Shown piece by piece: positions 1-64,000 of a DNA stretch of 64,000 nucleotides. The stretch is from positions 172,200-236,199 of the forward strand of contig NZ_JH815206.1 in NCBI RefSeq assembly GCF_000296465.1, given 5' to 3'. A model generated the notes under the pieces. That model ran no database searches and was not told where the DNA came from. It saw only the letters and a list, made by a program, of their open reading frames with translations. The position numbers and the translations under genes were made by a program. The stretch comes from Barnesiella intestinihominis YIT 11860 (GTDB taxonomy: Bacteria; Bacteroidota; Bacteroidia; Bacteroidales; Barnesiellaceae). Numbering within the stretch: position 1 is the stretch's first letter; each line of letters begins with the position of its first letter.

Positions 1-339
1 CTGTTTGCCGAAGGGAGTTCTTTTATCGTCTATCCGATTCGTGTCGTTTATCGCATAGACGACAGCGAAAGCGCTCCGCCACGTTTCTTTATCAATATCC
101 CCAAACGGAACTTTAAACGCGCCGTCAAACGGGTATATTTGCGTCGCCGGATAAGAGAAGCCTATCGGCTTAACAAGCAGATTCTGACAGAACCGCTATC
201 GCGGCAAAGCCGAACCGCACATTTAGCCTTTCTTTACCTCGATAAAAACTTGAACGATTTTCATTTTATAGAGAAGAAAGTCGTTGAAATTCTGGAACGT
301 CTGGCCCGGAAAATAGAATCGCAACAAACCCCGTCCTGA
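1..339 (+). CDS. rnpA: Ribonuclease P protein component, 5' truncated by window edge
   Basis: Protein subunit of RNase P, which binds the catalytic RNA and helps trim the 5' leader of pre-tRNAs. The frame is open from base 1 to the TGA at 337-339, so the start lies outside the window. Visible family marks are an [15 protein letters not shown] strand typical of Bacteroidota RnpA and the basic segment [17 protein letters not shown] that matches the RNR motif used for RNA contact. The C-terminal helix ([15 protein letters not shown]) is also typical. Only 4 bases separate it from the YidD-TatD gene, so the two are probably co-transcribed, as rnpA and yidD usually are. Confidence 0.95.
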
Positions 340-343
340 CGTC

Positions 344-1207
344 ATGAAAAAACTGCTATCGGCCATACTCCTGCTTCCTATCCGTTTTTACAAGGCATGT
401 ATTTCCCCCATGCTACCTCCATCGTGCCGATATGTACCCACCTGTTCGCAATATGCTATCGATGCCATACAGATACATGGCCCGTTAAAAGGTTTGTGGC
501 TGACCGTCAAACGTATCCTGAGCTGTCACCCGTGGGGTGGTAGCGGTTACGATCCCGTCCCGATTAAAACGCCGACCGATATTCACACGCACCACGACCA
601 CTACGGAGCCATCATTAGCACGACCCCCGAAGAGTTCCACCCCGAACCGGGAAAGTTCTACTCCGTCGGGATGCACCCGTGGAGCCTGACCTCCCGCTCC
701 AAAGAAACATTCCCTCTGCTGGAAACGATCGTACGAAACGAGCAAGTCGTGGCGATCGGCGAGACGGGACTCGACAGACTCAAAAGCGGAGTCGGCTATG
801 AAGAACAATCGGAATACTTCAAACATCACATATATCTCTCTGAAAAGTGGCACAAGCCACTCGTCATACACGCCGTCAAAGCATACGACGACATAATCCG
901 CATCCATAAAGCAGAAAAACCTAAACAACCGTGGATTATACACGGATTCAGAGGGAAACCCGAAACCGCAGGGCAGCTGATTCGAGAAGGGCTATATCTC
1001 TCCTTCGGAGAATATTACAACCACGAATCTTTGAAATCCGTACCACTCGACCGCCTGTTTTTAGAAACAGACGAGGGCAACATGCCTATCGATAAACTAT
1101 ATAGGAAAGCGGCACGCATACGTAATCTCTCGACTCACCGATTACGCAAATCGATAAAGGAAAACATCTCGCGAATCTTTACGTTTTCCCCGCAATCCCG
1201 ACAATAA
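344..1207 (+). CDS. YidD-TatD fusion: membrane insertion efficiency factor joined to a TatD-like metal hydrolase
   Basis: Residues 1 to about 73 are a complete YidD: a hydrophobic start, [20 protein letters not shown], and the end [12 protein letters not shown]. YidD is a small inner-face protein linked to YidC-dependent membrane insertion. The same frame continues without a stop into a TatD-family deoxyribonuclease/metal hydrolase (about residues 80-287). All metal-ligand motifs are visible: [28 protein letters not shown] and LFLETDEG. In related Bacteroidales I would expect two separate neighbouring genes. The junction has no frameshift or low-complexity linker. Start is the ATG 4 bases after rnpA. 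Family calls are firm; what the fusion means is inference. Confidence 0.9.
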
Positions 1208-1269
1208 GACTAAACTACTATTCCCTCCTGCTTATCATTCGCTTGTATTACCGACTCGACTCACATCAC

Positions 1270-1665
1270 GATTCAGTAGAAAATCCGTGGGGATAGCCCT
1301 GAATTTTAGCGAATGAGATGGATTATATATCTCCTCCTCTGGTGTGGCGTTAGCCATATAGGGGAAGTGGCACATAGTGACGGAGGGGTTAAACAATACA
1401 ACAATCGAACAATCTTTCTAACCCCTCTCCTCAGAAACTACCGTTCCTTCGGTCTCTCCCCTATATTTTGCACTGCAAAACACAGGGGAGAAAGAGCAAT
1501 ACCAACAGCAGTAACAAAATTAAGTCCCCCCTCTCTCCCTGCCATGCCCCGTAGTATTACAGGGAGTTGCAAAACAACATAGGGAGAAAAGGCTACTTTT
1601 CAATCCTCTCCCCCTGTGTTTCCGAAGAAATATAGGGGGAGTGCCCGTAGGGCGAGGGGGGTTAA
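1270..1665. repeat. Compound palindromic intergenic repeat, copy A
   Basis: This region has no convincing gene. It holds an element seen again near 8.7, 16.1 and 56.8 kb. Parts in order are a GAAAC..GTTCC half-palindrome at 1434-1447, a strong hairpin at 1456-1490 (CTCCCCTATATTTTGC facing GCAAAACACAGGGGAG), a CCCCGTAGTATTAC segment near 1547-1561, and a second hairpin at about 1607-1641 ending in GGGGGAGTGCCCGTAGGGC. The stretch 1274-1318 resembles 56715-56759 in copy D, so the element may begin there. Apparent small reading frames across it follow the repeat and are not believed. Confidence 0.75.
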
Positions 1666-1728
1666 AAAGATTATATAGGGGTAGAAATATAAAAAGACAG
1701 TCCTCACTAATTATCTACTGAGCCCACA

Positions 1729-1905
1729 TACCTTTGTCGAGAACACGAAAATAGGATGCAATCCGGAATGAAAAACAGGCGAGTTCTCTTTTTCCGATAC
1801 TCATCTTTCACTATCTTTGTAACTATGAAGATAGGTGCGGTTCGGCATAGTCAAGTCGGAAATAGGATTTCCGTTTGCCTCAGCACTCACCTTTCGCTAT
1901 CTTTG
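1729..1905 (+). promoter_or_regulatory. Promoter-bearing repeat upstream of the TonB receptor
   Basis: A copy of the promoter repeat family. It has TATCTTTG at 1812-1819, then a GGTTCGGCATAGTCAAG core, a small GGAAAT..ATTTCC hairpin, TTTG at 1874-1877 and TATCTTTG at 1898-1905. The last pair is spaced by exactly 20 bases, which matches the known Bacteroidota -33/-7 consensus (TTTG and TAnnTTTG). TACCTTTG at 1729-1736 may be a further -7 box. Predicted transcription would start near 1912, about 80 bases before the TonB receptor gene. Confidence 0.7.
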
Positions 1906-1989
1906 CATAAAATGAATAACGGATTGTTCTACGACAGAAATACCTAAATTGCGTCTGTCTTCGCTCACATTATTTTTTAAGAAAAAACT

Positions 1990-4140
1990 GTGTATCAAAA
2001 AATCACGATATTCCTATTAGTCGCATTGAACTGCTTCTCCAGCTTTTCCCAATCTGTCGAAAAAAAGGACACGACAGATACTCGCCATACGCTGAAAGAA
2101 GTAGAAATAACAGCTTGGCAACAACGGAAAATCTTGTCGGGCCTTCTTTCCGGGAAAATAAAATTGAATGTCGCCGAACTAAACACCTTGCCTCGTTTTT
2201 TGGGTGAAACCGATGCTTTAAGAACCATGAAGCTAATGCCGGGTGTATTGACTACCGGAGAACTAAACTCGGGATTTTATGTGCGAGGAAGCGAATCATC
2301 TCACAACCAGATACTTCTGAACGGAGCTCCCATATACAATGCTATGCACATGCTGGGTTTTTTCTCGGTATTCAATAGTGGGCACATGAATACCTTTACA
2401 CTTTATAAATCTCACCTCGACGCCTCCAAAGGCGGTAGGCTATCCGCAACTCTCGATATGCAAACACGAGACACACTCGTCTCCAAACCGACTGTTTCCG
2501 GTAACATCGGAATAATCGCCTCGCAAGCTACGGTAGCTTTACCCCTCGGAAAGAAAGTTTCGGTATATCTGTCGGGGAGAAAAACCTATCTGGGACTTTT
2601 GGTAAAACCTCTTACAACCAAAATGACCGACACTCCGGTCGATTATGATTTCGAAGATTATAATGCCACTTTCGTATTCCAACCTTCGGAAAAAGATAAA
2701 GTAACCGCTAATTTTTATTACGGAAGCGATTACCTCGATATCGAAACCGGCATATACCAAACAGAAGGACGTATCAAATGGAGCAATATAGCAGCTTCGA
2801 TACTGTGGAACAGGCCATTAGGGAGAATCGGAGAGATGACTCATACATTCTACATCACTCGGTATAAAAACAGACTGAGCATTTCTCAAAATCAATTTAC
2901 AGCTTGGCTTCCTTCCGAAATTACCGATTACGGATATAAAAATATCTTCTCCTTTCGGGAAGAAAAATTTCTCGGTACATACGGGCTGGAATATGTATAT
3001 CATCACATGTATCCTCAAATTGTGGAAACACAAGGCGCTTATACCATACACACCGACCCGGACAGTCGGTTATATCGCATACACGAAGGCGCTCTATTCA
3101 TAAATGGCAAATACTTTTTCTCCCCCCGTCTATCGGCAGAAGCTGGATTAAGATATAGCGGAACGGCTCAATTCGGAAAGTTCAATTACCATACCTACCG
3201 ACAAGGAGAAATTATCAACACTCAAACTTATGGAAAAGGAGAACTCATCAAGTTCTACGGAGGTTTCGAACCGAGAATTGCCCTTTATTTCCTACCGGGA
3301 AGCAACCAACGGATCTCATTAAGCTATAACCTCACCCGACAATATATCGGGCAAGTATCTTCTTCGAGTATCGGATTTCCTACCGATTTCTGGATGCCGG
3401 CATCTCGCAACATTCCGCCCCAACGAGCGCATTCTTTTTCTGCCGGGTACAGCATAGCTCTCGACCAAGACAACTACGAATTTTCATCGGAGCTTTACTA
3501 CAAACGGCTGCACAACCAAATGGAATCGGCCGGAGCCCTCATCGACATGATCAGTCAACAATATATTATCGAAGACAAAATCTATATCGGCGGGGGATAT
3601 AACTACGGTATGGAACTCATGCTTCGAAAAAACCGAGGTCGATTGACCGGCTGGATAGGGTATGCTCTCGGCTGGGCATATCGCCACACAGCACAAATAA
3701 ACGACGGAAAACCTTATCCGGCCAAACAAGACCGGCGACACGACCTATCGATCGTAGCCAATTACAGAATAAACCGCCGTTGGGATTGCTCCGCCGTCTT
3801 TGTCTATGCAACGGGAAATGCCCTCACCATGCCCGAAAGCATGTATCTTGTCGGAGAAAATGCCGTTTGCGAATATGGACCGCATAACGGCGGGCGCATG
3901 CCGGCTTATCACAGACTCGATCTATCGGCGAATTACTGGATTTCCAAAAAGAAGAACACCGAGCAAGTCATAAATATCTCCTTATATAATGCTTACAACC
4001 GAAATAATCCTGCATATTTGGCTGTCGACATCATACAAGACAAAGATAAAAATGGTAAAAAAGACCAACTGATTATCCGTAAGAGGGGAAAATCCATTTA
4101 CGGAATCATACCCTCTATCAGTTATTCATTTAAATTTTAA
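1990..4140 (+). CDS. TonB-dependent outer membrane receptor
   Basis: A 716-residue outer membrane receptor for TonB-driven uptake; the substrate cannot be told. Residues 1 to about 21 form a signal peptide ending FSSFSQ. A plug domain follows (GVLTTGELNSGFYVRGSESS, then NQILLNGAPIYN), then a long beta-barrel with aromatic alternating strands ending in SYSFKF, a classic barrel C-terminus. The N-terminal carboxypeptidase-like domain common in SusC proteins is absent. The start is GTG; no better ATG precedes the signal peptide. Six bases separate it from the DUF4249 lipoprotein gene, a partnership repeatedly seen in Bacteroidota, so the pair probably forms one uptake unit. Confidence 0.9.
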   Translation: MYQKITIFLLVALNCFSSFSQSVEKKDTTDTRHTLKEVEITAWQQRKILSGLLSGKIKLNVAELNTLPRFLGETDALRTMKLMPGVLTTGELNSGFYVRGSESSHNQILLNGAPIYNAMHMLGFFSVFNSGHMNTFTLYKSHLDASKGGRLSATLDMQTRDTLVSKPTVSGNIGIIASQATVALPLGKKVSVYLSGRKTYLGLLVKPLTTKMTDTPVDYDFEDYNATFVFQPSEKDKVTANFYYGSDYLDIETGIYQTEGRIKWSNIAASILWNRPLGRIGEMTHTFYITRYKNRLSISQNQFTAWLPSEITDYGYKNIFSFREEKFLGTYGLEYVYHHMYPQIVETQGAYTIHTDPDSRLYRIHEGALFINGKYFFSPRLSAEAGLRYSGTAQFGKFNYHTYRQGEIINTQTYGKGELIKFYGGFEPRIALYFLPGSNQRISLSYNLTRQYIGQVSSSSIGFPTDFWMPASRNIPPQRAHSFSAGYSIALDQDNYEFSSELYYKRLHNQMESAGALIDMISQQYIIEDKIYIGGGYNYGMELMLRKNRGRLTGWIGYALGWAYRHTAQINDGKPYPAKQDRRHDLSIVANYRINRRWDCSAVFVYATGNALTMPESMYLVGENAVCEYGPHNGGRMPAYHRLDLSANYWISKKKNTEQVINISLYNAYNRNNPAYLAVDIIQDKDKNGKKDQLIIRKRGKSIYGIIPSISYSFKF

Positions 4141-4146
4141 ACTTTC

Positions 4147-5013
4147 ATGAGCAAGTATGCCTACATACTCCTGATATCAATAGTCACCCTCGGCAGTTGT
4201 AAAGTGAAATGGGACTTCGAGGTCGAGGACTTCGAACCGAAAATTGTAGTAGACGGTTGGATAGAATCGGGAAATGTCGCCTACGTGTGCCTTTCCCAAA
4301 CCCGCCCGCTTAACTCGGTAGTAGATAGTCTGGCTTTCTCAGAAATTCCTATCCGCTGGGCAAAAGTCACCGTGAGCGACGGGCAAACAACAGAGGTACT
4401 TACCGGACGTATAGATACCGATTATACCCCGCCGTTTATCTATCGGGGAAGCATGATGACGGGCGAACCCGGAAAAACCTACACGCTCACAGTAGAATAT
4501 TCGGGGCAAACGGTCACTGCCGTTACTACGATACCTCGTCCCGTTCCTTTATCTGATATAAAAGTAACCCGCAGCGCCGACAATGACACCCTATTTCAAA
4601 TCAGTGCCTATATAAACGACGACTCCTCGGAAAAGAACTATTACAAATTTTTCACACGGGTAACCAATAAGGAGGGCCGGTTCTATTCTTCTTTTCTCGG
4701 TACCATAGACGATGCTATCGTTAAAGACAGTCAAACAGCCATTCCGGTTTATAAAGGAGTACATTTTACCTACACGACTAAATTTATCCCATTTTATAGC
4801 ATAGACGATACCGTACAAGTAAAATTTACCCAAATACCTCAGCATGGTTTCGACTTTTGGAACAGTTATGAAAATGAAATAACCAATGGCCAAAATCCGT
4901 TATTCCCCAGCAATACAAACCTAAAATCCAATGTACAGGGAGGATTGGGGATTTGGTGTGGATATGGTGTAAAAATGTACGATCTGATTGTCCGTCGGGA
5001 TTGTCAAGAGTAA
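4147..5013 (+). CDS. DUF4249-family lipoprotein, partner of the TonB receptor
   Basis: A 288-residue lipoprotein. The signal sequence ends in the lipobox LGSC with Cys18 as the lipid anchor. The mature part starts with DFEPKIVVDGWIESG, followed by a beta-rich domain with YTLTVEYSGQTVTAVTTIP, the pattern of the DUF4249 family found beside TonB receptors. A surface-exposed partner of the receptor is the usual inference; no catalytic motif is visible. The gene follows the receptor by 6 bases and ends at a strong bidirectional terminator, closing a two-gene operon. Confidence 0.85.
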   Translation: MSKYAYILLISIVTLGSCKVKWDFEVEDFEPKIVVDGWIESGNVAYVCLSQTRPLNSVVDSLAFSEIPIRWAKVTVSDGQTTEVLTGRIDTDYTPPFIYRGSMMTGEPGKTYTLTVEYSGQTVTAVTTIPRPVPLSDIKVTRSADNDTLFQISAYINDDSSEKNYYKFFTRVTNKEGRFYSSFLGTIDDAIVKDSQTAIPVYKGVHFTYTTKFIPFYSIDDTVQVKFTQIPQHGFDFWNSYENEITNGQNPLFPSNTNLKSNVQGGLGIWCGYGVKMYDLIVRRDCQE

Positions 5014-5045
5014 AAAAAGAGGCGCTTAAAAAAGCGCCTCTTTTT
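5012..5045. terminator. Bidirectional rho-independent terminator
   Basis: A perfect stem AAGAGGCGCTT (5017-5027) pairs with AAGCGCCTCTT (5032-5042) across a 4-base A loop. A-runs and T-runs flank it on the two sides, so it can stop transcription of the DUF4249 gene from the left and of the convergent lipoprotein gene from the right. Confidence 0.9.
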
Positions 5046-5064
5046 ATCTGAAATTATTAATTTC

Positions 5065-6309
5065 TTATTTGCAATATTTCACGAACGAAACAAATTGATC
5101 GCACAATGTCATTACACTTTGAAGTACATTACCGAAATCGGCTTCATTGAAATACTCTTCGAAACTGTATCTCGAATTATCGGATGCAAATACAATGACC
5201 GGCTCCACTTCATAATATTCATAGTGAGTGTCTCCATAACTATATTCATATTCCAAATAAGGCTGTGCCTCGACTGAGGCGAACGGAACCCCGTCTCCTG
5301 TGTATTGCATGTTCACGTCCATATATTGATTGTATACAGCAGCTTCGGCAATAGCATATTCCTTATCGGTAGAAGCATTGATATTATTCAAGGCATAAAT
5401 CATCTCTTGAATTTTAGGAGCTGTACCAGCTACCATCAACTGAGAATTCACAACCGATGTAGTCGTAGCCGACAAGATGGAAGCAATAAGATCATCTTCT
5501 GTCATTTGAGGATTGACTTTGGAAGCATCTAATTGGAGTCCAGCAACAACACTCACGATATTGGCAGAAGCGATCTCCATCGAAGCAGAAGCCACAGCTT
5601 CGGAAGGTGATATATCAACATGGACTGCCCACGTATAATCGGCATTTGTTTTCAACGCTATCTCGCTATCGAATTTCAAGGAATTGATATCCAATGTAGT
5701 ATTATTTACCGACAATTCGGCCAATTTATCAGCTCCCTTATTGACTGTCATCGTCACATGTTCAGGAACAAAGACGATAGTATTTTCGTCGGTTTGTATT
5801 TGTGTTTCTTTTCCGCTTTTTCGTATCGAGATGGACGACTCGACACCTTCGACTTCAAACACAAATTCGAGGACCTCGGCCGACGGAGTCTCCACCCATT
5901 CACGGGCAACTTCATCGAATGTGTAAATACCCGTTGGAATAGCTATATAATCCACTTCGGTAGCCAATACACTCAACACAACGGGATTGTAAGTCGTTAC
6001 AGCTTTACGAATTACACTCATCATTCCCATCGGATTAGGTTCGATACCTTCACCCGGAGTCGGCCCGATTTCATCTTCAAACAAGCCATAATCGGCTTTA
6101 TAGGCAAACGCATCGATAGTCTCTACCAACGTTTTATGGTCCTGAGGATTAATTTTTCCCAGAACCTCCATCGCACACTGTTCCAATTTAGCTTTGTTCT
6201 CTTGAGGAGTCAACTCGTTACCACCTGTTTTGTTGTTGTCTTCCCCGCAACCGAATAATAAAACCGCAGCTAAAACCACTGTAAAAGCTCTTTTCATCAA
6301 TAGTTTCAT
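5065..6309 (-). CDS. Unknown lipoprotein, 414 residues
   Basis: I do not recognise a family. The start chosen is the ATG at 6309, giving MKLLMKRAFTVVLAAVLLFGC, a lipoprotein signal with lipobox LFGC and Cys21. An upstream in-frame ATG at 6366 would add a non-signal extension and overlap the likely promoter. The mature protein is acidic and beta/alpha mixed, with a low-complexity EPQ-type linker at its start. It has no visible enzyme motif, and the C-terminus is Tyr-rich (EYEYSYGDTHYEYYEVEP). It lies 81 bases downstream of the UpxY antiterminator in the same direction and ends at the shared terminator. Possibly an outer membrane or surface lipoprotein. Confidence 0.75.
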   Translation of the reverse strand: MKLLMKRAFTVVLAAVLLFGCGEDNNKTGGNELTPQENKAKLEQCAMEVLGKINPQDHKTLVETIDAFAYKADYGLFEDEIGPTPGEGIEPNPMGMMSVIRKAVTTYNPVVLSVLATEVDYIAIPTGIYTFDEVAREWVETPSAEVLEFVFEVEGVESSISIRKSGKETQIQTDENTIVFVPEHVTMTVNKGADKLAELSVNNTTLDINSLKFDSEIALKTNADYTWAVHVDISPSEAVASASMEIASANIVSVVAGLQLDASKVNPQMTEDDLIASILSATTTSVVNSQLMVAGTAPKIQEMIYALNNINASTDKEYAIAEAAVYNQYMDVNMQYTGDGVPFASVEAQPYLEYEYSYGDTHYEYYEVEPVIVFASDNSRYSFEEYFNEADFGNVLQSVMTLCDQFVSFVKYCK

Positions 6310-6334
6310 ATCATTATTTTTTATTAAATAAATG

Positions 6335-6367
6335 CAAATATATAAATATTTCACACCATTGGTCAAG
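6335..6367 (-). promoter_or_regulatory. Probable promoter of the unknown lipoprotein
   Basis: On the minus strand, TATATTTG (6335-6342) is preceded by CTTG 21 bases upstream (6364-6367), close to the TTTG-N20-TAnnTTTG pattern. It sits between upxY and the lipoprotein gene, about 25 bases before the ATG at 6309, and supports that start. Confidence 0.45.
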
Positions 6368-6390
6368 CATAATATTATTTTATTAATATT

Positions 6391-6939
6391 TTACTTTTGC
6401 AATACCGGTTCGATCAACGACGGATGTACAAATGCCGTTGCCACAGCCATGACCCCTTCTATCGATACGACGACACGGCGATCTCCCTTAATACGAATGA
6501 AAATACCCTCGACCCCCGAAAAGACTCCCCCGACGATACGCACCCGATCGCCCTCCCGCAGAGAGACAATCGTCGGGTCTAAATAAACAATCTGTTCGTC
6601 ATAAGCACCCGCCACCGCTATAAAGCTGTGCATCTGTCTGTCGGGAACGACTAACGGCCTGCGAGTTTCCCGGTCCATGATATAGCGTATGGGGACTTTC
6701 AAAGAGATATCCCGCTTTATCTCATCTAACTTTTCCCGAGTGGACCGGACAAAAACAAGATTATGAATAACCGGGACCAACTTTCTCACCTTTCGCTCGC
6801 CTTTTATTACCTCCTTATACGACATAGGTATAAAAGATTCCATGCGGCAGCGGTCTAAATATTCCTTCAATGCCATCTCTCGGCTGTATGTCACCCGAAT
6901 GGCAAACCATTGCTTGGCCTCCGGTTCATTTTTCCCCAT
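6391..6939 (-). CDS. UpxY-type transcription antiterminator (NusG paralogue)
   Basis: A 182-residue NusG-like protein. The N-terminal NGN domain (QWFAIRVTYSREMALKEYL, then FIPMSYKEV) is followed by a KOW-type motif (LREGDRVRIVGGVFSGVEG). This architecture matches UpxY/LoaP-type specialised elongation factors, which in Bacteroides are the first gene of capsular polysaccharide operons and act on their own transcript. Here no capsule operon follows; the next gene is an unrelated lipoprotein. It may act at a distance, on the glycosyltransferase operon at 9.3 kb, or be a remnant of a lost locus. The start is an ATG that gives the usual length. Confidence 0.85.
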   Translation of the reverse strand: MGKNEPEAKQWFAIRVTYSREMALKEYLDRCRMESFIPMSYKEVIKGERKVRKLVPVIHNLVFVRSTREKLDEIKRDISLKVPIRYIMDRETRRPLVVPDRQMHSFIAVAGAYDEQIVYLDPTIVSLREGDRVRIVGGVFSGVEGIFIRIKGDRRVVVSIEGVMAVATAFVHPSLIEPVLQK

Positions 6940-7059
6940 AACGAATACTGAAAATAGGTTTGCGCAAAGTTAATCAAATCGTTCAATTATAATTTAAAAT
7001 AAACCGAATAATCGAAAAAACAAATAATCGGCATTTTTATGGCCTGTTTATTTCAAAAG

Positions 7060-7091
7060 ATTGTTTCTTTCGATAAAGAGTCGTACTTTTG
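7060..7091 (+). promoter_or_regulatory. Promoter of tyrS
   Basis: ATTG (7060-7063), a 20-base spacer, then TACTTTTG (7084-7091) fit the Bacteroidota housekeeping consensus. The predicted start leaves a leader of about 30 bases before the tyrS ATG at 7129, which argues against the longer in-frame start at 7039 lying inside the promoter. Confidence 0.65.
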
Positions 7092-7128
7092 CATCGAAAC
7101 AATCAACATTAAATTAAGTTTTCATTCG

Positions 7129-8421
7129 ATGAATTTTGTAGAAGAATTAAAATGGCGCGGAATGGTACACACCATGATGCCGGGAACCGAAGAACTTTTT
7201 GAAAAAGGAATAGTCACAGCCTATTTAGGTATCGACCCCACAGCCGATTCGCTTCACATCGGCCACTTATGCGGCGTTATGATGTTGCGACATTTTCAAC
7301 GGTGCGGCCACAAACCCATAGCGTTGTTGGGCGGTGCAACCGGCATGATAGGCGACCCGTCGGGAAAATCGCAAGAACGTAACCTTTTGGACGAAAACAC
7401 CTTGCGCCACAATCAGGAATGTATCAAAAAACAACTGAGCAAATTTCTCGACTTCGACTCGGATGCTCCCAATCATGCCGAACTGGTGAATAACTACGAT
7501 TGGATGAAAGACTTTTCATTCCTCGATTTTGCCCGTACCGTAGGTAAACACATCACCGTGAATTACATGATGGCAAAAGATTCGGTTCAAAAACGTCTGA
7601 ACGGCGAAGCCAGAGACGGGCTCTCCTTCACCGAATTTACTTATCAGCTTCTACAAGGTTATGATTTCCTGCACCTCTACGAGACCAAGAATTGCAAGTT
7701 GCAATTAGGGGGATCCGATCAATGGGGTAATATCACTACCGGAGCGGAACTTATACGCCGCACGAACGGCGGGGAAGTATTCGCCCTCACCTGCCCGCTC
7801 GTGACCAAAGCCGACGGAACGAAATTCGGGAAAACCGAATCGGGCAACGTATGGTTGGATGCTCGTTACACCTCCCCTTACAAATTTTATCAGTTCTGGC
7901 TGAACGTAAGCGACGAGGATGCCAAACGCTACATCAAAATCTTCACATCGATCTCCAAAGAAGAAATAGAGGCTCTGAGTGCCGAGCACGACGAAGCTCC
8001 GCACTTGCGCGTATTGCAAAAACGTCTGGCCAAAGAGGTTACCGTAATGGTACACTCCGAAGCCGATTACGAAGCCGCTGTCGAAGCCTCTAATATACTA
8101 TTCGGTAACTCGACATCGGAGCAACTCCATAAACTCGACGAAGATACCTTGCTCGCCGTGTTTGAAGGCGTACCCCAATTCGAAATATCTCGCGATACCG
8201 TTCTTGGAGGCATTCCGGCCGTAGAGCTGACGACCGAAGTAGCTGCCATATTCCCGTCGAAAGGCGAAATGCGGAAGCTGACACAAGGCGGCGGCGTATC
8301 CATCAACAAAGAGAAACTCGCCGCTCCCGACACGAAGATCGATACAACTTACCTATTGAACAATAAATATATCATTGTACAACGCGGGAAAAAGAATTAT
8401 TATCTGCTCATTGCAAAATAA
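7129..8421 (+). CDS. tyrS: Tyrosyl-tRNA synthetase
   Basis: Class I aminoacyl-tRNA synthetase charging tRNA-Tyr in the cytosol, 430 residues. The ATP-binding HIGH motif is in [12 protein letters not shown], and the second signature is KFGKT in [14 protein letters not shown]. The tyrosine pocket segment is [10 protein letters not shown]. The C-terminal S4-like RNA-binding domain shows [22 protein letters not shown] chose the ATG at 7129 ([19 protein letters not shown]), which matches the family N-terminus; the upstream extension would overlap the promoter. It is monocistronic and followed by a separate promoter for tRNA-Gln. Confidence 0.97.
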
Positions 8422-8432
8422 TTCGCTCAAAA

Positions 8433-8464
8433 TTTGGCAAAGAAATAAAAACCGATTATCTTTG
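8433..8464 (+). promoter_or_regulatory. Consensus promoter of tRNA-Gln
   Basis: TTTG at 8433-8436 and TATCTTTG at 8457-8464 are separated by exactly 20 bases, a textbook Bacteroidota promoter. It lies about 38 bases upstream of the tRNA. Confidence 0.8.
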
Positions 8465-8501
8465 CCTCGCTTTTGAGGATAAGCCCTCAAAGCATAGAGT
8501 T

Positions 8502-8572
8502 TGGCTTATGGTGTAATGGCAGCACAACAGGTTTTGGTTCTGTTTGTCTAGGTTCGAATCCTGGTAAGCCAA
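8502..8572 (+). tRNA. tRNA-Gln (anticodon TTG)
   Basis: The acceptor stem TGGCTTA (8502-8508) pairs with TAAGCCA (8565-8571). The anticodon arm ACAGG/TCTGT encloses TTTTGGT with anticodon TTG. The T arm shows GGTTCGAATCC, and the D arm TGGTGTAATGGCAGC. After the discriminator A only CA is encoded, so the CCA end is probably completed enzymatically. A consensus promoter precedes it and a strong terminator follows directly. Reading frames through this segment are artefacts. Confidence 0.93.
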
Positions 8573-8573
8573 C

Positions 8574-8609
8574 AGAAAAAGAGCAGTGGAATCCACTGCT
8601 CTTTTTCTG
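8574..8609 (+). terminator. Terminator of tRNA-Gln
   Basis: An almost continuous palindrome: AAAAAGAGCAGTGG pairs with CCACTGCTCTTTTT. It ends in a T-run immediately after the tRNA and will work in both directions. Confidence 0.9.
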
Positions 8610-8654
8610 TTTAAACAATTCTCGGTATACTATCTTTCCAATCCCCCTCTTCGT

Positions 8655-9095
8655 CGCTATCGCTCCTCTGTTTCTCCCCTATATTTTGCGCTACAAAACA
8701 CAGGGGAGAAGTGCACAATGTATCCTTATACCGAAACTGAAACACCACTTTCAATCCTCTCCCCCTGTGTTTCCGTTAGGGAATATAGGGGGAGTGTCCG
8801 CAGGACGAGGGGGTTAAAAAAACACTGTCAAAAAAATTCCTTGTAATATTTCTCAACCCCTCTCCTCAGAAACTAACGTTTCTTCGGTCTCTCCCCTATA
8901 TTTTGCATTGCAAAACACAGGGGAGAAGGTGTAATACCAACATTGGGTATCCCTTTCTCCCTCTACCGTATCCGGTAGCATTACGGGGTACTGCACATAA
9001 AATCGAAGCAGAGGCGAAAGAGAAATACATCTCAACCTCTCCCCTGGCCGTGTCCCGTAGTATTGTGGGGCACGGCCAGGAAGGAGGTTTTAATT
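8655..9095. repeat. Compound palindromic intergenic repeat, copy B (two tandem units)
   Basis: The 720-base gap between the tRNA and the glycosyltransferase operon is mostly repeat. Unit 1 has the CTCCCCTATATTTTG..CAAAACACAGGGGAG hairpin at about 8674-8708, then TCCCCCTGTGTTTCC facing GGAATATAGGGGGA at about 8760-8793, then GTCCGCAGGAC. Unit 2 repeats the first hairpin at 8891-8925, preceded by GAAACTAACGTTTC. It carries a CCGGTAGCATTACGGGG part and ends in a very stable hairpin CTGGCCGTGTCCC/GGGGCACGGCCAG at 9044-9079. No gene is credible here. Confidence 0.8.
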
Positions 9096-9200
9096 AAGCA
9101 AGAATCAGCCCCTCCCAAAAGTCCGGTATGTGGTTATCGACAAGAATTTCATTGCCAACCCCACGGATTTTCTACCGAACCGGAAATTTCAACCGATAGC

Positions 9201-9232
9201 TTTCTCTTATCTATTTATAAATATTATCTTTG
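9201..9232 (+). promoter_or_regulatory. Probable promoter of the glycosyltransferase operon
   Basis: TTTC at 9201-9204, a 20-base spacer and TATCTTTG at 9225-9232. It lies about 60 bases upstream of the GT8 start at 9296, and no further promoter is obvious until 16 kb. Confidence 0.6.
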
Positions 9233-9295
9233 TCATAATAGAAATTGGAAAACTTTCGATTCATATATCGATTCTAATTAAAACCGAACACCTCG

Positions 9296-10171
9296 ATGGA
9301 CAACCTCCATATATTTTTCGCCCTGAACGACAGTTACACATCGCACTATTGCGTGACAATGGTATCTGTCTTGACAAATACCCCGAACCGTCATTGCCAT
9401 TTTTATTTATTGACAGACTATATTTCGGAAAAGAACAAGGGGCGTTTTAGTCGAGTAGAAAAACAATACGCCAACTGCTCCATTCATTATCAACTCATTA
9501 CAGAAAAAATATTCGATTCTTTTCACCGTAATATAGATTATTTGGTATCTCCTGTAAGCTACTACCGATATATCATTCCCGAACTATCCCCCCAACTCGA
9601 CAAAGCGCTGTACCTCGACGGCGATTTAGTGGTAAACGGCTCATTAGAAAAGTTATGGGACACAGACATCACCGACTATCTATGTGCCGGCGTTCACGAC
9701 CTGTGGATAGAAAATATCAACTATAAACCTCAGATAGGCTTCTCGTCCGACGAGCTGTATATCAATGCCGGAGTATTACTCCTGAACATACCCAAAATGC
9801 GGGAAGAAAAGATATACGAAAAACTATGCGAAACAACTATCTCGCTGGGAAAACAGATACAATTCCAAGACCAAGATATTATCAATATCGTGTGCCGCGG
9901 CCGAGTCAAAGAGTTGCCCGAAAGGTATAACTTCACGACCGAGAACGCTATCAAGCATCCCCAAGAAAGAGACAAAGCCGTCATCGTTCACTACACGGGA
10001 AGAGCGAAACCCTGGTCTGTTTGGAAGTGTCCCAATCCGCAAAGCCGCCTGTATTTCGACTATCTGAAAAAGACTCCCTATAAAAACGATATTTGGAGCT
10101 ATCGGCTCAAAAGATCGAAATACAAAATCGTCCGCAGGTTCAAAAAAATATTCGGCATTAAATCGCACTAA
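9296..10171 (+). CDS. Family 8 glycosyltransferase
   Basis: A 291-residue GT-A fold enzyme of family GT8, the group that transfers glucose or galactose to lipopolysaccharide and related glycans with retention of configuration. The metal-binding DxD is in ALYLDGDLVV. Other marks are the acceptor-side NAGVLLLN, QDQDIIN, and the C-terminal HYTGRAKPW that supplies the second metal ligand. No membrane segment is seen; it is cytosolic or loosely membrane-bound. First gene of a tightly packed operon that runs to 16029, 2 bases before the first GT2. Donor and acceptor cannot be read from the sequence. Confidence 0.9.
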   Translation: MDNLHIFFALNDSYTSHYCVTMVSVLTNTPNRHCHFYLLTDYISEKNKGRFSRVEKQYANCSIHYQLITEKIFDSFHRNIDYLVSPVSYYRYIIPELSPQLDKALYLDGDLVVNGSLEKLWDTDITDYLCAGVHDLWIENINYKPQIGFSSDELYINAGVLLLNIPKMREEKIYEKLCETTISLGKQIQFQDQDIINIVCRGRVKELPERYNFTTENAIKHPQERDKAVIVHYTGRAKPWSVWKCPNPQSRLYFDYLKKTPYKNDIWSYRLKRSKYKIVRRFKKIFGIKSH

Positions 10172-10173
10172 AC

Positions 10174-11151
10174 ATGCAGCCCTTCATATCTGTCATCATA
10201 CCCGTTTATAATATAGAACGGTATATCGGTAAATGCCTCGACTCGATTGTAGGTCAAACCTTGAAAGAGATCGAAATCATCGTTGTCGACGACGGCAGTA
10301 CAGACGACTCGTCCCGAATTATAGACCGATATGCCCGAACCGATTCCCGTATCGTCGCCATTCACAAAACAAACGGAGGGGTCGTATCGGCACGAAATTG
10401 CGGAATAGCGCAGGCAACGGGGCTGTACATTCTGTTTGTCGACGGGGACGACCACTTAGCCCCCGACGCCTGCGAACGGCTTCTGAGAAAAGCGCAAGCG
10501 ACCAGCGCCGACATGGTCATCATGCGGTTCGACATCGAGTATCCTCAGCATAAAGAAGAACCCCGGTTCTGGTCACAAGACGAATACGACCCGGTTACAG
10601 CCATTCACACGATGGCGCACGAGGAGTTCCGATGGAGTCTTTGGTCTCGCCTCATGAGGAAAGAGTTGTTCGATCGTCCGGTGGACTGCCCTCCACAGCT
10701 TATTTTCGGAGAAGATGCCTATCAAATTACCCAATTGACCTACCGAGCCCAAAAGATAGTGACATTACGGGACAAAATCCTGTACCACTACACCGTCCGG
10801 GACAGTTCCGTATCGCAACATGCCATGACGCAGCAAAAAGCCGAGAGTATAGAATTATACCCGCAATTCATCGAACGGTTCTTACAACAGACTCCTGATA
10901 GCGAAATGTTTCGGGAAGACATCGTTTACATTAAATTTCAGGCATATCTTATTTTGTTGTTAAAAAATTGGGAAACCGGTATGAAAGCTCGATGCCGATT
11001 TATGTCTCACAGCTTGAAAAAATATCCCCGATTGAAAGAGATATCCGAAGTAAAACGGTTCACCAAGCTCATTCATCTATATAGTTTCTCCTCTATTTTA
11101 GGAAAATTGTATATGAAATATTATATTCGCAAAGGAAAAATACGAATATAA
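10174..11151 (+). CDS. Family 2 glycosyltransferase, tandem paralogue 1
   Basis: A 325-residue GT2 enzyme. The N-terminal GT-A domain starts SVIIPVYNIERYIGKCLDS and has the nucleotide-sugar motif VDDGSTDDS and the DxD region FVDGDDHL. The C-terminal half is helical and ends with Tyr- and Lys-rich KLYMKYYIRKGKIRI. It is the most diverged of four consecutive paralogues: the motif after DGST differs and GGVVSARN replaces the EGLAYARK of the others. Likely role: successive sugar additions to one surface glycan. The start is an ATG 2 bases after the GT8 stop. Confidence 0.88.
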   Translation: MQPFISVIIPVYNIERYIGKCLDSIVGQTLKEIEIIVVDDGSTDDSSRIIDRYARTDSRIVAIHKTNGGVVSARNCGIAQATGLYILFVDGDDHLAPDACERLLRKAQATSADMVIMRFDIEYPQHKEEPRFWSQDEYDPVTAIHTMAHEEFRWSLWSRLMRKELFDRPVDCPPQLIFGEDAYQITQLTYRAQKIVTLRDKILYHYTVRDSSVSQHAMTQQKAESIELYPQFIERFLQQTPDSEMFREDIVYIKFQAYLILLLKNWETGMKARCRFMSHSLKKYPRLKEISEVKRFTKLIHLYSFSSILGKLYMKYYIRKGKIRI

Positions 11152-11165
11152 AAACGCATGGTCCT

Positions 11166-12143
11166 ATGCAACCCAGTGTATCTGTCATCATACCGGTTTA
11201 CAATATAGAGAAACATCTCGAAAAGTGCCTCGATTCGGTTATCGGTCAAACCTTGAAAGATATCGAAATCATTGTCGTCAACGACGGCAGTACCGATAAC
11301 TCTTTGGATATCATTACGCAGTATGCCCGGAAAGATTCCCGTATCGTTATTGTCGACAAACCGAACGAGGGTCTTGCTTATGCTCGTAAATCGGGTATCG
11401 AAGCAGCACACGGAAAATATGTACAACATCTCGACGGGGACGATTTCCTCGAACCCGATGCTTGCGAACTGCTTTTCAAACGAGCAGAAGAAACCGATGC
11501 CGATATAGTCATCATGCGGTTTCTCATAGATTCACCTCGCGGACAAAAAGAACCGCCATTTTGGACACAAGACGAATACAATAATATCTCGGCTATCCAT
11601 ACGATGGCACACGAAGACTACCGTTGGAATTTAGTATTCCTTTTCCAACGTCGCGATCTACATGCTGTTCCCATCGACTACTTGCAAAATCTCACTTATG
11701 GAGAGGACGCTTACCAAAGCATACAAATCGCCTACCGGTCAAAAAAAATCGTAACTCTCAGGGACAAGCCTCTGTACCACTATGTGATTCGGGAAAGTTC
11801 TGTCACACAAACAGGAATGACCCGAAAAAAGACCGAAAACGTCTTGCTATTCCCCAACCTCATCGAAACCTTTCTCGAAGGTACGCCCGAAAATAGGCAG
11901 TTCACAGAGGACATCGTTTACATACGGTTCAGAGCTTACTTCCTGCTGTTACTTAAAAACTGGCGGGAAGGAATGACGGAGCGCTGTCGATTTATGGCAG
12001 AGAGTCTCGCCAAATATCCGGCTCTGGAACAACTGGAAGAAGTCCGAAGATTCACTAAACTCATTCGCCTGTATGCACGCTGTCCGTGGTTGGGAAAACT
12101 CTATACCAACTACTATGTACACAAAGGAAAAATCAAAGCCTAA
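11166..12143 (+). CDS. Family 2 glycosyltransferase, tandem paralogue 2
   Basis: A 325-residue GT2 enzyme, exactly the same length as paralogue 1 and clearly duplicated from it. Shared C-terminal features include TQDEYN..AIHTMAHEDYRW and LILLLKNW/FLLLLKNW. The GT-A domain carries VNDGSTDNS and HLDGDDFLEPDA, and the acceptor-side region has YGEDAYQS. The N-terminal half already resembles paralogues 3 and 4 (NEGLAYARKSGIEAA). The gene begins 14 bases after paralogue 1. Confidence 0.88.
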   Translation: MQPSVSVIIPVYNIEKHLEKCLDSVIGQTLKDIEIIVVNDGSTDNSLDIITQYARKDSRIVIVDKPNEGLAYARKSGIEAAHGKYVQHLDGDDFLEPDACELLFKRAEETDADIVIMRFLIDSPRGQKEPPFWTQDEYNNISAIHTMAHEDYRWNLVFLFQRRDLHAVPIDYLQNLTYGEDAYQSIQIAYRSKKIVTLRDKPLYHYVIRESSVTQTGMTRKKTENVLLFPNLIETFLEGTPENRQFTEDIVYIRFRAYFLLLLKNWREGMTERCRFMAESLAKYPALEQLEEVRRFTKLIRLYARCPWLGKLYTNYYVHKGKIKA

Positions 12144-12150
12144 CGGAACT

Positions 12151-13128
12151 ATGCCTGCCGTCTCTATCGTCATACCGGTTTATAACATCGGGAAATACCT
12201 TGAAAAATGTCTCGACTCGGTCGTCGCTCAGACATTCCCCGACATAGAAATCATCGTCGTCAACGACGGCAGTACCGACAACTCGCCGGAAATCATCGCC
12301 CGATATGCCGACAAAGACTCTCGTATCGTCGTCATCGACAAATCCAACGAGGGACTTGCCTACGCCCGTAAATCGGGCATCGAGGCAGCACGGGGAACGT
12401 ACATCTATCACCTCGACGGCGACGATTATTTAGAATTCGATGCCATAGAACTGCTCTACCGTAAAGCCAAAGAAGAAGATGCCGATATGGTAGTCTTCCC
12501 ATTCTCCCTCGACTATATCGAATCCGGGAAATCCGAGTGTTCCATAGAGATAGCCGACGAGCATTTTACCAACACGGAGTTTTTTTCGGCAATCGCTTTT
12601 TCCAAAGCCCATTGGGGAGTATGGAGCTATCTGCACAAACGAAGTCTCTACGCAAACGGTGTTACATTCCACAAGGGACTGAACTACGGCGAAGATGTTT
12701 TTCTCACCACGCAACTGGTTTATTTTTCCTCCCGAATCTCCGTATTGAAGAGTAAACCACTTCTTCATTATATCATACGGGAAAGCTCCATTACCAACAG
12801 TCGTTTCAATGAAAAGAAAGCAAGAGATATTCTTCTCTACCCTTCATTGGTAAACGATTTTCTCAAAGACAAACCCGAATACGGTTCTTTACAAAAAGCA
12901 CTCGGAGCCATTCGCATACAGGCAAACAATACCCTATTGAGTAAACGTTGGTTTAAGGATGCCCGTACTCTGAGCCGGGAATCTCATGCTATCCTGAAAC
13001 AGTATCCCGATCTCAAACGTATTCCCCAAATCAAGGCCTTTCATAAACTGTTTACGCTTTATGCTCGCAGCGGTTTATTAGGAAGATTGTACGCCCAATA
13101 TTATATTTGCAAAAAGAAAATCAAATAA
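12151..13128 (+). CDS. Family 2 glycosyltransferase, tandem paralogue 3
   Basis: A 325-residue GT2 enzyme with SIVIPVYNIGKYLEKCLDS, VNDGSTDNS and HLDGDDYLEFDA. I place the start at the ATG at 12151, seven bases after the stop of paralogue 2. An upstream in-frame ATG at 12073 would overlap the previous gene by 70 bases and precede the conserved N-terminus. Bases 12202-12377 differ from 13182-13357 of paralogue 4 at only three places, including silent sites, while the C-terminal halves differ widely. That is a sign of gene conversion between neighbours. The stop overlaps the next start (TAATG). Confidence 0.88.
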   Translation: MPAVSIVIPVYNIGKYLEKCLDSVVAQTFPDIEIIVVNDGSTDNSPEIIARYADKDSRIVVIDKSNEGLAYARKSGIEAARGTYIYHLDGDDYLEFDAIELLYRKAKEEDADMVVFPFSLDYIESGKSECSIEIADEHFTNTEFFSAIAFSKAHWGVWSYLHKRSLYANGVTFHKGLNYGEDVFLTTQLVYFSSRISVLKSKPLLHYIIRESSITNSRFNEKKARDILLYPSLVNDFLKDKPEYGSLQKALGAIRIQANNTLLSKRWFKDARTLSRESHAILKQYPDLKRIPQIKAFHKLFTLYARSGLLGRLYAQYYICKKKIK

Positions 13129-14102
13129 TGCCACCCAAAGTATCTGTCGTCATACCCGTCTACAACGTCAGTAAACAACTCGAAAAATGTCTCGACTCGG
13201 TCGTCGCCCAGACATTCCCCGACATAGAAATCATTGTCGTCAACGACGGCAGTACCGACAACTCGCCGGAAATCATCGCCCGATATGCCGACAAAGACTC
13301 TCGCATCGTCGTCATCGACAAATCCAACGAGGGACTTGCCTACGCCCGTAAATCGGGAATAGAAGCCGCACAAGGCGAATATATACAACACCTCGACGGT
13401 GACGATTTCCTCGAACCCGACGCCATAGAACTGCTTTACAATAAGGCCATAGAAGATGCCGCCGACATGGTGGTCTTTCCATTTTGGTTCGACTATGTAG
13501 ATGAAAAGAAAAAAAGATCGTCCCGCCCCGCTCCGGGAGTTTACGATTCGGTCTCCTTTTTTCAATCGATGGCATTCTGTCGCAATTATTGGTCGGTTTG
13601 CTCTTATCTGCATAAACGATCTCTTTATGCAGAAGTACACTTCGAAAAAGGCTTGAATTATGGCGAAGATGCCTATTTAGCTTCCCAACTAACCTATTTC
13701 GCAAACAAAATAGTCGTTCTGGAATCCCACCCGTTGCTACACTATGTTATTCGTAATGATTCCATTTCTTTCGGATCTTTTTCCGAAAAGAAAGCCCGCG
13801 ACATCGAATTATATCCGCAACTGCAACGCCGGTTCTACCAAGACAAACCCACTTATCCCCAAGTGGAAGAAGCTCTGGCAAATGTCGAATTAGGTGCGAT
13901 CGTTCTGTTATTGAGCAAACGGTGGTTCCAAGAAGCACCCCGACTCGCCCGAAGGGCTATGGAAATAGAAAAACAATTTCCCGACCTGTTACACCGACGG
14001 CCTGCACGACGTTACCGCAAGCTGTTAAAGGCCTATGCCCGTAGTGAGTTCTGGGGAAAATTGGTGGCTCGATATTATCTCCTAACCCGAAAAATAAAAT
14101 GA
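13128..14102 (+). CDS. Family 2 glycosyltransferase, tandem paralogue 4
   Basis: A 324-residue GT2 enzyme with SVVIPVYNVSKQLEKCLDS, VNDGSTDNS, HLDGDDFLEPDA and NYGEDAYLASQL. The chosen start is the ATG at 13128 in the TAATG overlap with paralogue 3, giving the family N-terminus directly. The C-terminal half is closest to paralogue 3 in layout (SFFQSMAFCRNYWSVCSYLHKRSLYA) but strongly diverged in sequence. The last codons overlap the following GT4 start (ATGA). Probably the four paralogues add related sugars in sequence, or are a substrate for diversification. Confidence 0.88.
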   Translation: MPPKVSVVIPVYNVSKQLEKCLDSVVAQTFPDIEIIVVNDGSTDNSPEIIARYADKDSRIVVIDKSNEGLAYARKSGIEAAQGEYIQHLDGDDFLEPDAIELLYNKAIEDAADMVVFPFWFDYVDEKKKRSSRPAPGVYDSVSFFQSMAFCRNYWSVCSYLHKRSLYAEVHFEKGLNYGEDAYLASQLTYFANKIVVLESHPLLHYVIRNDSISFGSFSEKKARDIELYPQLQRRFYQDKPTYPQVEEALANVELGAIVLLLSKRWFQEAPRLARRAMEIEKQFPDLLHRRPARRYRKLLKAYARSEFWGKLVARYYLLTRKIK

Positions 14103-15244
14103 AAACGGACATGAAGATTCTCTTCTTTTCTCACGGAAAACGGGCGAACGGCGGTGCGGAACGATGTTTGCTGGACTTGGTCAAAGGATTGAAACAAGCT
14201 CGCGAATCGTGGGAAATCTATGTGGTCTTCCCGGCAAAAGACGAACTGTGGGAAATGACCCGACCCTACTTGTCGGGATATGCTTTCATTCGCCAGCCGT
14301 GGTGGCTCGTGCGTCCGAAAAAACGTAACTGGCGGAAACGCTTGCTTTTCAATCTGAAAAAGAGCCCAGCAATCCGCAAAACACGCGACTATATCCGGGA
14401 AATCAAGCCCGATATAACCATAACGAATACATTAGCTACCCCCATCGGAGCCATAGCTTCCCAAGCAGAAAATATTCCGCACGATTGGTTCATTCACGAA
14501 ATTCCGGAATTAGCCCGAAACCTGACCTATCTATTCTGCGAAGGTAGTTGCTTAGAAAAGATAAGCTCCCTTTCGCAAAGAATATTAGTACCTTCTGACT
14601 TTGCAGGGAAATACTATACGAACAAACTATCCTCTCCCGAAAAAATCGATGTCGTTTATCAATCGGTCGAAGTCAATCCGCCCAAACGTACCGAACCCGA
14701 CCAGAGCTTCACCATAGGTATGTTAGGAAACTTCGAACCTAATAAAGGGCAACACATCGCTATCGAGGCTTTGCGCGAAGTCGTAAAAAAATATCCCGAC
14801 ACCCGTCTTTTACTCATCGGCGGAAATAACAGCCGTTATGCACAAGAACTCGAAAAACGAATCACCGAATACAATCTGCGACAAAACGTATCGATTGTCG
14901 CACACACCGTTCACCCGCACGACTACCTCATACAAGCGGATGCGGCTTTGGTATGCTCCGGGTTCGAATGCTTCGGACGAGTTATCGTCGAGGGATTGAA
15001 ATGCGGTCTGCCGGTCATCGTTCCCGACAAACCATTCGGGCAAGAACTGATAAAAGAAGGATACAACGGATTTCTGTATAACCGGGAAAGCAGTGGGGAT
15101 TTAGCCCAAAAAATCATTTTACTGCGACAAACAGGGCATTTGCCGGAGATGAAACAAAACGCTCTGAAATCGGTCGAAAACCGCTTCTCCATACCAACAT
15201 TCGCCGAGGAATTTATCTCTATCATCAATTCGAAAAAAGCATGA
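14099..15244 (+). CDS. Family 4 glycosyltransferase
   Basis: A 381-residue GT-B fold enzyme. The N-terminal Rossmann domain starts ILFFSHGKRANGGAERCLLDL. The C-terminal domain has IGMLGNFEPNKGQHIAIEAL, the donor-binding ALVCSGFECFGRVIVEGLKCGLPVI with the E-x7-E pattern, and ends in a long helix. Such enzymes act at the cytosolic face of the membrane on lipid-linked acceptors. The start overlaps the previous stop by 4 bases (ATGA), and its own stop overlaps the next start, which shows translational coupling in the operon. Confidence 0.9.
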   Translation: MKTDMKILFFSHGKRANGGAERCLLDLVKGLKQARESWEIYVVFPAKDELWEMTRPYLSGYAFIRQPWWLVRPKKRNWRKRLLFNLKKSPAIRKTRDYIREIKPDITITNTLATPIGAIASQAENIPHDWFIHEIPELARNLTYLFCEGSCLEKISSLSQRILVPSDFAGKYYTNKLSSPEKIDVVYQSVEVNPPKRTEPDQSFTIGMLGNFEPNKGQHIAIEALREVVKKYPDTRLLLIGGNNSRYAQELEKRITEYNLRQNVSIVAHTVHPHDYLIQADAALVCSGFECFGRVIVEGLKCGLPVIVPDKPFGQELIKEGYNGFLYNRESSGDLAQKIILLRQTGHLPEMKQNALKSVENRFSIPTFAEEFISIINSKKA

Positions 15245-16029
15245 GCGAAAAACAAGCGATCATCGTCATACCGGTTTACACGACACAACTAACCGTATCG
15301 GAACATGCCGCCCTGCGCCAATGTTTCGACATATTGTCGTCCTATCCCAAATGTTTTGTCAAACCCGAATCGCTCGACATAACATCGCTTGTTCGCGACT
15401 ATCCGGCAAACCATATCGTACCCTTCCCAGATACTTATTTCAAAGGAATAGCCGGTTATAACCGACTCATGATGTCGCCCGAGTTTTACGAAACCTTCGC
15501 CCAATGGGAATATATACTCATCTATCAAACCGACGCATGGGTATTTTCCGATCGTCTATCCGAATGGTGTTCCAAAGGATACGACTACATAGGGGCTCCA
15601 TGGATACCCAAGCCTAAATATAGAAAACTATACTACCGTATATTCAATTTCCTAAAAAGAGTTTTTTGTTACATCTCCGGTTCGTCCGATTACAGCCGCA
15701 TCTATTACCGGGTCGGAAACGGAGGGCTGTCGCTGCGCCGCACGCAACTCTTCGCTCAAATCGCTCGGGAAATGATTTCCGAAATAGATTGCTACCTTTC
15801 CCACCCCGGAACCGATTTCTACAACGAAGATATCTTTTGGAGCCTCGAAGTCAATCGAAAAAAAGAGCGACTGAAAATTCCCGACTGGAAAGAAGCGCTC
15901 CGATTTTCGTTCGATAAAAATCCTTCGGAATGTTACGCCCTGAATGACCGAAAACTACCCTTCGGCTGCCACGGTTGGAGTAAAAAAAAGATGTTGCCCT
16001 TTTGGAAACAACATATATCGAACATTTAG
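15241..16029 (+). CDS. DUF5672-family protein, probable glycosyltransferase
   Basis: A 262-residue protein with IIVIPVYTTQLTVSEHAALRQC at the start and ILIYQTDAWVFSDRLSEW, where the acidic pair occupies the place of a DxD. GYDYIGAPWIP, VGNGGLSLRR, a NEDIFWS segment and FGCHGW follow. This pattern matches DUF5672, a family found in surface glycan clusters and thought to be glycosyltransferases; activity is not proven by anything here. Last gene of the operon, overlapping the GT4 gene by 4 bases. Confidence 0.8.
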   Translation: MSEKQAIIVIPVYTTQLTVSEHAALRQCFDILSSYPKCFVKPESLDITSLVRDYPANHIVPFPDTYFKGIAGYNRLMMSPEFYETFAQWEYILIYQTDAWVFSDRLSEWCSKGYDYIGAPWIPKPKYRKLYYRIFNFLKRVFCYISGSSDYSRIYYRVGNGGLSLRRTQLFAQIAREMISEIDCYLSHPGTDFYNEDIFWSLEVNRKKERLKIPDWKEALRFSFDKNPSECYALNDRKLPFGCHGWSKKKMLPFWKQHISNI

Positions 16030-16049
16030 ACAAAGTATTATCCGACAAT

Positions 16050-16475
16050 TTATTTGCTCCCTCTCTTATATTGTAGTGGAGAAGGGTAAAATCTACCCTT
16101 ATGCTGAAACAGGAAATACCCCTTTTAATCCTCTCGCCCTGCCGTGTTCAGTAGTATTGCGGGGTATTGCACACAAAATCGAAGTAGAGGCGAAAGAGGA
16201 ATATATCTCAACCTCTCCCCTTGTGTTCCGGTAAGGAATATAGGGGGAATGCCCATAGGACGAGGGGGTTAAATTTCTGATATAAACAGCCTGACGAGAT
16301 GGTGTTTTTCAACTCCTCCGTCACTGCGTGACACCTCCTCCAAAAATTGAACAAGTTCAATCCAACAGGGAGCGTTTTACATCATAGTTATTATCTAACC
16401 CCTCTCCTCAGAAACTATCGTTTCTTCGGTCTCTCCCCTATATTTTGCAATGCAAAACACAGGGGAGAAGGTTCA
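16050..16475. repeat. Compound palindromic intergenic repeat, copy C
   Basis: The 600-base gap between two convergent glycosyltransferase genes is filled by this repeat. A degraded first unit (CTCTCTTATATTGTAGTGGAGAAG) begins near 16058. It is followed by a GTAGTATTGCGGGG segment, AAAATCGAAGTAGAGGCGAAAGAGG (also present in copy B), and CCCCTTGTGTTCC facing GGAATATAGGGGG near 16216-16248. An intact GAAACTATCGTTTC plus CTCCCCTATATTTTGC/GCAAAACACAGGGGAG unit lies near 16408-16468. No gene is seen. Confidence 0.75.
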
Positions 16476-16629
16476 TAGCACTTCCTTTTTCGCACTATAC
16501 TATGTACACAGAGAGTTATTCTTCCTTTAAAAAAGAATTTCACATAAGGAGAGGTAGCCCAAATAGGCCGCTAAGAACAAAAAAGCTAATTCCCGCTCGA
16601 TTTAACGTAAAAATTCTCCTCGAACTTGT

Positions 16630-17838
16630 TTAGAAAAAAGGAAGATAGTGAGAAATTTTTGTCCGTTTGTTCGACGAAGTCTGCACAAATCTATCTTCGG
16701 TAAAGGTCTTATCGTCAAAACATTTCAGATATACGGCATTCATCTCGTCAGCCAACGTTTTCGGATCGAAACGAACCACATATTCTTTCCCTTTTTCTAT
16801 CATCTCCCGACGCAAATGCTCGTCGGCAAGTACTTTTTTCATGGCATTCGCCATACCTTCCACATCGTCGGGATCGACGTAAATCGAGTGTTCGCCGCCG
16901 GCTTCTTCCAAACAGGAACCGGTGGAAGCGATAACCGGAACCCCTGCCGAAAGAGCTTCGACAATGGGAATTCCGAACCCCTCGAAACGAGAAGGATATA
17001 CAAACAGCGAGGCCAGATGATACAATATCGGCAAATCGCCGAATTTCAAATTATGGATAATATGCACTCTATTTTCCAATCCATGAGCCTCTACATAATC
17101 CTGCACCTTTTTAGCATAATCGGTACTTTTCCCTATGGCTACCAAATGAACGTCGTCCAACTTTTCGACAGCCTTTACCGCCAATAGCAGATTTTTCCTC
17201 TCTTCAATCGTTCCCACGCTCAAAATGAAACGTTCGGGCAACCCGTAAGCCGCGCGAACACGATCTTTTTCTTTTTTAGAAACAGGGCGGGCGAAAACAG
17301 GGTCGCATCCTTGATAAACGACATCGATCTTTTCGGGAGAAATACCGTAAAACTTAACTATATCCCGCTTGGTACATTCACTCACCGCTACAATACGATC
17401 GGCCTTACGACAGGCATAATTGAATTTTCGGTTATAAATGATTCTATCCAAACGGTGATAATATTGAGGATAACGAAGAAATATCAAATCGTGAATCGTC
17501 ACTACGCTACGAATTCCCGTGCGATGAATCCCCACGGGCAACTCGTTACTCAATCCATGATAAAGTTGTACACCGTCTTGCAACAGCCCTCGCTTAATAA
17601 AAAAGGTTCTCCACAAAGCCCTGAAACGTTTCATAACGGAAGAACGAGGCAATATGGAAGAGACATTTTTATGTTTTAAAAGCGAGTCGTACGAAGCATT
17701 TTTACACTGCTTGGGAATGTACATACGGTACTTATGTTCATCGCCGTATGTAGCCATCGTATCTACCATGAATCGGCTATAATTCCCCAATCCGGTAAAA
17801 TTGGCATTCGCCCTCTTTGCATCGAACCCTATAATCAT
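16630..17838 (-). CDS. Family 4 glycosyltransferase
   Basis: A 402-residue GT-B enzyme of the mannosyl/glucosyltransferase group. The N-terminus is MIIGFDAKRANANFTGLGNYSR. Further marks are VVTIHDLIFLRYPQYY, VAVSECTKRDIVKFYGI, the domain-2 start ILSVGTIEERKNLLLAVKAV, and the donor-binding FVYPSRFEGFGIPIVEALSAGVPVIAS with the E-x7-E pair. It stands alone on the minus strand, convergent to the GT operon. The last 25 residues (RFVQTSSNKRTKISHYLPFF) are extra to the family core. It may act on the same surface glycan, but the context gives no proof. Confidence 0.9.
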   Translation of the reverse strand: MIIGFDAKRANANFTGLGNYSRFMVDTMATYGDEHKYRMYIPKQCKNASYDSLLKHKNVSSILPRSSVMKRFRALWRTFFIKRGLLQDGVQLYHGLSNELPVGIHRTGIRSVVTIHDLIFLRYPQYYHRLDRIIYNRKFNYACRKADRIVAVSECTKRDIVKFYGISPEKIDVVYQGCDPVFARPVSKKEKDRVRAAYGLPERFILSVGTIEERKNLLLAVKAVEKLDDVHLVAIGKSTDYAKKVQDYVEAHGLENRVHIIHNLKFGDLPILYHLASLFVYPSRFEGFGIPIVEALSAGVPVIASTGSCLEEAGGEHSIYVDPDDVEGMANAMKKVLADEHLRREMIEKGKEYVVRFDPKTLADEMNAVYLKCFDDKTFTEDRFVQTSSNKRTKISHYLPFF

Positions 17839-18261
17839 TCCCTAAAATACAACTTTAATGGTTACATTAAAATAGATGTATATGTCGTTTATTTTGCTGC
17901 ATGCCCCCTGTAATTTTTTCCATCATTTTGTATGAAGACTTCTGAAATAAACAACAACAAACTGATTACTAAATTATTACAAAACTATTATTTTTTCTAT
18001 TTTTTAAGATGTCACTATACATTACAAATGTCATAAACTCCCTATAACGAGAAATACCGTCCTAAATTCCGTCAAGCAGCCCCAAAGAAAAGACTTGAAT
18101 ACACCTGTAATTTTCATCTTCCCTAACGAAAAATGTAACAGATTCTAACTATTCGAAACAGATTCCGAGTGCAAAGGTACATCTTGTAGCAATTATTTTT
18201 ATCTTTGTGCACTGGAAAAATGAAGAATGGATTCTGCATTTTCTAAAAATTGGAGAAAAAG
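17839..18261. promoter_or_regulatory. Divergent intergenic region with nadB promoter
   Basis: A 423-base AT-rich gap between divergent genes. The only clear element is TATCTTTG at 18200-18207, a -7 box for nadB, without a good TTTG 20 bases upstream. GGAG at 18252-18255 is a likely ribosome site for the nadB ATG. I see no small gene, RNA or repeat in the rest. Confidence 0.5.
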
Positions 18262-19848
18262 ATGATACAAAAATTCGACTTTTTAATCATCGGTTCCGGG
18301 ATAGCCGGAATGAGTTTTGCCCTGAAAGTAGCACACAAAGGAAAAGTGGCGCTCATATGCAAAACAGAATTGGAGGAGGCAAATACCTATTTCGCACAGG
18401 GTGGCGTAGCCTCGGTAACCAACACGTTGGTAGACAACTTCGAGAAACATATCGAAGACACGATGATCGCCGGCGACTGGCTCAGCGACCGCGCCGCAGT
18501 CGAGAAAGTCGTAAAAGAAGCTCCTTCGCAAATCAAAGAACTCATCAGCTGGGGGGTCGATTTCGATAAAAACGAAAAAGGAGAATTCGACCTTCATCGG
18601 GAAGGCGGACATTCCGAATTTCGCATCCTGCACCACAAGGACAACACGGGTGCGGAAATTCAAGACAGCCTGATACGGGCTGTCAAACAACACCCCAACA
18701 TCACTATTTTCGAAAAGCATTTCGCCATCGAGATTCTTACGCAACACCACCTCGGAGTAACTGTTACGCGGCAGACTCCCGACATCGAATGTTACGGCGC
18801 TTATGTGCTCGATTTGAAAACCGGTAAGGTAGATACATTCCTCTCCAAAGTCACCCTCATGGCGACCGGCGGCGTGGGCGCTATTTATCAGACCACGACC
18901 AATCCGCTCGTCGCTACCGGCGACGGCATAGCGATGGTATACAGGGCTAAGGGAACCGTAAAAGACATGGAATTTATCCAGTTCCACCCGACCGCTTTAT
19001 ATCACCCCGGCGATCGCCCGTCGTTCCTCATCACCGAGGCCATGCGGGGATACGGAGCCGTATTGCGAACACTCGACGGCGAAGAGTTCATGCAAAAATA
19101 CGATCCTCGCCTTTCTTTGGCTCCACGCGACATCGTCGCGCGGGCAATCGATAACGAAATGAAAAACAGGGGCGATGACCATGTTTATCTCGATGTCACT
19201 CACAAAGACCCGGAAGAGACAAAAAAACACTTCCCCAACATCTATGAAAAATGCCTCGGTTTAGGCATAGACATCACACGCGATTACATTCCCGTAGCAC
19301 CTGCGGCTCACTATTTGTGCGGAGGTATCAAAGTCGATTTGGATGCCCGCTCGTCCATCAACCGGCTCTATGCCGTAGGCGAATGTGCCTGCACAGGACT
19401 TCACGGAGGAAACCGGCTGGCATCCAATTCATTGATCGAAGCTGTCGTTTATGCCGATGCCGCAGCCAAACATAGTCTTAAAGTAATCGATAACTTCTCC
19501 TATCAGGAGAACATTCCCGAATGGAACGACGAGGGGACACAATCGCCCGAAGAAATGGTACTTATCACTCAAAGCGTCAAAGAAGTCGGACAAATCATGA
19601 GTACCTATGTAGGTATCGTTCGCTCCGACCTGCGGCTTAAACGGGCATGGGATAGGCTCGATATTCTGTATGAAGAAACCGAAAGCCTCTTCAAACGCAG
19701 TAAAGCCTCCAAAGAGATATGCGAATTGAGGAACATGATCAACACCGGATATCTTGTCATGCGACAAGCTATGGACCGAAAAGAAAGCCGGGGACTTCAC
19801 TACACGATAGATTATCCCCACACCGATAATACCCCGCAAATGAAATAA
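18262..19848 (+). CDS. nadB: L-aspartate oxidase
   Basis: FAD enzyme that oxidises L-aspartate to iminoaspartate, the first step of de novo NAD synthesis, with fumarate or oxygen as acceptor. The Rossmann FAD motif FLIIGSGIAGMSFAL is at the N-terminus. NTYFAQGGVASV, HREGGHSEFRILHHKDNTG, QFHPTAL and ECACTGLHGGNRLASNSLIEAVVYA are family signatures, and a helical C-terminal domain follows. I start at the ATG at 18262 with GGAG six bases upstream, not the TTG at 18250. The partner nadA lies at 40.7 kb, so the two are not linked, and nadC is not in the window. Confidence 0.95.
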   Translation: MIQKFDFLIIGSGIAGMSFALKVAHKGKVALICKTELEEANTYFAQGGVASVTNTLVDNFEKHIEDTMIAGDWLSDRAAVEKVVKEAPSQIKELISWGVDFDKNEKGEFDLHREGGHSEFRILHHKDNTGAEIQDSLIRAVKQHPNITIFEKHFAIEILTQHHLGVTVTRQTPDIECYGAYVLDLKTGKVDTFLSKVTLMATGGVGAIYQTTTNPLVATGDGIAMVYRAKGTVKDMEFIQFHPTALYHPGDRPSFLITEAMRGYGAVLRTLDGEEFMQKYDPRLSLAPRDIVARAIDNEMKNRGDDHVYLDVTHKDPEETKKHFPNIYEKCLGLGIDITRDYIPVAPAAHYLCGGIKVDLDARSSINRLYAVGECACTGLHGGNRLASNSLIEAVVYADAAAKHSLKVIDNFSYQENIPEWNDEGTQSPEEMVLITQSVKEVGQIMSTYVGIVRSDLRLKRAWDRLDILYEETESLFKRSKASKEICELRNMINTGYLVMRQAMDRKESRGLHYTIDYPHTDNTPQMK

Positions 19849-19869
19849 AGATTGTCTACACGACAATAG

Positions 19870-19902
19870 AAGAGCCGCACGACAAAATGCGGCTCTTTTT
19901 TT
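19870..19902 (+). terminator. Terminator after nadB
   Basis: AGAGCCGCA pairs with TGCGGCTCT across a short loop, followed by a run of seven or more T. It lies 22 bases after the nadB stop and separates it from the rubrerythrin gene. Confidence 0.88.
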
Positions 19903-19953
19903 GAACCTTTTTCATCGCATACTGTTTTTACTGTACAAAAACAACATGCGATT

Positions 19954-20529
19954 ATGAAATCTATTCAAGGAACAAAAACCGAACAAAACCTGCTGAAAGC
20001 CTTCGCCGGAGAATCACAAGCCCGCAACCGCTACACATTATTCGCCCAAAAAGCGAAAGAAGAAGGATATGAACAAATCATGGGCATATTCGCCGAAACA
20101 GCAGAACAGGAGTTGGCACATGCCACCCGATTCTTCAAATTCATGCAAGGCGGAATGGTCTCCATTACGGCCGAATATCCGGCCGGACGTATAGGCAATA
20201 CGGCTGAAAATCTGCTCGAAGCCGCCGAAGGAGAAAAACTCGAATGGTCGGCTCTATATAACGATTTCGAATCGGTCGCCATAGACGAAGGGTTCAAAGA
20301 CGTAGCGACTGCATTCAAAATGATTTCCGAAGTAGAAGCCTTCCACGAATGGCGTTATCGCAAACTTCTGGAACGTCTCGAAAACGGATCGATATTCAAG
20401 CGCGAAGCGCCTATCCGCTGGCAATGCCGTAACTGCGGATACATCTACGAAGGCAGCGTAGCTCCGGCACGATGCCCGGCTTGCCTCGAACCCCGTGCGT
20501 TTTTCGAACCGGCAAGAGACAACTATTAG
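19954..20529 (+). CDS. rbr: Rubrerythrin
   Basis: Non-heme di-iron protein that reduces hydrogen peroxide in anaerobes, 191 residues, cytosolic. The N-terminal ferritin-like four-helix domain has the ligands in AFAGESQARNRY, ETAEQELAHA, and EVEAFHEWRY. The C-terminal rubredoxin-like domain has two Cys pairs, CRNCGYIYEG and CPACLEP, binding one iron. Length and order match classic rubrerythrin. It stands alone between a terminator and a convergent gene, as expected for an oxidative stress gene in an obligate anaerobe. Confidence 0.96.
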   Translation: MKSIQGTKTEQNLLKAFAGESQARNRYTLFAQKAKEEGYEQIMGIFAETAEQELAHATRFFKFMQGGMVSITAEYPAGRIGNTAENLLEAAEGEKLEWSALYNDFESVAIDEGFKDVATAFKMISEVEAFHEWRYRKLLERLENGSIFKREAPIRWQCRNCGYIYEGSVAPARCPACLEPRAFFEPARDNY

Positions 20530-20627
20530 ACAAAACTATCTATCTTTTCATACGACCATACTCGTGGCGGACGCCTTTGTCTGCTACGGGTATTTCTATA
20601 TTCGATAAACTATCTTTGTCACCATCA

Positions 20628-21914
20628 CTACCCCAACTTCATCGCCGAACGAGAAAGTAATTTATGACCTATCCGGCAATAAAGGCATTTATGGGTTTGG
20701 CAATACTCGTTGTTCAATTGTATGACAGCTTGGCTTTCCATAGCATTCGTCACCCGTATTCCTATATCGGAAAAACGACGCACGATCGAATTCTTTTCGG
20801 GACGTAGCGATTCGAGTAACGAGAGAGCCCGGTCGGTCATATCTTCATTGCCGACAGACATACCGTAGGCATACAATAAGGGTGCTACCGCATTGATAAG
20901 CACAATATCGATAGCCGACTCACCCAAAACGACCGGGGATTCGGGCGACACATGTCCGAACAGATAATGCGTGGTCCAATACCCCGAAAGTTCCACCTTG
21001 AAAATTCGGCGCAATTCTTCTTCGTTACCCGCCTCGCAAATCCGGGAAAACAGATTAAAACCCCGATGAATATATTGAGCCAGCATCGCCAATCGTCTGT
21101 GAGGGAAATTGGCCGGACGCAGCCGGAAGAATTTCCAACTGTCCCGGTTAATCGGTGTCAGCCCGAATTTATTTTTCAAAAAAGCATATTCATTGACTAA
21201 TCTCGCATAATAGTCGTCTCCGGGACACTCGCCCTCGGCCAACAGCCCCGCCTGCCCGAACAGGAAAGCCTCGACTTGCGACAGAGAATCGGCATGTTTT
21301 TGCATAAATCGCAACGGAAGACTACGTGCCAACCGCTCGAAAGCATCGCTGTTGATACCGAATCCCATACTGCGGGAGACGACAATATAACAGACCTCCT
21401 CCCAATTTCCTTTATACAATTCCAACCAATCGTGCAGCCGCTGCGACTTCGACTGTAACCGCTCGATAGCGAGAGAAGAAATCCAGTCGGACAAGACAAT
21501 CGGCCCCAACTCCGCAATATGGGGGGCGCAAGATTGCGAGGAAGAATGAGAAACCAAAGTTTCATAATCGGAACGAAACGACGGAGAGCACGACAACACC
21601 AACGTGGGAATCTCCTCTCCGTTCATGCGATAAACCGGCGTATCGGCTACCTCGACCACATGCAGAACTACCGAATCGTAAGCCGGGTCGAGATGGTGAT
21701 TGTGCCGCCGCCAGTCCGATGCACGTCGATGCATCTCCACATTACCTGCCCATACGCAACCGTCGATAGAAATTTTCGCATTGAAAAAGTCGGGACCCGA
21801 ATCGGTATTTAATTGTCCGTTATCGATTATCCTCAATTTACGACCGTCCGTCGTGACCAACTTCGTATGGTCGAACAACCGATGTTGCCAGATATATTGC
21901 ATGAGCTTTTCCAT
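20628..21914 (-). CDS. DUF2851-family protein
   Basis: A 428-residue protein with the DUF2851 pattern: MQYIWQHRLFD at the start, GQLNTDSGPDFFNAKI and WAGNVEMHRRASDWRRHNHHLD. The Asp/Glu/His cluster in this part resembles a nuclease-like metal site, although no activity is established to my knowledge. The C-terminal part has a Cys pattern CQTHKCLYCRIGHKLL that could bind a metal. It is divergent from dapB, and both could use the repeat-rich region between them. The start ATG gives the family N-terminus. Confidence 0.8.
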   Translation of the reverse strand: MEKLMQYIWQHRLFDHTKLVTTDGRKLRIIDNGQLNTDSGPDFFNAKISIDGCVWAGNVEMHRRASDWRRHNHHLDPAYDSVVLHVVEVADTPVYRMNGEEIPTLVLSCSPSFRSDYETLVSHSSSQSCAPHIAELGPIVLSDWISSLAIERLQSKSQRLHDWLELYKGNWEEVCYIVVSRSMGFGINSDAFERLARSLPLRFMQKHADSLSQVEAFLFGQAGLLAEGECPGDDYYARLVNEYAFLKNKFGLTPINRDSWKFFRLRPANFPHRRLAMLAQYIHRGFNLFSRICEAGNEEELRRIFKVELSGYWTTHYLFGHVSPESPVVLGESAIDIVLINAVAPLLYAYGMSVGNEDMTDRALSLLESLRPEKNSIVRRFSDIGIRVTNAMESQAVIQLNNEYCQTHKCLYCRIGHKLLSRSAMKLG

Positions 21915-21948
21915 AAAAACGTTTTAAGACGAAAATTTTTTGACTTTC

Positions 21949-22190
21949 ACTATCTTTGTAGAATATAGGATACGGTTCGGCATAGTCAAGTCGGAAATGT
22001 GATTTCCATTTGCCTTTGCGCTCACCTTTCACTATCTTTAAGTGTATAAATGAAAAACAAACAAGTTTGTTTTGTCCTGCTCCCACCTTTCGCTATCTTT
22101 GTCACTACGAAGATAAGATACGATTCGGCATAGCCAAGCCGGAAACAAGATTTCCGTTTGCCTCTGCTTTCATCTTTTATTATCTTTGCA
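21949..22190 (+). promoter_or_regulatory. Tandem promoter-bearing repeats upstream of dapB
   Basis: Two copies of the repeat lie in tandem and give up to three promoters. P1 is TTTG 22009-22012 with TATCTTTA 22033-22040 (20 spacing, last base off). P2 is TTTG 22071-22074 with TATCTTTG 22094-22101 (19). P3 is TTTG 22157-22160 with TATCTTTG 22181-22188 (20). Each repeat has the GGTTCGGCATAG core and a CGGAAA..TTTCCG hairpin just before the TTTG. Extra TATCTTTG lies at 21951-21958. P3 would give a leader of about 68 bases to dapB. Confidence 0.75.
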
Positions 22191-22262
22191 TTATCTGCAA
22201 ATTAAACAAACCTTGTTGAATTAATCGGTACAAACCGAGATGTTTTGTAACAGAAGTTCGAT

Positions 22263-22982
22263 ATGAAAATAGCACTCATAGGATATGGAAAAATGGGACA
22301 TGCCATCGAAGAAGCGGCTCTGTCCCGTGGGCATGAGATTGTTTGTCGCATCGACAAAGACAATCAGGAAGATTTCGATTCAGTTTCATTCAAAAGCGCC
22401 GATGTCGCTATCGAGTTCACGGCTCCGTCGGTCGCCGTCGACAATTATCGGCGGGCTTTCGCGGCCGGTATCCCCGTAGTATCGGGCACTACGGGGTGGC
22501 TGGAACATTTACCGGAAATACACGAAGCCTGCGAGAAAGGCCAGACTTTTTTCTATGCCTCGAATTTCAGTTTGGGAGTTAATATCTTCTTTGCCGTTAA
22601 CAAATATCTGGCAGGTATCATGAACCATTTCCCCCAATATTCGGTAGAAATAGAAGAGATACACCACATTCATAAACTCGATCACCCCAGCGGGACCGCT
22701 ATTACTTTGGCCGAAGATATTATCGGCCAACTCGATGCGAAACATTCGTGGAGCGAAAATATGCCGGTCACCGATGACAGTATTCATATCACCGCCCGAC
22801 GCGAAGGGGAAATACCCGGTACACACACCATCGTCTACGACAGTGCAGTGGATACGATACGTATCACCCATGAGGCAAAAAACAGAAAAGGGTTTGCCCT
22901 CGGAGCCGTCGTCGCCGCCGAATTTACCGTCGGGAAAAAAGGATTTCTCACCATGCAAGATTTATTCTCATTCCTCAAATAA
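22263..22982 (+). CDS. dapB: 4-hydroxy-tetrahydrodipicolinate reductase
   Basis: NAD(P)H enzyme of the diaminopimelate/lysine pathway, 239 residues, cytosolic. The nucleotide-binding start is KIALIGYGKMGHAIEEAA, followed by IEFTAPS, GTTGW, and YASNFSLGVNIFF. The catalytic region EEIHHIHKLDHPSGTA holds the conserved His pair and Lys. Length is normal for the short Bacteroidota form. It begins the operon dapB-lepB-lepB2-wbqC, with 12 bases to lepB, and is driven by repeat-borne promoters. Confidence 0.96.
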   Translation: MKIALIGYGKMGHAIEEAALSRGHEIVCRIDKDNQEDFDSVSFKSADVAIEFTAPSVAVDNYRRAFAAGIPVVSGTTGWLEHLPEIHEACEKGQTFFYASNFSLGVNIFFAVNKYLAGIMNHFPQYSVEIEEIHHIHKLDHPSGTAITLAEDIIGQLDAKHSWSENMPVTDDSIHITARREGEIPGTHTIVYDSAVDTIRITHEAKNRKGFALGAVVAAEFTVGKKGFLTMQDLFSFLK

Positions 22983-22994
22983 CACATAACCGTT

Positions 22995-24446
22995 ATGAAT
23001 CAAACGACAACCAACGACAAATACAGTCTGGCAGAACGATTGAAACGTGTGAAAAAAACTCGCTGGATACGTTTCTCCATCGTAGCTTTGTTATATATAG
23101 GGTGGACTATTTGGCTAAACAATTACTATGTATTGTTCGGCCTGTTGCTACTTATCGACATCTATCTCACTCAATATATTCCGTGGGGGTGGTGGAAAAC
23201 CAGTAAAAATCCGGTCGTTCGAACGGTGATGGAATGGGTCGATGCCATCGTCTATGCCTTAGTGTTGGTTTATTTCATCTTTATATTCGTCTTTCAGAAC
23301 TATCAGATACCCTCTTCTTCTCTCGAAAAATCGCTATTGGTAGGCGATTTCCTATTGGTCAGCAAGATGAGTTACGGCCCTCGTGTCCCCAACACACCGT
23401 TACACTTCCCGCTCGCCCAGCATACCATACCCCTTCTCAACACGAAATCTTACATCGAATGGCCCCAATGGGACTACCACCGTCTCAAAGGATTCGGTCC
23501 GGTGAAACGCAACGACATCGTCGTCTTCAACTTTCCGGCAGGCGATACGGTAGCCGTGAAACAACCCAACCCGGATTATTACACCCTGTGCTTCCTCGAA
23601 GGCCGGGAAGCCGTAAACCGCAACAAAGCTCTGTACGGCGATATTATTTACCGTCCGGTCGATCGTCGGGAAAACTATGTGAAACGATGTGTGGGCTTAC
23701 CGGGCGACACGTTCAGCATTGTCAATAACGACATCTACATCGACGGAGTGAAACAACCCCGTCCCAAAAACATGCAGTTAAACTATTTGGTTAGAACCAA
23801 CGGACGCTATCTCGGTAACAATGACTTTGAAAAATGGGGTATCAGTGTCGAAGACCGTGTACCTATCGACGTATCGAGCCTCAACGCCCGTATGAACCTC
23901 GAAAGCTGGGGGCTTCTCCCCAACCCCGACGGAAGCATGAATCCCGTTTACGAACTGCCTTTGACACAGGCGATGATCGACATGATGAAAAAAGATCCTT
24001 CGATAGAACAGATTGTAGGAGAACCCGGATTCTTCGGAGGTCAGACCTACCCATTAGTTCGCTCGAACACATGGACCCGCTCCGATTACGGGCCGGTATG
24101 GATTCCTAAAAAAGGAGCCACTTTGAAACTGACCCTCGAAAACCTGCCCATTTACGAACGCCCCATAAGGAACTACGAACATAACGACCTGCAAGTCAGA
24201 GACGGCAAAATATATATCAATGGAAAAGAAACCGACTCTTATACTTTCAAAATGGATTATTACATGATGTTGGGCGACAATCGGGATAAATCGGCCGATT
24301 CCCGCTACTGGGGATTCGTTCCCGAAGACCACATTGTGGGCAAACCTATGTTTGTATTCTTATCGCTCGACAAAGATAAAGGACTTTTCGACGGGAAAAT
24401 CCGTTTCAACCGAATGTTCCGGTCGGTAGATAGCCTCGTGAACTAA
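22995..24446 (+). CDS. lepB: Signal peptidase I, catalytically complete
   Basis: Membrane serine protease that removes signal peptides, 483 residues. Two or three N-terminal membrane segments (about residues 27-60 and 83-100) precede the catalytic box IPSSSLEKSLLVGDFLLVSK with Ser109 at the nucleophile place. The general base is Lys230 in NYVKRCVGLPGD. The C-terminal box is GDNRDKSADSRYWGFVPEDHIVGK. Large insertions between the boxes make it longer than the E. coli enzyme. It follows dapB by 12 bases. The comparison with the next gene is important: both dyad residues are present here. Confidence 0.95.
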   Translation: MNQTTTNDKYSLAERLKRVKKTRWIRFSIVALLYIGWTIWLNNYYVLFGLLLLIDIYLTQYIPWGWWKTSKNPVVRTVMEWVDAIVYALVLVYFIFIFVFQNYQIPSSSLEKSLLVGDFLLVSKMSYGPRVPNTPLHFPLAQHTIPLLNTKSYIEWPQWDYHRLKGFGPVKRNDIVVFNFPAGDTVAVKQPNPDYYTLCFLEGREAVNRNKALYGDIIYRPVDRRENYVKRCVGLPGDTFSIVNNDIYIDGVKQPRPKNMQLNYLVRTNGRYLGNNDFEKWGISVEDRVPIDVSSLNARMNLESWGLLPNPDGSMNPVYELPLTQAMIDMMKKDPSIEQIVGEPGFFGGQTYPLVRSNTWTRSDYGPVWIPKKGATLKLTLENLPIYERPIRNYEHNDLQVRDGKIYINGKETDSYTFKMDYYMMLGDNRDKSADSRYWGFVPEDHIVGKPMFVFLSLDKDKGLFDGKIRFNRMFRSVDSLVN

Positions 24447-24490
24447 GATACCGTTTCAATTTTTACAAATAGATATTTTATGCCATAAGC

Positions 24491-25384
24491 ATGAAAAAAG
24501 AAACCATACGTACGATTTTCTTCACGGTAATCATCATTATCGGGAGTGTATGGTTCATTCGTTTTTTCATCATAGAACCCTATCGCATTACTCCCGGCCA
24601 GATGGAAAACAGCTTGTTGCCAGGAGACCGGCTATGGGTCGATAAGTGGTCGTTTCGGTGGGGAAACCGAAACCCGAAATACCGAGATGTCTTAGTGTTC
24701 GAATTACCCGAAATCGCTCAAACCCAATCGGGTGTAACCGAAATTGCCATCGCCCGTTGCATAGGTTTGCCCGGCGACACGATTAAAAGTACGGGGAACA
24801 AACTGTTCGTTAATCACAAGCCCGTCGCCCAGCCTCCTCTTATCCTCGAAGCCTATCTTTCGCCCGATTCCCTCGAACATCGGGTAAATCGAATGATGAG
24901 ACAAAACAATTCTTTCTTTGTCGAGCAAGGTAAATTGAAAGACAGCCGCCTACTGTTTCTCTCCCGGTATGACTACGAAAAAGTAAGGAGACAACTATCG
25001 GCCGACTCCCTACTCTACCCGGTATTTCTGAAAAGAGATTTTTATGAAGTCGCCCTTCCCCGAAAAAATGAACAAATACACATCACTCCCCAAAATGCAG
25101 AGTTTCTCTACCGCATACTTACCCGATATGAAAACCGCAAAGTAGAGTACGACAACGGGAAAATCTATGAAAACGGGAAGGAATTAACCTCATGTCGGCT
25201 CACTCAAAGCTATTATTGGGTAATAGGAGACAACAGAGCCGGCATGTCCGACTCCCGTTCTTTCGGAGTTCTTCCCCACTCCCACCTCATCGGTAAAGGC
25301 GTATGCATCGGTTATTCGAGAAATCCCGAAAAACCGTTTTGGCAATCGCTACGCACCGATCGTTTCTTCAAAACCGAATTATGA
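24491..25384 (+). CDS. Signal peptidase I paralogue lacking the catalytic dyad
   Basis: A 297-residue S26-family homologue with one N-terminal membrane segment (about residues 8-29). The boxes align with lepB, but in ITPGQMENSLLPGD the nucleophile position is Gln37, and in EIAIARCIGLPGD the general base position is Ala88. The downstream box GDNRAGMSDSRSFGVLP is well kept, so the fold is probably intact. I infer a pseudoenzyme, perhaps a regulator, chaperone or substrate adaptor for the active LepB encoded 44 bases upstream. A different catalytic arrangement cannot be excluded. The stop overlaps the wbqC-like start (ATGA). Confidence 0.88.
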   Translation: MKKETIRTIFFTVIIIIGSVWFIRFFIIEPYRITPGQMENSLLPGDRLWVDKWSFRWGNRNPKYRDVLVFELPEIAQTQSGVTEIAIARCIGLPGDTIKSTGNKLFVNHKPVAQPPLILEAYLSPDSLEHRVNRMMRQNNSFFVEQGKLKDSRLLFLSRYDYEKVRRQLSADSLLYPVFLKRDFYEVALPRKNEQIHITPQNAEFLYRILTRYENRKVEYDNGKIYENGKELTSCRLTQSYYWVIGDNRAGMSDSRSFGVLPHSHLIGKGVCIGYSRNPEKPFWQSLRTDRFFKTEL

Positions 25385-26007
25385 GTACAGTATATCTATC
25401 GACCGCCTATTTCGCTCCGATATCCTATTACGCATCATTCCTCCGATACGATCGGATAGTCATCGAACAGTGGTGCAACTATACGAAACAAACTTATCGG
25501 AACCGCTGCCACATAGCCGGAGCGAACGGACTATTGGCATTGTCCGTCCCTATCGTCAAACCCGATACGATTAAATGCCCCACGAAAGACATTCGTATCT
25601 CCGACCACGGAGAGTGGAGGCATTTGCATTGGAATGCTATCGCTTCGGCTTACGGGTCCTCCCCTTTTTTCGAATACTACCAAGACGATATACGCCCGTT
25701 CTTCGAGAAGCGGTACGAATTTCTGTTGGATTTCAATGAAGAAATACGCCGCACCGTATGCAACCTCATAGGTATTGAACCGCATATAGAATACAGTTCG
25801 TCTTACTCCGAACCTGCTCCCGGGGAAACAGACCTAAGAGATGTCATACACCCCAAGAGAAGAAAAGCCGAAACCATCTTACCCGTACAACTGAAACCCT
25901 ACTATCAAGTATTCTCCGAAAAATATGGTTTCCAACCCGACCTGAGTATCATCGACCTTCTGATGAATATGGGCCCGGAATCGATTCTTATTCTCCAAAA
26001 CACCTAA
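25381..26007 (+). CDS. WbqC-like family protein
   Basis: A 208-residue protein of the WbqC-like family, found in O-antigen and surface glycan contexts in other bacteria. The N-terminus STAYFAPISYYASF is followed by IEQWCNYTKQTYRNRCHIAGANG, SVPIVKP, and WRHLHWNAIASAYGSSPFFEYY. The conserved His and aromatic residues suggest a binding site. The enzyme role is not established to my knowledge. The start overlaps the lepB-paralogue stop by 4 bases, so it is translated with it. In Bacteroidales this gene commonly follows the two lepB genes. Confidence 0.82.
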   Translation: MSTVYLSTAYFAPISYYASFLRYDRIVIEQWCNYTKQTYRNRCHIAGANGLLALSVPIVKPDTIKCPTKDIRISDHGEWRHLHWNAIASAYGSSPFFEYYQDDIRPFFEKRYEFLLDFNEEIRRTVCNLIGIEPHIEYSSSYSEPAPGETDLRDVIHPKRRKAETILPVQLKPYYQVFSEKYGFQPDLSIIDLLMNMGPESILILQNT

Positions 26008-26038
26008 GAAATAATTCCGTAAAAGCACTATTATCGGC

Positions 26039-26055
26039 TATCTTTGTTATCTTTG
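26039..26055 (+). promoter_or_regulatory. Probable -7 elements of the serine acetyltransferase operon
   Basis: Two TATCTTTG boxes lie side by side (26039-26046 and 26048-26055), with a partial third, CATCTTTG, at 26073-26080. I see no clear TTTG box at 20 bases upstream. Their position 30 to 45 bases before the ATG at 26084 makes a promoter likely. Confidence 0.45.
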
Positions 26056-26083
26056 CACAAAATGCGAATACCCATCTTTGCAC

Positions 26084-26986
26084 ATGAGTAGCTACGAATA
26101 CGCAGACAGACTGAAAGAGACTGTAAAAAAACTATCCGATTTTCTTTCTCTCGAAGAGTTGCATCACCAGCGATGCAGAGGAGAAGTACTTCCCTCCGAA
26201 AAACAACTACAAGAACTCATATCGCTCTGCCGGTCGCTCATTTTTCCGGGATTCTACGGACTCCCCGACGTAAGCAAAGAAAATTTGCTCTACCACACGG
26301 GTATCAATACCGAAAAACTTTTCGAAGTATTGGTCAAACAAATCTCAGCAGGATTATTATTCCAAAAAAATACCGATCATACAGACAGCGATTTAAAACG
26401 GTTACAGGAATCGGCCGAACAGAAAGCGATCGACTTTATCACTTTCCTACCCGAAATGCGCCGCATCCTATCCACCGATGTCACGGCCATGTACAACGGG
26501 GATCCGGCAGCACAAAACAAAGCCGAAGTTATTCTGTGCTATCCCGCTATCCGGGCGATTTGCAACTATCGCATCGCCCATAAACTGTTAGAATTGGACG
26601 TCCCCTTGATTCCCCGTATCATTACCGAAATGGCTCACTCCGAAACCGGAATAGATATACACCCGGGAGCCGTTATCGGGGAATATTTCGCCATAGACCA
26701 CGGAACCGGAGTCGTAATCGGAGCGACCTCCGTTATCGGAAACAGAGTGAAGCTATATCAGGGAGTAACGTTGGGGGCTCGCAGTTTTCCACTGGACGAA
26801 AACAACAATCCCATTAAGGGTATCGCCCGGCATCCCATCATAGAAGACGATGTCATTATCTATTCCAATGCCACCATATTGGGAAGAATAACCATCGGAA
26901 AAGGTGCTGTAATCGGCGGAAACATCTGGGTTACCGAAAACGTAGCTCCCGGGGAACGCCTTGTACAAGCCAAAGCAAAACCATAA
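26084..26986 (+). CDS. Serine O-acetyltransferase
   Basis: Makes O-acetylserine from serine and acetyl-CoA for cysteine synthesis, cytosolic, 300 residues. The C-terminal left-handed beta-helix has hexapeptide repeats: GIDIHPGAVIGEYFAIDHGTG, VIGATSVIGNRVKLYQGVTLGA, HPIIEDDVIIYSNATILG. The catalytic His lies in IDHGTG. The alpha-helical N-terminal region is longer than in E. coli CysE, as in the EpsC/SatA type. I take the ATG at 26084, not the TTG two codons earlier. First of a run of same-strand genes to 31216. Confidence 0.92.
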   Translation: MSSYEYADRLKETVKKLSDFLSLEELHHQRCRGEVLPSEKQLQELISLCRSLIFPGFYGLPDVSKENLLYHTGINTEKLFEVLVKQISAGLLFQKNTDHTDSDLKRLQESAEQKAIDFITFLPEMRRILSTDVTAMYNGDPAAQNKAEVILCYPAIRAICNYRIAHKLLELDVPLIPRIITEMAHSETGIDIHPGAVIGEYFAIDHGTGVVIGATSVIGNRVKLYQGVTLGARSFPLDENNNPIKGIARHPIIEDDVIIYSNATILGRITIGKGAVIGGNIWVTENVAPGERLVQAKAKP

Positions 26987-27010
26987 GAAATAAATACAAT
27001 ACACACTATC

Positions 27011-28504
27011 GTGAATACCGAAAAATTTGAAATCGTAGCGAAAACTTTTCAAGGACTCGAAGATGTTCTGGCAGAAGAATTAAAAAATCTGGGAGCCGAG
27101 GATATAGAAATAGGTCGAAGAATGGTATCCTTCCACGGAGACAAGACTCTTCTTTACAAAACCAATTTGGCCTGTCGAACAGCTCTGAGAATACTGAAAC
27201 CTATTTATAAATTCGAAGCATCGAACCCCGACGAAGTCTATGAAAAAATGAAAGCGTTCGAATGGGATACCCTGCTTTCTCCCGAAACGACATTCTCGAT
27301 CGACTCCGTCACCTATTCCGACTGTTTCAAACATTCCAAATTCGTGACCTACCGAGCGAAAGATGCCATTGCCGACTATTTCATGGAGAAGACAGGCAAA
27401 CGACCTTCGGTGCGGTTGAACGGAGCGGAACTCGTATTGAATCTCCATATATCGCACATGAGCTGCACGCTGTCGCTCGACAGTTCGGGAGAGTCTCTGC
27501 ACAAGCGAGGATACCGCGTGGGACAAACCGAAGCCCCCATCAACGAAGTATTGGCCGCCGGAATGATATTGAAAACGGGGTGGCACGGAGAAACCGACTT
27601 TATAGACCCTATGTGCGGGTCGGGAACCATTCTCATCGAAGCCGCTTTGATCGCCACCCATACATATCCCGGTATTTTCAGGAAAAGTTTCGCTTTCGAA
27701 AGATGGAAAGATTTCGACGAAGAGCTGTTCGAAACGCTCTACAACGACGATAGTCACGAACAGGAGTTTACCCATCGCATATATGGCTCCGACATTTCCC
27801 CGCGAGCGATCGACATCGCGACAAAAAACATAAAAAGCGCCGGAGTAGCCAAATACATCGATCTCAAAATCATGCCTATACAACGATACGAGACCGCTCC
27901 GTCCGAACAAGGCATTCTCATCACCAATCCCCCTTACGGAGAACGTATCTCATCGAGCGATTTGTTCGGACTGTACGAATCGATAGGCAACCGTTTAAAG
28001 CATGTTTTCAAAGGGTACGATGCATGGATCATCAGTTACCATAAAGAATGCTTCGATAAAATAGGGCTGAAACCCTCGGTAAAAATAGACCTGATGAACG
28101 GAGCTTTGGAGTGCGAATACCGGAAATACGAGATTTTCGACGGCCGATACAAAGAATTCAAAGAAGAAGGCAAAAACTTGGATAAACGGGAGGGACAGAC
28201 TCGTCGAACCAATCTGCGAGGCAAAGCTCCTTTCGATAGAAAAAGGACATACGACAGCGACCGACGAAGCGACAAAACAGAGCGTTTCGACCGATCGGGA
28301 AAACCTTCGTTCCGTCGGGATTCCAAACCGGGAAAACCCATAGGGAAAAAAACATTCGATCGTCCGGAACGGTTCAAACCCGACGGCGAAAAATCGGAAC
28401 GCTTGCACGGAGAAGCGGCTTTTCGGAAATTCGTAACCTTCAAGCAGCCCTCCATAAAACCGTCGGACGATAATCGTAAAAAAGACTCCGACAAACCAGA
28501 ATAA
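27011..28504 (+). CDS. 23S rRNA guanine-N2 methyltransferase, RlmL N-domain type with basic tail
   Basis: A 497-residue SAM-dependent rRNA methyltransferase. It has an N-terminal ferredoxin-like/THUMP region (residues 1 to about 160) for RNA binding, then a methyltransferase core with the SAM motif DPMCGSGTILIEAAL and the catalytic ITNPPYGERI. From about residue 390 the protein is a disordered Arg/Lys/Asp-rich tail (RRSDKTERFDRSGKPSFRR and similar), which probably adds nonspecific RNA affinity. The start is GTG, with no ATG in a better place. Resembles RlmL or the YcbY N-terminal half. Exact target base is inference. Confidence 0.9.
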   Translation: MNTEKFEIVAKTFQGLEDVLAEELKNLGAEDIEIGRRMVSFHGDKTLLYKTNLACRTALRILKPIYKFEASNPDEVYEKMKAFEWDTLLSPETTFSIDSVTYSDCFKHSKFVTYRAKDAIADYFMEKTGKRPSVRLNGAELVLNLHISHMSCTLSLDSSGESLHKRGYRVGQTEAPINEVLAAGMILKTGWHGETDFIDPMCGSGTILIEAALIATHTYPGIFRKSFAFERWKDFDEELFETLYNDDSHEQEFTHRIYGSDISPRAIDIATKNIKSAGVAKYIDLKIMPIQRYETAPSEQGILITNPPYGERISSSDLFGLYESIGNRLKHVFKGYDAWIISYHKECFDKIGLKPSVKIDLMNGALECEYRKYEIFDGRYKEFKEEGKNLDKREGQTRRTNLRGKAPFDRKRTYDSDRRSDKTERFDRSGKPSFRRDSKPGKPIGKKTFDRPERFKPDGEKSERLHGEAAFRKFVTFKQPSIKPSDDNRKKDSDKPE

Positions 28505-28522
28505 ACCTAAAAACTCCATACA

Positions 28523-29791
28523 ATGAATATTCTATTATTAGGATCGGGAGGTCGCGAATGCGCCTTAGCTTGGAAGATAAAGCAAAGTCCAAAAACCGAC
28601 AAACTTTATATCGCACCGGGAAATGCCGGAACCGCAGCCATAGGTACGAATGTGGCAATACCGGCGACCGACTTCGATGCCATCGGAAAATTTGCAGTGG
28701 AAAAACATATCGACATGGTCGTTGTGGGCCCCGAAGACCCATTGGTAAAAGGAATATACGACTACTTCGTATCTTGCGAGGAGTTGAAAAACATACCTGT
28801 TATAGGTCCGTCGAAGGAAGGCGCCCGCTTGGAAGGCAGCAAGGAGTTTGCCAAAGGATTCATGATGCGTCACAATATACCCACGGCCCGGTATGAAAGT
28901 TTCACGCAGGAAAATCTGGAAGCGGGATATACCTTTCTCGAAACGTTGAAAGCCCCTTACGTGCTTAAAGCCGACGGATTGGCGGCGGGCAAGGGCGTAC
29001 TTATCATAAACGACCTGCAAGAGGCGAAAGACGAATTGAAACAAATGTTGAACGGCATGTTCGGGAATGCCAGTAAAACCGTGGTTATCGAGGAATTTCT
29101 ATCGGGCATCGAATGTTCTGTCTTTGTTCTCACCGACGGCAAAGATTACCGCATACTCCCCGTTGCCAAAGATTACAAACGAATAGGAGAAGGCGATACC
29201 GGACTCAATACCGGCGGCATGGGAGCCGTTTCACCCGTACCGTTCGCCGATGCCACGTTCATGAAAAAAGTGGAAGAGCGCATCGTAAAACCCACCATCG
29301 AAGGTTTGAAAAAAGAAAATATCACGTACAAGGGTTTCATATTCTTGGGATTGATCAACGTACAAGGAGAACCGATGGTGATCGAATACAACGTTCGTAT
29401 GGGAGACCCCGAAACCGAAGTCGTCATGTTGCGTATTCAATCCGACTTGGTCGACCAGCTCGAAGGTGTGGCACAAGGAACGCTCCGGGAAAAAGAGTTG
29501 ACAGAAGACCCACGGGCTGCCGTAACCGTTATGCTGGTATCGGGTGGCTATCCCGGTTCCTATGAAAAAGGCAAGGAAATCACAGGACTGGATTTAGTGA
29601 CGGACAGCATTCCGTTCCATGCCGGAACGACATTCAAAAACGGAAAAATCGTAACCTCCGGCGGACGCGTCATCGCCCTCAGCTCATACGGTGCGACCAA
29701 AGAAGAGGCTTTGGCAAACTCTTTCAAAAGCGCCAAAGCCGTCTCTTTCGAAGGTAAATATTTTCGTTCCGACATAGGAGCCGACTTGTAA
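28523..29791 (+). CDS. purD: Phosphoribosylamine-glycine ligase (GARS)
   Basis: ATP-grasp enzyme of purine synthesis that joins glycine to phosphoribosylamine, 422 residues. It shows [17 protein letters not shown], where the family usually has His at the Cys position. [26 protein letters not shown], and the signature [18 protein letters not shown] follow, with the metal-binding [15 protein letters not shown] near the C-terminus. It starts 18 bases after the methyltransferase gene and is followed after 4 bases by a membrane protein gene. Confidence 0.97.
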
Positions 29792-29795
29792 AACA

Positions 29796-30767
29796 ATGAA
29801 TCTGAAATCATTCATAAACAATAAATATACACTGGTTGGATCGATTGTTTTCTATCTGACCGGTGTATATCTCACGAGTCGGTTCGCAACATATCTCCCT
29901 TGCGAAGGGAGTCCCGGAATCTTGTTTCCGAGTGCCGAAAGATGGCTTTCCTCCTCCCTATCGAACCATTCGGTCAACAGCATCCTCATTCTATCCGGGG
30001 GTATTCTGCTGTTGCGTATCAACAACCTTTTCTCTCTTATTCAGAAACACACATTGCTTCCATTCCTATTTTTTCTGTTGTTGGAAGTCTGTTCCCCGTC
30101 CCTTTCGCTCTTATGCAACGGAAACATAATGGCTGTGGTTCTAACGACGATTTTGTTTTCTTTTTTCTCGGCTTATCAGCAAGAAAGGGCACAACCGGCA
30201 TTTCTAATGATGGGAATCATCTCCCTATGTACCCTGTTCTGTCCCGAATTTGCTTATTACATACCCCTGTTCATCATCGGATTCGCGCAAATAAGGTATT
30301 TCACGCTGAAATCCCTGTTAGGAGCATTCATCGGATTCGCCACCCCGTTCTGGATATTGATCGGAATAGGAATCATGCCTTTCTCAGGATTGTCTGCATT
30401 GATTCCCGATTTTACGTTTCATATACCCGAAACACTCCCCTTTAACGACCCGCAATTCTGGACAATCGTTTTAACTGCGCTTTTAGGACTTTTCTCCGGT
30501 ACGACGACACTATATACCACATTCAACGAGAAACGCCAAACAAGAGCTTATAACGGCTTTATAAACCTATTGTCGGTCTACTCCGCCATACTTCTGATTA
30601 TAGATTATAGAAACTATACCCTCTATCTGCCTGTCCTAAATATGGCAGTTGCCATGCAAGCCGCATTTTTCTTCACGAACAATACGAAAAAATACGGAGT
30701 AGTGTTGTTCTATCTCATATTAACCCTTTACACAGGATTGTTCGTATGGAATTTATTGCCGGTCTGA
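29796..30767 (+). CDS. Multi-pass membrane protein, Bacteroidota-specific (DUF6427-like)
   Basis: A 323-residue integral membrane protein with about eight to nine hydrophobic segments and few charged residues. I recognise only a resemblance to the DUF6427-type membrane proteins of Bacteroidota and give no function. The position between purD (4-base gap) and a YqaA-like gene that it overlaps by 22 bases suggests co-expression only. No transporter signature or catalytic motif is visible. Confidence 0.7.
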   Translation: MNLKSFINNKYTLVGSIVFYLTGVYLTSRFATYLPCEGSPGILFPSAERWLSSSLSNHSVNSILILSGGILLLRINNLFSLIQKHTLLPFLFFLLLEVCSPSLSLLCNGNIMAVVLTTILFSFFSAYQQERAQPAFLMMGIISLCTLFCPEFAYYIPLFIIGFAQIRYFTLKSLLGAFIGFATPFWILIGIGIMPFSGLSALIPDFTFHIPETLPFNDPQFWTIVLTALLGLFSGTTTLYTTFNEKRQTRAYNGFINLLSVYSAILLIIDYRNYTLYLPVLNMAVAMQAAFFFTNNTKKYGVVLFYLILTLYTGLFVWNLLPV

Positions 30768-31216
30768 GCGAGTGGGGATACTTCGGTCTTTTCATAGCGG
30801 CGTTTCTGGCCGGAAGCATAATTCCGTTCAGTTCCGAAGCCGTGCTGGGACTTCTTTTAATAGCCGGATACGATTCTTGGGGCTGTGTATTCTCTGCCAC
30901 TTTGGGAAACTGGTTGGGAGGTGTCACTTGTTACTATATAGGCTACTTGGGAAAAACAGAGTGGATACACACCTATCTGAAAATACCGGAAGAAAAACTC
31001 TCGAAAATGCAACGCTTTCTGAAAGGGAAAGGCTCTCTTTTCGGATTCTTCGTCTTTATTCCGGTTATCGGCGACATCATGATCGTGGCTCTCGGACTAC
31101 TCAGAGCCAATCCTCTCGGCACGTTACTCTCCATGATGGTAGGAAAATTCTCCCGGTACTACTTGGTGGTAATCGGTATCAACTATCTGAAAGAGTGGTT
31201 TCCCAATCTTTTTTAA
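30746..31216 (+). CDS. YqaA-like small membrane protein of the DedA superfamily
   Basis: A 156-residue membrane protein. Typical segments are YFGLFIAAFLAGSIIPFSSE, then the half-helix motif ATLGNWLGGVTCYYIGYLG. An amphipathic stretch is followed by FIPVIGDIMIVALGLLR, which corresponds to the conserved Arg-containing G-x3-R loop of the superfamily. DedA/YqaA proteins are linked to lipid carrier flipping and membrane homeostasis; the exact role here is unknown. It overlaps the preceding gene by 22 bases, and its stop overlaps the convergent nudix gene by 4. Confidence 0.85.
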   Translation: MEFIAGLSEWGYFGLFIAAFLAGSIIPFSSEAVLGLLLIAGYDSWGCVFSATLGNWLGGVTCYYIGYLGKTEWIHTYLKIPEEKLSKMQRFLKGKGSLFGFFVFIPVIGDIMIVALGLLRANPLGTLLSMMVGKFSRYYLVVIGINYLKEWFPNLF

Positions 31217-31752
31217 TCCTTAACCCAGTATTTATCGTCTTTCAATAATCTATCGACAGCCTTGCGAATAGATCGAAAAGCAAATTTTTCGGGTTCGATT
31301 TCTTCTCGCCGCAACCAGAAACATTCGGCAACATCGTCATGCGCTTTCAAATCGCTCATATCTTCATCGCTTCGGCAGAGAAAAAACAAATCCATCGTGT
31401 GTACGTCAAAACCCGAATAACGATAGACATTCGGGAAAGAACACAAATACTTCATCTGCTTCGGTTTCCAACCTATCTCTTCCGACAATTCCCGAACGAC
31501 AGCCTCCTCTACCGTTTCTCCACATTCTGTAAACCCACCCGGTAAATCCAGCATGCCTTTGGACGGATCGAACGCCCTGCGACAAACTAAAATTCTCGAT
31601 TGCCTATCCATAACGAATGCCGCTACCGATGCTTTTGGATTAAGATAATACACAAAGCCACAATCCTCGCAACGTTTGGAAGAAGCATCGTTCTCTTGGA
31701 AACGACGAGAACCGCAACGAGGGCAATATTCGAATAATCGAAGAGGATGCAT
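31213..31752 (-). CDS. NUDIX hydrolase with zinc ribbon
   Basis: A 179-residue nucleoside-diphosphate-linked hydrolase. The N-terminal zinc ribbon is formed by CPRC and CEDC (about residues 9-35). The NUDIX box reads GGFTECGETVEEAVVRELSEEIG, matching G-x5-E-x7-REU-x-EE-x-G. The zinc-ribbon form resembles NADH pyrophosphatase (NudC-like), but the NudC-specific tail is not evident, so the substrate is open. Third gene of the rdgB-porZ-nudix operon, 9 bases after porZ. Confidence 0.9.
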   Translation of the reverse strand: MHPLRLFEYCPRCGSRRFQENDASSKRCEDCGFVYYLNPKASVAAFVMDRQSRILVCRRAFDPSKGMLDLPGGFTECGETVEEAVVRELSEEIGWKPKQMKYLCSFPNVYRYSGFDVHTMDLFFLCRSDEDMSDLKAHDDVAECFWLRREEIEPEKFAFRSIRKAVDRLLKDDKYWVKD

Positions 31753-31761
31753 ATACTTTAA

Positions 31762-34134
31762 TTAATTGACAACTAAAATTTTAGTAACTACTCCCGATTG
31801 TTTCGACGAACCACCGGAAGACGCGAAAACAAGATACACGCCGGTTTTCACCCGATTACCGCTACGATCCCTGCCGTCCCACGATATTTGTCCGCCATTG
31901 GAATAGCCTTGAAAAAACAAGTTACCCGCCGTATCGGTAATCTTCACCAAACTATTCTCCATCAATCCTGTCACCGATATCCAACCTTCATAATCGGGTC
32001 TCACCGGATTGGGAAAAGCGTATACATTACTATAATCGTCGGACGATTGTACAGCATCGGACCGATAAGCAGCCAAGCCGCTGGTCGTTCCTATATAAGC
32101 CACACCCGTTACCGGATCGACGATTACTTCGGTTACATGATTCGAAGGCAGTTTACTGTTCTCTGCCGTAAAGTGGTTCAAAATCTCCGACCCGTCGGCA
32201 CTTACCAAATACAATCCCGATTCTCGGGTTCCTATCCACTTACGATTGGCGCCATCTACGAATATGTCGGTAATATTGATATTCTGTAATAAATAATCGG
32301 CATTATCCGTCCCGTCGTTACGGGCTATTTTTATTCGAGTACAACGGAAACTGTCGCTAAAAACATGGTCTGGATTCGTAATCACGATAGGCCCGGACGA
32401 AGTTCCTATCCATATCTGACCGTTGTTATCCTCTTCTATGCAGGTGTAATAATTCGGAGTAAACGTTTTATTATCCTGATCCATAAACGAAACTATATTT
32501 TTCGTCCTGTCATCGGCTATCGTATTATATGTGCCCTTATCGTCAAAAGCGAATATAGAACCGGGCCAATCCCCATAAACGACCCATTTTGCCGTAGAAT
32601 GATTCGGTATAAGCAGTTTGGCATATTTATTATTCTTTATTTCCGAATAACCGAATCGATACCAATCGCTCGCTTTCAATTCATCTGTATCGATAGATTG
32701 CTTGGCCTTAGGCAACATACTTACGCCCACATCGCCCGCATGTGCTATCCAAAGATTACCATCTCTATCAAAAACAATATTAGGCACAGCCATAGCCCAA
32801 CCCTTAGAGAGCGGCGAATTCAACGACGTATAATGTCCTACACATTCTGTCCCCGAAATCTTATATATGCCTTCGAACCAAGTTCCTATATAAAAGGTGT
32901 TGGAATCATCGGGATCGAATGCCATATTATAACTCGAATATATTCTATTCCCTGTTTTACCATTTTCCAACGGCACTTCTCCCACATCGATTACAGACCA
33001 GTTTCCCTGATCCAATACGCTTATTTTTGTTTGCACGTACTGATCTTCGGTTCCTCTACGGGGACCCGAATTACTTACATAAAGTTTATGATCGTTAATA
33101 ACGAGATTCCACGGGTCTGCCACATTCGATACATTGGGCAAAAACGGTTCCTTCAACATAACGAATTGATTATTCCCCATACTGAAATGACACAAACCGC
33201 TTTCTCCCAAAGCCCATATAGACATATCTTTTTCGTATGAAGAAGTCAACACATTCACCAAATAATCCGATTGATTTTGAAAATTGAAAATACCATCGAA
33301 CTGTATAGCTCCATTCACTATATCCGGTTTACAGAAAGCGACATAAACATATCCTCTCAAAACAAACCCGTCATAATATTTATCTACATTCATCACTCCC
33401 ATATTCAAGGTTCCCAATAGAGACAACCCGTTATTTATATCGAGGAAATGAAGATTGCCGCCCTTAGAATAAAACAAATATTTATCGTTGAAAGGCATAA
33501 GCGCATAAATAGTCGTTCCCGGTACATCGTCCAATAAAACCCACTTGGCGATATCGTACTTGATGGCATCGCTATTTATATAATAAAGACCATCATCGGC
33601 AACAAAAAACCAATACTTGTCGCAAACCCCTATCAGACTGATTTTTTTTCCGTAATTATAAGATTCGCTCACTTCATTTTTCTTATCGTTCAAAACAACG
33701 ATACCAAAGTCGGTAGCCAAATAAATTCTATCACCGTAAAATTTTACATCGTTGATACCTTTTGCCGTAGTCAATATGGCATTCTTAATATCCGGTATAT
33801 TAAACACTTTTCCATTATCGTGCAAAATATCTACGTTGGAGTTGGCATATACGATAACCAGATACTTTTTATCGTAATTATAATAAATATTAGCTATATC
33901 TATATCGTTCAATATATTGTTCTTACTGTAAGATTCCATCTCTTCCGTCTCCTTATCGAAACCAAAAAGACTTCTACCCGACACATAGTAAACCCTTTGA
34001 GGCGTATCTATGACCTTTACAGGAGTTCCTGTCGAAGTATAAATCTGCCAATCGCCCACGGCCAATTGAGCATAGGTCGCAACCGTAAACGACAATATAA
34101 CGAAACCTATTAAACCCGATATTCTTTTCAACAT
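31762..34134 (-). CDS. porZ: Type IX secretion system component PorZ
   Basis: A 790-residue surface protein. The signal peptide ends near residue 22 (VATYAQ). The body consists of propeller-type repeats (motifs such as GTSSGPIVITNPD, WIGTRESGLYLVSADGS, YIGTTSGLAAYRSD), which form the two beta-propellers known for PorZ. The end is a C-terminal sorting-type domain (YAFPNPVRPDYEGWISV..GVYLVFASS..TKILVVN). PorZ of Porphyromonas helps attach A-LPS to T9SS cargo. Its presence, with cargo-like genes at 44.8 and 54.7 kb, indicates a functional T9SS. It sits 9 bases downstream of rdgB. Confidence 0.9.
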   Translation of the reverse strand: MLKRISGLIGFVILSFTVATYAQLAVGDWQIYTSTGTPVKVIDTPQRVYYVSGRSLFGFDKETEEMESYSKNNILNDIDIANIYYNYDKKYLVIVYANSNVDILHDNGKVFNIPDIKNAILTTAKGINDVKFYGDRIYLATDFGIVVLNDKKNEVSESYNYGKKISLIGVCDKYWFFVADDGLYYINSDAIKYDIAKWVLLDDVPGTTIYALMPFNDKYLFYSKGGNLHFLDINNGLSLLGTLNMGVMNVDKYYDGFVLRGYVYVAFCKPDIVNGAIQFDGIFNFQNQSDYLVNVLTSSYEKDMSIWALGESGLCHFSMGNNQFVMLKEPFLPNVSNVADPWNLVINDHKLYVSNSGPRRGTEDQYVQTKISVLDQGNWSVIDVGEVPLENGKTGNRIYSSYNMAFDPDDSNTFYIGTWFEGIYKISGTECVGHYTSLNSPLSKGWAMAVPNIVFDRDGNLWIAHAGDVGVSMLPKAKQSIDTDELKASDWYRFGYSEIKNNKYAKLLIPNHSTAKWVVYGDWPGSIFAFDDKGTYNTIADDRTKNIVSFMDQDNKTFTPNYYTCIEEDNNGQIWIGTSSGPIVITNPDHVFSDSFRCTRIKIARNDGTDNADYLLQNINITDIFVDGANRKWIGTRESGLYLVSADGSEILNHFTAENSKLPSNHVTEVIVDPVTGVAYIGTTSGLAAYRSDAVQSSDDYSNVYAFPNPVRPDYEGWISVTGLMENSLVKITDTAGNLFFQGYSNGGQISWDGRDRSGNRVKTGVYLVFASSGGSSKQSGVVTKILVVN

Positions 34135-34143
34135 ATCAAACGA

Positions 34144-34719
34144 TTATAGTGTATTAAAAAAATCCGATAACTTTTTTACCGCTCGTGCCCTATGGCTTAT
34201 CTTGTTTTTTTCCTCTTCTCCCATCTCGGCAAATGTTTCTTCATATCCTTCCGGCACAAAAACCGAATCATAACCGAATCCCGACGAACCTCGGCGTTCA
34301 CGGATTATCTTTCCGGATATTTCTCCGTAAAAAACATGCTCCTCGCTACCTGTTACCAAAGCTATACATGTAACAAAACTCGCTTTTCTGTTTTCTGCAT
34401 CTCGAAGATTAGCCAATAATTTATCTATATTCTTCTCAGAATCGGAAGGTTCACCCGCATAACGGGCTGAATATACACCCGGTTCCCCGTTCAACGCCTC
34501 CACTTGCAGTCCCGTGTCGTCGGCAAAGCAATCGTATTCGTATTTATTCTTAACATACCGGGCTTTCAACAAAGCATTACCTTCGAAAGTATCGGCCGTT
34601 TCGGGTATATCGTCATGACAACCGATATCATTCAAACCGAGTATCTCTATCTTGTCACCGATAATCGCCGATATCTCTTCCAATTTATGTCTATTATTCG
34701 TGGCAAAAACCAGTTTCAT
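34144..34719 (-). CDS. rdgB: XTP/dITP diphosphatase
   Basis: House-cleaning pyrophosphatase (Ham1/RdgB) that removes inosine and xanthosine triphosphates from the nucleotide pool, 191 residues. Signatures are [12 protein letters not shown] at the start, [34 protein letters not shown] and SHRARA. First gene of a minus-strand operon with porZ (9-base gap) and the nudix hydrolase, so two of three genes may clean nucleotides. Confidence 0.95.
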
Positions 34720-34761
34720 AATATTAAATAATTATTTTTGTAAAAAATCCGAACAAACAAA

Positions 34762-35883
34762 ATGAAATCTTATTCAAAATTTCAAAATTACCTTTCTCTA
34801 CTCATGTTTATAACGATAAATATCTTGTTTTATTTTAAATACTTATCGAAGATATCTATCGCATGCGGAGCTATTACGAGCGTATTATATATACTTTTCA
34901 TCATTTTCTTGTTCAAATACAAACCGACTTTCGGTCGCAAACTTGTCAATGTCGGTATAATCACTTTTATAATAGCTACTTCATCACTTCTTTTCTTTAT
35001 TCCCAAAGAAATATTCACGGCCGACAGATGGATTATTATCGATCTTTTTTGGGACTCCGTTTCAAACGGTCTGTACCCTTATGCCGAAAAAACTTCTATC
35101 GGCAACTATCCGGGGGCAATGCCGTTCTATTTTCTTCTCTGCTATCCATTTTATTGCATACGAGAAATAGGATTCATAACCGTTATTTCCATTGCTTTGC
35201 TGGCATTCCATTTCAAACGTAAATCTGTTCAAAGTTATAGTTTATTTTTTATACTTTCGATTTCTTCTTTATGTATCTACTGGGAAATTTTTTCAAGAAG
35301 TACCATACTCATCAACGCCGTACTGTTCACCCTCTTTCTCCTTTATCTCGAACGATTCCGCACATTTTCCACCCGACAACTGATATGGAGCGCTGTCATA
35401 GGAGGGTTGCTGTTCTCTATTCGCAACGTGTTCGTGCTGCCGCTCATCGTATGGGGATTGTATCAACTCTTTCAAGAAAAAACATCTCCGAAGAAAATAT
35501 TCCTGTGGGGCTTTGTTTTCCTATTGTCCTTCGCGATTACTTTCGTTCCTTTCATCTGGCTATATCCCGATGAGTTTTGGGAGATCAATCCGTTCTCCAC
35601 ACAATCATCTTTGGTATCTTTTCACTTCATAGTGCTCTTCGTACTGATAGCGATCGCAGGAAGTTTCTTTTGCAGAAACTACAACGACGTTAGATTTTTC
35701 AGCGTTCTGCTGTTATTCGGTATCGTGACAATCCATTTTATAGAAGCGGTTTGCCAATACAGTTTTACACAAGCTCTATTCCAATCGAAAGCAGATATAT
35801 CTTATTACATTTTCTGCATACCCTATTTGTTGCAAATACTCGCCGATACAGATTATAAAAGACTTATGAATCCGCAAACATGA
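34762..35883 (+). CDS. Integral membrane protein, probable GT-C glycosyltransferase
   Basis: A 373-residue protein with about nine to ten membrane segments. The first long loop has TADRWIIIDLFWDSV and YPY, followed by GNYPGAMPFYF. The acidic residues and aromatic loop resemble the active loop of lipid-dependent GT-C mannosyl/arabinosyl transferases. The family is not certain. It overlaps the following acyltransferase by 4 bases, a pair that fits surface glycan or lipid modification. The A+T content is visibly higher than that of neighbouring core genes, which hints at transfer. TATTTTTG at 34733-34740 may be its -7 box. Confidence 0.65.
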   Translation: MKSYSKFQNYLSLLMFITINILFYFKYLSKISIACGAITSVLYILFIIFLFKYKPTFGRKLVNVGIITFIIATSSLLFFIPKEIFTADRWIIIDLFWDSVSNGLYPYAEKTSIGNYPGAMPFYFLLCYPFYCIREIGFITVISIALLAFHFKRKSVQSYSLFFILSISSLCIYWEIFSRSTILINAVLFTLFLLYLERFRTFSTRQLIWSAVIGGLLFSIRNVFVLPLIVWGLYQLFQEKTSPKKIFLWGFVFLLSFAITFVPFIWLYPDEFWEINPFSTQSSLVSFHFIVLFVLIAIAGSFFCRNYNDVRFFSVLLLFGIVTIHFIEAVCQYSFTQALFQSKADISYYIFCIPYLLQILADTDYKRLMNPQT

Positions 35884-36920
35884 ATACGGGAAAAAGGATA
35901 TTGTGGATAGACTATGCCAAATCGATATGTATTTATTTGGTTCTGTTGGGGCATGCTCATGCTTCCCAACCTGTCACCGACTTTATCTATACTTTTCACA
36001 TGCCTCTTTTCTTCTTTCTGTCCGGTTGTCTTTTTTCATTCGAGAAACACCCCAACTTTAAAGAGTTTGCCATAAAACGATTCAAAGGGCTCATGGTTCC
36101 CTATCTTTGGATAAACCTCATCACCTATCTGTTCTGGTTATTTGCAGGTCGTAATTTCGGCGAAGATGCGACAATATCCACTACTTGGTATTCCCCCATA
36201 ATAGGCATTCTTTTAGGATATAGTAAACAGATGATACACAATACACCCATGTGGTTTTTCATTTGTCTCTATTTCTTGGAAATATTTTACTACCTCCTAT
36301 TCAAACCGTTACAAAAGAAAAGCAAATCGATAAAGATTTCGGTATTGATCGTTATCGCCGTCATAGGATACATAAATTATGCTTACAATCCATACACATT
36401 ACCCTTTTGCTTGGGAACCGCCATAGTAGGAATGGTTCTCTACGGAATAGGCAATTTAATCGTACACAACATACAAATAATAAAAATAAAATTACTCCAT
36501 ATAATACTCGTTTTCCTGACAATGGGAATTGTTATTTTCATAGCTCATGAAAACGGATATATAATAATGGCCACAAATAATTATAACAACTATATACTGT
36601 TTTTCATAGGAAGTTTCGCCGGTATATGTATGATAAATCTGTCGAGCAATTTTCTATCCTTAAAACCTGTTTTTCAAAATATCATAATCTATATATCCAA
36701 AAATACACTCATTATCAACAGTTTTCATTTGCTTACGTTCTCTTTCTTAAAAGGAATCATGGTATTTATCTTTCACATACCGGTAGAAACCTTATACGGC
36801 AAAATAGTTCCTAATATAGTTTTCGCTTTGGTGAGTCTTTTTTCGTGCCTACCTATCGCCTATATCATTAACAAACATTTCCCCTTTATAATAGGGAAAA
36901 AAAGAAGTCCCGAAGGGTAG
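35880..36920 (+). CDS. Membrane acyltransferase, acyltransferase family 3 (OatA/Fuc4NAc type)
   Basis: A 346-residue membrane protein with about ten helices. The family start is ILWIDYAKSICIYLVLLGHA, where the His is the conserved catalytic candidate, followed by FIYTFHMPLFFFLSGCLF and KRFKGLMVPYLWINL. Such enzymes O-acetylate or succinylate sugars of surface polymers across the membrane. Overlap of 4 bases with the GT-C-like gene suggests a joint substrate. The sequence is A+T-rich relative to the window. Confidence 0.88.
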   Translation: MNTGKRILWIDYAKSICIYLVLLGHAHASQPVTDFIYTFHMPLFFFLSGCLFSFEKHPNFKEFAIKRFKGLMVPYLWINLITYLFWLFAGRNFGEDATISTTWYSPIIGILLGYSKQMIHNTPMWFFICLYFLEIFYYLLFKPLQKKSKSIKISVLIVIAVIGYINYAYNPYTLPFCLGTAIVGMVLYGIGNLIVHNIQIIKIKLLHIILVFLTMGIVIFIAHENGYIIMATNNYNNYILFFIGSFAGICMINLSSNFLSLKPVFQNIIIYISKNTLIINSFHLLTFSFLKGIMVFIFHIPVETLYGKIVPNIVFALVSLFSCLPIAYIINKHFPFIIGKKRSPEG

Positions 36921-36922
36921 AT

Positions 36923-37792
36923 TTATGCTTTTATTTTGTCGAAACCTTCTCCATAAACTCCCACAACATTGGATTGGGAAATAAAAGCTTTCGGGTCTAT
37001 GGACTTTATCAAGCGAAATATTTTAACCGACTCATTTCTTTTAGTCAATATCATCAATACTTTTTTGGGTTGTTTGGAATACCAGCCCATGCCGTCGATA
37101 ACTGTCACGCCGCGACGTATATCGTTATTGACATGAGTAGCTATCTCTTCGTATTTATCCGACAGAACCAAAATTTGTACCGACTGACGTTTGCCATTGA
37201 TAAGCATGTCCATCGTATAACTCATTACCCCCATCACTACATATCCGAAAATCATTTTTTCCACACTATGGAACAGAACGTAAGAGCAGGCAATAATTAA
37301 AAAATCGATGTACATCATCATTTTGGCAAACGAAATATTCTTGTATTTGTTTACGATAGCCGCTATAATATCGGTTCCTCCCGTACTTCCATTAGACACG
37401 AATACCAATCCAATACCCGAACCGCACAGAATACCGCCTATTATAGCCGACATAAAAGGTTGTTCGTCTACCAAAGCATCTTTTATGAACAAAGGAAGAA
37501 TAGACAAGAATGAAGAACATACGATTACGCTGAAAATAGTTCGTATGCAGAATTGAAGACCCAACACCTTGATGGCAGCCAACAACAATAATACATTGAT
37601 AACAAAATAGGATACCGATATAGGTATACCCGTACCGTAGTATATCAAGGCCGATATACCTGTTACACCTCCTGTCGTTATTTCGTTCGGTATCAGAAAA
37701 CCTACCCAACCCAAAGCATACAACAGTAACCCGAATATGATAATCAAATAGTCTTTTATCGAATACCAGACACTATTAAAAGGCAAACGCAT
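36923..37792 (-). CDS. YitT-family membrane protein
   Basis: A 289-residue protein. The N-terminal part has five or six membrane helices (GWVGFLIPNEITTGGVTGIS is the family start; GSGIGLVFVSNGSTGGTDIIA the repeated half). The C-terminal DUF2179 cytosolic domain runs from about residue 210 (RRGVTVIDGMGWYSKQPKKVLM). The function of the family is not settled; transport has been suggested. It lies 58 bases downstream of leuS and converges with the acyltransferase gene, leaving 2 bases between them. Confidence 0.9.
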   Translation of the reverse strand: MRLPFNSVWYSIKDYLIIIFGLLLYALGWVGFLIPNEITTGGVTGISALIYYGTGIPISVSYFVINVLLLLAAIKVLGLQFCIRTIFSVIVCSSFLSILPLFIKDALVDEQPFMSAIIGGILCGSGIGLVFVSNGSTGGTDIIAAIVNKYKNISFAKMMMYIDFLIIACSYVLFHSVEKMIFGYVVMGVMSYTMDMLINGKRQSVQILVLSDKYEEIATHVNNDIRRGVTVIDGMGWYSKQPKKVLMILTKRNESVKIFRLIKSIDPKAFISQSNVVGVYGEGFDKIKA

Positions 37793-37850
37793 AATATGTA
37801 AAATATAAAATCCATGTTCGCTATGAATTTACGAACATGGATAAAGTTTA

Positions 37851-40622
37851 TTAAATAACTATATTGACTATTTTATTAGGTACTACGATTATCTTCTTAG
37901 GTGTTTTTCCTTCGAGCCACCGCACCGAAGATTCATGATTAAGTACCATTTTCTCTATTTCTTCACGGGGAGTATCTGCCGGAATTTCCAAATTGTAACG
38001 TGCTTTTCCATTAAAAGAAATAGCATAAGTCACTACATCTTCTTTCAAATATTCCTCTTTCCATTCGGGCCACCGGGCATCGCATACAGTAGAATCGTAG
38101 CCCAATTCGTGCCACAACTCTTCACTGATATGAGGAGCGAAAGGAGCCAACAATATAATTACCTTTTCAAGTATTTGTTTGTTGTGCGATTTAAGAGAAG
38201 TCAACTCATTCACGCATATCATAAAAGCGCTTATAGAAGTATTATACGAGAAATTCTCTACGTCCCACGATATTTTTTTTATCAGTTTATGCAAAGACTT
38301 CAATTCCTCTTTTGTAGGCTCTTGATCTGTTACAATCCAATTATCACCTTGATAAAACAGATTCCACAACTTTTTCAGAAAACGATGTACGCCGTCTATT
38401 CCGTTCGTATCCCACGGTTTGCTTTGTTCGATGGGACCGAGGAACATTTCGTACAAACGTAAAGTATCGGCTCCGTATTTTTCTACGATATCGTCGGGAT
38501 TTACCACATTGAACATCGATTTGGACATTTTCTCTACCGCCCAACCGCATACATATCTGCCGTCATCTTCCAAAATAAACTCGGCCGAACTAAACTCAGG
38601 GCGCCAGTTTTTAAATGCTTCTATATCGAGTACATCATTACTTACGATATTCACATCGACATGAATGGGAGTAGTATCGTAATCTTTCTTTTTATTCAAA
38701 GATACGAAAGTATTCGTATCTTTAATACGATATACAAAATTAGAACGCCCCTGTATCATACCTTGATTTATCAGTTTCTTGAAAGGTTCGTCTTCACAAA
38801 CCACTCCTTTATCGAAAAGGAACTTATTCCAGAAACGACTATAAATAAGATGACCGGTAGCATGTTCGGTTCCCCCTATATAGAGGTCTACATTACGCCA
38901 ATACTCATCGCTTTTCTTCGATACCAGAGCTTTGTCGTTGTGCGGGTCCATATATCGCAAATAATAAGCCGAAGAACCTGCGAATCCCGGCATGGTACAC
39001 AACTCCAACGGATAATGCTCTTCTGTTTCCCAGTTCTTAGCACGACCTAATGGAGGCTCACCTGTTTCGGTCGGTAGGAATTTATCCACTTCGGGAAGTT
39101 CCAAAGGTAGTTTACTTTCGTCAAGCATATAAGGCATACCCTCTTTATAGTAAACAGGAAAGGGTTCACCCCAATAACGCTGACGACTGAATATAGCATC
39201 GCGCAAACGATAGTTTACTTTTACCCTGCCTATACCCTTTTCCTTAATAAACTTTTTCGTGGCGGCAATGGCTTCCTTCACCTCCATACCGTTCAAATCC
39301 AATCCATTACCACAAGAATTTATCATTTTACCTTCTTTGGCATCGAAACTTTCCTCCGAAACATCGCACCCTTCTATCAGCGGTATGATGGGCAAGTCGA
39401 AATGTTTGGCGAAAGCGTAGTCCCGACTATCGTGTGCAGGTACGGCCATGATAGCTCCTGTCCCGTATCCGGCCAAGACATAATCGCTTATATAGATAGG
39501 TATATGTTTATTGTTCAACGGATTGACAGCGTATGCACCAGTAAACACACCGGTAACGCTCTTGTCCATAAGTCGCTCACGCTCGGTACGATGTTTTATG
39601 CTGTCCAAATATTTGTTTACAGCTTCCTGTTGATCGGGGGTGACTACTTGTTTTACATAATCGCTTTCGGGAGCCAATACCATAAAAGTAACCCCGAAAA
39701 CCGTATCGGCACGCGTCGTAAATATGGTAAACTCCACATCGGAATCCACCACCTTAAACTGCATTTCGGCTCCCTCGGAACGACCTATCCAGTTCTTTTG
39801 GGTCTCTTTAAGAGAATCTGTCCAATCTATTTTATCCAGACCTTCCAACAAACGCTGAGCGTATGCCGATACCCGTAGACACCACTGACGCATCACTTTC
39901 TGTTCCACCGGATATCCCCCTCGTATGGAAACGCCCTCGCTCACCTCGTCGTTGGCAAGCACGGTTCCCAATTGCGGACACCAGTTTACCATCGTATCGC
40001 CCAAATAGGCAATGCGGTAATTCATCAATATTTCCTGTTGTTCTTTCTCCGATTTACCATTCCATTCTTCGGACGTAAAAGAAAGTTCTTCGCTACAAGC
40101 TGCATTCACACCTTCCGTACCTGTCGTTTCGAAAGTCTTTACAAGCTCTTCTATGGGACGAGCTTGTTGTTTGTCGTTGCAATAATAACTATTGAACATT
40201 TGTATGAACGCCCACTGAGTCCATTTATAATATTCGGGATCGCAAGTACGTATTTCGCGGCTCCAATCATAACAAAAGCCTATCTTGTCCAATTGCTCGC
40301 GATAACGATTTATGTTCTTTTCGGTCGTTATGGCCGGGTGTTGTCCCGTCTGTATGGCATACTGCTCGGCAGGAAGACCGTATGCATCATACCCCATAGG
40401 GTGAAGAACGTTAAACCCCTTCAATCTTTTATATCTGGAATAAATATCGGAAGCTATATATCCCAACGGGTGACCTACATGCAGACCTGCTCCCGAAGGA
40501 TAGGGAAACATATCCAGTACGTAATATTTGGGTTTACTCTCATCTTCTTTTACTTGATAAATATGATGATCTTTCCAATACTTTTGCCACTTCTTTTCTA
40601 TCTCTTTGAAATTATATTCCAT
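37851..40622 (-). CDS. leuS: Leucyl-tRNA synthetase
   Basis: Class I synthetase charging tRNA-Leu, 923 residues. The HIGH motif is HVGH (residues 48-51). The large editing domain has [18 protein letters not shown] and the conserved [26 protein letters not shown] lies in [15 protein letters not shown], and an anticodon-binding domain and C-terminal tail follow. I take the ATG at 40622 ([16 protein letters not shown]) and not the upstream TTG at 40631. It follows nadA by 36 bases on the same strand. Confidence 0.97.
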
Positions 40623-40658
40623 GATAAACAATTATGAATGAAATTATTATTCTCTTTT

Positions 40659-41648
40659 TTAAATTCCCAATGAAGCCGATATGTCGAGCATACGCTGTAT
40701 AGGTTCGATAGCTTTTTCGGCTATCTCTTTATCCACTATCATCTCGGGCAACTCGTATTTAAGCGTGTTATACAATTTTTTCATCGTATTCAATCGCATG
40801 AAATTACACTCGTTACAAGCACATGTACTATCGTTGGGAGGCGCAGGTATAAACTCTTTGTCGGGATTGTTTTTCTTCATTTCATGCAATATACCCGACT
40901 CGGTAGCTACTATGAAACGCTTGCAGTCCGATTGTGTCGCAAAGCGCAAAAGAGCAGCCGTGGAACCTACCTTGTCAGCTACTAACAATATATCTCTTTT
41001 ACATTCCGGGTGAGCCAGTATCAACGCATCGGGATACTGTTTTTTCAAATCTACTATTTTTTCCAATGAAAATTGGGAATGCACGTGGCAAGCTCCGTCC
41101 CATAATAGCATATCACGTCCTGTGATACTGTTTATATAGTTACCCAAATTTTTATCGGGTCCGAATATGATCTTCTCGTCGGCAGGGAAACTCTCTACGA
41201 TTTGACGGGCATTCGACGAAGTGACTACCACATCGGTATAAGCCTTTACCGCCGCAGATGTATTTACATAAGATATGACTTTATAGCCGGGGTGAGCTTT
41301 TACGAATTCGGCAAAAGTATCGGCCGGACAACTGTCTGCCAAAGAACACCCGGCATTCATGTCGGGTATCAGTACTTTCTTGTCGGGACAAATAATTTTG
41401 GCGGTCTCGCCCATAAAATGAACACCGCAAAGCACCAATATGGAAGCATCTGTTTTCGCAGCCCATTGAGCCAATGCCAAAGAATCTCCCACATAATCGG
41501 CTATATCCTGTAAATCTCCCGATTGGTAGTAATGAGCGAGAACGACAGCATTTTTCTCCCGCTTCATTCTCTCTATCTCGGACACTAAGTCTATCCCTTC
41601 GGGAACAGGCATATCCACATAACCTTTGGAGATATCTACATCGAACAT
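40659..41648 (-). CDS. nadA: Quinolinate synthase
   Basis: Iron-sulfur enzyme that condenses iminoaspartate with dihydroxyacetone phosphate to quinolinate in NAD synthesis, 329 residues. It shows AVVLAHYYQSGDLQDIADYVGDS, LVLCGVHFMGETAKI with the first cluster Cys, DGACHVHSQF, and NECNFMRLNTMKKLY with the C-terminal Cys. The nadB gene providing its substrate is 21 kb away. First gene of the leftward nadA-leuS-yitT run, beginning at the edge of the candidate origin. Confidence 0.96.
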   Translation of the reverse strand: MFDVDISKGYVDMPVPEGIDLVSEIERMKREKNAVVLAHYYQSGDLQDIADYVGDSLALAQWAAKTDASILVLCGVHFMGETAKIICPDKKVLIPDMNAGCSLADSCPADTFAEFVKAHPGYKVISYVNTSAAVKAYTDVVVTSSNARQIVESFPADEKIIFGPDKNLGNYINSITGRDMLLWDGACHVHSQFSLEKIVDLKKQYPDALILAHPECKRDILLVADKVGSTAALLRFATQSDCKRFIVATESGILHEMKKNNPDKEFIPAPPNDSTCACNECNFMRLNTMKKLYNTLKYELPEMIVDKEIAEKAIEPIQRMLDISASLGI

Positions 41649-42027
41649 ATAATATATTCTTTTTATTTTTTAATTTTAAAATCTTTATTGTTGATGATAA
41701 TAGACTGTTGATAGTAATGATAACTTCTTGTTAAAATACTTGTTATTTAAAGTTTCAACTGACTATGAAAATATATTCTTACTTTATCAACGTTTTTATC
41801 TTTTCTATATGAGCTCTTTATCTTCTTTATCAACTATCTGTTTACAATATGCAAAGTTAATAACTTTATTCTATTTGCATGATTGATAAATAGATATTTT
41901 AGGTGGATATATGAACTAAAAACTCGATGAGTTATTATTTGCTTTATTGACATGCAGTGCTGTATAGATATATGATTTTTAAAAGCAATATTTTTATCAC
42001 TTTTTTGTGCAAGTATTTTATAACGAT

Positions 42028-42057
42028 TTATACACATTTAATAACAACTTATGCACA
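42028..42057 (+). promoter_or_regulatory. Pair of DnaA-box-like sites
   Basis: TTATACACA (42028-42036) and TTATGCACA (42049-42057) are in the same orientation, 21 bases apart, two helical turns. Both fit TTATNCACA exactly. Confidence 0.6.
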
Positions 42058-42165
42058 TAGCGTTGTGTCCGTGGGGTAGATAGGAGGTTGTTGTATATAG
42101 ACGGGTGTAATTTTATATTTACCGAAAATGTGAGAATCGTCTGTACTTCGACATGGCTCTATATG

Positions 42166-42197
42166 ATTGTTTTTGCGCTCGGCTTATACTATCTTTG
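42166..42197 (+). promoter_or_regulatory. Promoter of the SpoU methyltransferase, diverged promoter repeat
   Basis: ATTG (42166-42169), 20 bases, TATCTTTG (42190-42197). The preceding CTTCGACATGGCTCTATATG and the spacer GCGCTCGGC resemble a decayed copy of the promoter repeat family. The ATG lies at 42237. Confidence 0.55.
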
Positions 42198-42236
42198 TAC
42201 AAAATGGAAATTAGACTCTTATAAAGATTATCGTTT

Positions 42237-42767
42237 ATGAAGAAAAAGAGTGTATTGGATTTGAAAAGAATTTCACAAGAAGAGTTCAAACGGGTTGAAA
42301 AAATATCGCTGACCGTTATTTTGGATAATGTGAGGAGTCTCAATAATATAGGTTCTGTATTTCGCACGGCCGATGCTTTCAGAGTGGAGTGTATTTATTT
42401 GTGTGGAATAACGGCTACACCGCCTCATACCGATATTCATAAGACAGCTTTGGGAGCCGAGGACAGCGTCGACTGGGTTTATTTTCAAGACACTTACGAG
42501 GCTGTTGATAACTTGTTGGCAGCCGGATATGAGGTATATGCCATAGAACAAGTAGAAGGCAGTATAAGTCTGACAGACATAAAATTGGATAAGAATAAAA
42601 AATATGCCGTCGTGTTGGGTAATGAAGTGAAAGGTGTACAGCAGTCGGTGGTCGATAAATGTACGGGAAGTATAGAAATACCTCAATTCGGTACTAAACA
42701 TTCATTGAATGTGTCGGTAACGGCGGGACTGGTAATTTGGGATTTCTTTAAACAGTTAGGAATATAA
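42237..42767 (+). CDS. SpoU-family RNA 2'-O-methyltransferase
   Basis: A 176-residue SPOUT methyltransferase that methylates ribose in tRNA or rRNA. The three family motifs are visible: LDNVRSLNNIGSVFRTADAF, VVLGNEVKGV, and the knot end IPQFGTKHSLNVSVTAGLVIWDF. It lacks the N-terminal substrate-binding domain of TrmH/RlmB, so the target is open. It lies between the two DnaA-box regions and is transcribed rightward, the leading-strand direction if the origin lies to its left. Confidence 0.92.
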   Translation: MKKKSVLDLKRISQEEFKRVEKISLTVILDNVRSLNNIGSVFRTADAFRVECIYLCGITATPPHTDIHKTALGAEDSVDWVYFQDTYEAVDNLLAAGYEVYAIEQVEGSISLTDIKLDKNKKYAVVLGNEVKGVQQSVVDKCTGSIEIPQFGTKHSLNVSVTAGLVIWDFFKQLGI

Positions 42768-42837
42768 CTTTGTAAAAAAAATAACTTATTAAAATTAAGT
42801 GCTTTATAAATAAAAAATATGTTTTAGAATCGATATA

Positions 42838-43440
42838 CTATAAAGAACCTTGTTCCACTAATATACAGATTCTTTCTATTATTTTATCTTCGCCTTCCGG
42901 ATCCCAATCGGTTTTAAGGGAAGCTCCGAATATTTTTCCGAAAAATTGCCAGAAGTTGGCTCTGAAACTGCCCAAGAATGCTTTGATTAGTTCGTACGAA
43001 GATTGGTTACATTCCCGGTTAATAAGTTTGATGAGCATTTTACCCTGCGACAAGGTAAACTTTTTCAATACCGGTTTATATTGTTGAAAAACTTCTTTTT
43101 CCATTTTCTTCATGTGTTCTTCTCGAGCTTTGTCGTCGGGAAGAGTTTCCATATATTCATAGGTTTCAATGAGTATGGAGTAGATGAGTTTGGCATAGGG
43201 TAGGGTCTTTTTCACATCGCGCACGGTCTTCCAGTAAAATTTTTCCTGTTTTTTGTCTTTGAATTTTTCGGGAGGAAATACATGAAACGTACGTAATTCT
43301 ATTACCAATACGGTATCGTTGTCTATGACAGCATGATAAAAATGTTTATATGCCGGGTGTGATTCCTGTACAATTTGGGATTTTGTACGGGGAATAAACA
43401 GGAAAAGAAAAAGAAACAATATGAATATGGTTCTCTTCAT
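42838..43440 (-). CDS. DUF4294-family protein
   Basis: A 200-residue exported protein. The start is the ATG at 43440, giving MKRTIFILFLFLFLFIPRTKS, a signal peptide; a TTG three codons upstream is less likely. The mature part shows the DUF4294 pattern: DTVLVIELRTFHVFPPEKFKDKKQ, KFYWKTVRDVKKTLPYAKLI and LIKLINRECNQSSYELIKAF. The family is Bacteroidota-specific and has no known function to my knowledge. It lies between the two parts of the candidate origin. Confidence 0.85.
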   Translation of the reverse strand: MKRTIFILFLFLFLFIPRTKSQIVQESHPAYKHFYHAVIDNDTVLVIELRTFHVFPPEKFKDKKQEKFYWKTVRDVKKTLPYAKLIYSILIETYEYMETLPDDKAREEHMKKMEKEVFQQYKPVLKKFTLSQGKMLIKLINRECNQSSYELIKAFLGSFRANFWQFFGKIFGASLKTDWDPEGEDKIIERICILVEQGSL

Positions 43441-43498
43441 AGGGTACAAATGTAAATCTTTCGATATTCATAAGCGCTACGTTTTTGCAATAATTATA

Positions 43499-43531
43499 TT
43501 ATTCACATGTGTTTATATCTATTGTGGATAA
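43499..43531. promoter_or_regulatory. Pair of DnaA-box-like sites
   Basis: TTATTCACA (43499-43507, plus strand) and TTATCCACA on the minus strand (TGTGGATAA at 43523-43531). The second is the exact E. coli consensus. A near match, TGTGGATAG, lies at 43718-43726. Confidence 0.6.
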
Positions 43532-43636
43532 ATTGTCGATATACTGTTTATTTATAAGTGTATAATATTATAAATAATTGGTTAATAGTATATTATAATT
43601 TGTTTATAACTATAAGACCTTATCAGTTGAAATCTC

Positions 43637-43781
43637 GTTGATAACTTGTTTATAGTCTATAAATAGCTAACTGTTCGTTCTTATATCGTTTTTGAGTTGA
43701 TAATCTGTTTATATGAATGTGGATAGAATAGTTATTATTCTGAAAATAAATTAATTATAGTTATAAACACAATGTTTATAA
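43637..43781. repeat. Short direct and inverted repeats in the origin candidate
   Basis: GTTGATAA followed by a TGTTTATA-like element occurs twice, at 43637 and 43696, 59 bases apart. TTATCAAC on the opposite strand occurs at 41784 and 41827 in the left region. At 43761-43781 TTATAAACA and TGTTTATAA form a perfect 9-base inverted repeat with a 3-base centre. The same TGTTTATAA is also at 43601-43609. Confidence 0.6.
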
Positions 43782-43870
43782 TAGATAATGATATGAAGAA
43801 TTGAGTAAGATTTCCATTGAATATGGAGCAATAATTTGTAAACTTTGTTTTTATGGAATAAGGAATATAA

Positions 43871-43936
43871 TTCGACATAGGTAGATTCAGAAATGAGATT
43901 TACGTTTGCCTCTGCTCCCGGCTTTCATTATATTTG
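43871..43936 (+). promoter_or_regulatory. Promoter-bearing repeat upstream of the radical SAM gene
   Basis: Another copy of the family: TTCGACATAGGTAGATTCAG core, then TTTG at 43905-43908 and TATATTTG at 43929-43936 with exactly 20 bases between. The leader before the ATG at 43958 is only about 15 bases. Confidence 0.7.
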
Positions 43937-43957
43937 TAACTGTAAAAAGGTAAAATT

Positions 43958-44737
43958 ATGCAGACAGTATTGTTTCACGAAATCATATTCGGTCCCATAC
44001 ACAGTCGTCGGTTGGGAATATCGCTGGGTGTCAACCTGCTCCCGGTGGACGGTAAGTTGTGTTCATTCGATTGTGTGTATTGCGAATGCGGTTATAATGC
44101 GCAAGGAGTGGGGAAGAGCGGATTGCCTTCGTCCGATAGAGTAGAGGAGGAGTTAAAATCTCGTTTACAATCCATGCACGAGGCAGGGGAAAAGCTCGAT
44201 GTGATAACTTTTGCCGGGAACGGAGAACCTACTCTACACCCTGAATTCGAGAAAATCATAGATACTACGCTTTATCTTCGGGATCACTATTATCCCGAAG
44301 CCAAGATAAGTGTACTATCCAACGCTACCCGCATTCACGACGAATCGGTGTTCAGGGCATTGAATAGGGTAGATAATAATATACTTAAACTCGATTCGCT
44401 TCGTCCCGAAACAGTCGTGTTGATAGATAATCCGAACGATCCGCATTTCGATGTGAATAAGGTAGTGGATAATTTAAAACGTTTTTCGGGTAATGTCATT
44501 ATCCAAACAATGTTTTTGCGAGGGTGGCACGACGGCAAGCGTATTGACAATACGGTCGAGGAGGAGCTGAAACCGTGGTTGGAGACTTTACAGCGCATTT
44601 CTCCTCGTTCGGTAATGGTTTATACCATCGATAGGAAAACGCCGGAGGAATCGCTCGAAAAAGTGTCTCGTGAGGAGTTGGAACAGATAGCCGACAGAGC
44701 GAGAGCGTTGGGCTTCGAAGTTTCCGTGTCGGCTTGA
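43958..44737 (+). CDS. Radical SAM protein
   Basis: A 259-residue radical SAM enzyme. The cluster motif CSFDCVYC (CxxxCxxC) is near residue 35, preceded by GPIHSRRLGISLGVNLLP. Further conserved parts are TFAGNGEPTLHPEFEKII and LSNATRI. This matches the small family near MoaA-like and wyosine-type SAM proteins with no attached domain, often annotated only as radical SAM protein; the substrate is unknown. It has a repeat-derived promoter and a strong terminator, so it is a single-gene unit. Confidence 0.88.
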   Translation: MQTVLFHEIIFGPIHSRRLGISLGVNLLPVDGKLCSFDCVYCECGYNAQGVGKSGLPSSDRVEEELKSRLQSMHEAGEKLDVITFAGNGEPTLHPEFEKIIDTTLYLRDHYYPEAKISVLSNATRIHDESVFRALNRVDNNILKLDSLRPETVVLIDNPNDPHFDVNKVVDNLKRFSGNVIIQTMFLRGWHDGKRIDNTVEEELKPWLETLQRISPRSVMVYTIDRKTPEESLEKVSREELEQIADRARALGFEVSVSA

Positions 44738-44765
44738 TGGAAATAGGGTTGTACCATGTAATATG

Positions 44766-44803
44766 AAAAATCCCGTTGTAGATTCTTTACAACGGGATTT
44801 TTT
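44766..44803. terminator. Bidirectional terminator between radical SAM and LRR genes
   Basis: AAAAATCCCGTTGTA pairs with TACAACGGGATTTTTT around a short loop. It lies between the convergent radical SAM and LRR genes and can serve both. Confidence 0.9.
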
Positions 44804-44820
44804 CTAAAATGAAGATCGGC

Positions 44821-47769
44821 TTATTCCACAACTATTTTTTTACTTTGTGTGGATTGTGCATTACGAACTTTCACTATATAAATTCCTCGGGTTGCATCGA
44901 TGGTTTTTTCTTGATAAATATTACCTTCCCAAACTAATGCACCGCTCGTCGAATAGACTTGGACATGGGCATTTTCGGCATTTACTCTTATAATTCCCGG
45001 AGTGCTCCATATCTTCATTCCCGAATTTTCTATCTCGGTTATGCTTGAACCTTCGTCGAAAGCAGCCGTTACGACCGAGGCCATTTTGACTACAAATTCT
45101 CCATTGGTGACGCTTACGCCATTTACCCAAACATTTTTCAGATAGAAACCTTCATCGGGATTACCTTTTACGGTAACTGTCGTATTTTTTATTACTTTAC
45201 TACCCGAATTAACGATTTCGTTGTCGCTGTTCCGCAATTCCAAAGTTCCGTTTTCGGTAGGCTCGATAGTTATATAAGCTTCGTTACAACCGCTGCCATC
45301 TCCATCGACAGAAACTTTCCAACCTTTTTTGGTAGCCATAGAGGTTTCGCTACCTTCCGCTTCGTTGGGGTTGTTGATTCCTGCGATAAACATATTTACA
45401 TTGGTGGGTGTCGTTGAACATTTGGGTAGATTGTAATACAAGTCGTTCAAAGCGCAGGCGGACATTCCGTTACCGGAACATTCGAGATAGTTGAGTTTCG
45501 TGTTATTACTCAGGTCGAGAGAAGTCAATTGATTTCCGTCGCAGAACAGGCGTTCGAGCAATGTATTTTTCGATAGATCGAGAGTGGTAAGTTTATTGTT
45601 CGAACAGATGAGTTTTACCAACTTCGTATTATGGGTGACATCGAGGGCTGTAAGACCGGTGTAGGAACATTGAAGTTCTTCCAGATCGGTTAACATACTG
45701 GCATCGATAGATTTTAGTTGCTCGTTGTTCTGCACGTCTAGTAATAGTAGTTTTGTATTCGAGGAAACAGTCAGCGATGTCAGTTCGTTATTTTTAACAA
45801 CAGCCTCTTCCAATTCGGTATTGTTAGACAAATCGAGGGAACCGAGTTCGCAGTTATAGCAAGAGAGTGAGAACAATGCTTTGTTGTTGGACAAATCGAG
45901 AGTTCCGATACTGTTGTAGGAACAGTTGAGTTTGCCCAATGCAGTATTCTTCGATAGATCGAGAGCGGTGATACCGGTCCAATAACAATCGAGTGTAGCG
46001 AGAATGGCGTTATGAGATACATCGAGAGATTTCAAATCATTTTCCGAACAATCGAAATAGTCGATCAGTCCGTTGATACGAACGGTCGTACCTTTTGAAT
46101 TACCGTCGATACGGGTAATAGATTCGTTGTCGATAGTCATAGTCTGCCATTCTCCGTTACCCCAATCTATTTCTACTTCTGTTTCGGGGTCTATGCCGCT
46201 TATGCCGAATGAAAGCGAAGCATTGCTTTCTACTCCCATTTCTATGTAATTGTTAGAGGCGGTAGGAACGAATACAGCCGATACGGTGACATTTTCGGTA
46301 GTTGCGAATATGGAACCGTTTATGCGTTCTCCATTTATTTGGTAGTAACGCACCTGATAATTTTCAATGGGAGTCGCAGTTATGTATACCGGTACGCCGG
46401 CTTCCAAAGTATTGTTTTCTATCGGATGCAATTCGTGGGAAACAAGATCCGGTTGAAATAATGAAATGGTTCCGAATTCCGAAGTTTCGATCGTTGCCGT
46501 TACATCTTTACATACGGCACTGCCGTCGCCTGTTACGTCTACTGTCCATTTTGATTCGGTAGCAATACTTGTAGAAGAAGTTTCGGCATTGCTTCCTTCT
46601 AGGAATAAATTCACATACGGACTTGCACTTTCGAGACCGGAAAGAGTCTGGTACATAAAATTGAGGCTGCAAGGGGTCATTCTTGGGTTATTGCGAATAT
46701 CGATCGTATTTAATCCCTGATTATAATAGAAATCAAGGAATGAGAATAAATTGTTTTGCCCCCAGAATTTTTGAAGGTGGAGATTTTTGCTAAGGTCTAT
46801 CTCTTCCAACTGATTATCACTGCATTTCAACGATTTCAGACGTGGCATGTTGGAGACTGTAATTTTTTTCAATAGGTTGCCATCGCAAGACAGGTTAGTG
46901 ATATTGATGTTTGCCGTTAAATCCAGATTGCTTATTTGGTTGTTGGAACATACCAAGTCCATCAATTCGGTATTGGCGAATACATTCAATTCGGTCAGGG
47001 CGTTATCGTCGCAGTAGAGTTTTTCCAAAGCAGTATTTTTCGATACGTCTAAGTTCGAAATATGGTTTTTACGAATATCGAGTTTGCTCAATTTCGTTAA
47101 ATTCGATACATTTATGTCCATCAGAGCATTTCCTTCCAAGTTGATGTAACGCAAATTGGGACAACCCGAAAAATCGATACTGCTTATGTCATTATTATAG
47201 GCAGTTATATTTTCCAATTCACTTCCTTCGCTGGGCAAGATGATGGTTGTAATACCTCCTTTATCGTCTGGATCCGATGTGTTGCTTTTGTCGTGTCGGC
47301 AGTCGAGTGTTGTTAATTTTTTATGAGCCGATAGATTGAGGAATAGCAGCTTGGGATTGTTGTAACAGTTTAGAGTTTCCAAATTCAAAGCCCCTGAAAT
47401 ATCGAGGTTGGTACGCTCTATTTCGTTTTTATAGCAATCCAGTAAAGTCAAATCAGGTTCATCGATAATGGTGACCGAAGTTACATGGGCATCGGAACAA
47501 TCGAATGTCTGCATGGGAGAAAATATTCGGATTGTGTCGCCCACTTGGGTTCCGTTCACGCTTTTGTTCCACATTCCATCTACGGTATATTCTTTTTTGG
47601 TTCCGTCTCCCCAATCGACGATTACTTTACCGTCGGATGCTACCGGCTTGGGGTAAAAAGTAAAATCACTACCGAGTTCCAGCGATGTAGTAAGTTTTAT
47701 TTCGCTTTGTACTTCCGAGAACCCGAGTACGATACATAGAGAAATTAGAAAACTTGTAATTTTTTTCAT
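44821..47769 (-). CDS. Leucine-rich repeat surface protein with T9SS sorting domain
   Basis: A 982-residue exported protein. The ATG at 47769 gives a signal peptide (MKKITSFLISLCIVLGF); the longer upstream frame is not needed. The protein consists of two similar halves: a VDWGDG/IDWGNG module followed by an LRR array (about residues 100-365 and 570-770; units like LDLSNNTKLNYLECSGN), then WTVDVTGDGS/WKVSVDGDGS. Residues about 910-982 are a C-terminal sorting domain ending TKKIVVE-like (SQSKKIVVE). The T9SS encoded elsewhere, with PorZ at 31.8 kb, would export it to the surface. Binding partners are unknown. Confidence 0.88.
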   Translation of the reverse strand: MKKITSFLISLCIVLGFSEVQSEIKLTTSLELGSDFTFYPKPVASDGKVIVDWGDGTKKEYTVDGMWNKSVNGTQVGDTIRIFSPMQTFDCSDAHVTSVTIIDEPDLTLLDCYKNEIERTNLDISGALNLETLNCYNNPKLLFLNLSAHKKLTTLDCRHDKSNTSDPDDKGGITTIILPSEGSELENITAYNNDISSIDFSGCPNLRYINLEGNALMDINVSNLTKLSKLDIRKNHISNLDVSKNTALEKLYCDDNALTELNVFANTELMDLVCSNNQISNLDLTANINITNLSCDGNLLKKITVSNMPRLKSLKCSDNQLEEIDLSKNLHLQKFWGQNNLFSFLDFYYNQGLNTIDIRNNPRMTPCSLNFMYQTLSGLESASPYVNLFLEGSNAETSSTSIATESKWTVDVTGDGSAVCKDVTATIETSEFGTISLFQPDLVSHELHPIENNTLEAGVPVYITATPIENYQVRYYQINGERINGSIFATTENVTVSAVFVPTASNNYIEMGVESNASLSFGISGIDPETEVEIDWGNGEWQTMTIDNESITRIDGNSKGTTVRINGLIDYFDCSENDLKSLDVSHNAILATLDCYWTGITALDLSKNTALGKLNCSYNSIGTLDLSNNKALFSLSCYNCELGSLDLSNNTELEEAVVKNNELTSLTVSSNTKLLLLDVQNNEQLKSIDASMLTDLEELQCSYTGLTALDVTHNTKLVKLICSNNKLTTLDLSKNTLLERLFCDGNQLTSLDLSNNTKLNYLECSGNGMSACALNDLYYNLPKCSTTPTNVNMFIAGINNPNEAEGSETSMATKKGWKVSVDGDGSGCNEAYITIEPTENGTLELRNSDNEIVNSGSKVIKNTTVTVKGNPDEGFYLKNVWVNGVSVTNGEFVVKMASVVTAAFDEGSSITEIENSGMKIWSTPGIIRVNAENAHVQVYSTSGALVWEGNIYQEKTIDATRGIYIVKVRNAQSTQSKKIVVE

Positions 47770-47934
47770 ACGCTTTGTTTTGTTTTTATGTTTTGTGTTG
47801 TATATTTCTTTCAGATCGAAGATTAATATTACAAAAATGAAAAAAATATATGTACATAGCAGCATAGAAAGCGTTGCTATTTAAAAATAAATACACTTTG
47901 ATTATCAGCGAGTTATTTATTGAAACGTTGCAAT

Positions 47935-49335
47935 TTAACGTTTTGAAAGATTTTCTTCTCCTAAAATGACGATACCCAATCCCTGAGAGAGAAAGTTTTG
48001 AGGAATTTTTTTTCGGATGCGTGTCCGTTGGGAACGTATGGTTTCGCTGCTGATACCCCGACAAGCTGCACACTCTTTCGTCGAAAAACCGAGTTGCAAC
48101 AATGCACATAGAAAAGCGTCGTTGTCGGTTAGCGGTACTATGCTCGAAACTTGTTGCAAATAGGTATCGAACTCTTTCAATATAGCCGTCTGAAACGATT
48201 TCTGCTCGTTATAACTCAACGATTCTTTATCGGAGTTTATCTTTTTGTATAAATCGGTATAGATATTGCTTTCTTTGAAATGTTTGCTACATGTTTCTCC
48301 TGCTTTTCTGATAATATCTATAATTTGTAATTCCCGGTTTTCGTTTTCTTGGGCGCGGGCTTCTTGTCTTTCCCATTTGTGGGCGAAGATTCGTTCGTTG
48401 CGGAGTTTCAGATGTTTCCGATAAATGAAGAATACCACGATCGATAACAGCAGAACGACGATTATGCTAACGGTTATCGATACAATGAGCCGTATATGAC
48501 TTTGCTCTTTCAGGTCGGAAGTTATCCGTATTTGCTCTTGTCGATCTATCTGGTGAGAAACGGCCATGTTTTCGATCGAATCGGACAGGCGATAAGCCTC
48601 CTGTAAATAACGATATTTCATGGAGTCTGTTATACCCGACTTTTCGGGTAGATCGGCCAGCTTGAAATAGGCCGAGGCCTTTACCGATTTTTCTTCGCTG
48701 TGGCTGGCTTGTTCGAGATAAAACAAAGCCGAATCGTATTGCATTTGCATGGCGAATAATTGTCCCCGTACGGCATAGTTGCGCAATCGTTTTACTTCGT
48801 CGTTGGTCAACGACAACGCTTTCGCATTACATTCCAATGCCGATTTTATATCGTTTTTCAATTTATAGGCGCTTGTCAGATTATTATAGACCGAGGAACG
48901 TTCTTCCCGATTTTTTATTTCAGGGAAAAATCCGAGCGGTTTTTCGAAATAGTAAAGGGCGCTGTCACGGTCTTTATAGAGAAAATGGTATTTCCCTATG
49001 CCCCGATAGGCGTGGGAAAGATTGCTCTTGTCCTCCAATTCTTTCGAAACATATAGAGCTTGTTGGTAGGCGCTTCGAGCGGTTTCGTAAATGTTGTGTT
49101 CCAGAAGAAGGTCCCCGAGTTGATTGTATATTTTACTCTTTAACTCGTTGTCGTTCGATTCGTCGAGTCGTTTTAATGCTTTATGATAGAAAATGACGGC
49201 TGAGTCGGGCATGTAACGCTTTTCCATCTCCACACCGTTTTGATAGAGGATTTCAGCTTTTTCGGTGTCACGATGGTTACATGAGCCGAGTAATATCGAT
49301 AATAATAATATAGTGTATATAAAACCCCATTTCAT
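47935..49335 (-). CDS. TPR lipoprotein-type regulator with membrane segment and C-terminal HTH-like domain
   Basis: 466 residues from the ATG at 49335. The upstream in-frame stretch from 49431 is only translated promoter repeat and is rejected. The N-terminus has a signal with lipobox LGSC (Cys19) or an uncleaved signal. Tetratricopeptide repeats follow (about residues 25-260; e.g. IYNQLGDLLLEHNIYETARSAY), then one membrane helix near residue 300, a coiled coil, and a C-terminal segment (LTDNDAFLCALLQLGFSTKECA..SSETIRSQRTRIRKK) resembling a LuxR-type helix-turn-helix. Such proteins in Bacteroidales are thought to link envelope signals to transcription. Confidence 0.82.
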   Translation of the reverse strand: MKWGFIYTILLLSILLGSCNHRDTEKAEILYQNGVEMEKRYMPDSAVIFYHKALKRLDESNDNELKSKIYNQLGDLLLEHNIYETARSAYQQALYVSKELEDKSNLSHAYRGIGKYHFLYKDRDSALYYFEKPLGFFPEIKNREERSSVYNNLTSAYKLKNDIKSALECNAKALSLTNDEVKRLRNYAVRGQLFAMQMQYDSALFYLEQASHSEEKSVKASAYFKLADLPEKSGITDSMKYRYLQEAYRLSDSIENMAVSHQIDRQEQIRITSDLKEQSHIRLIVSITVSIIVVLLLSIVVFFIYRKHLKLRNERIFAHKWERQEARAQENENRELQIIDIIRKAGETCSKHFKESNIYTDLYKKINSDKESLSYNEQKSFQTAILKEFDTYLQQVSSIVPLTDNDAFLCALLQLGFSTKECAACRGISSETIRSQRTRIRKKIPQNFLSQGLGIVILGEENLSKR

Positions 49336-49360
49336 GACCGATAGAAAATAGAATAGCTCC

Positions 49361-49455
49361 CAAAGATACGAAAAGGTGAGAGCAGAGACAAACGGAAAAC
49401 CTGTTTCCGGTTTGGCTACGCCGAACCGCATCTTATCTTCGTAGTGACAAAGATA
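49361..49455 (-). promoter_or_regulatory. Promoter-bearing repeat upstream of the TPR regulator
   Basis: Minus-strand copy of the family: TATCTTTG at 49361-49368 and TTTG at 49389-49392, exactly 20 bases apart, with the CGGAAAC..GTTTTCCG hairpin and the CGGTTCGGCGTAGCCAAAC core. A second TATCTTTG lies at 49448-49455. The predicted transcript would start near 49355, about 20 bases before the ATG at 49335, which supports that start. Confidence 0.72.
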
Positions 49456-49533
49456 GAAATAATTCGCTATTTGGGAAATACAATCTTTCAGTCATCTTGA
49501 TGACGACATGCCGCAGCTTCCGGGTAGGGGCAT

Positions 49534-49566
49534 AAAAAAACTATCCCGGAAACCCGGGATAGTTTT
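49534..49566 (-). terminator. Terminator of the complex II operon
   Basis: ACTATCCCGG pairs with CCGGGATAGT. On the minus strand the stem is followed by seven T. It lies about 20 bases beyond the sdhB stop. Confidence 0.88.
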
Positions 49567-49587
49567 CAAGATATGAACTTAGTATTT

Positions 49588-50343
49588 TTAGTCTTTCAGT
49601 TTAGCGCAAATGAACTCGCGGTTCAAACGGGCGATATTCGTCAACGAAATGTTTTTAGGACATTCGGCGGCACAAGCACCGGTGTTGGTACAGTTACCGA
49701 ATCCCAATTCGTCCATCTTGGCAACCATAGCACGAGCGCGTTCGGCAGCCTCTACGCGGCCTTGCGGCAGCAGAGCGAATTGGCTTACCTTAGCCGAAAC
49801 GAACAACATGGCCGAACCGTTTTTACAAGCTGCTACGCAAGCTCCGCAACCGATACAAGTAGCCGAGTCCATAGCCTCGTCGGCATCGATTTTAGAGATA
49901 GGAATTGCGTTGGCATCTTGTGCACCGCCCGTGTTTACCGAGATATATCCTCCGGCTTGCTGTATTTTGTCGAATGCACGACGGTCTACCATCAAGTCGC
50001 GAATAACGGGGAACCCGGCCGAACGCCACGGTTCTACGGTGATTACGTCTCCGTCGTTGAATTTACGCATGTGCAATTGGCAAGTGGTAACGCTGGTGTC
50101 GGGCCCGTGGGGGTGTCCGTTGATATAGAGCGAACACATACCGCAAATACCTTCGCGGCAATCGTGGTCGAATACTACAGGCTCTTTGCCTTCGTTAATC
50201 AGTTGCTCGTTGAGCAAGTCGAGCATTTCGAGGAAAGAGCTGTCGGTAGATACACCATTAAGTTTATATTCCTCAAATCTACCTTTTTCTTTGGGACCTT
50301 TCTGGCGCCAAACTTTGAGTGTTATATTTATTGTTTTTTCCAT
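49588..50343 (-). CDS. Succinate dehydrogenase/fumarate reductase iron-sulfur subunit
   Basis: Subunit B of complex II, 251 residues, carrying three iron-sulfur clusters that pass electrons between the flavin and quinone sites. The 2Fe-2S motif is [16 protein letters not shown]. The other clusters are bound by [14 protein letters not shown] and the C-terminal [14 protein letters not shown]. The order sdhC-A-B with a single membrane subunit is the fumarate reductase type B usual in Bacteroidota, where fumarate respiration yields succinate. Third and last gene of the operon. Confidence 0.96.
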
Positions 50344-50387
50344 AACTTTATCGTGTTATACCGGAATTAAAACGGCGATTAAACAAA

Positions 50388-52409
50388 TTATTTCTTGTAG
50401 TTACGTTGTTGAACTTTGATAGCTTCGTATTTCAGTTCTTCTTTCAATAATTCGGGCTTTTTGTCTTCGCCTTGATATTTCCAGCAGCTTACATACATAA
50501 AGTGTTCATCGTCACGTTTTGCTTCTCCTTCTTCTGTTTGATATTCTTCACGGAAGTGTCCGCCGCAAGATTCTTCGCGGTTGAGAGCATCGAGGGCCAT
50601 CAATTTGCCTATTTCGAGGAAGTCTTCCACGCGCAAAGCCTTTTCGAGCTCTACGTTCAGTGTATTGGCTTCGCCGGGAATACGCACGTTGGTGTAGAAT
50701 TCTTTCTTCACCTCTTCGATTTTTTCGAGGGCAGTTTCCAATCCGGCTTTGTTACGTCCCATGCCCACATAGTCTACCATGATACGTCCCAACTCTTTGT
50801 GTATGGAGTCTACCGAACGTTTCCCCTTGATATTCATCAAACGGGCGATACGAGCTTTTACCGCTTTTTCGGCTTCTACAAATTCGGGCAGATCGGTCGA
50901 GAAACGGGGAACTTGGATTTGGTCGGACAAATAGTTTTGAATCGTATAGGGAAGTACGAAATAACCGTCGGCAAGACCTTGCATCAAAGCCGAAGCACCC
51001 AAACGGTTGGCTCCGTGGTCCGAGAAGTTGGCTTCGCCGATAGCGAACAGACCGGGAATGGAAGTCATCAATTCGTAGTCCACCCAGATACCACCCATCG
51101 TGTAGTGCGATGCGGGATAAATCATCATAGGAGTCTCATACGGATTATCATCGACGATTTTTTCATACATCTGGAAGAGGTTTCCGTAACGGCTGGCTAC
51201 GGCTTCTTTTCCTTTTATTTGGATAGCGGCTTGTTCTCCGCCCAAACTTTCGATCACGTGGTGGTCGAGACCTTGTATAGCTTGTTTACCCAAGCGTTCG
51301 ATACTTTCCTTGAAATCGAGGTAAACGGCATAACCCGTAGCTCCTACGCCATAACCGGCATCGCAACGTTCTTTGGCTGCGCGAGAAGCTACGTCGCGAG
51401 GAACAAGGTTACCGAAGGCCGGATAACGACGTTCCAAGTAGTAGTCGCGATCTTCTTCTTTGATATCGGTCGGTTTCAATTTGCCGGCACGGATAGCTTC
51501 GGCATCTTCTTTTTTCTTCGGAACCCAGATACGGCCGTCGTTACGCAGCGACTCCGACATCAAAGTCAGTTTCGATTGGAACTCGCCGTGTGCAGGAATA
51601 CAAGTGGGGTGAATCTGAGCGTAAGCCGGGTTGGCGAAATAAGCGCCTTTATGATAACATTGAACGGCTACCGAGCCATTCGATGCCATAGCGTTGGTCG
51701 AAAGGAAATAAACGTTTCCGTATCCGCCGGTAGCGATAACGACAGCGTGTGCCGCGAATCTTTCAATCTCTCCGGTAACCAGATTACGGGCGATGATACC
51801 GCGCGCACGACCGTCGATAATCACGAGGTCGAGCATCTCGTAACGTGTAAATTGTTTTACCGTACCTTTTTTCACCTGACGGTTGAGCGATGCATATGCA
51901 CCTAACAACAGCTGTTGTCCGGTCTGGCCTTTGGCATAGAATGTACGAGATACCTGAGCACCACCGAAAGAACGGTTAGCCAATTGACCCCCATATTCGC
52001 GGGCAAAGGGAACGCCTTGTGCCACGCATTGGTCTATGATGTTGTTCGATACTTCGGCCAGACGGTAAACGTTGGCTTCGCGGGCACGATAGTCGCCACC
52101 TTTGATGGTGTCGTAGAATAAACGATATACCGAGTCTCCGTCGTTTTGATAGTTTTTGGCGGCATTGATACCTCCCTGAGCGGCGATAGAGTGGGCGCGA
52201 CGAGGTGAATCTTGAATGCAGAAGTTCAATACATTGAAACCCAACTCGCCGAGAGTGGCGGCAGCAGAGCCACCGGCAAGCCCCGTACCTACGACGATAA
52301 TGTCAAGACGGCGTTTGTTGGCCGGGTTCACCAATTTTTGGTGAGCTTTATAATTGGTCCACTTTTCGGCCAATGGGCCTTCGGGTATTTTAGAATCTAT
52401 GGTAGACAT
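50388..52409 (-). CDS. Succinate dehydrogenase/fumarate reductase flavoprotein subunit
   Basis: Subunit A of complex II, 673 residues, with covalently bound FAD and the succinate/fumarate site. FAD binding starts at [17 protein letters not shown]. The flavinylation His is in [17 protein letters not shown]. Catalytic parts include [32 protein letters not shown] and the C-terminal [21 protein letters not shown]. It follows sdhC by 36 bases and precedes sdhB by 44. Physiological direction in this presumed anaerobe is probably fumarate reduction, an inference. Confidence 0.96.
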
Positions 52410-52445
52410 AACAATTGTTTTTCTGTGAATAAATAGTTTGGTTTA

Positions 52446-53135
52446 TTAAAGGGTGCAAGTTCCGCAACCGGTCAGGCTCATCACATAGAAAGAGATGGCA
52501 ACGGCGGCAAAGCCCAAGCAGATGATTGTTGCGAAAATGTTGGAGATACATTTCCAACGATTGAACCATACGTGGTTGTTGATACCGATGGTTTGCATGG
52601 CACTCCAAAATCCATGAGTGAGATGGAACCACAAAGCAACGAACCAAATGAGATAAATAACTACATAGATCGGGCAACCGAATGTTTCGCGGATCAAGGC
52701 GATTCCGTCGTGAGGATTTACTTCGGGCAAATGACCGACGATTTCGTTGAGCTGCATTTTGTACCAAAAGTTGAAGAGGTGCAAAACCAATCCCAACAAA
52801 ACGATGATACCCAAAACGAGCATGTTTTGAGATGCCCATTCTACGGTTTGCGGGCGAGTGTTCACCAAATAACGGTCGTTACCGCGCGCCTTCCGGTTTT
52901 GCAAGGTCAACCAAAATGCGTAGACAATGTGAAGAACGGCTCCGGCAGCGAGAATGACAGTTCCTGCCAAAGCATACCAGTTGGCTCCCAAAAATTGGCA
53001 AACGGCATTGTAGCCGGCAGGGCTGATTAACGCCACTAAGTTCATACACATGTGAAACGTTAGAAATAGGACGAGAAAGAGTCCGGTAATACTCATGACT
53101 ACTTTTCGTCCTATGGACGAGTTACTTAACCACAT
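52446..53135 (-). CDS. Succinate dehydrogenase/fumarate reductase cytochrome b subunit
   Basis: Single membrane anchor subunit C, 229 residues with five helices (starting SIGRKVVMSITGLFLVLFLTFHMCMNL). The His residues for heme ligation lie within the helices (FHMCMNL, VLHIVYAF, VLHLFNFW, FHLTHGFW). The tail is GCGTCTL. The type B anchor binds two hemes b and the quinone. First gene of the complex II operon. A weak -7 box (TAAATTTG on the minus strand, 53180-53187) lies about 45 bases upstream. Confidence 0.95.
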   Translation of the reverse strand: MWLSNSSIGRKVVMSITGLFLVLFLTFHMCMNLVALISPAGYNAVCQFLGANWYALAGTVILAAGAVLHIVYAFWLTLQNRKARGNDRYLVNTRPQTVEWASQNMLVLGIIVLLGLVLHLFNFWYKMQLNEIVGHLPEVNPHDGIALIRETFGCPIYVVIYLIWFVALWFHLTHGFWSAMQTIGINNHVWFNRWKCISNIFATIICLGFAAVAISFYVMSLTGCGTCTL

Positions 53136-53429
53136 AGGATTTGAATTTAAGTTATTATTTGTTGTAAATGAAATTTATGCAAATTTACACCATGCAAAAT
53201 TAAATGAAGTATGCGGAATAAACAAGCTAATAAGGAAATATTTCTTTAATGTATAGTCTGTTGCCGGGGAAGTTCCCGAATGCTTAAAGAAAGTAAATCG
53301 TGTGTTTTTTCTTAAAATATATCTATCTTTGCAATAAGCGCGAAAATAGGCTACACTCGGCTTGATCGGACAAACTCGCCGTTGTTTTCGTTTTGCGTCG
53401 TTTTTTTACAATTATCAATAAAAATAAAT
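53136..53429. promoter_or_regulatory. Divergent promoter region between complex II and the TlpA-like gene
   Basis: About 290 AT-rich bases. On the minus strand TAAATTTG (53180-53187) may serve sdhC. On the plus strand TATCTTTG (53324-53331) may serve the TlpA-like gene, leaving a leader of about 95 bases. The following stretch, with CACTCGGCTTGATCGGAC near 53353, faintly resembles the core of the promoter repeat and may be a decayed copy. No gene is seen. Confidence 0.45.
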
Positions 53430-54506
53430 ATGAAGAACAGTAATTTTTTCTTATTGGCCGTTACGGCTGCAACGGTTGTGTCTTGTGGTACGCATCCGTC
53501 TTCTTACACGATTAACGGAACGGTTTCCGATACAACGTTGAACGGAAATAAAGTTTATTTGACCGATATGGCATCCCGTAATGTATTGGATAGCGCGGTG
53601 ATTGCCAATGGTAAGTTTACATTTACCGGTAAAGCGGATACCGCATTGATTTGCCAGATACAATCACGTCCGTATCGTATGGAGTTGGTTCTTGAAAACG
53701 GCGATATCGCTGTTGAAATGGGAGAGACCGATAAACGTTTGGGTACTCCTCTGAACGATAGTTTCGCTTTGTTTATGTCCGATATGGATTCTTTGCAGAA
53801 TACGATTATCGCCAAACAACAGGAAATTATGCAGAAAGGATTGTCAGAAGAAGAGCTTCGCGAGGCTTGGCAAGACTTCCAAACGAATACTATTATGCCC
53901 GAATTTAACCGAGTAATGTCCGAGAATTTCGATAGAAATAAAGATAATGCCGTAGGTGCATGGGCTATTGCCAACTGGAATTTGGAACCGGCTCAATTCG
54001 ATTCCGTGCTCAATCTCGCCGGCGAAACTTTGAAGGCCAATCCGCTTATAAAAATGATGATTCAGCAACAGGAGATATTGAAAAAGACGGCCGAAGGCGC
54101 TATGTTTACCGATTTCACGATCGAGCAACCGGACGGCAGCAAGGTTTCGCTTTCTGATTATGTAGGAAAAGGAAAATATGTTTTGGTAGACTTCTGGGCA
54201 TCTTGGTGTGGTCCTTGTCGAGCCGAAATTCCTAATATCAAGGAGTTGTACGATAAATATCATAGTAAAGGACTCGATGTCTTGGGCGTAGCCGTTTGGG
54301 ATAAAGTAGAAGATACTCAAAAAGCTATAAAGGAACTGGGAATCGTTTGGCCTCAGATTATTAATGCACAGCAGATTCCTACCGAATTATACGGTATTCA
54401 AGGAATCCCTCACATCATTTTGTTTGCTCCCGACGGTACGATTGTCGCTCGCGATTTGCGCGAAGAGGCAATGAAGGAAAAGGTGGCAGAAGTTATGAAG
54501 AAATAA
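53430..54506 (+). CDS. TlpA-like thiol-disulfide lipoprotein with DUF4369 domain
   Basis: 358 residues from the ATG at 53430. The lipoprotein signal ends VVSC (Cys19). The DUF4369-like N-terminal domain (YTINGTVSDTTLNGNKVYLTD) runs to about residue 120, followed by a helical linker. A thioredoxin-fold AhpC/TSA-type domain has the active site WCGPC (Cys260, Cys263) and the cis-Pro loop GIPHIIL. Such proteins in Bacteroidota act in the periplasm as disulfide reductases. The upstream in-frame start at 53382 would lack a signal and is rejected. A strong terminator follows. Confidence 0.92.
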   Translation: MKNSNFFLLAVTAATVVSCGTHPSSYTINGTVSDTTLNGNKVYLTDMASRNVLDSAVIANGKFTFTGKADTALICQIQSRPYRMELVLENGDIAVEMGETDKRLGTPLNDSFALFMSDMDSLQNTIIAKQQEIMQKGLSEEELREAWQDFQTNTIMPEFNRVMSENFDRNKDNAVGAWAIANWNLEPAQFDSVLNLAGETLKANPLIKMMIQQQEILKKTAEGAMFTDFTIEQPDGSKVSLSDYVGKGKYVLVDFWASWCGPCRAEIPNIKELYDKYHSKGLDVLGVAVWDKVEDTQKAIKELGIVWPQIINAQQIPTELYGIQGIPHIILFAPDGTIVARDLREEAMKEKVAEVMKK

Positions 54507-54528
54507 TAGATTTCCTATCGTAAGGGTT

Positions 54529-54558
54529 AAAGGAGTGGCGATTGCCACTCCTTTTTTT
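54529..54558 (+). terminator. Terminator of the TlpA-like gene
   Basis: AGGAGTGGC pairs with GCCACTCCT around a short loop, followed by seven T. It lies 22 bases after the stop codon. Confidence 0.92.
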
Positions 54559-54727
54559 GTGTGTTTGTGTTTCATTTCTTTTTCTTTTATGTTTCATTTT
54601 TGATTCAAATAGAAAATTATAGAATTTAGAAAGAAAGTAAACGAAATACTTTGTATATAAATAAAAAAATATTATACTTGCACAAAAATAATTATTTCAT
54701 TTCTTGTCAATTCTAAAAAGTGTTATT

Positions 54728-56617
54728 ATGAAAAACAAATTACTTTTAGTGAGCTGTGCTCTATTTTTGTTTTCGGGTACGGCTTTTGCCGAAAATTTAT
54801 TAGTGACCAAAACATCGGGAGGTGCAGACGAAGAAGGAACTCTCCCTTATGTCGTGGCTAATGCACCGGGCGGGTCGGTCATCGAGCTGTCTATCGGTGA
54901 TGAGACCACCGTTACGATTCCCGAAACGATTTTGATAGACAAAAACCTGACTATCGACGGTAAAGGAAAAACGATTTCCGTGGCCGAGCCGGGAGTTTCT
55001 AATTATCGTATTTTTAAAATCGGGCTTTACGAACCCGAAGATGGGGCGGAATTAATATCGCTTACGTTGAAAAACTGTACGCTCTACGGTGGTGACGGTA
55101 CGGCTTTGGTCGATACGGAAACGACTATGGCTACTTGGTCGGCTACTATTTTGGTCGGTAAGAACGGTACGCTCACCGGCGAGAACCTGATTTTCGAAAA
55201 GGCGAAAAACGGTTATGCTGCCGGTATTATGGCATGCGGCGATATTACGCTTACGAACTGTATTTTTAAAGGCCTTTCGGGTACGAGTGCCGGTGGTGCG
55301 TTATATACCAACAGCGGTGTGACGGGTCGTTTTACGGGTTGTACGTTTGAGAATAATACCAATACGACTCACGGTGGCGCCGTTGCTTGTTCGGGTAGCA
55401 CTAACTATTTTACCGATTGTGTTTTCACGGGTAATACGGTTACCGGTGCTAAGAGTGACGGAGGTGCCATATTCTTGCAAAAAGCAGGAGCTTCGGCGGA
55501 AATAGTGAATTGTACGTTTACTCAAAATTCAACGACTCGTTATGGGGGTGCAATAGGTCAAAAAGATGATATTGCGACAAATGGAGTTCTGACTATTAAA
55601 AATTCTACCTTTACCCAAAATAAGTCTACGGCAGCAAAAGGTGGCGGTGGGGCATTGCTTACTTGGATGGGTGATGTTACTGTTGAGAATTGCTCTTTTG
55701 AAGGTAATGCAGTAGAAGGTAGTGGTGGCTCTGGTGGAGCTTGGTATGCATCAATGAAGGCGGCAGATATTAACAGCTGTAAGGTGTCGAATACCTATTT
55801 CGGGGAAAATACTTGTACGGCTCATGGTGGTGCTATTCTTGCGAAAGTGCCCGATGGAGTTTTCACGAATTGTACTTTCTACAAAAATGTAGGTGGTACC
55901 GGTGGTGGTGGAGCGTTGGCTTGTCAAGCCGCTACCATTAATGTCTACAACAGTACATTTGTGGGGAACGAGTTGAAGAATGAATCGTATGGCACAGGTA
56001 TCCACTCTGCATCGAATGGTGGTTTCAACTTGTATAATAATATTGTTGTCGGTGGTGTAAGCGGTATTGCTGATGTGTATACGCATAACAATTGTACGCT
56101 TGTAGGTAGCCATAATATTTACGGTACGATAGCCGAAGGTACACCTGTAACTACCGACGAATTTGTGGATAATGTAGTTTATACCGATCAGAAACTGTTT
56201 GCGGAAGATGAACCTATTCCGGCTTTCAATGAGGGTACGACCAAAAATATCGCTATTGCAGCCGACGGTATCGCAGCCGGAGCCGGTATTGTGGTAGAAG
56301 GTGTTCCCACAGTGGACCAACGCGGCAAATCTCGTTCGGCGACTAATCCGGCCATCGGCTCCTATGAAGTGGAGAAAGCCACGTCGATAGAGCGTGTAGC
56401 TGTTGAGAAATTGTTTTGGCCTAATCCTGCGCAAGGCAATATCAACTTGACGGAAGGTGTTTCGAATATCGCTATTTATGATTTGCAAGGCAGCTTGGTA
56501 AAAGAGGTCGCTATGCCTGCACAATCTGTTTCTGTGGAAGGTTTGAATCCCGGAATCTATCTGATTCGTATCACTCTAAACGGCAACGAACACAACCATC
56601 GCTTGGTTATTAAATAA
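54728..56617 (+). CDS. Right-handed beta-helix surface protein with PMP-like repeats and T9SS sorting domain
   Basis: 629 residues from the ATG at 54728, with a signal peptide ending GTAFA. The middle is a parallel beta-helix with eight GGAx units (e.g. HGGAVAC, DGGAIFL, YGGAIGQ, GGGALLT, HGGAILA) alternating with FxxN-type motifs (CTFENN, CVFTGN, STFTQN). This is the GGAI/FxxN grammar of chlamydial polymorphic membrane proteins. A choice-of-anchor Q-like segment follows (VDQRGKSRSATNPAIGSYE). The end is a type A sorting domain (FWPNPAQGNINLTEGVSN..NPGIYLIRITLNGNEHNHRLVIK). It is probably surface-exposed via T9SS; adhesion is plausible but not shown. Bases 55541-55780 are more A+T-rich than the flanks. 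Confidence 0.88.
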   Translation: MKNKLLLVSCALFLFSGTAFAENLLVTKTSGGADEEGTLPYVVANAPGGSVIELSIGDETTVTIPETILIDKNLTIDGKGKTISVAEPGVSNYRIFKIGLYEPEDGAELISLTLKNCTLYGGDGTALVDTETTMATWSATILVGKNGTLTGENLIFEKAKNGYAAGIMACGDITLTNCIFKGLSGTSAGGALYTNSGVTGRFTGCTFENNTNTTHGGAVACSGSTNYFTDCVFTGNTVTGAKSDGGAIFLQKAGASAEIVNCTFTQNSTTRYGGAIGQKDDIATNGVLTIKNSTFTQNKSTAAKGGGGALLTWMGDVTVENCSFEGNAVEGSGGSGGAWYASMKAADINSCKVSNTYFGENTCTAHGGAILAKVPDGVFTNCTFYKNVGGTGGGGALACQAATINVYNSTFVGNELKNESYGTGIHSASNGGFNLYNNIVVGGVSGIADVYTHNNCTLVGSHNIYGTIAEGTPVTTDEFVDNVVYTDQKLFAEDEPIPAFNEGTTKNIAIAADGIAAGAGIVVEGVPTVDQRGKSRSATNPAIGSYEVEKATSIERVAVEKLFWPNPAQGNINLTEGVSNIAIYDLQGSLVKEVAMPAQSVSVEGLNPGIYLIRITLNGNEHNHRLVIK

Positions 56618-56637
56618 TAGAATTCATCATGTGTTTA

Positions 56638-56671
56638 AAAACGGGAGCTTCGCGAAGTTCCCGTTTTTTTT
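56638..56671 (+). terminator. Terminator of the beta-helix gene
   Basis: AACGGGAGCTTCGCGAAGTTCCCGTT forms a hairpin with one bulge, followed by eight T. It lies 20 bases after the stop. Confidence 0.88.
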
Positions 56672-56689
56672 GTGAAAAGAGTAGAGGGT

Positions 56690-57240
56690 AAGCCGGTGTA
56701 CCTGAGTTATGAGTTCAGTAGAGAATCCGAGGGGTAGACATGTATTTTAGCTATGGAATTTTTGTAGATAACCGCGTACCGAACTTTTGGGGAGAGTTTG
56801 ATTCTTGTTTAAATTTCTATACAGAGTGTATTACTCCTTCTCCCCTATATTTTGCTCAAAACACAAGGGAGAAGTGTGAATGCTTTCGATAACAGGAATA
56901 GGGTAGTGTATCTCCCTCTTCCCTTTGCCGTGCCCCGTAGCATTACGGGGTGTTCCTGTAAGGAATATAGGAGGAGTGCCCACAGGGCGAGGGGGTTGAA
57001 CTCTACAATCAAATGATCTTTTTCAACCCCTCTCCAAAGAAACGATAGTTTCTTTGGAGTCTCCTCTATATGGCTAATATAGTGCCCCGCAATACTATGG
57101 GGCACGGTAGGGAGAGAAGCTGAGATGTATTTTCGTCTTCGCTCCTGCTTCGATTTACGTGCGATTCCTTCGTAATATCACGAGCCACCACGGCAAGAGG
57201 AGAGGACTAAGATGCTGCTTCGAATATTCTTTTATCTCTA
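56690..57240. repeat. Compound palindromic intergenic repeat, copy D
   Basis: The gap from 56672 to 57462 holds this repeat and no convincing gene. Parts are GAGTTCAGTAGAGAATCCGAGGGG near 56712 (also near 1274 and, weaker, at 57330), CTCCCCTATATTTTG facing CAAAACACAAGGGAG at about 56839-56871, CCCCGTAGCATTACGGGG near 56934-56951, GCCCACAGGGC near 56978-56988, a perfect 13-base stem at 57032-57059 (CCAAAGAAAC/GTTTCTTTGG at its core), and TGCCCCGCAATACTATGGGGCA near 57082. From 57240 to 57462 I see nothing. Confidence 0.72.
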
Positions 57241-57462
57241 CCCGCGAACACAAGAGAGAATTTGAAAGACGATTCCCTTTGATTTCTATTGAGTCGATAT
57301 TCTCACTAATTATAGGCTGAACCGAGTTATGAGGTAACGTTGTCGTCGAGGCAGATAAAGGACAGATGTATTTTAAATTCCTTCATTGGGGGTGGCGGGA
57401 TTGTAGTCGATAGATTTTTGGAATCTCATTCAAGGCCTGTATATGGCCGTGCGTTGTTTATG

Positions 57463-58164
57463 TTATTTTTGCATATAATGTCGTCGTTCTTCGGGCGAGA
57501 ATTTTTCAATGGCGTAGCGAAGCATGGTTCGAGGCATATCGCGATAACGGGTGTCGAGGAAAGTACAGAGCCGGATTTTATCTTTTTTCCCGACCTCTCG
57601 CAGCATCCAGCCTACGGCTTTGCGGATTAGGTCATGTTTGTTGTACAAGAGAATATCGGCAATAGCGAGCGTATCGTCGAAGCGGCCTTTGCGGATCCAT
57701 TGCCAAGTGGAGACAATCGAAATGCGCTGTTCCCAGATGAGGCTGCTTTGGGCCAGCCGATAGAGTGGGGTGTGGTCTTGTTCTTCGAGATAGCCTCCGA
57801 CGATTTGTGCTGCGGATAAATCGACCAAATCCCAGTTGTTGATATATGCGGTATTGGATAAATAGGTGTGGTATATCGCTTCTCGACGGTTGGCATCGGC
57901 TTTTTTGAATTGTTCGACCATACATAACAAGGCGGCCATGCGCAACTCGTGAACCGGGTTGTGTAACAGGATTTCGAGTTGGTCGAGCGGGGTATCTAAG
58001 TATTGTTTGACGATACTGCGCGTCATGGGAACGGGGATGCCTATGAATATGTCTTGCTCGCCGTATTCTCCTTTTCCGGTTTTAAAGAATCCAGAGAGAG
58101 TTTTTGCTTTGTCGGGGTTGGCTGCCGCCCGAATCGCTTGCTCTATGTCTTGTGCTGTGTGCAT
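57463..58164 (-). CDS. DNA alkylation repair protein, AlkD-like HEAT-repeat family
   Basis: 233 residues from the ATG at 58164; the upstream frame is not needed. The protein is all-helical with the AlkD family pattern: HNPVHELRMAALLCMVEQF, NNWDLVDLSAAQIVG and SLIWEQRISIVSTWQWI, where the Trp and Asp in NNWDLVD match the conserved base-recognition region. AlkD proteins excise bulky cationic alkylated purines without base flipping. The C-terminal sequence ends in AIEKFSPEERRHYM. It stands alone on the minus strand. Confidence 0.92.
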   Translation of the reverse strand: MHTAQDIEQAIRAAANPDKAKTLSGFFKTGKGEYGEQDIFIGIPVPMTRSIVKQYLDTPLDQLEILLHNPVHELRMAALLCMVEQFKKADANRREAIYHTYLSNTAYINNWDLVDLSAAQIVGGYLEEQDHTPLYRLAQSSLIWEQRISIVSTWQWIRKGRFDDTLAIADILLYNKHDLIRKAVGWMLREVGKKDKIRLCTFLDTRYRDMPRTMLRYAIEKFSPEERRHYMQK

Positions 58165-58715
58165 GATTGAAGATGCTTGATTTTTTACAAAGATAAAAAT
58201 TGCATGTAGCGGAATCAAATTTTTCTTTTGTTCAAATTTAATTTTTAATATAAGGTTGCGGGTGTGGATTTTAATTTGTTGAAATAAAGTTAAAAATAAT
58301 GTGTAAATTATTGGCTGAAATTTTCTCTTTCGGTTTTATGATAATAGTTGTTTTTGACAATGTTTTTAGATGTTAATTTTAAAGGACTCTGTTGAAAAAT
58401 TTGCGGATAGGCGGCAAGGTGATGGAAAATATTCGATTCTCAGGAAGATAAAATTTGAATAAATGATTGATATATAGTTGTATATGATAAAAATTGGAAT
58501 GCGGGAATCAAGAAGAAATAGAATTGTCGGTTCTTTGGGTTGGGTGTAAATCCTTTTTTGGGGAAAGAAAAAGAGTGGATTTGCTTAAAATGACTATTTT
58601 TGTAGTGAAGCTACGAAACATAGATTACGTGTTGTCATCGTCAAGTAAATTTGTTTTTACTCAGGGTTTGTGCTATGTTCGTTTTTTAGAAAGATAATTT
58701 GAAAACAGTCTCGGC
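58165..58715. other. AT-rich intergenic region without a clear gene
   Basis: 551 bases between divergent genes. TATTTTTG at 58595-58602 could be a -7 box for the SpmA-SpmB gene, although no TTTG is found 20 bases upstream. A small frame at 58494-58697 has no start context or family resemblance. I see no repeat, RNA or other element. Confidence 0.5.
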
Positions 58716-59948
58716 ATGGTTCTCAATTACATTTGGATCGCATTTTTCGTTATTGCCTTTGTGGTGGCGGTGGTACAGACTTTCGTATATGGAAACACGG
58801 GAATCTGGACCGATATTATGAATGCTTCGTTTTCCTCGGCTCGGAGTGCGTTCAATATTTCTTTGGGTTTGACAGGTGTTCTTACGTTGTGGCTCGGACT
58901 TATGAAAATAGGGGAGCGGGGTGGGGTAGTCGCTGTTTTGTCGCGTTGGATCAGTCCGTTGTTTTCCCGACTTTTCCCGGGAGTTCCCAAAGGGCATCCG
59001 GCTTTGGGGTCGATGTTCATGAATGTTTCTGCCAATATGTTGGGGTTGGACAATGCTGCTACTCCATTGGGATTGAAGGCAATGAGAGAGTTGCAAGAGT
59101 TGAATCCCAAGAAGGACACGGCGACCGATGCCATGCTGATGTTCTTGGTTTTGAACGCTTCGGGGTTGACCTTGATTCCTATCGGGGTGATGACTTATCG
59201 GGCACAGATGGGGGCAGCCAATCCTTCGGACGTTTTCTTGCCCATTTTAATCGCCACGTTCATGGCGACGTTCGTGGGTCTTTTGGCATTGTGTATCAAA
59301 CAGCGAATCAATATATTCGACCGGGTAATTCTGCTATGGGGATTGGGGCTTACCGCTTTTGTGGGCGGGATGTTTTATTATTTCTCCTCTTTGCCGGAAG
59401 AGAAGATTTCGTCTTATTCGGCTTTTGCAGCCAACAGTATTCTGTTTACGATTATCGTAATTTTTATCGTGGCGGGGTTTGTCAAGCGAATCAATGTTTA
59501 TGATGCTTTTATAGAGGGCGCGAAAGAGGGTTTTAAGACGGCGGTTATGATCATACCCTATTTAGTGGCTATTCTCGTGGCTATCGGGATATTTCGGGCA
59601 TCGGGAGCGATGGATTATATCGTCGAGGGTTTTGCTACGGTTTTCGGTTGGTTGGGAATAGATACCGAATTTGTGGGGGCATTGCCTACGGCTTTGATGA
59701 AGTCATTGAGCGGTAGCGGTTCGCGAGGTATGATGGTCGATGCGATGTCGGCTTATGGTGTAGACTCCTTTGTGGGTAGGGTCGCTTGTACCGTGCAAGG
59801 ATCGACCGACACGACATTTTATATCTTGGCGGTCTATTTCGGTAGCGTAGGGGTGCGTAAGACCCGCTATGCGGTCGGCTACGCTTTGCTGGCCGATGTG
59901 ATAGGGGCTATTTCGGCTATTACGGTTTCTTATTTCTTCTTCAAGTAA
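58716..59948 (+). CDS. SpmA-SpmB fusion, nucleoside-recognition (Gate) membrane protein
   Basis: A 410-residue membrane protein with about ten helices. The first half corresponds to SpmA (SSARSAFNISLGLTGVLTLWLGLMKIGERGG, MFMNVSANMLGLDNAATPLGLKAM) and the second to SpmB (EGAKEGFKTAVMIIPYLVAILVAIGIFR, GSRGMMVDAM, CTVQGSTDTTFYILAVYFGS). In Firmicutes the two are separate spore maturation genes. Fused forms occur in Gram-negatives that do not sporulate, with unknown function, possibly transport. The duplicated Gate domain arrangement is clear. Confidence 0.9.
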   Translation: MVLNYIWIAFFVIAFVVAVVQTFVYGNTGIWTDIMNASFSSARSAFNISLGLTGVLTLWLGLMKIGERGGVVAVLSRWISPLFSRLFPGVPKGHPALGSMFMNVSANMLGLDNAATPLGLKAMRELQELNPKKDTATDAMLMFLVLNASGLTLIPIGVMTYRAQMGAANPSDVFLPILIATFMATFVGLLALCIKQRINIFDRVILLWGLGLTAFVGGMFYYFSSLPEEKISSYSAFAANSILFTIIVIFIVAGFVKRINVYDAFIEGAKEGFKTAVMIIPYLVAILVAIGIFRASGAMDYIVEGFATVFGWLGIDTEFVGALPTALMKSLSGSGSRGMMVDAMSAYGVDSFVGRVACTVQGSTDTTFYILAVYFGSVGVRKTRYAVGYALLADVIGAISAITVSYFFFK

Positions 59949-60075
59949 TTCTTATTCGCAGAATTGCACTATCTTTGCAGTGTATGCGGAAATGGGTTCG
60001 TACCTCGTATAACCGAGGATTCGGCCTCCGTAGCTGTGCGTTGCGAGTGTTTTATAAGATAAAAGAGATAAAGTC
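59949..60075 (+). promoter_or_regulatory. Promoter and leader of ybeY
   Basis: TATCTTTG at 59970-59977 is a good -7 box, but no TTTG lies 20 bases upstream. The leader of about 95 bases contains a CCTCG..CGAGG hairpin at 60003-60018. Confidence 0.5.
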
Positions 60076-60489
60076 ATGGCTGTGAGTTATTTTGCCGAAG
60101 ACGTCAAGATGCCGGCGATAAAAAAGAGAGAAACGACCGATTGGATACGTCGTGTCGCTTCGGAGTATGGGAAGAAATGCGGCGATATAGCCTATATCTT
60201 TTGTTCCGATGAGAAGATTCTCGAAGTGAATAAGGCTTATTTGCAGCATGACTATTATACCGATGTGATTACGTTTGACTATACCGAGGGCGATAAAATA
60301 AGCGGTGATATATTTATCAGCGTGGATACTGTCCGTTCCAATGCGGAACAGTTCGGAACCGATTATGACGAAGAGCTTCATCGGATTATCATACACGGTG
60401 TTTTGCATTTGTGCGGTATCAACGATAAAGGCCCGGGTGAGCGTGAGATGATGACTCGTCATGAGAACGAGGCTTTGAAGCTGAGGTGA
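60076..60489 (+). CDS. ybeY: Endoribonuclease YbeY
   Basis: Metal-dependent RNase for rRNA maturation and ribosome quality control, 137 residues. The family features are FCSDEKILEVNKAYLQHDYYTDVITFDY and GDIFISVDTVRSNA, and the metal-binding helix HGVLHLCGINDK. The first two His ligands are present. The third, normally the His in a GYDH stretch, is replaced (GINDK), as I recall from other Bacteroidota. A zinc site with another third ligand is the likely explanation. It precedes mnmG by 74 bases. Confidence 0.92.
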   Translation: MAVSYFAEDVKMPAIKKRETTDWIRRVASEYGKKCGDIAYIFCSDEKILEVNKAYLQHDYYTDVITFDYTEGDKISGDIFISVDTVRSNAEQFGTDYDEELHRIIIHGVLHLCGINDKGPGEREMMTRHENEALKLR

Positions 60490-60563
60490 TTGAATATATT
60501 TCTGATTTCTATGTAGCGGGGGAGGGTTCTTTCCCGATAAAAGTCATGGAGAAATAAGATACG

Positions 60564-62438
60564 ATGGATTTTAATTACGATGTGATAGTGGTGGGTGCAG
60601 GGCATGCCGGGTGTGAAGCGGCGTGTGCTTCGGCCAATCTTGGTTCGAAAACCCTGCTTATTACTATGGATATGAATAAGATAGCTCAGATGAGCTGTAA
60701 TCCTGCGGTCGGTGGTATCGCCAAAGGGCAGATTGTTCGTGAGATTGATGCGTTGGGCGGATTCATGGGGATTGTGACCGATGAGACGGCGATACAATTC
60801 AGAATGCTGAACCGCTCGAAAGGTCCGGCCATGTGGAGTCCTCGTTCGCAGAGCGACCGAACCAAGTTTATTGCTACATGGCGTTCTATTTTGGAAAATA
60901 CAGAGAATCTATATATGTGGCAAGACTCTGTTAATCAGATTCTTGTGAAAGAAGGTCGCGTGACGGGCGTGGTGACGGATATGAACGTGACGTTTACGGC
61001 GAAATGCGTGGTGTTGACGACCGGTACTTTTATGAACGGTTTGATGCATATCGGTCGTACCCGACTGCAAGGGGGGCGTATCTCGGAGCCGGCATCACAC
61101 GGTATTACCGAACAGCTCGTGGAGCTGGGTTTTACCGCCGGACGCATGAAAACGGGAACACCGGTTCGAATCGATGGCCGGAGTATTCATTTCGAGGAGG
61201 CGACCGAGCAGAGGGGAGAGGACGATTTTCACAAGTTTTCTTTCCTCGATTTCCAGCCTCGTCCGTTGAAACAACGTAGCTGTTGGACTATTTATACGAA
61301 TGAACAAGTACACGATATATTGCGTGCAGGTCTGCCCGATTCGCCTTTGTATAACGGTCAGATACAAAGTATCGGACCTCGCTATTGTCCCAGTATAGAG
61401 ACAAAAATAGTGACATTTCCCGATAAAACGGAACACCAGTTGTTTCTCGAACCAGAAGGGGAGACTACGCAGGAATATTATTTGAACGGTTTTTCTTCGT
61501 CGTTGCCTTTGGATATTCAGGTAAAGGCTTTGCAAGAAATTCCGGCATTGCGAGATGTGCGTATATATCGTCCCGGTTATGCGATCGAATATGATTATTT
61601 CGACCCTACACAATTAAATCATAATTTGGAAACTAAACAGATTTCCAATCTTTTCTTTGCGGGACAAATCAATGGCACGACGGGGTATGAAGAGGCCGGA
61701 GGACAGGGGCTTATCGCCGGAATAAACGCTCATATCAATTGTCACGGAGGTGCTCCGTTTACATTGGGGCGGGACGAAGCCTATATAGGGGTTTTGATCG
61801 ACGATTTGGTGACAAAAGGTGTCGATGAACCTTATCGTATGTTCACTTCGAGAGCCGAATATCGTATTTTGTTGCGTCAGGACGATGCCGATATGCGCCT
61901 TACCGAGCGAGCTTATCGGTTAGGGTTGGCGAAACGGGAGCGATATGATTTGTTGACAGCGAAACGGGATAGCGTGGACCGGTTGATTCGGTTTGCGCAA
62001 AACTATTCTATAAAACCGGCCTATATAAACGAAGGTTTGGAAGCTCTGGGAACAGCTCCCTTGAAACAGGGGGTGCGATTGATCGATTTGATATTACGTC
62101 CCCAGTTGGATATGGCCAAACTTTCGACATTGGTTCCTGCGTTGAAACAAGAAATTTCTGTTATAAAGAATCGCAGAGAAGAAATTGTAGAGGCTGCCGA
62201 GATTAAGATGAAGTATCAAGGTTATATCGATAGGGAGAAAATGATTGCCGATAAAATTTCTCGTTTGGAACATATTCGCATACGAGGGAAATTCGATTAT
62301 AGCCAGATACATGCATTATCGACCGAAGCTCGTCAGAAATTGGAAAGAATAGATCCCGAGACCATAGCGCAGGCTTCGCGCATACCGGGTATTTCGCCGA
62401 GCGATATAAACATATTGCTGCTGTTGGTGGGACGTTAA
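60564..62438 (+). CDS. mnmG: tRNA uridine 5-carboxymethylaminomethyl modification enzyme
   Basis: FAD protein that with MnmE modifies U34 of several tRNAs, 624 residues. It opens VIVVGAGHAGCEAACASANLGS, with the later marks MSCNPAVGGIAKGQIVREIDALGG, SRKGPAM-like NRSKGPAMWSPRSQSDR, VLTTGTFMNGLMHIG and EAGGQGLIAGINAH. The C-terminal helical domain ends YSQIHALSTEARQKLERIDPETIAQASRIPGISPSDINILLLLVGR. MnmE is not in the window. The gene has strongly G-rich coding use on the plus strand, as expected right of the candidate origin. Followed by apt after 72 bases. Confidence 0.97.
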   Translation: MDFNYDVIVVGAGHAGCEAACASANLGSKTLLITMDMNKIAQMSCNPAVGGIAKGQIVREIDALGGFMGIVTDETAIQFRMLNRSKGPAMWSPRSQSDRTKFIATWRSILENTENLYMWQDSVNQILVKEGRVTGVVTDMNVTFTAKCVVLTTGTFMNGLMHIGRTRLQGGRISEPASHGITEQLVELGFTAGRMKTGTPVRIDGRSIHFEEATEQRGEDDFHKFSFLDFQPRPLKQRSCWTIYTNEQVHDILRAGLPDSPLYNGQIQSIGPRYCPSIETKIVTFPDKTEHQLFLEPEGETTQEYYLNGFSSSLPLDIQVKALQEIPALRDVRIYRPGYAIEYDYFDPTQLNHNLETKQISNLFFAGQINGTTGYEEAGGQGLIAGINAHINCHGGAPFTLGRDEAYIGVLIDDLVTKGVDEPYRMFTSRAEYRILLRQDDADMRLTERAYRLGLAKRERYDLLTAKRDSVDRLIRFAQNYSIKPAYINEGLEALGTAPLKQGVRLIDLILRPQLDMAKLSTLVPALKQEISVIKNRREEIVEAAEIKMKYQGYIDREKMIADKISRLEHIRIRGKFDYSQIHALSTEARQKLERIDPETIAQASRIPGISPSDINILLLLVGR

Positions 62439-62510
62439 TGTTTCACGTGAAACAAATCGCTAGAAAGCCTTTAAATAAAGGGATAGAACGAATAAAACAA
62501 TAAAAATAAA

Positions 62511-63035
62511 ATGGGTGTAGAGATTATTAAAAGTAAGATTCGCGATGTTGTTGACTTTCCTCAAAAGGGAATTGTTTTTAGAGATTTGACAACAGTTTTC
62601 AAAGATGCGGATTGTTTGAGGGAATTGTCGGATATGCTTACTGCCATATATGCCGAAAAGGGTATTACGAAAGTAGTGGGTATAGAGTCTCGCGGTTTTA
62701 TTATGGGACCTATATTAGCGACGCGTATCGGAGCCGGATTCGTGCCTATGCGCAAACCGGGAAAACTTCCTGCTGAAACTTGGCAGGAAAGTTATACCAA
62801 AGAGTATGGCGTAGATGTCATAGAGATTCACAAGGATGCCCTTTGTGAAAACGATGTTGTTTTATTGCACGATGATTTGTTGGCGACAGGTGGGACTATG
62901 TTGGCCGCTTATAATTTGGTAAAACGATTCAACCCGAAGAAAGTCTATGTCAATTTTCTCGTTGAATTGGAGTTTTTGAAAGGAAGAGATTTATTTCCGA
63001 ACGATGTAGAAATCGAGTCTCTGATAAAATATTGA
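62511..63035 (+). CDS. apt: Adenine phosphoribosyltransferase
   Basis: Salvages adenine to AMP with PRPP, 174 residues, cytosolic. Visible are IRDVVDFPQKGIVFRDLT, VGIESRGFIMGPILATRIGAGFVPMRKPGKLP and the PRPP motif VVLLHDDLLATGGTMLAA. Length is typical. uvrC follows after 6 bases, so the two are probably co-transcribed. Confidence 0.96.
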   Translation: MGVEIIKSKIRDVVDFPQKGIVFRDLTTVFKDADCLRELSDMLTAIYAEKGITKVVGIESRGFIMGPILATRIGAGFVPMRKPGKLPAETWQESYTKEYGVDVIEIHKDALCENDVVLLHDDLLATGGTMLAAYNLVKRFNPKKVYVNFLVELEFLKGRDLFPNDVEIESLIKY

Positions 63036-63041
63036 TACGGA

Positions 63042-64000
63042 TTGATCGATAAAAACGAAAATATTAAGAATAAGCTCGCCCTTTTACCGGATACCCCGGG
63101 CGTATACCAATATTTCGATAAAACGGGAAAGATTATTTATGTAGGTAAGGCGAAGAATCTGAAACGTCGTGTGTCTTCTTATTTCAATAAGGTGCATGAT
63201 TCGCCTAAGACTAATATTCTCGTCAAAAATATTTATGATCTTCAATATATCGTCGTCAAGACCGAGGAAGATGCTTTGCATCTTGAAAACAGCCTTATCA
63301 AAGCATACAAGCCCCGGTATAACGTTTTGTTGAAAGACGACAAGACTTATCCGTGGATTTGTTTGCGTAACGAACATTTTCCCCGGGTGTTTCTGACTCG
63401 CAAAGTTTATAAAGACGGTTCGAAATATTATGGCCCGTATGCCAATGTACACTTGGCGAAAACCGTGTTGGGGTTAATTCGAGAATTATATCCTATTCGC
63501 ACATGTAATTATGCATTGACACCTGAAAATATCGAAAAAAATCGTTTTCGGGTTTGTCTGCAATATCACATTAAAAATTGCAAAGGGTGTTGTGTAGGCA
63601 AAATATCGGAACAAGAATATAACGGATATATCGAACAGGTGCGTCAGATTCTCAACGGAGACATACACCAATTGAGTAACCATTTGTTGGAAGAGATGTC
63701 GGCTCTGTCTACTGAGTTGCGCTTCGAGGAAGCTCAGGTTGTTAAGGAAAAATACGATTTAATCGAGAAGTATAAAGCTAAATCGGTTATCGTGAATCCG
63801 GCTTTGCACGAAATCGATGTCTTTTCTTACGATGAGGACGAGGGGGTAGCTTTTGTGAATTATATGCACGTGCGAGGCGGCTCGATCGTACAAAGTATTA
63901 CTATCGAGTATAAGAAAAAGCTCGATGAATCTGCTTCTGAAATTTTGTCATTGGGTATTGCCGAATTACGTTCCCGATTCGGAAGTCGGGCTAAGGAGGC
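63042..64000 (+). CDS. uvrC: UvrABC system protein C, 3' truncated by window edge
   Basis: Dual-incision subunit of nucleotide excision repair. The frame is open from TTG at 63042 to the window end, with an in-frame stop (TGA 63033-63035, the stop of apt) just upstream. The TTG is therefore the only plausible start, giving MIDKNENIKNKLALLPDTPG. The N-terminal GIY-YIG nuclease domain is PGVYQYFDKTGKIIYVGKAKNLKRRVSSYF. LKDDKTYPWICL follows, then the Cys-rich segment CLQYHIKNCKGCC, and the UVR-like helix RFEEAQVVKEKYDLIEKY. About 319 residues are inside the window, about half of the normal length. Confidence 0.94.
   Translation, partial: MIDKNENIKNKLALLPDTPGVYQYFDKTGKIIYVGKAKNLKRRVSSYFNKVHDSPKTNILVKNIYDLQYIVVKTEEDALHLENSLIKAYKPRYNVLLKDDKTYPWICLRNEHFPRVFLTRKVYKDGSKYYGPYANVHLAKTVLGLIRELYPIRTCNYALTPENIEKNRFRVCLQYHIKNCKGCCVGKISEQEYNGYIEQVRQILNGDIHQLSNHLLEEMSALSTELRFEEAQVVKEKYDLIEKYKAKSVIVNPALHEIDVFSYDEDEGVAFVNYMHVRGGSIVQSITIEYKKKLDESASEILSLGIAELRSRFGSRAKE

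Follow-up and report, generated by a model that had tools for sequence, protein, structure and literature searches.

A probable chromosomal replication origin far from dnaA in Barnesiella, with a conserved unwinding-type module beside nadA

The window, meaning the whole 64-kb stretch of DNA that was analyzed (contig C4:172200-236199), belongs to a Barnesiella genome of 3,441,698 bases in 5 contigs, and was compared with eight genomes of the same genus obtained by family search. Two gaps between genes are central to the locus: the first, between nadA and trmH, spans 41,649-42,236, and the second, between a DUF4294 gene and a radical-SAM gene, spans 43,441-43,957. The genes flanking these gaps were assigned by Pfam, and the features are as follows.

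40659-41648, minus strand: nadA, quinolinate synthase, left flank of the probable origin (Pfam NadA, 1e-120)
41649-41689, no strand: AT-rich stretch, a probable duplex unwinding element (computed stability; low GC in the loci compared)
41693-41703, plus strand: GATGATAATAG, DnaA-trio-like repeats, the conserved core of the module
41706-41714, minus strand: DnaA box CTATCAACA, next to the trio-like repeats, with 2 bp (AC) between them
41850-41909, no strand: block nearly invariant among nine Barnesiella genomes (alignment of the nine)
42028-42057, plus strand: two DnaA boxes, TTATACACA (42028) and TTATGCACA (42049), in the part of the first gap nearer trmH
42237-42767, plus strand: trmH/SpoU-type RNA methyltransferase gene, between the gaps (Pfam SpoU_methylase, 6e-34)
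42838-43440, minus strand: DUF4294 gene, between the gaps (Pfam DUF4294, 2e-60)
43499-43781, mainly minus strand: array of relaxed DnaA boxes (TATNNACA), eight minus and two plus (43499, 43761), with a period of 11.4 bp
43561-43605, no strand: least stable 45-bp stretch of the 64-kb window, within the array (nearest-neighbour energies)
43958-44737, plus strand: radical-SAM gene, right flank (Pfam Radical_SAM, 4e-12)
62439-62454, no strand: parS TGTTTCACGTGAAACA, immediately following the stop codon of mnmG (perfect match)

GC skew was sampled in 54 stretches, nearly all of 20 kb, which together with the window in quarters gave 58 rows and covered 33.2% of the genome; contig C5 (5 kb) was left out. 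Skew was negative in all 16 rows of C1 and all 12 rows of C3, while the first 10 rows of C2 were positive and its last 4 negative. On C4, the five rows left of the window and three window quarters were negative, and the last quarter and all seven rows rightward were positive. The sole minus-to-plus switch inside a contig among the 58 samples (33% of the genome) thus falls in the window, and the window's cumulative skew reaches its minimum at 41,871, inside the near-invariant block at 41850-41909, which bears out the reversal of strand composition that the first-pass annotation had claimed for this place. One plus-to-minus switch was found in the sampled third of the genome; a closer look over 100 kb places it at C2:716 kb. 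All four 16S genes have the orientation that the local skew predicts.

The same annotation had argued from gene direction, proposing that core genes on each arm run with the leading strand. The named examples hold, with nadA, leuS and yitT running leftward and mnmG, apt and a uvrC-like open frame (named by eye) running rightward, but the general pattern does not: in the two quarters of the window to the left of the site, long open frames are mostly on the plus strand (0.86 in the first quarter, 0.79 in the second) and thus mainly oppose the inferred fork, and to its right frames of 1014 aa and 498 aa run leftward, as does complex II. Gene direction was dropped as origin evidence because it is too mixed. 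Bases 1-31,000 of the window have a GC skew of -0.091 despite the mainly plus-strand frames left of the site, so skew there tracks replication and not gene direction.

A closed genome of the same genus (G008, one contig of 3,076,856 bases) has its skew minimum at 1,836,657, which is 466 bp before trmH and inside the nadA-trmH gap. Ten samples of its left arm, from 320 kb to 1,780 kb, are all negative, and its right arm, sampled ten times from 1,920 kb through the end of the record to 180 kb, gave eight positive values, one of 0.000 and one of -0.035. These two non-positive samples are low in GC.

The genome has a single dnaA, encoding all three Pfam domains, on contig C2 at 460 kb and about 256 kb from the skew maximum; the earlier statement that the origin is not linked to dnaA is correct, dnaA being on a different contig. 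An origin adjoining dnaA is the usual bacterial rule, and the record of the closed relative carries dnaA at its first bases, as if started there; both points would favour an origin at or beside dnaA (C2:460 kb), with the present site only a local compositional boundary. Against it, skew is positive on either side of dnaA in 10 of 10 samples over C2:1 to 700 kb, the 20-kb sample that contains dnaA is outside the ten richest places for TATNNACA, and in the closed relative about 1.24 Mb separates dnaA from the skew minimum, with no change of skew sign across the gene. With no skew switch at dnaA in either genome, an origin there was rejected as extremely improbable, and from its positions dnaA is nearer the terminus than the origin in both. 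Adjacency to dnaA, although usual, is not a defining property of origins in Bacteroidetes, and a Prevotella intermedia paper describes oriC as commonly distant from dnaA in that group (PMC4755523).

The five DnaA boxes reported by the first-pass annotation are placed as described: TTATACACA at 42028 (+), TTATGCACA at 42049 (+), TTATTCACA at 43499 (+), TTATCCACA at 43523 (-) and CTATCCACA at 43718 (-). Counted over all 3.44 Mb of the genome, the pattern TTATNCACA has 194 copies (99 forward, 95 reverse), versus 97 for the reversed pattern, and four of the 194 fall within 42,028-43,531. At the place of the two boxes at 42028-42057, TTATCCACA is found in five of nine aligned Barnesiella sequences. 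As markers, both patterns had shortcomings: the strict TTATCCACA is too rare, with 2 in the window, and TTATNCACA, enriched overall at 0.234 per kb near trmH versus 0.078 elsewhere, has no copy near trmH in many Bacteroides loci. For these reasons the looser TATNNACA was used, a relaxed box adopted after the alignments had been viewed.

Box density was ranked over 11,831 overlapping 500-bp windows from 59 sampled sources of the same genome. The DUF4294-radical-SAM gap ranked first (11 copies of TATNNACA) and the nadA-trmH gap second (7); all other places held at most 5, and other windows of 30% GC or less at most 4. The excess was also seen against dinucleotide shuffles across nine Barnesiella genomes, which are kin and not independent. 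Their first gaps hold 24 copies versus 7.7 in 100 shuffles (sd 2.8, largest 16), and their second gaps hold 77 versus 9.5 (sd 3.3, largest 18), counting for loci L061 and L063, where the next gene is not radical-SAM, a second "gap" taken to the end of the available sequence. The reversed pattern showed no excess in either gap (8 and 10, respectively), and a second control pattern, ACACNTATT, gave 3 in the first gap versus a shuffle maximum of 2. Across 66 first gaps from Bacteroidales loci, there were 269 copies of TATNNACA versus 60 of the reversed pattern.

The first gap opens, next to nadA, with a module at 41649-41714 in which AT-rich DNA is followed by GATGATAATAG, two bases and a DnaA box. 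By nearest-neighbour energies, only one 45-bp stretch of the 64-kb window is less stable than the one that begins at 41,644, and in nearly all module-bearing loci the 43 bp preceding the module have a GC content of 5-19%, with a maximum of 21% in one locus. Easily opened, AT-rich DNA by the boxes is therefore present by computed stability. GATGATAATAG is unique in the window, even with up to three mismatches allowed. Among aligned copies of its core, A and T are kept at two positions in 79 of 79, and in the adjoining box TGTT and the next A are each kept in 78 of 79. The consensus from alignments of first gaps reads AT-rich DNA, approximately TGATGATNATAG, two bases and TGTTRATA.

Conservation was followed in loci found by a trmH-protein scan, of which the best 80 of 172 were taken, a choice that favours close relatives; the loci are related and not independent. 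In these best 80 of 172 loci, nadA lies left of trmH and runs leftward in 71, DUF4294 lies right of trmH and runs leftward in 68, and a radical-SAM gene lies right of trmH in 50. The module is present at the nadA-trmH place with no more than three mismatches in 57 of the best 80 of 172, with 1 occurrence elsewhere in their 1.49 Mb, and with no more than five mismatches at 20 informative positions in 70, although at least L108 among these appears to be a chance match. Over the 1.21 Mb of the Barnesiella genome that was scanned, the window copy is the only one with fewer than four mismatches and itself has none. A profile of the module, R1, scores the window at 46 bits versus 16.7 for the next place in the genome, the window being among its 49 training rows.

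Skew agrees with this placement across loci longer than 20 kb: the cumulative minimum is within 1 kb before trmH in 40 of 55, and skew is negative to the left and positive to the right in 44 of 55. The minimum lies within 30 bp of the module in 23 of 49 loci. Because the module's own letters favour a minimum there, the gap was masked, and the minimum was still at this place in 34 of the 49. The fine position given by skew is soft, as the window minimum at 41,871 sits 179 bp from the module. A pyrimidine-rich tract followed by the G-bearing module itself draws the skew minimum to the module.

In Barnesiella about 40 bp separate the module from the start of nadA, and this proximity raises another explanation, in which the module serves the regulation or the promoter of nadA or trmH, and AT-rich DNA carries the boxes by chance. 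Promoter-like TAnnTTTG stretches, seen by eye, occur in the first gap, and the one on the minus strand within 41850-41909 is nadA-promoter-like. In three loci (L090, L116, L126) the module keeps to nadA at 61-64 bp, with trmH 1.0-3.0 kb away. The reverse arrangement is seen in three others (L117, L119, L124), where the module is 0.4-0.5 kb from trmH and nadA about 1.4 kb off, and in L127 the module is present in a locus in which no nadA was found. The module is independent of any one neighbouring gene. The box excess, moreover, stands against both dinucleotide shuffles and AT-rich windows, and the profile matches the same layout in other families with neither nadA nor trmH in the 3-kb locus, two of the five examined being at a clear skew switch. 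A regulatory module with boxes due to chance is accordingly considered very unlikely.

Those more distant matches come from a search of the phylum, in which R1 matched 22 of 148 genomes at E 0.01, the Barnesiella genome included (Infernal, stricter filters). Five closed genomes with matches were followed up with eight 20-kb skew samples each. The skew switch is clear in G068, with its minimum 7 bp from the match, and in G114, with its minimum 333 bp away; the arms agree only loosely in G145 and are mixed in G129, and G013, in which the match is beside a nadA, is contrary, with the wrong skew sign on both arms. An origin at the match is thus well supported in two of the five. As G068 and G114 show a clear switch at the module layout without the nadA-trmH neighbours, the layout is probably older than the nadA-trmH setting, a view based on these two good cases from another family of Bacteroidia. 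RNase R and rpiB (named by eye) adjoin the match in G114 and G145. Several of the remaining matches with E values close to 0.01 fall within genes and are probably due to chance.

The second gap differs in the regularity of its boxes. In nine Barnesiella genomes, its boxes divide into 63 minus-strand and 14 plus-strand copies, and same-strand distances of up to 60 bp are solely 11-13, 22-24, 33-35, 44-47 and 55-59 bp. The phasing score peaks at 11.4 bp with a value of 46.6, versus at most 22.9 among 300 random sets, for these nine related genomes; in the window alone the phasing is weak, as 3.0% of 300 random placements do as well. Strong arrays are found in Barnesiella and in some Coprobacter-like loci.

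A mainly one-strand, 11.4-bp-phased array in the second gap suggests a two-part origin around trmH and DUF4294. A further-reaching reading is that Bacteroidales start replication at the conserved module by nadA, that the Barnesiella origin is two-part, with a second cluster past trmH-DUF4294 and without dnaA, and that the module is older than its gene setting; as a whole, this is offered tentatively, as close to an even call but short of one. Alternatively, the origin may work from the nadA-trmH gap alone, with the second gap serving as a reservoir of DnaA or as a regulator. Both the skew minima and the Bacteroidales-wide module are in the first gap, and the array is poor in many Bacteroides, where DUF4294 is more distant, as that alternative would have it; yet the second gap is the richest in boxes and contains the least stable DNA of the window, and its 11-bp spacing matches the one given as optimal for a DnaA filament, with 2 bp between boxes (PMC8235120). 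A first gap acting alone is a serious possibility, if a somewhat doubtful one.

Segregation signals are also found nearby. With the 16-mer taken here to be the parS consensus, the only perfect match in the genome lies 20 kb from the origin site, and the only other match with two mismatches or fewer is 172 kb away on the same contig. The closed relative likewise has one perfect parS, 33 kb from its skew minimum, and one two-mismatch site far away. B. fragilis Q1F2 and two Parabacteroides have one-mismatch parS sites about 25 to 240 kb from trmH, if these are on the same contigs as the loci, and further two-mismatch sites are scattered in these genomes. The Barnesiella genome has one parB gene, on contig C3 and not beside the origin, so that a parS near the origin is accompanied by a parB in the genome.

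A minus-to-plus skew switch, a cluster of DnaA boxes above both chance and other AT-rich DNA, and a dnaA gene in the genome together identify 41,649-43,957, very probably, as the single chromosomal oriC of this Barnesiella. The origin proposed by the first-pass annotation is supported by the sampled skew, by box density, by the minimum of the closed relative in the same gap and by the parS 20 kb away. The module beside nadA, the phased array of the second gap, the parS and the Bacteroidales-wide conservation of the place all go beyond what that annotation had noted.

How such an origin would work can be proposed from its layout. DnaA, from a gene more than 1 Mb away (in the closed relative), would bind the clusters of degenerate TTATNNACA boxes in the two gaps. 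The box at 41,706 may seat the end of a DnaA filament, which would then extend past the 2-bp spacer and along a single strand of the GATGATAATAG repeats, with the AT-rich stretch toward nadA (41,649-41,689) opening for helicase loading. The nadA-trmH gap is taken as the opening site because the order of AT-rich DNA, triplets, spacer and DnaA box is that of origins with a basal unwinding system (BUS), as given in three papers (PMC8287927, PMC8235120, PMC10316083). In the DUF4294-radical-SAM gap, the 11.4-bp-phased array could align further DnaA on one face of the helix, and would either loop back to the first gap or tune the amount of free DnaA. Two forks would depart in opposite directions and meet near C2:716 kb. 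Once the origin has been copied, the parS at 62,439, with ParB bound to it, probably guides the segregation of the two new origins.

The Bacteroidales rank among the main bacteria of the human gut, and metagenomic growth rates are read from sequencing depth at the origin versus the terminus, so the true position of the origin matters. Records started at dnaA, as that of the closed Barnesiella genome seems to be, would begin near the terminus and not the origin. A candidate module at base level also makes origin opening in Bacteroidales directly testable, to within a few tens of bases. A search of the open-licence literature, DoriC and supplementary tables not covered, found no experimental origin map for Bacteroidales.

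In the section available of the Prevotella intermedia OMA14 account, the predicted oriC of the first chromosome likewise has boxes at a GC-skew transition with dnaA not near; flanking genes, an unwinding module, a second cluster and parS are not given in that section (PMC4755523). An oriC far from dnaA is already in print as common in Bacteroidetes (PMC4755523), and the module and two-part layout inferred here may be a new arrangement.

The module resembles the BUS of Bacillus subtilis and others, with AT-rich DNA, trinucleotide repeats, a short spacer and a DnaA box. In five loci (L112, L113, L121, L137, L138) the next nine bases are TGTGGATAA, the exact reverse complement of TTATCCACA, which gives two boxes in tandem there; in BUS origins it is the outer of the tandem boxes that comes nearer to consensus. 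The BUS search rule calls for at least three central-A triplets no further than 16 bp from a DnaA box (PMC8287927); by eye, the register touching the box has two central-A triplets here, and three (TAA, TAG, TAG, 3' to 5') are found one base on. In Barnesiella, by comparison with BUS, the spacer is 2 bp and the second (outer) box is degenerate. The oriC of Thermotoga maritima shares TAG-type repeats, a GC-rich spacer, a box and the importance of DNA phase, but has another box sequence and one compact region (PMC10316083).

The bipartite origins of B. subtilis and Helicobacter pylori likewise have two box clusters with genes between them, one cluster with an unwinding element, and boxes in H. 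pylori oriC1 are 2 bp apart (PMC8235120). In those two species dnaA lies between the clusters, whereas in Barnesiella some 1.2 kb of coding DNA, trmH and DUF4294, separates them and looping is putative. With dnaA elsewhere, the Barnesiella origin would resemble these origins at most in its working and is not classed with them. If the two-part layout without dnaA is true, it would represent a bipartite design independent of a dnaA in the middle.

The first gap of the candidate origin, between nadA and trmH, contains a block (window 41850-41909) that is near-identical across nine aligned Barnesiella genomes and would seem longer than a promoter needs. The closed genome from the same genus (G008) has dnaA at the first bases of its record, a position that, judged by skew, is far closer to where replication would end than to where it would start. 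Sampling of this genome also uncovered a stretch, C1:2720001-2740000, with a GC content of 34% and zero skew, the rest of the genome having about 50-55% GC, and this stretch is probably acquired DNA.

Two other features lie towards the ends of the window:

62439-62454, perfect parS site, abutting the mnmG stop codon on its downstream side
6391-6939, open frame on the minus strand, judged by eye to encode a NusG/UpxY-like antiterminator

The parS site is the only perfect one in the whole genome, and parB is found on a different contig, at C3:484 kb. At 9296-15244 is a series of open frames, named by eye as glycosyltransferase-like, in which adjacent members are strongly alike and have stretches in common, such as VIDKSNEGLAYARKSGIEAA.

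The module beside nadA, consisting of AT-rich DNA, trio-like repeats, a 2-bp spacer, and a DnaA box, has an extra copy with 2 mismatches in Parabacteroides bouchesdurhonensis (L133:14187-14208), 4.2 kb right of trmH. The nadA-side module of that species is the poorer match, with 5 mismatches, and the second copy is possibly an origin element that was moved or duplicated. In two closed genomes from another Bacteroidia family (loci L209 and L217, around 9.8-10.4 kb), the module is flanked by one frame designated RNase R-like and one designated rpiB-like, both by eye.
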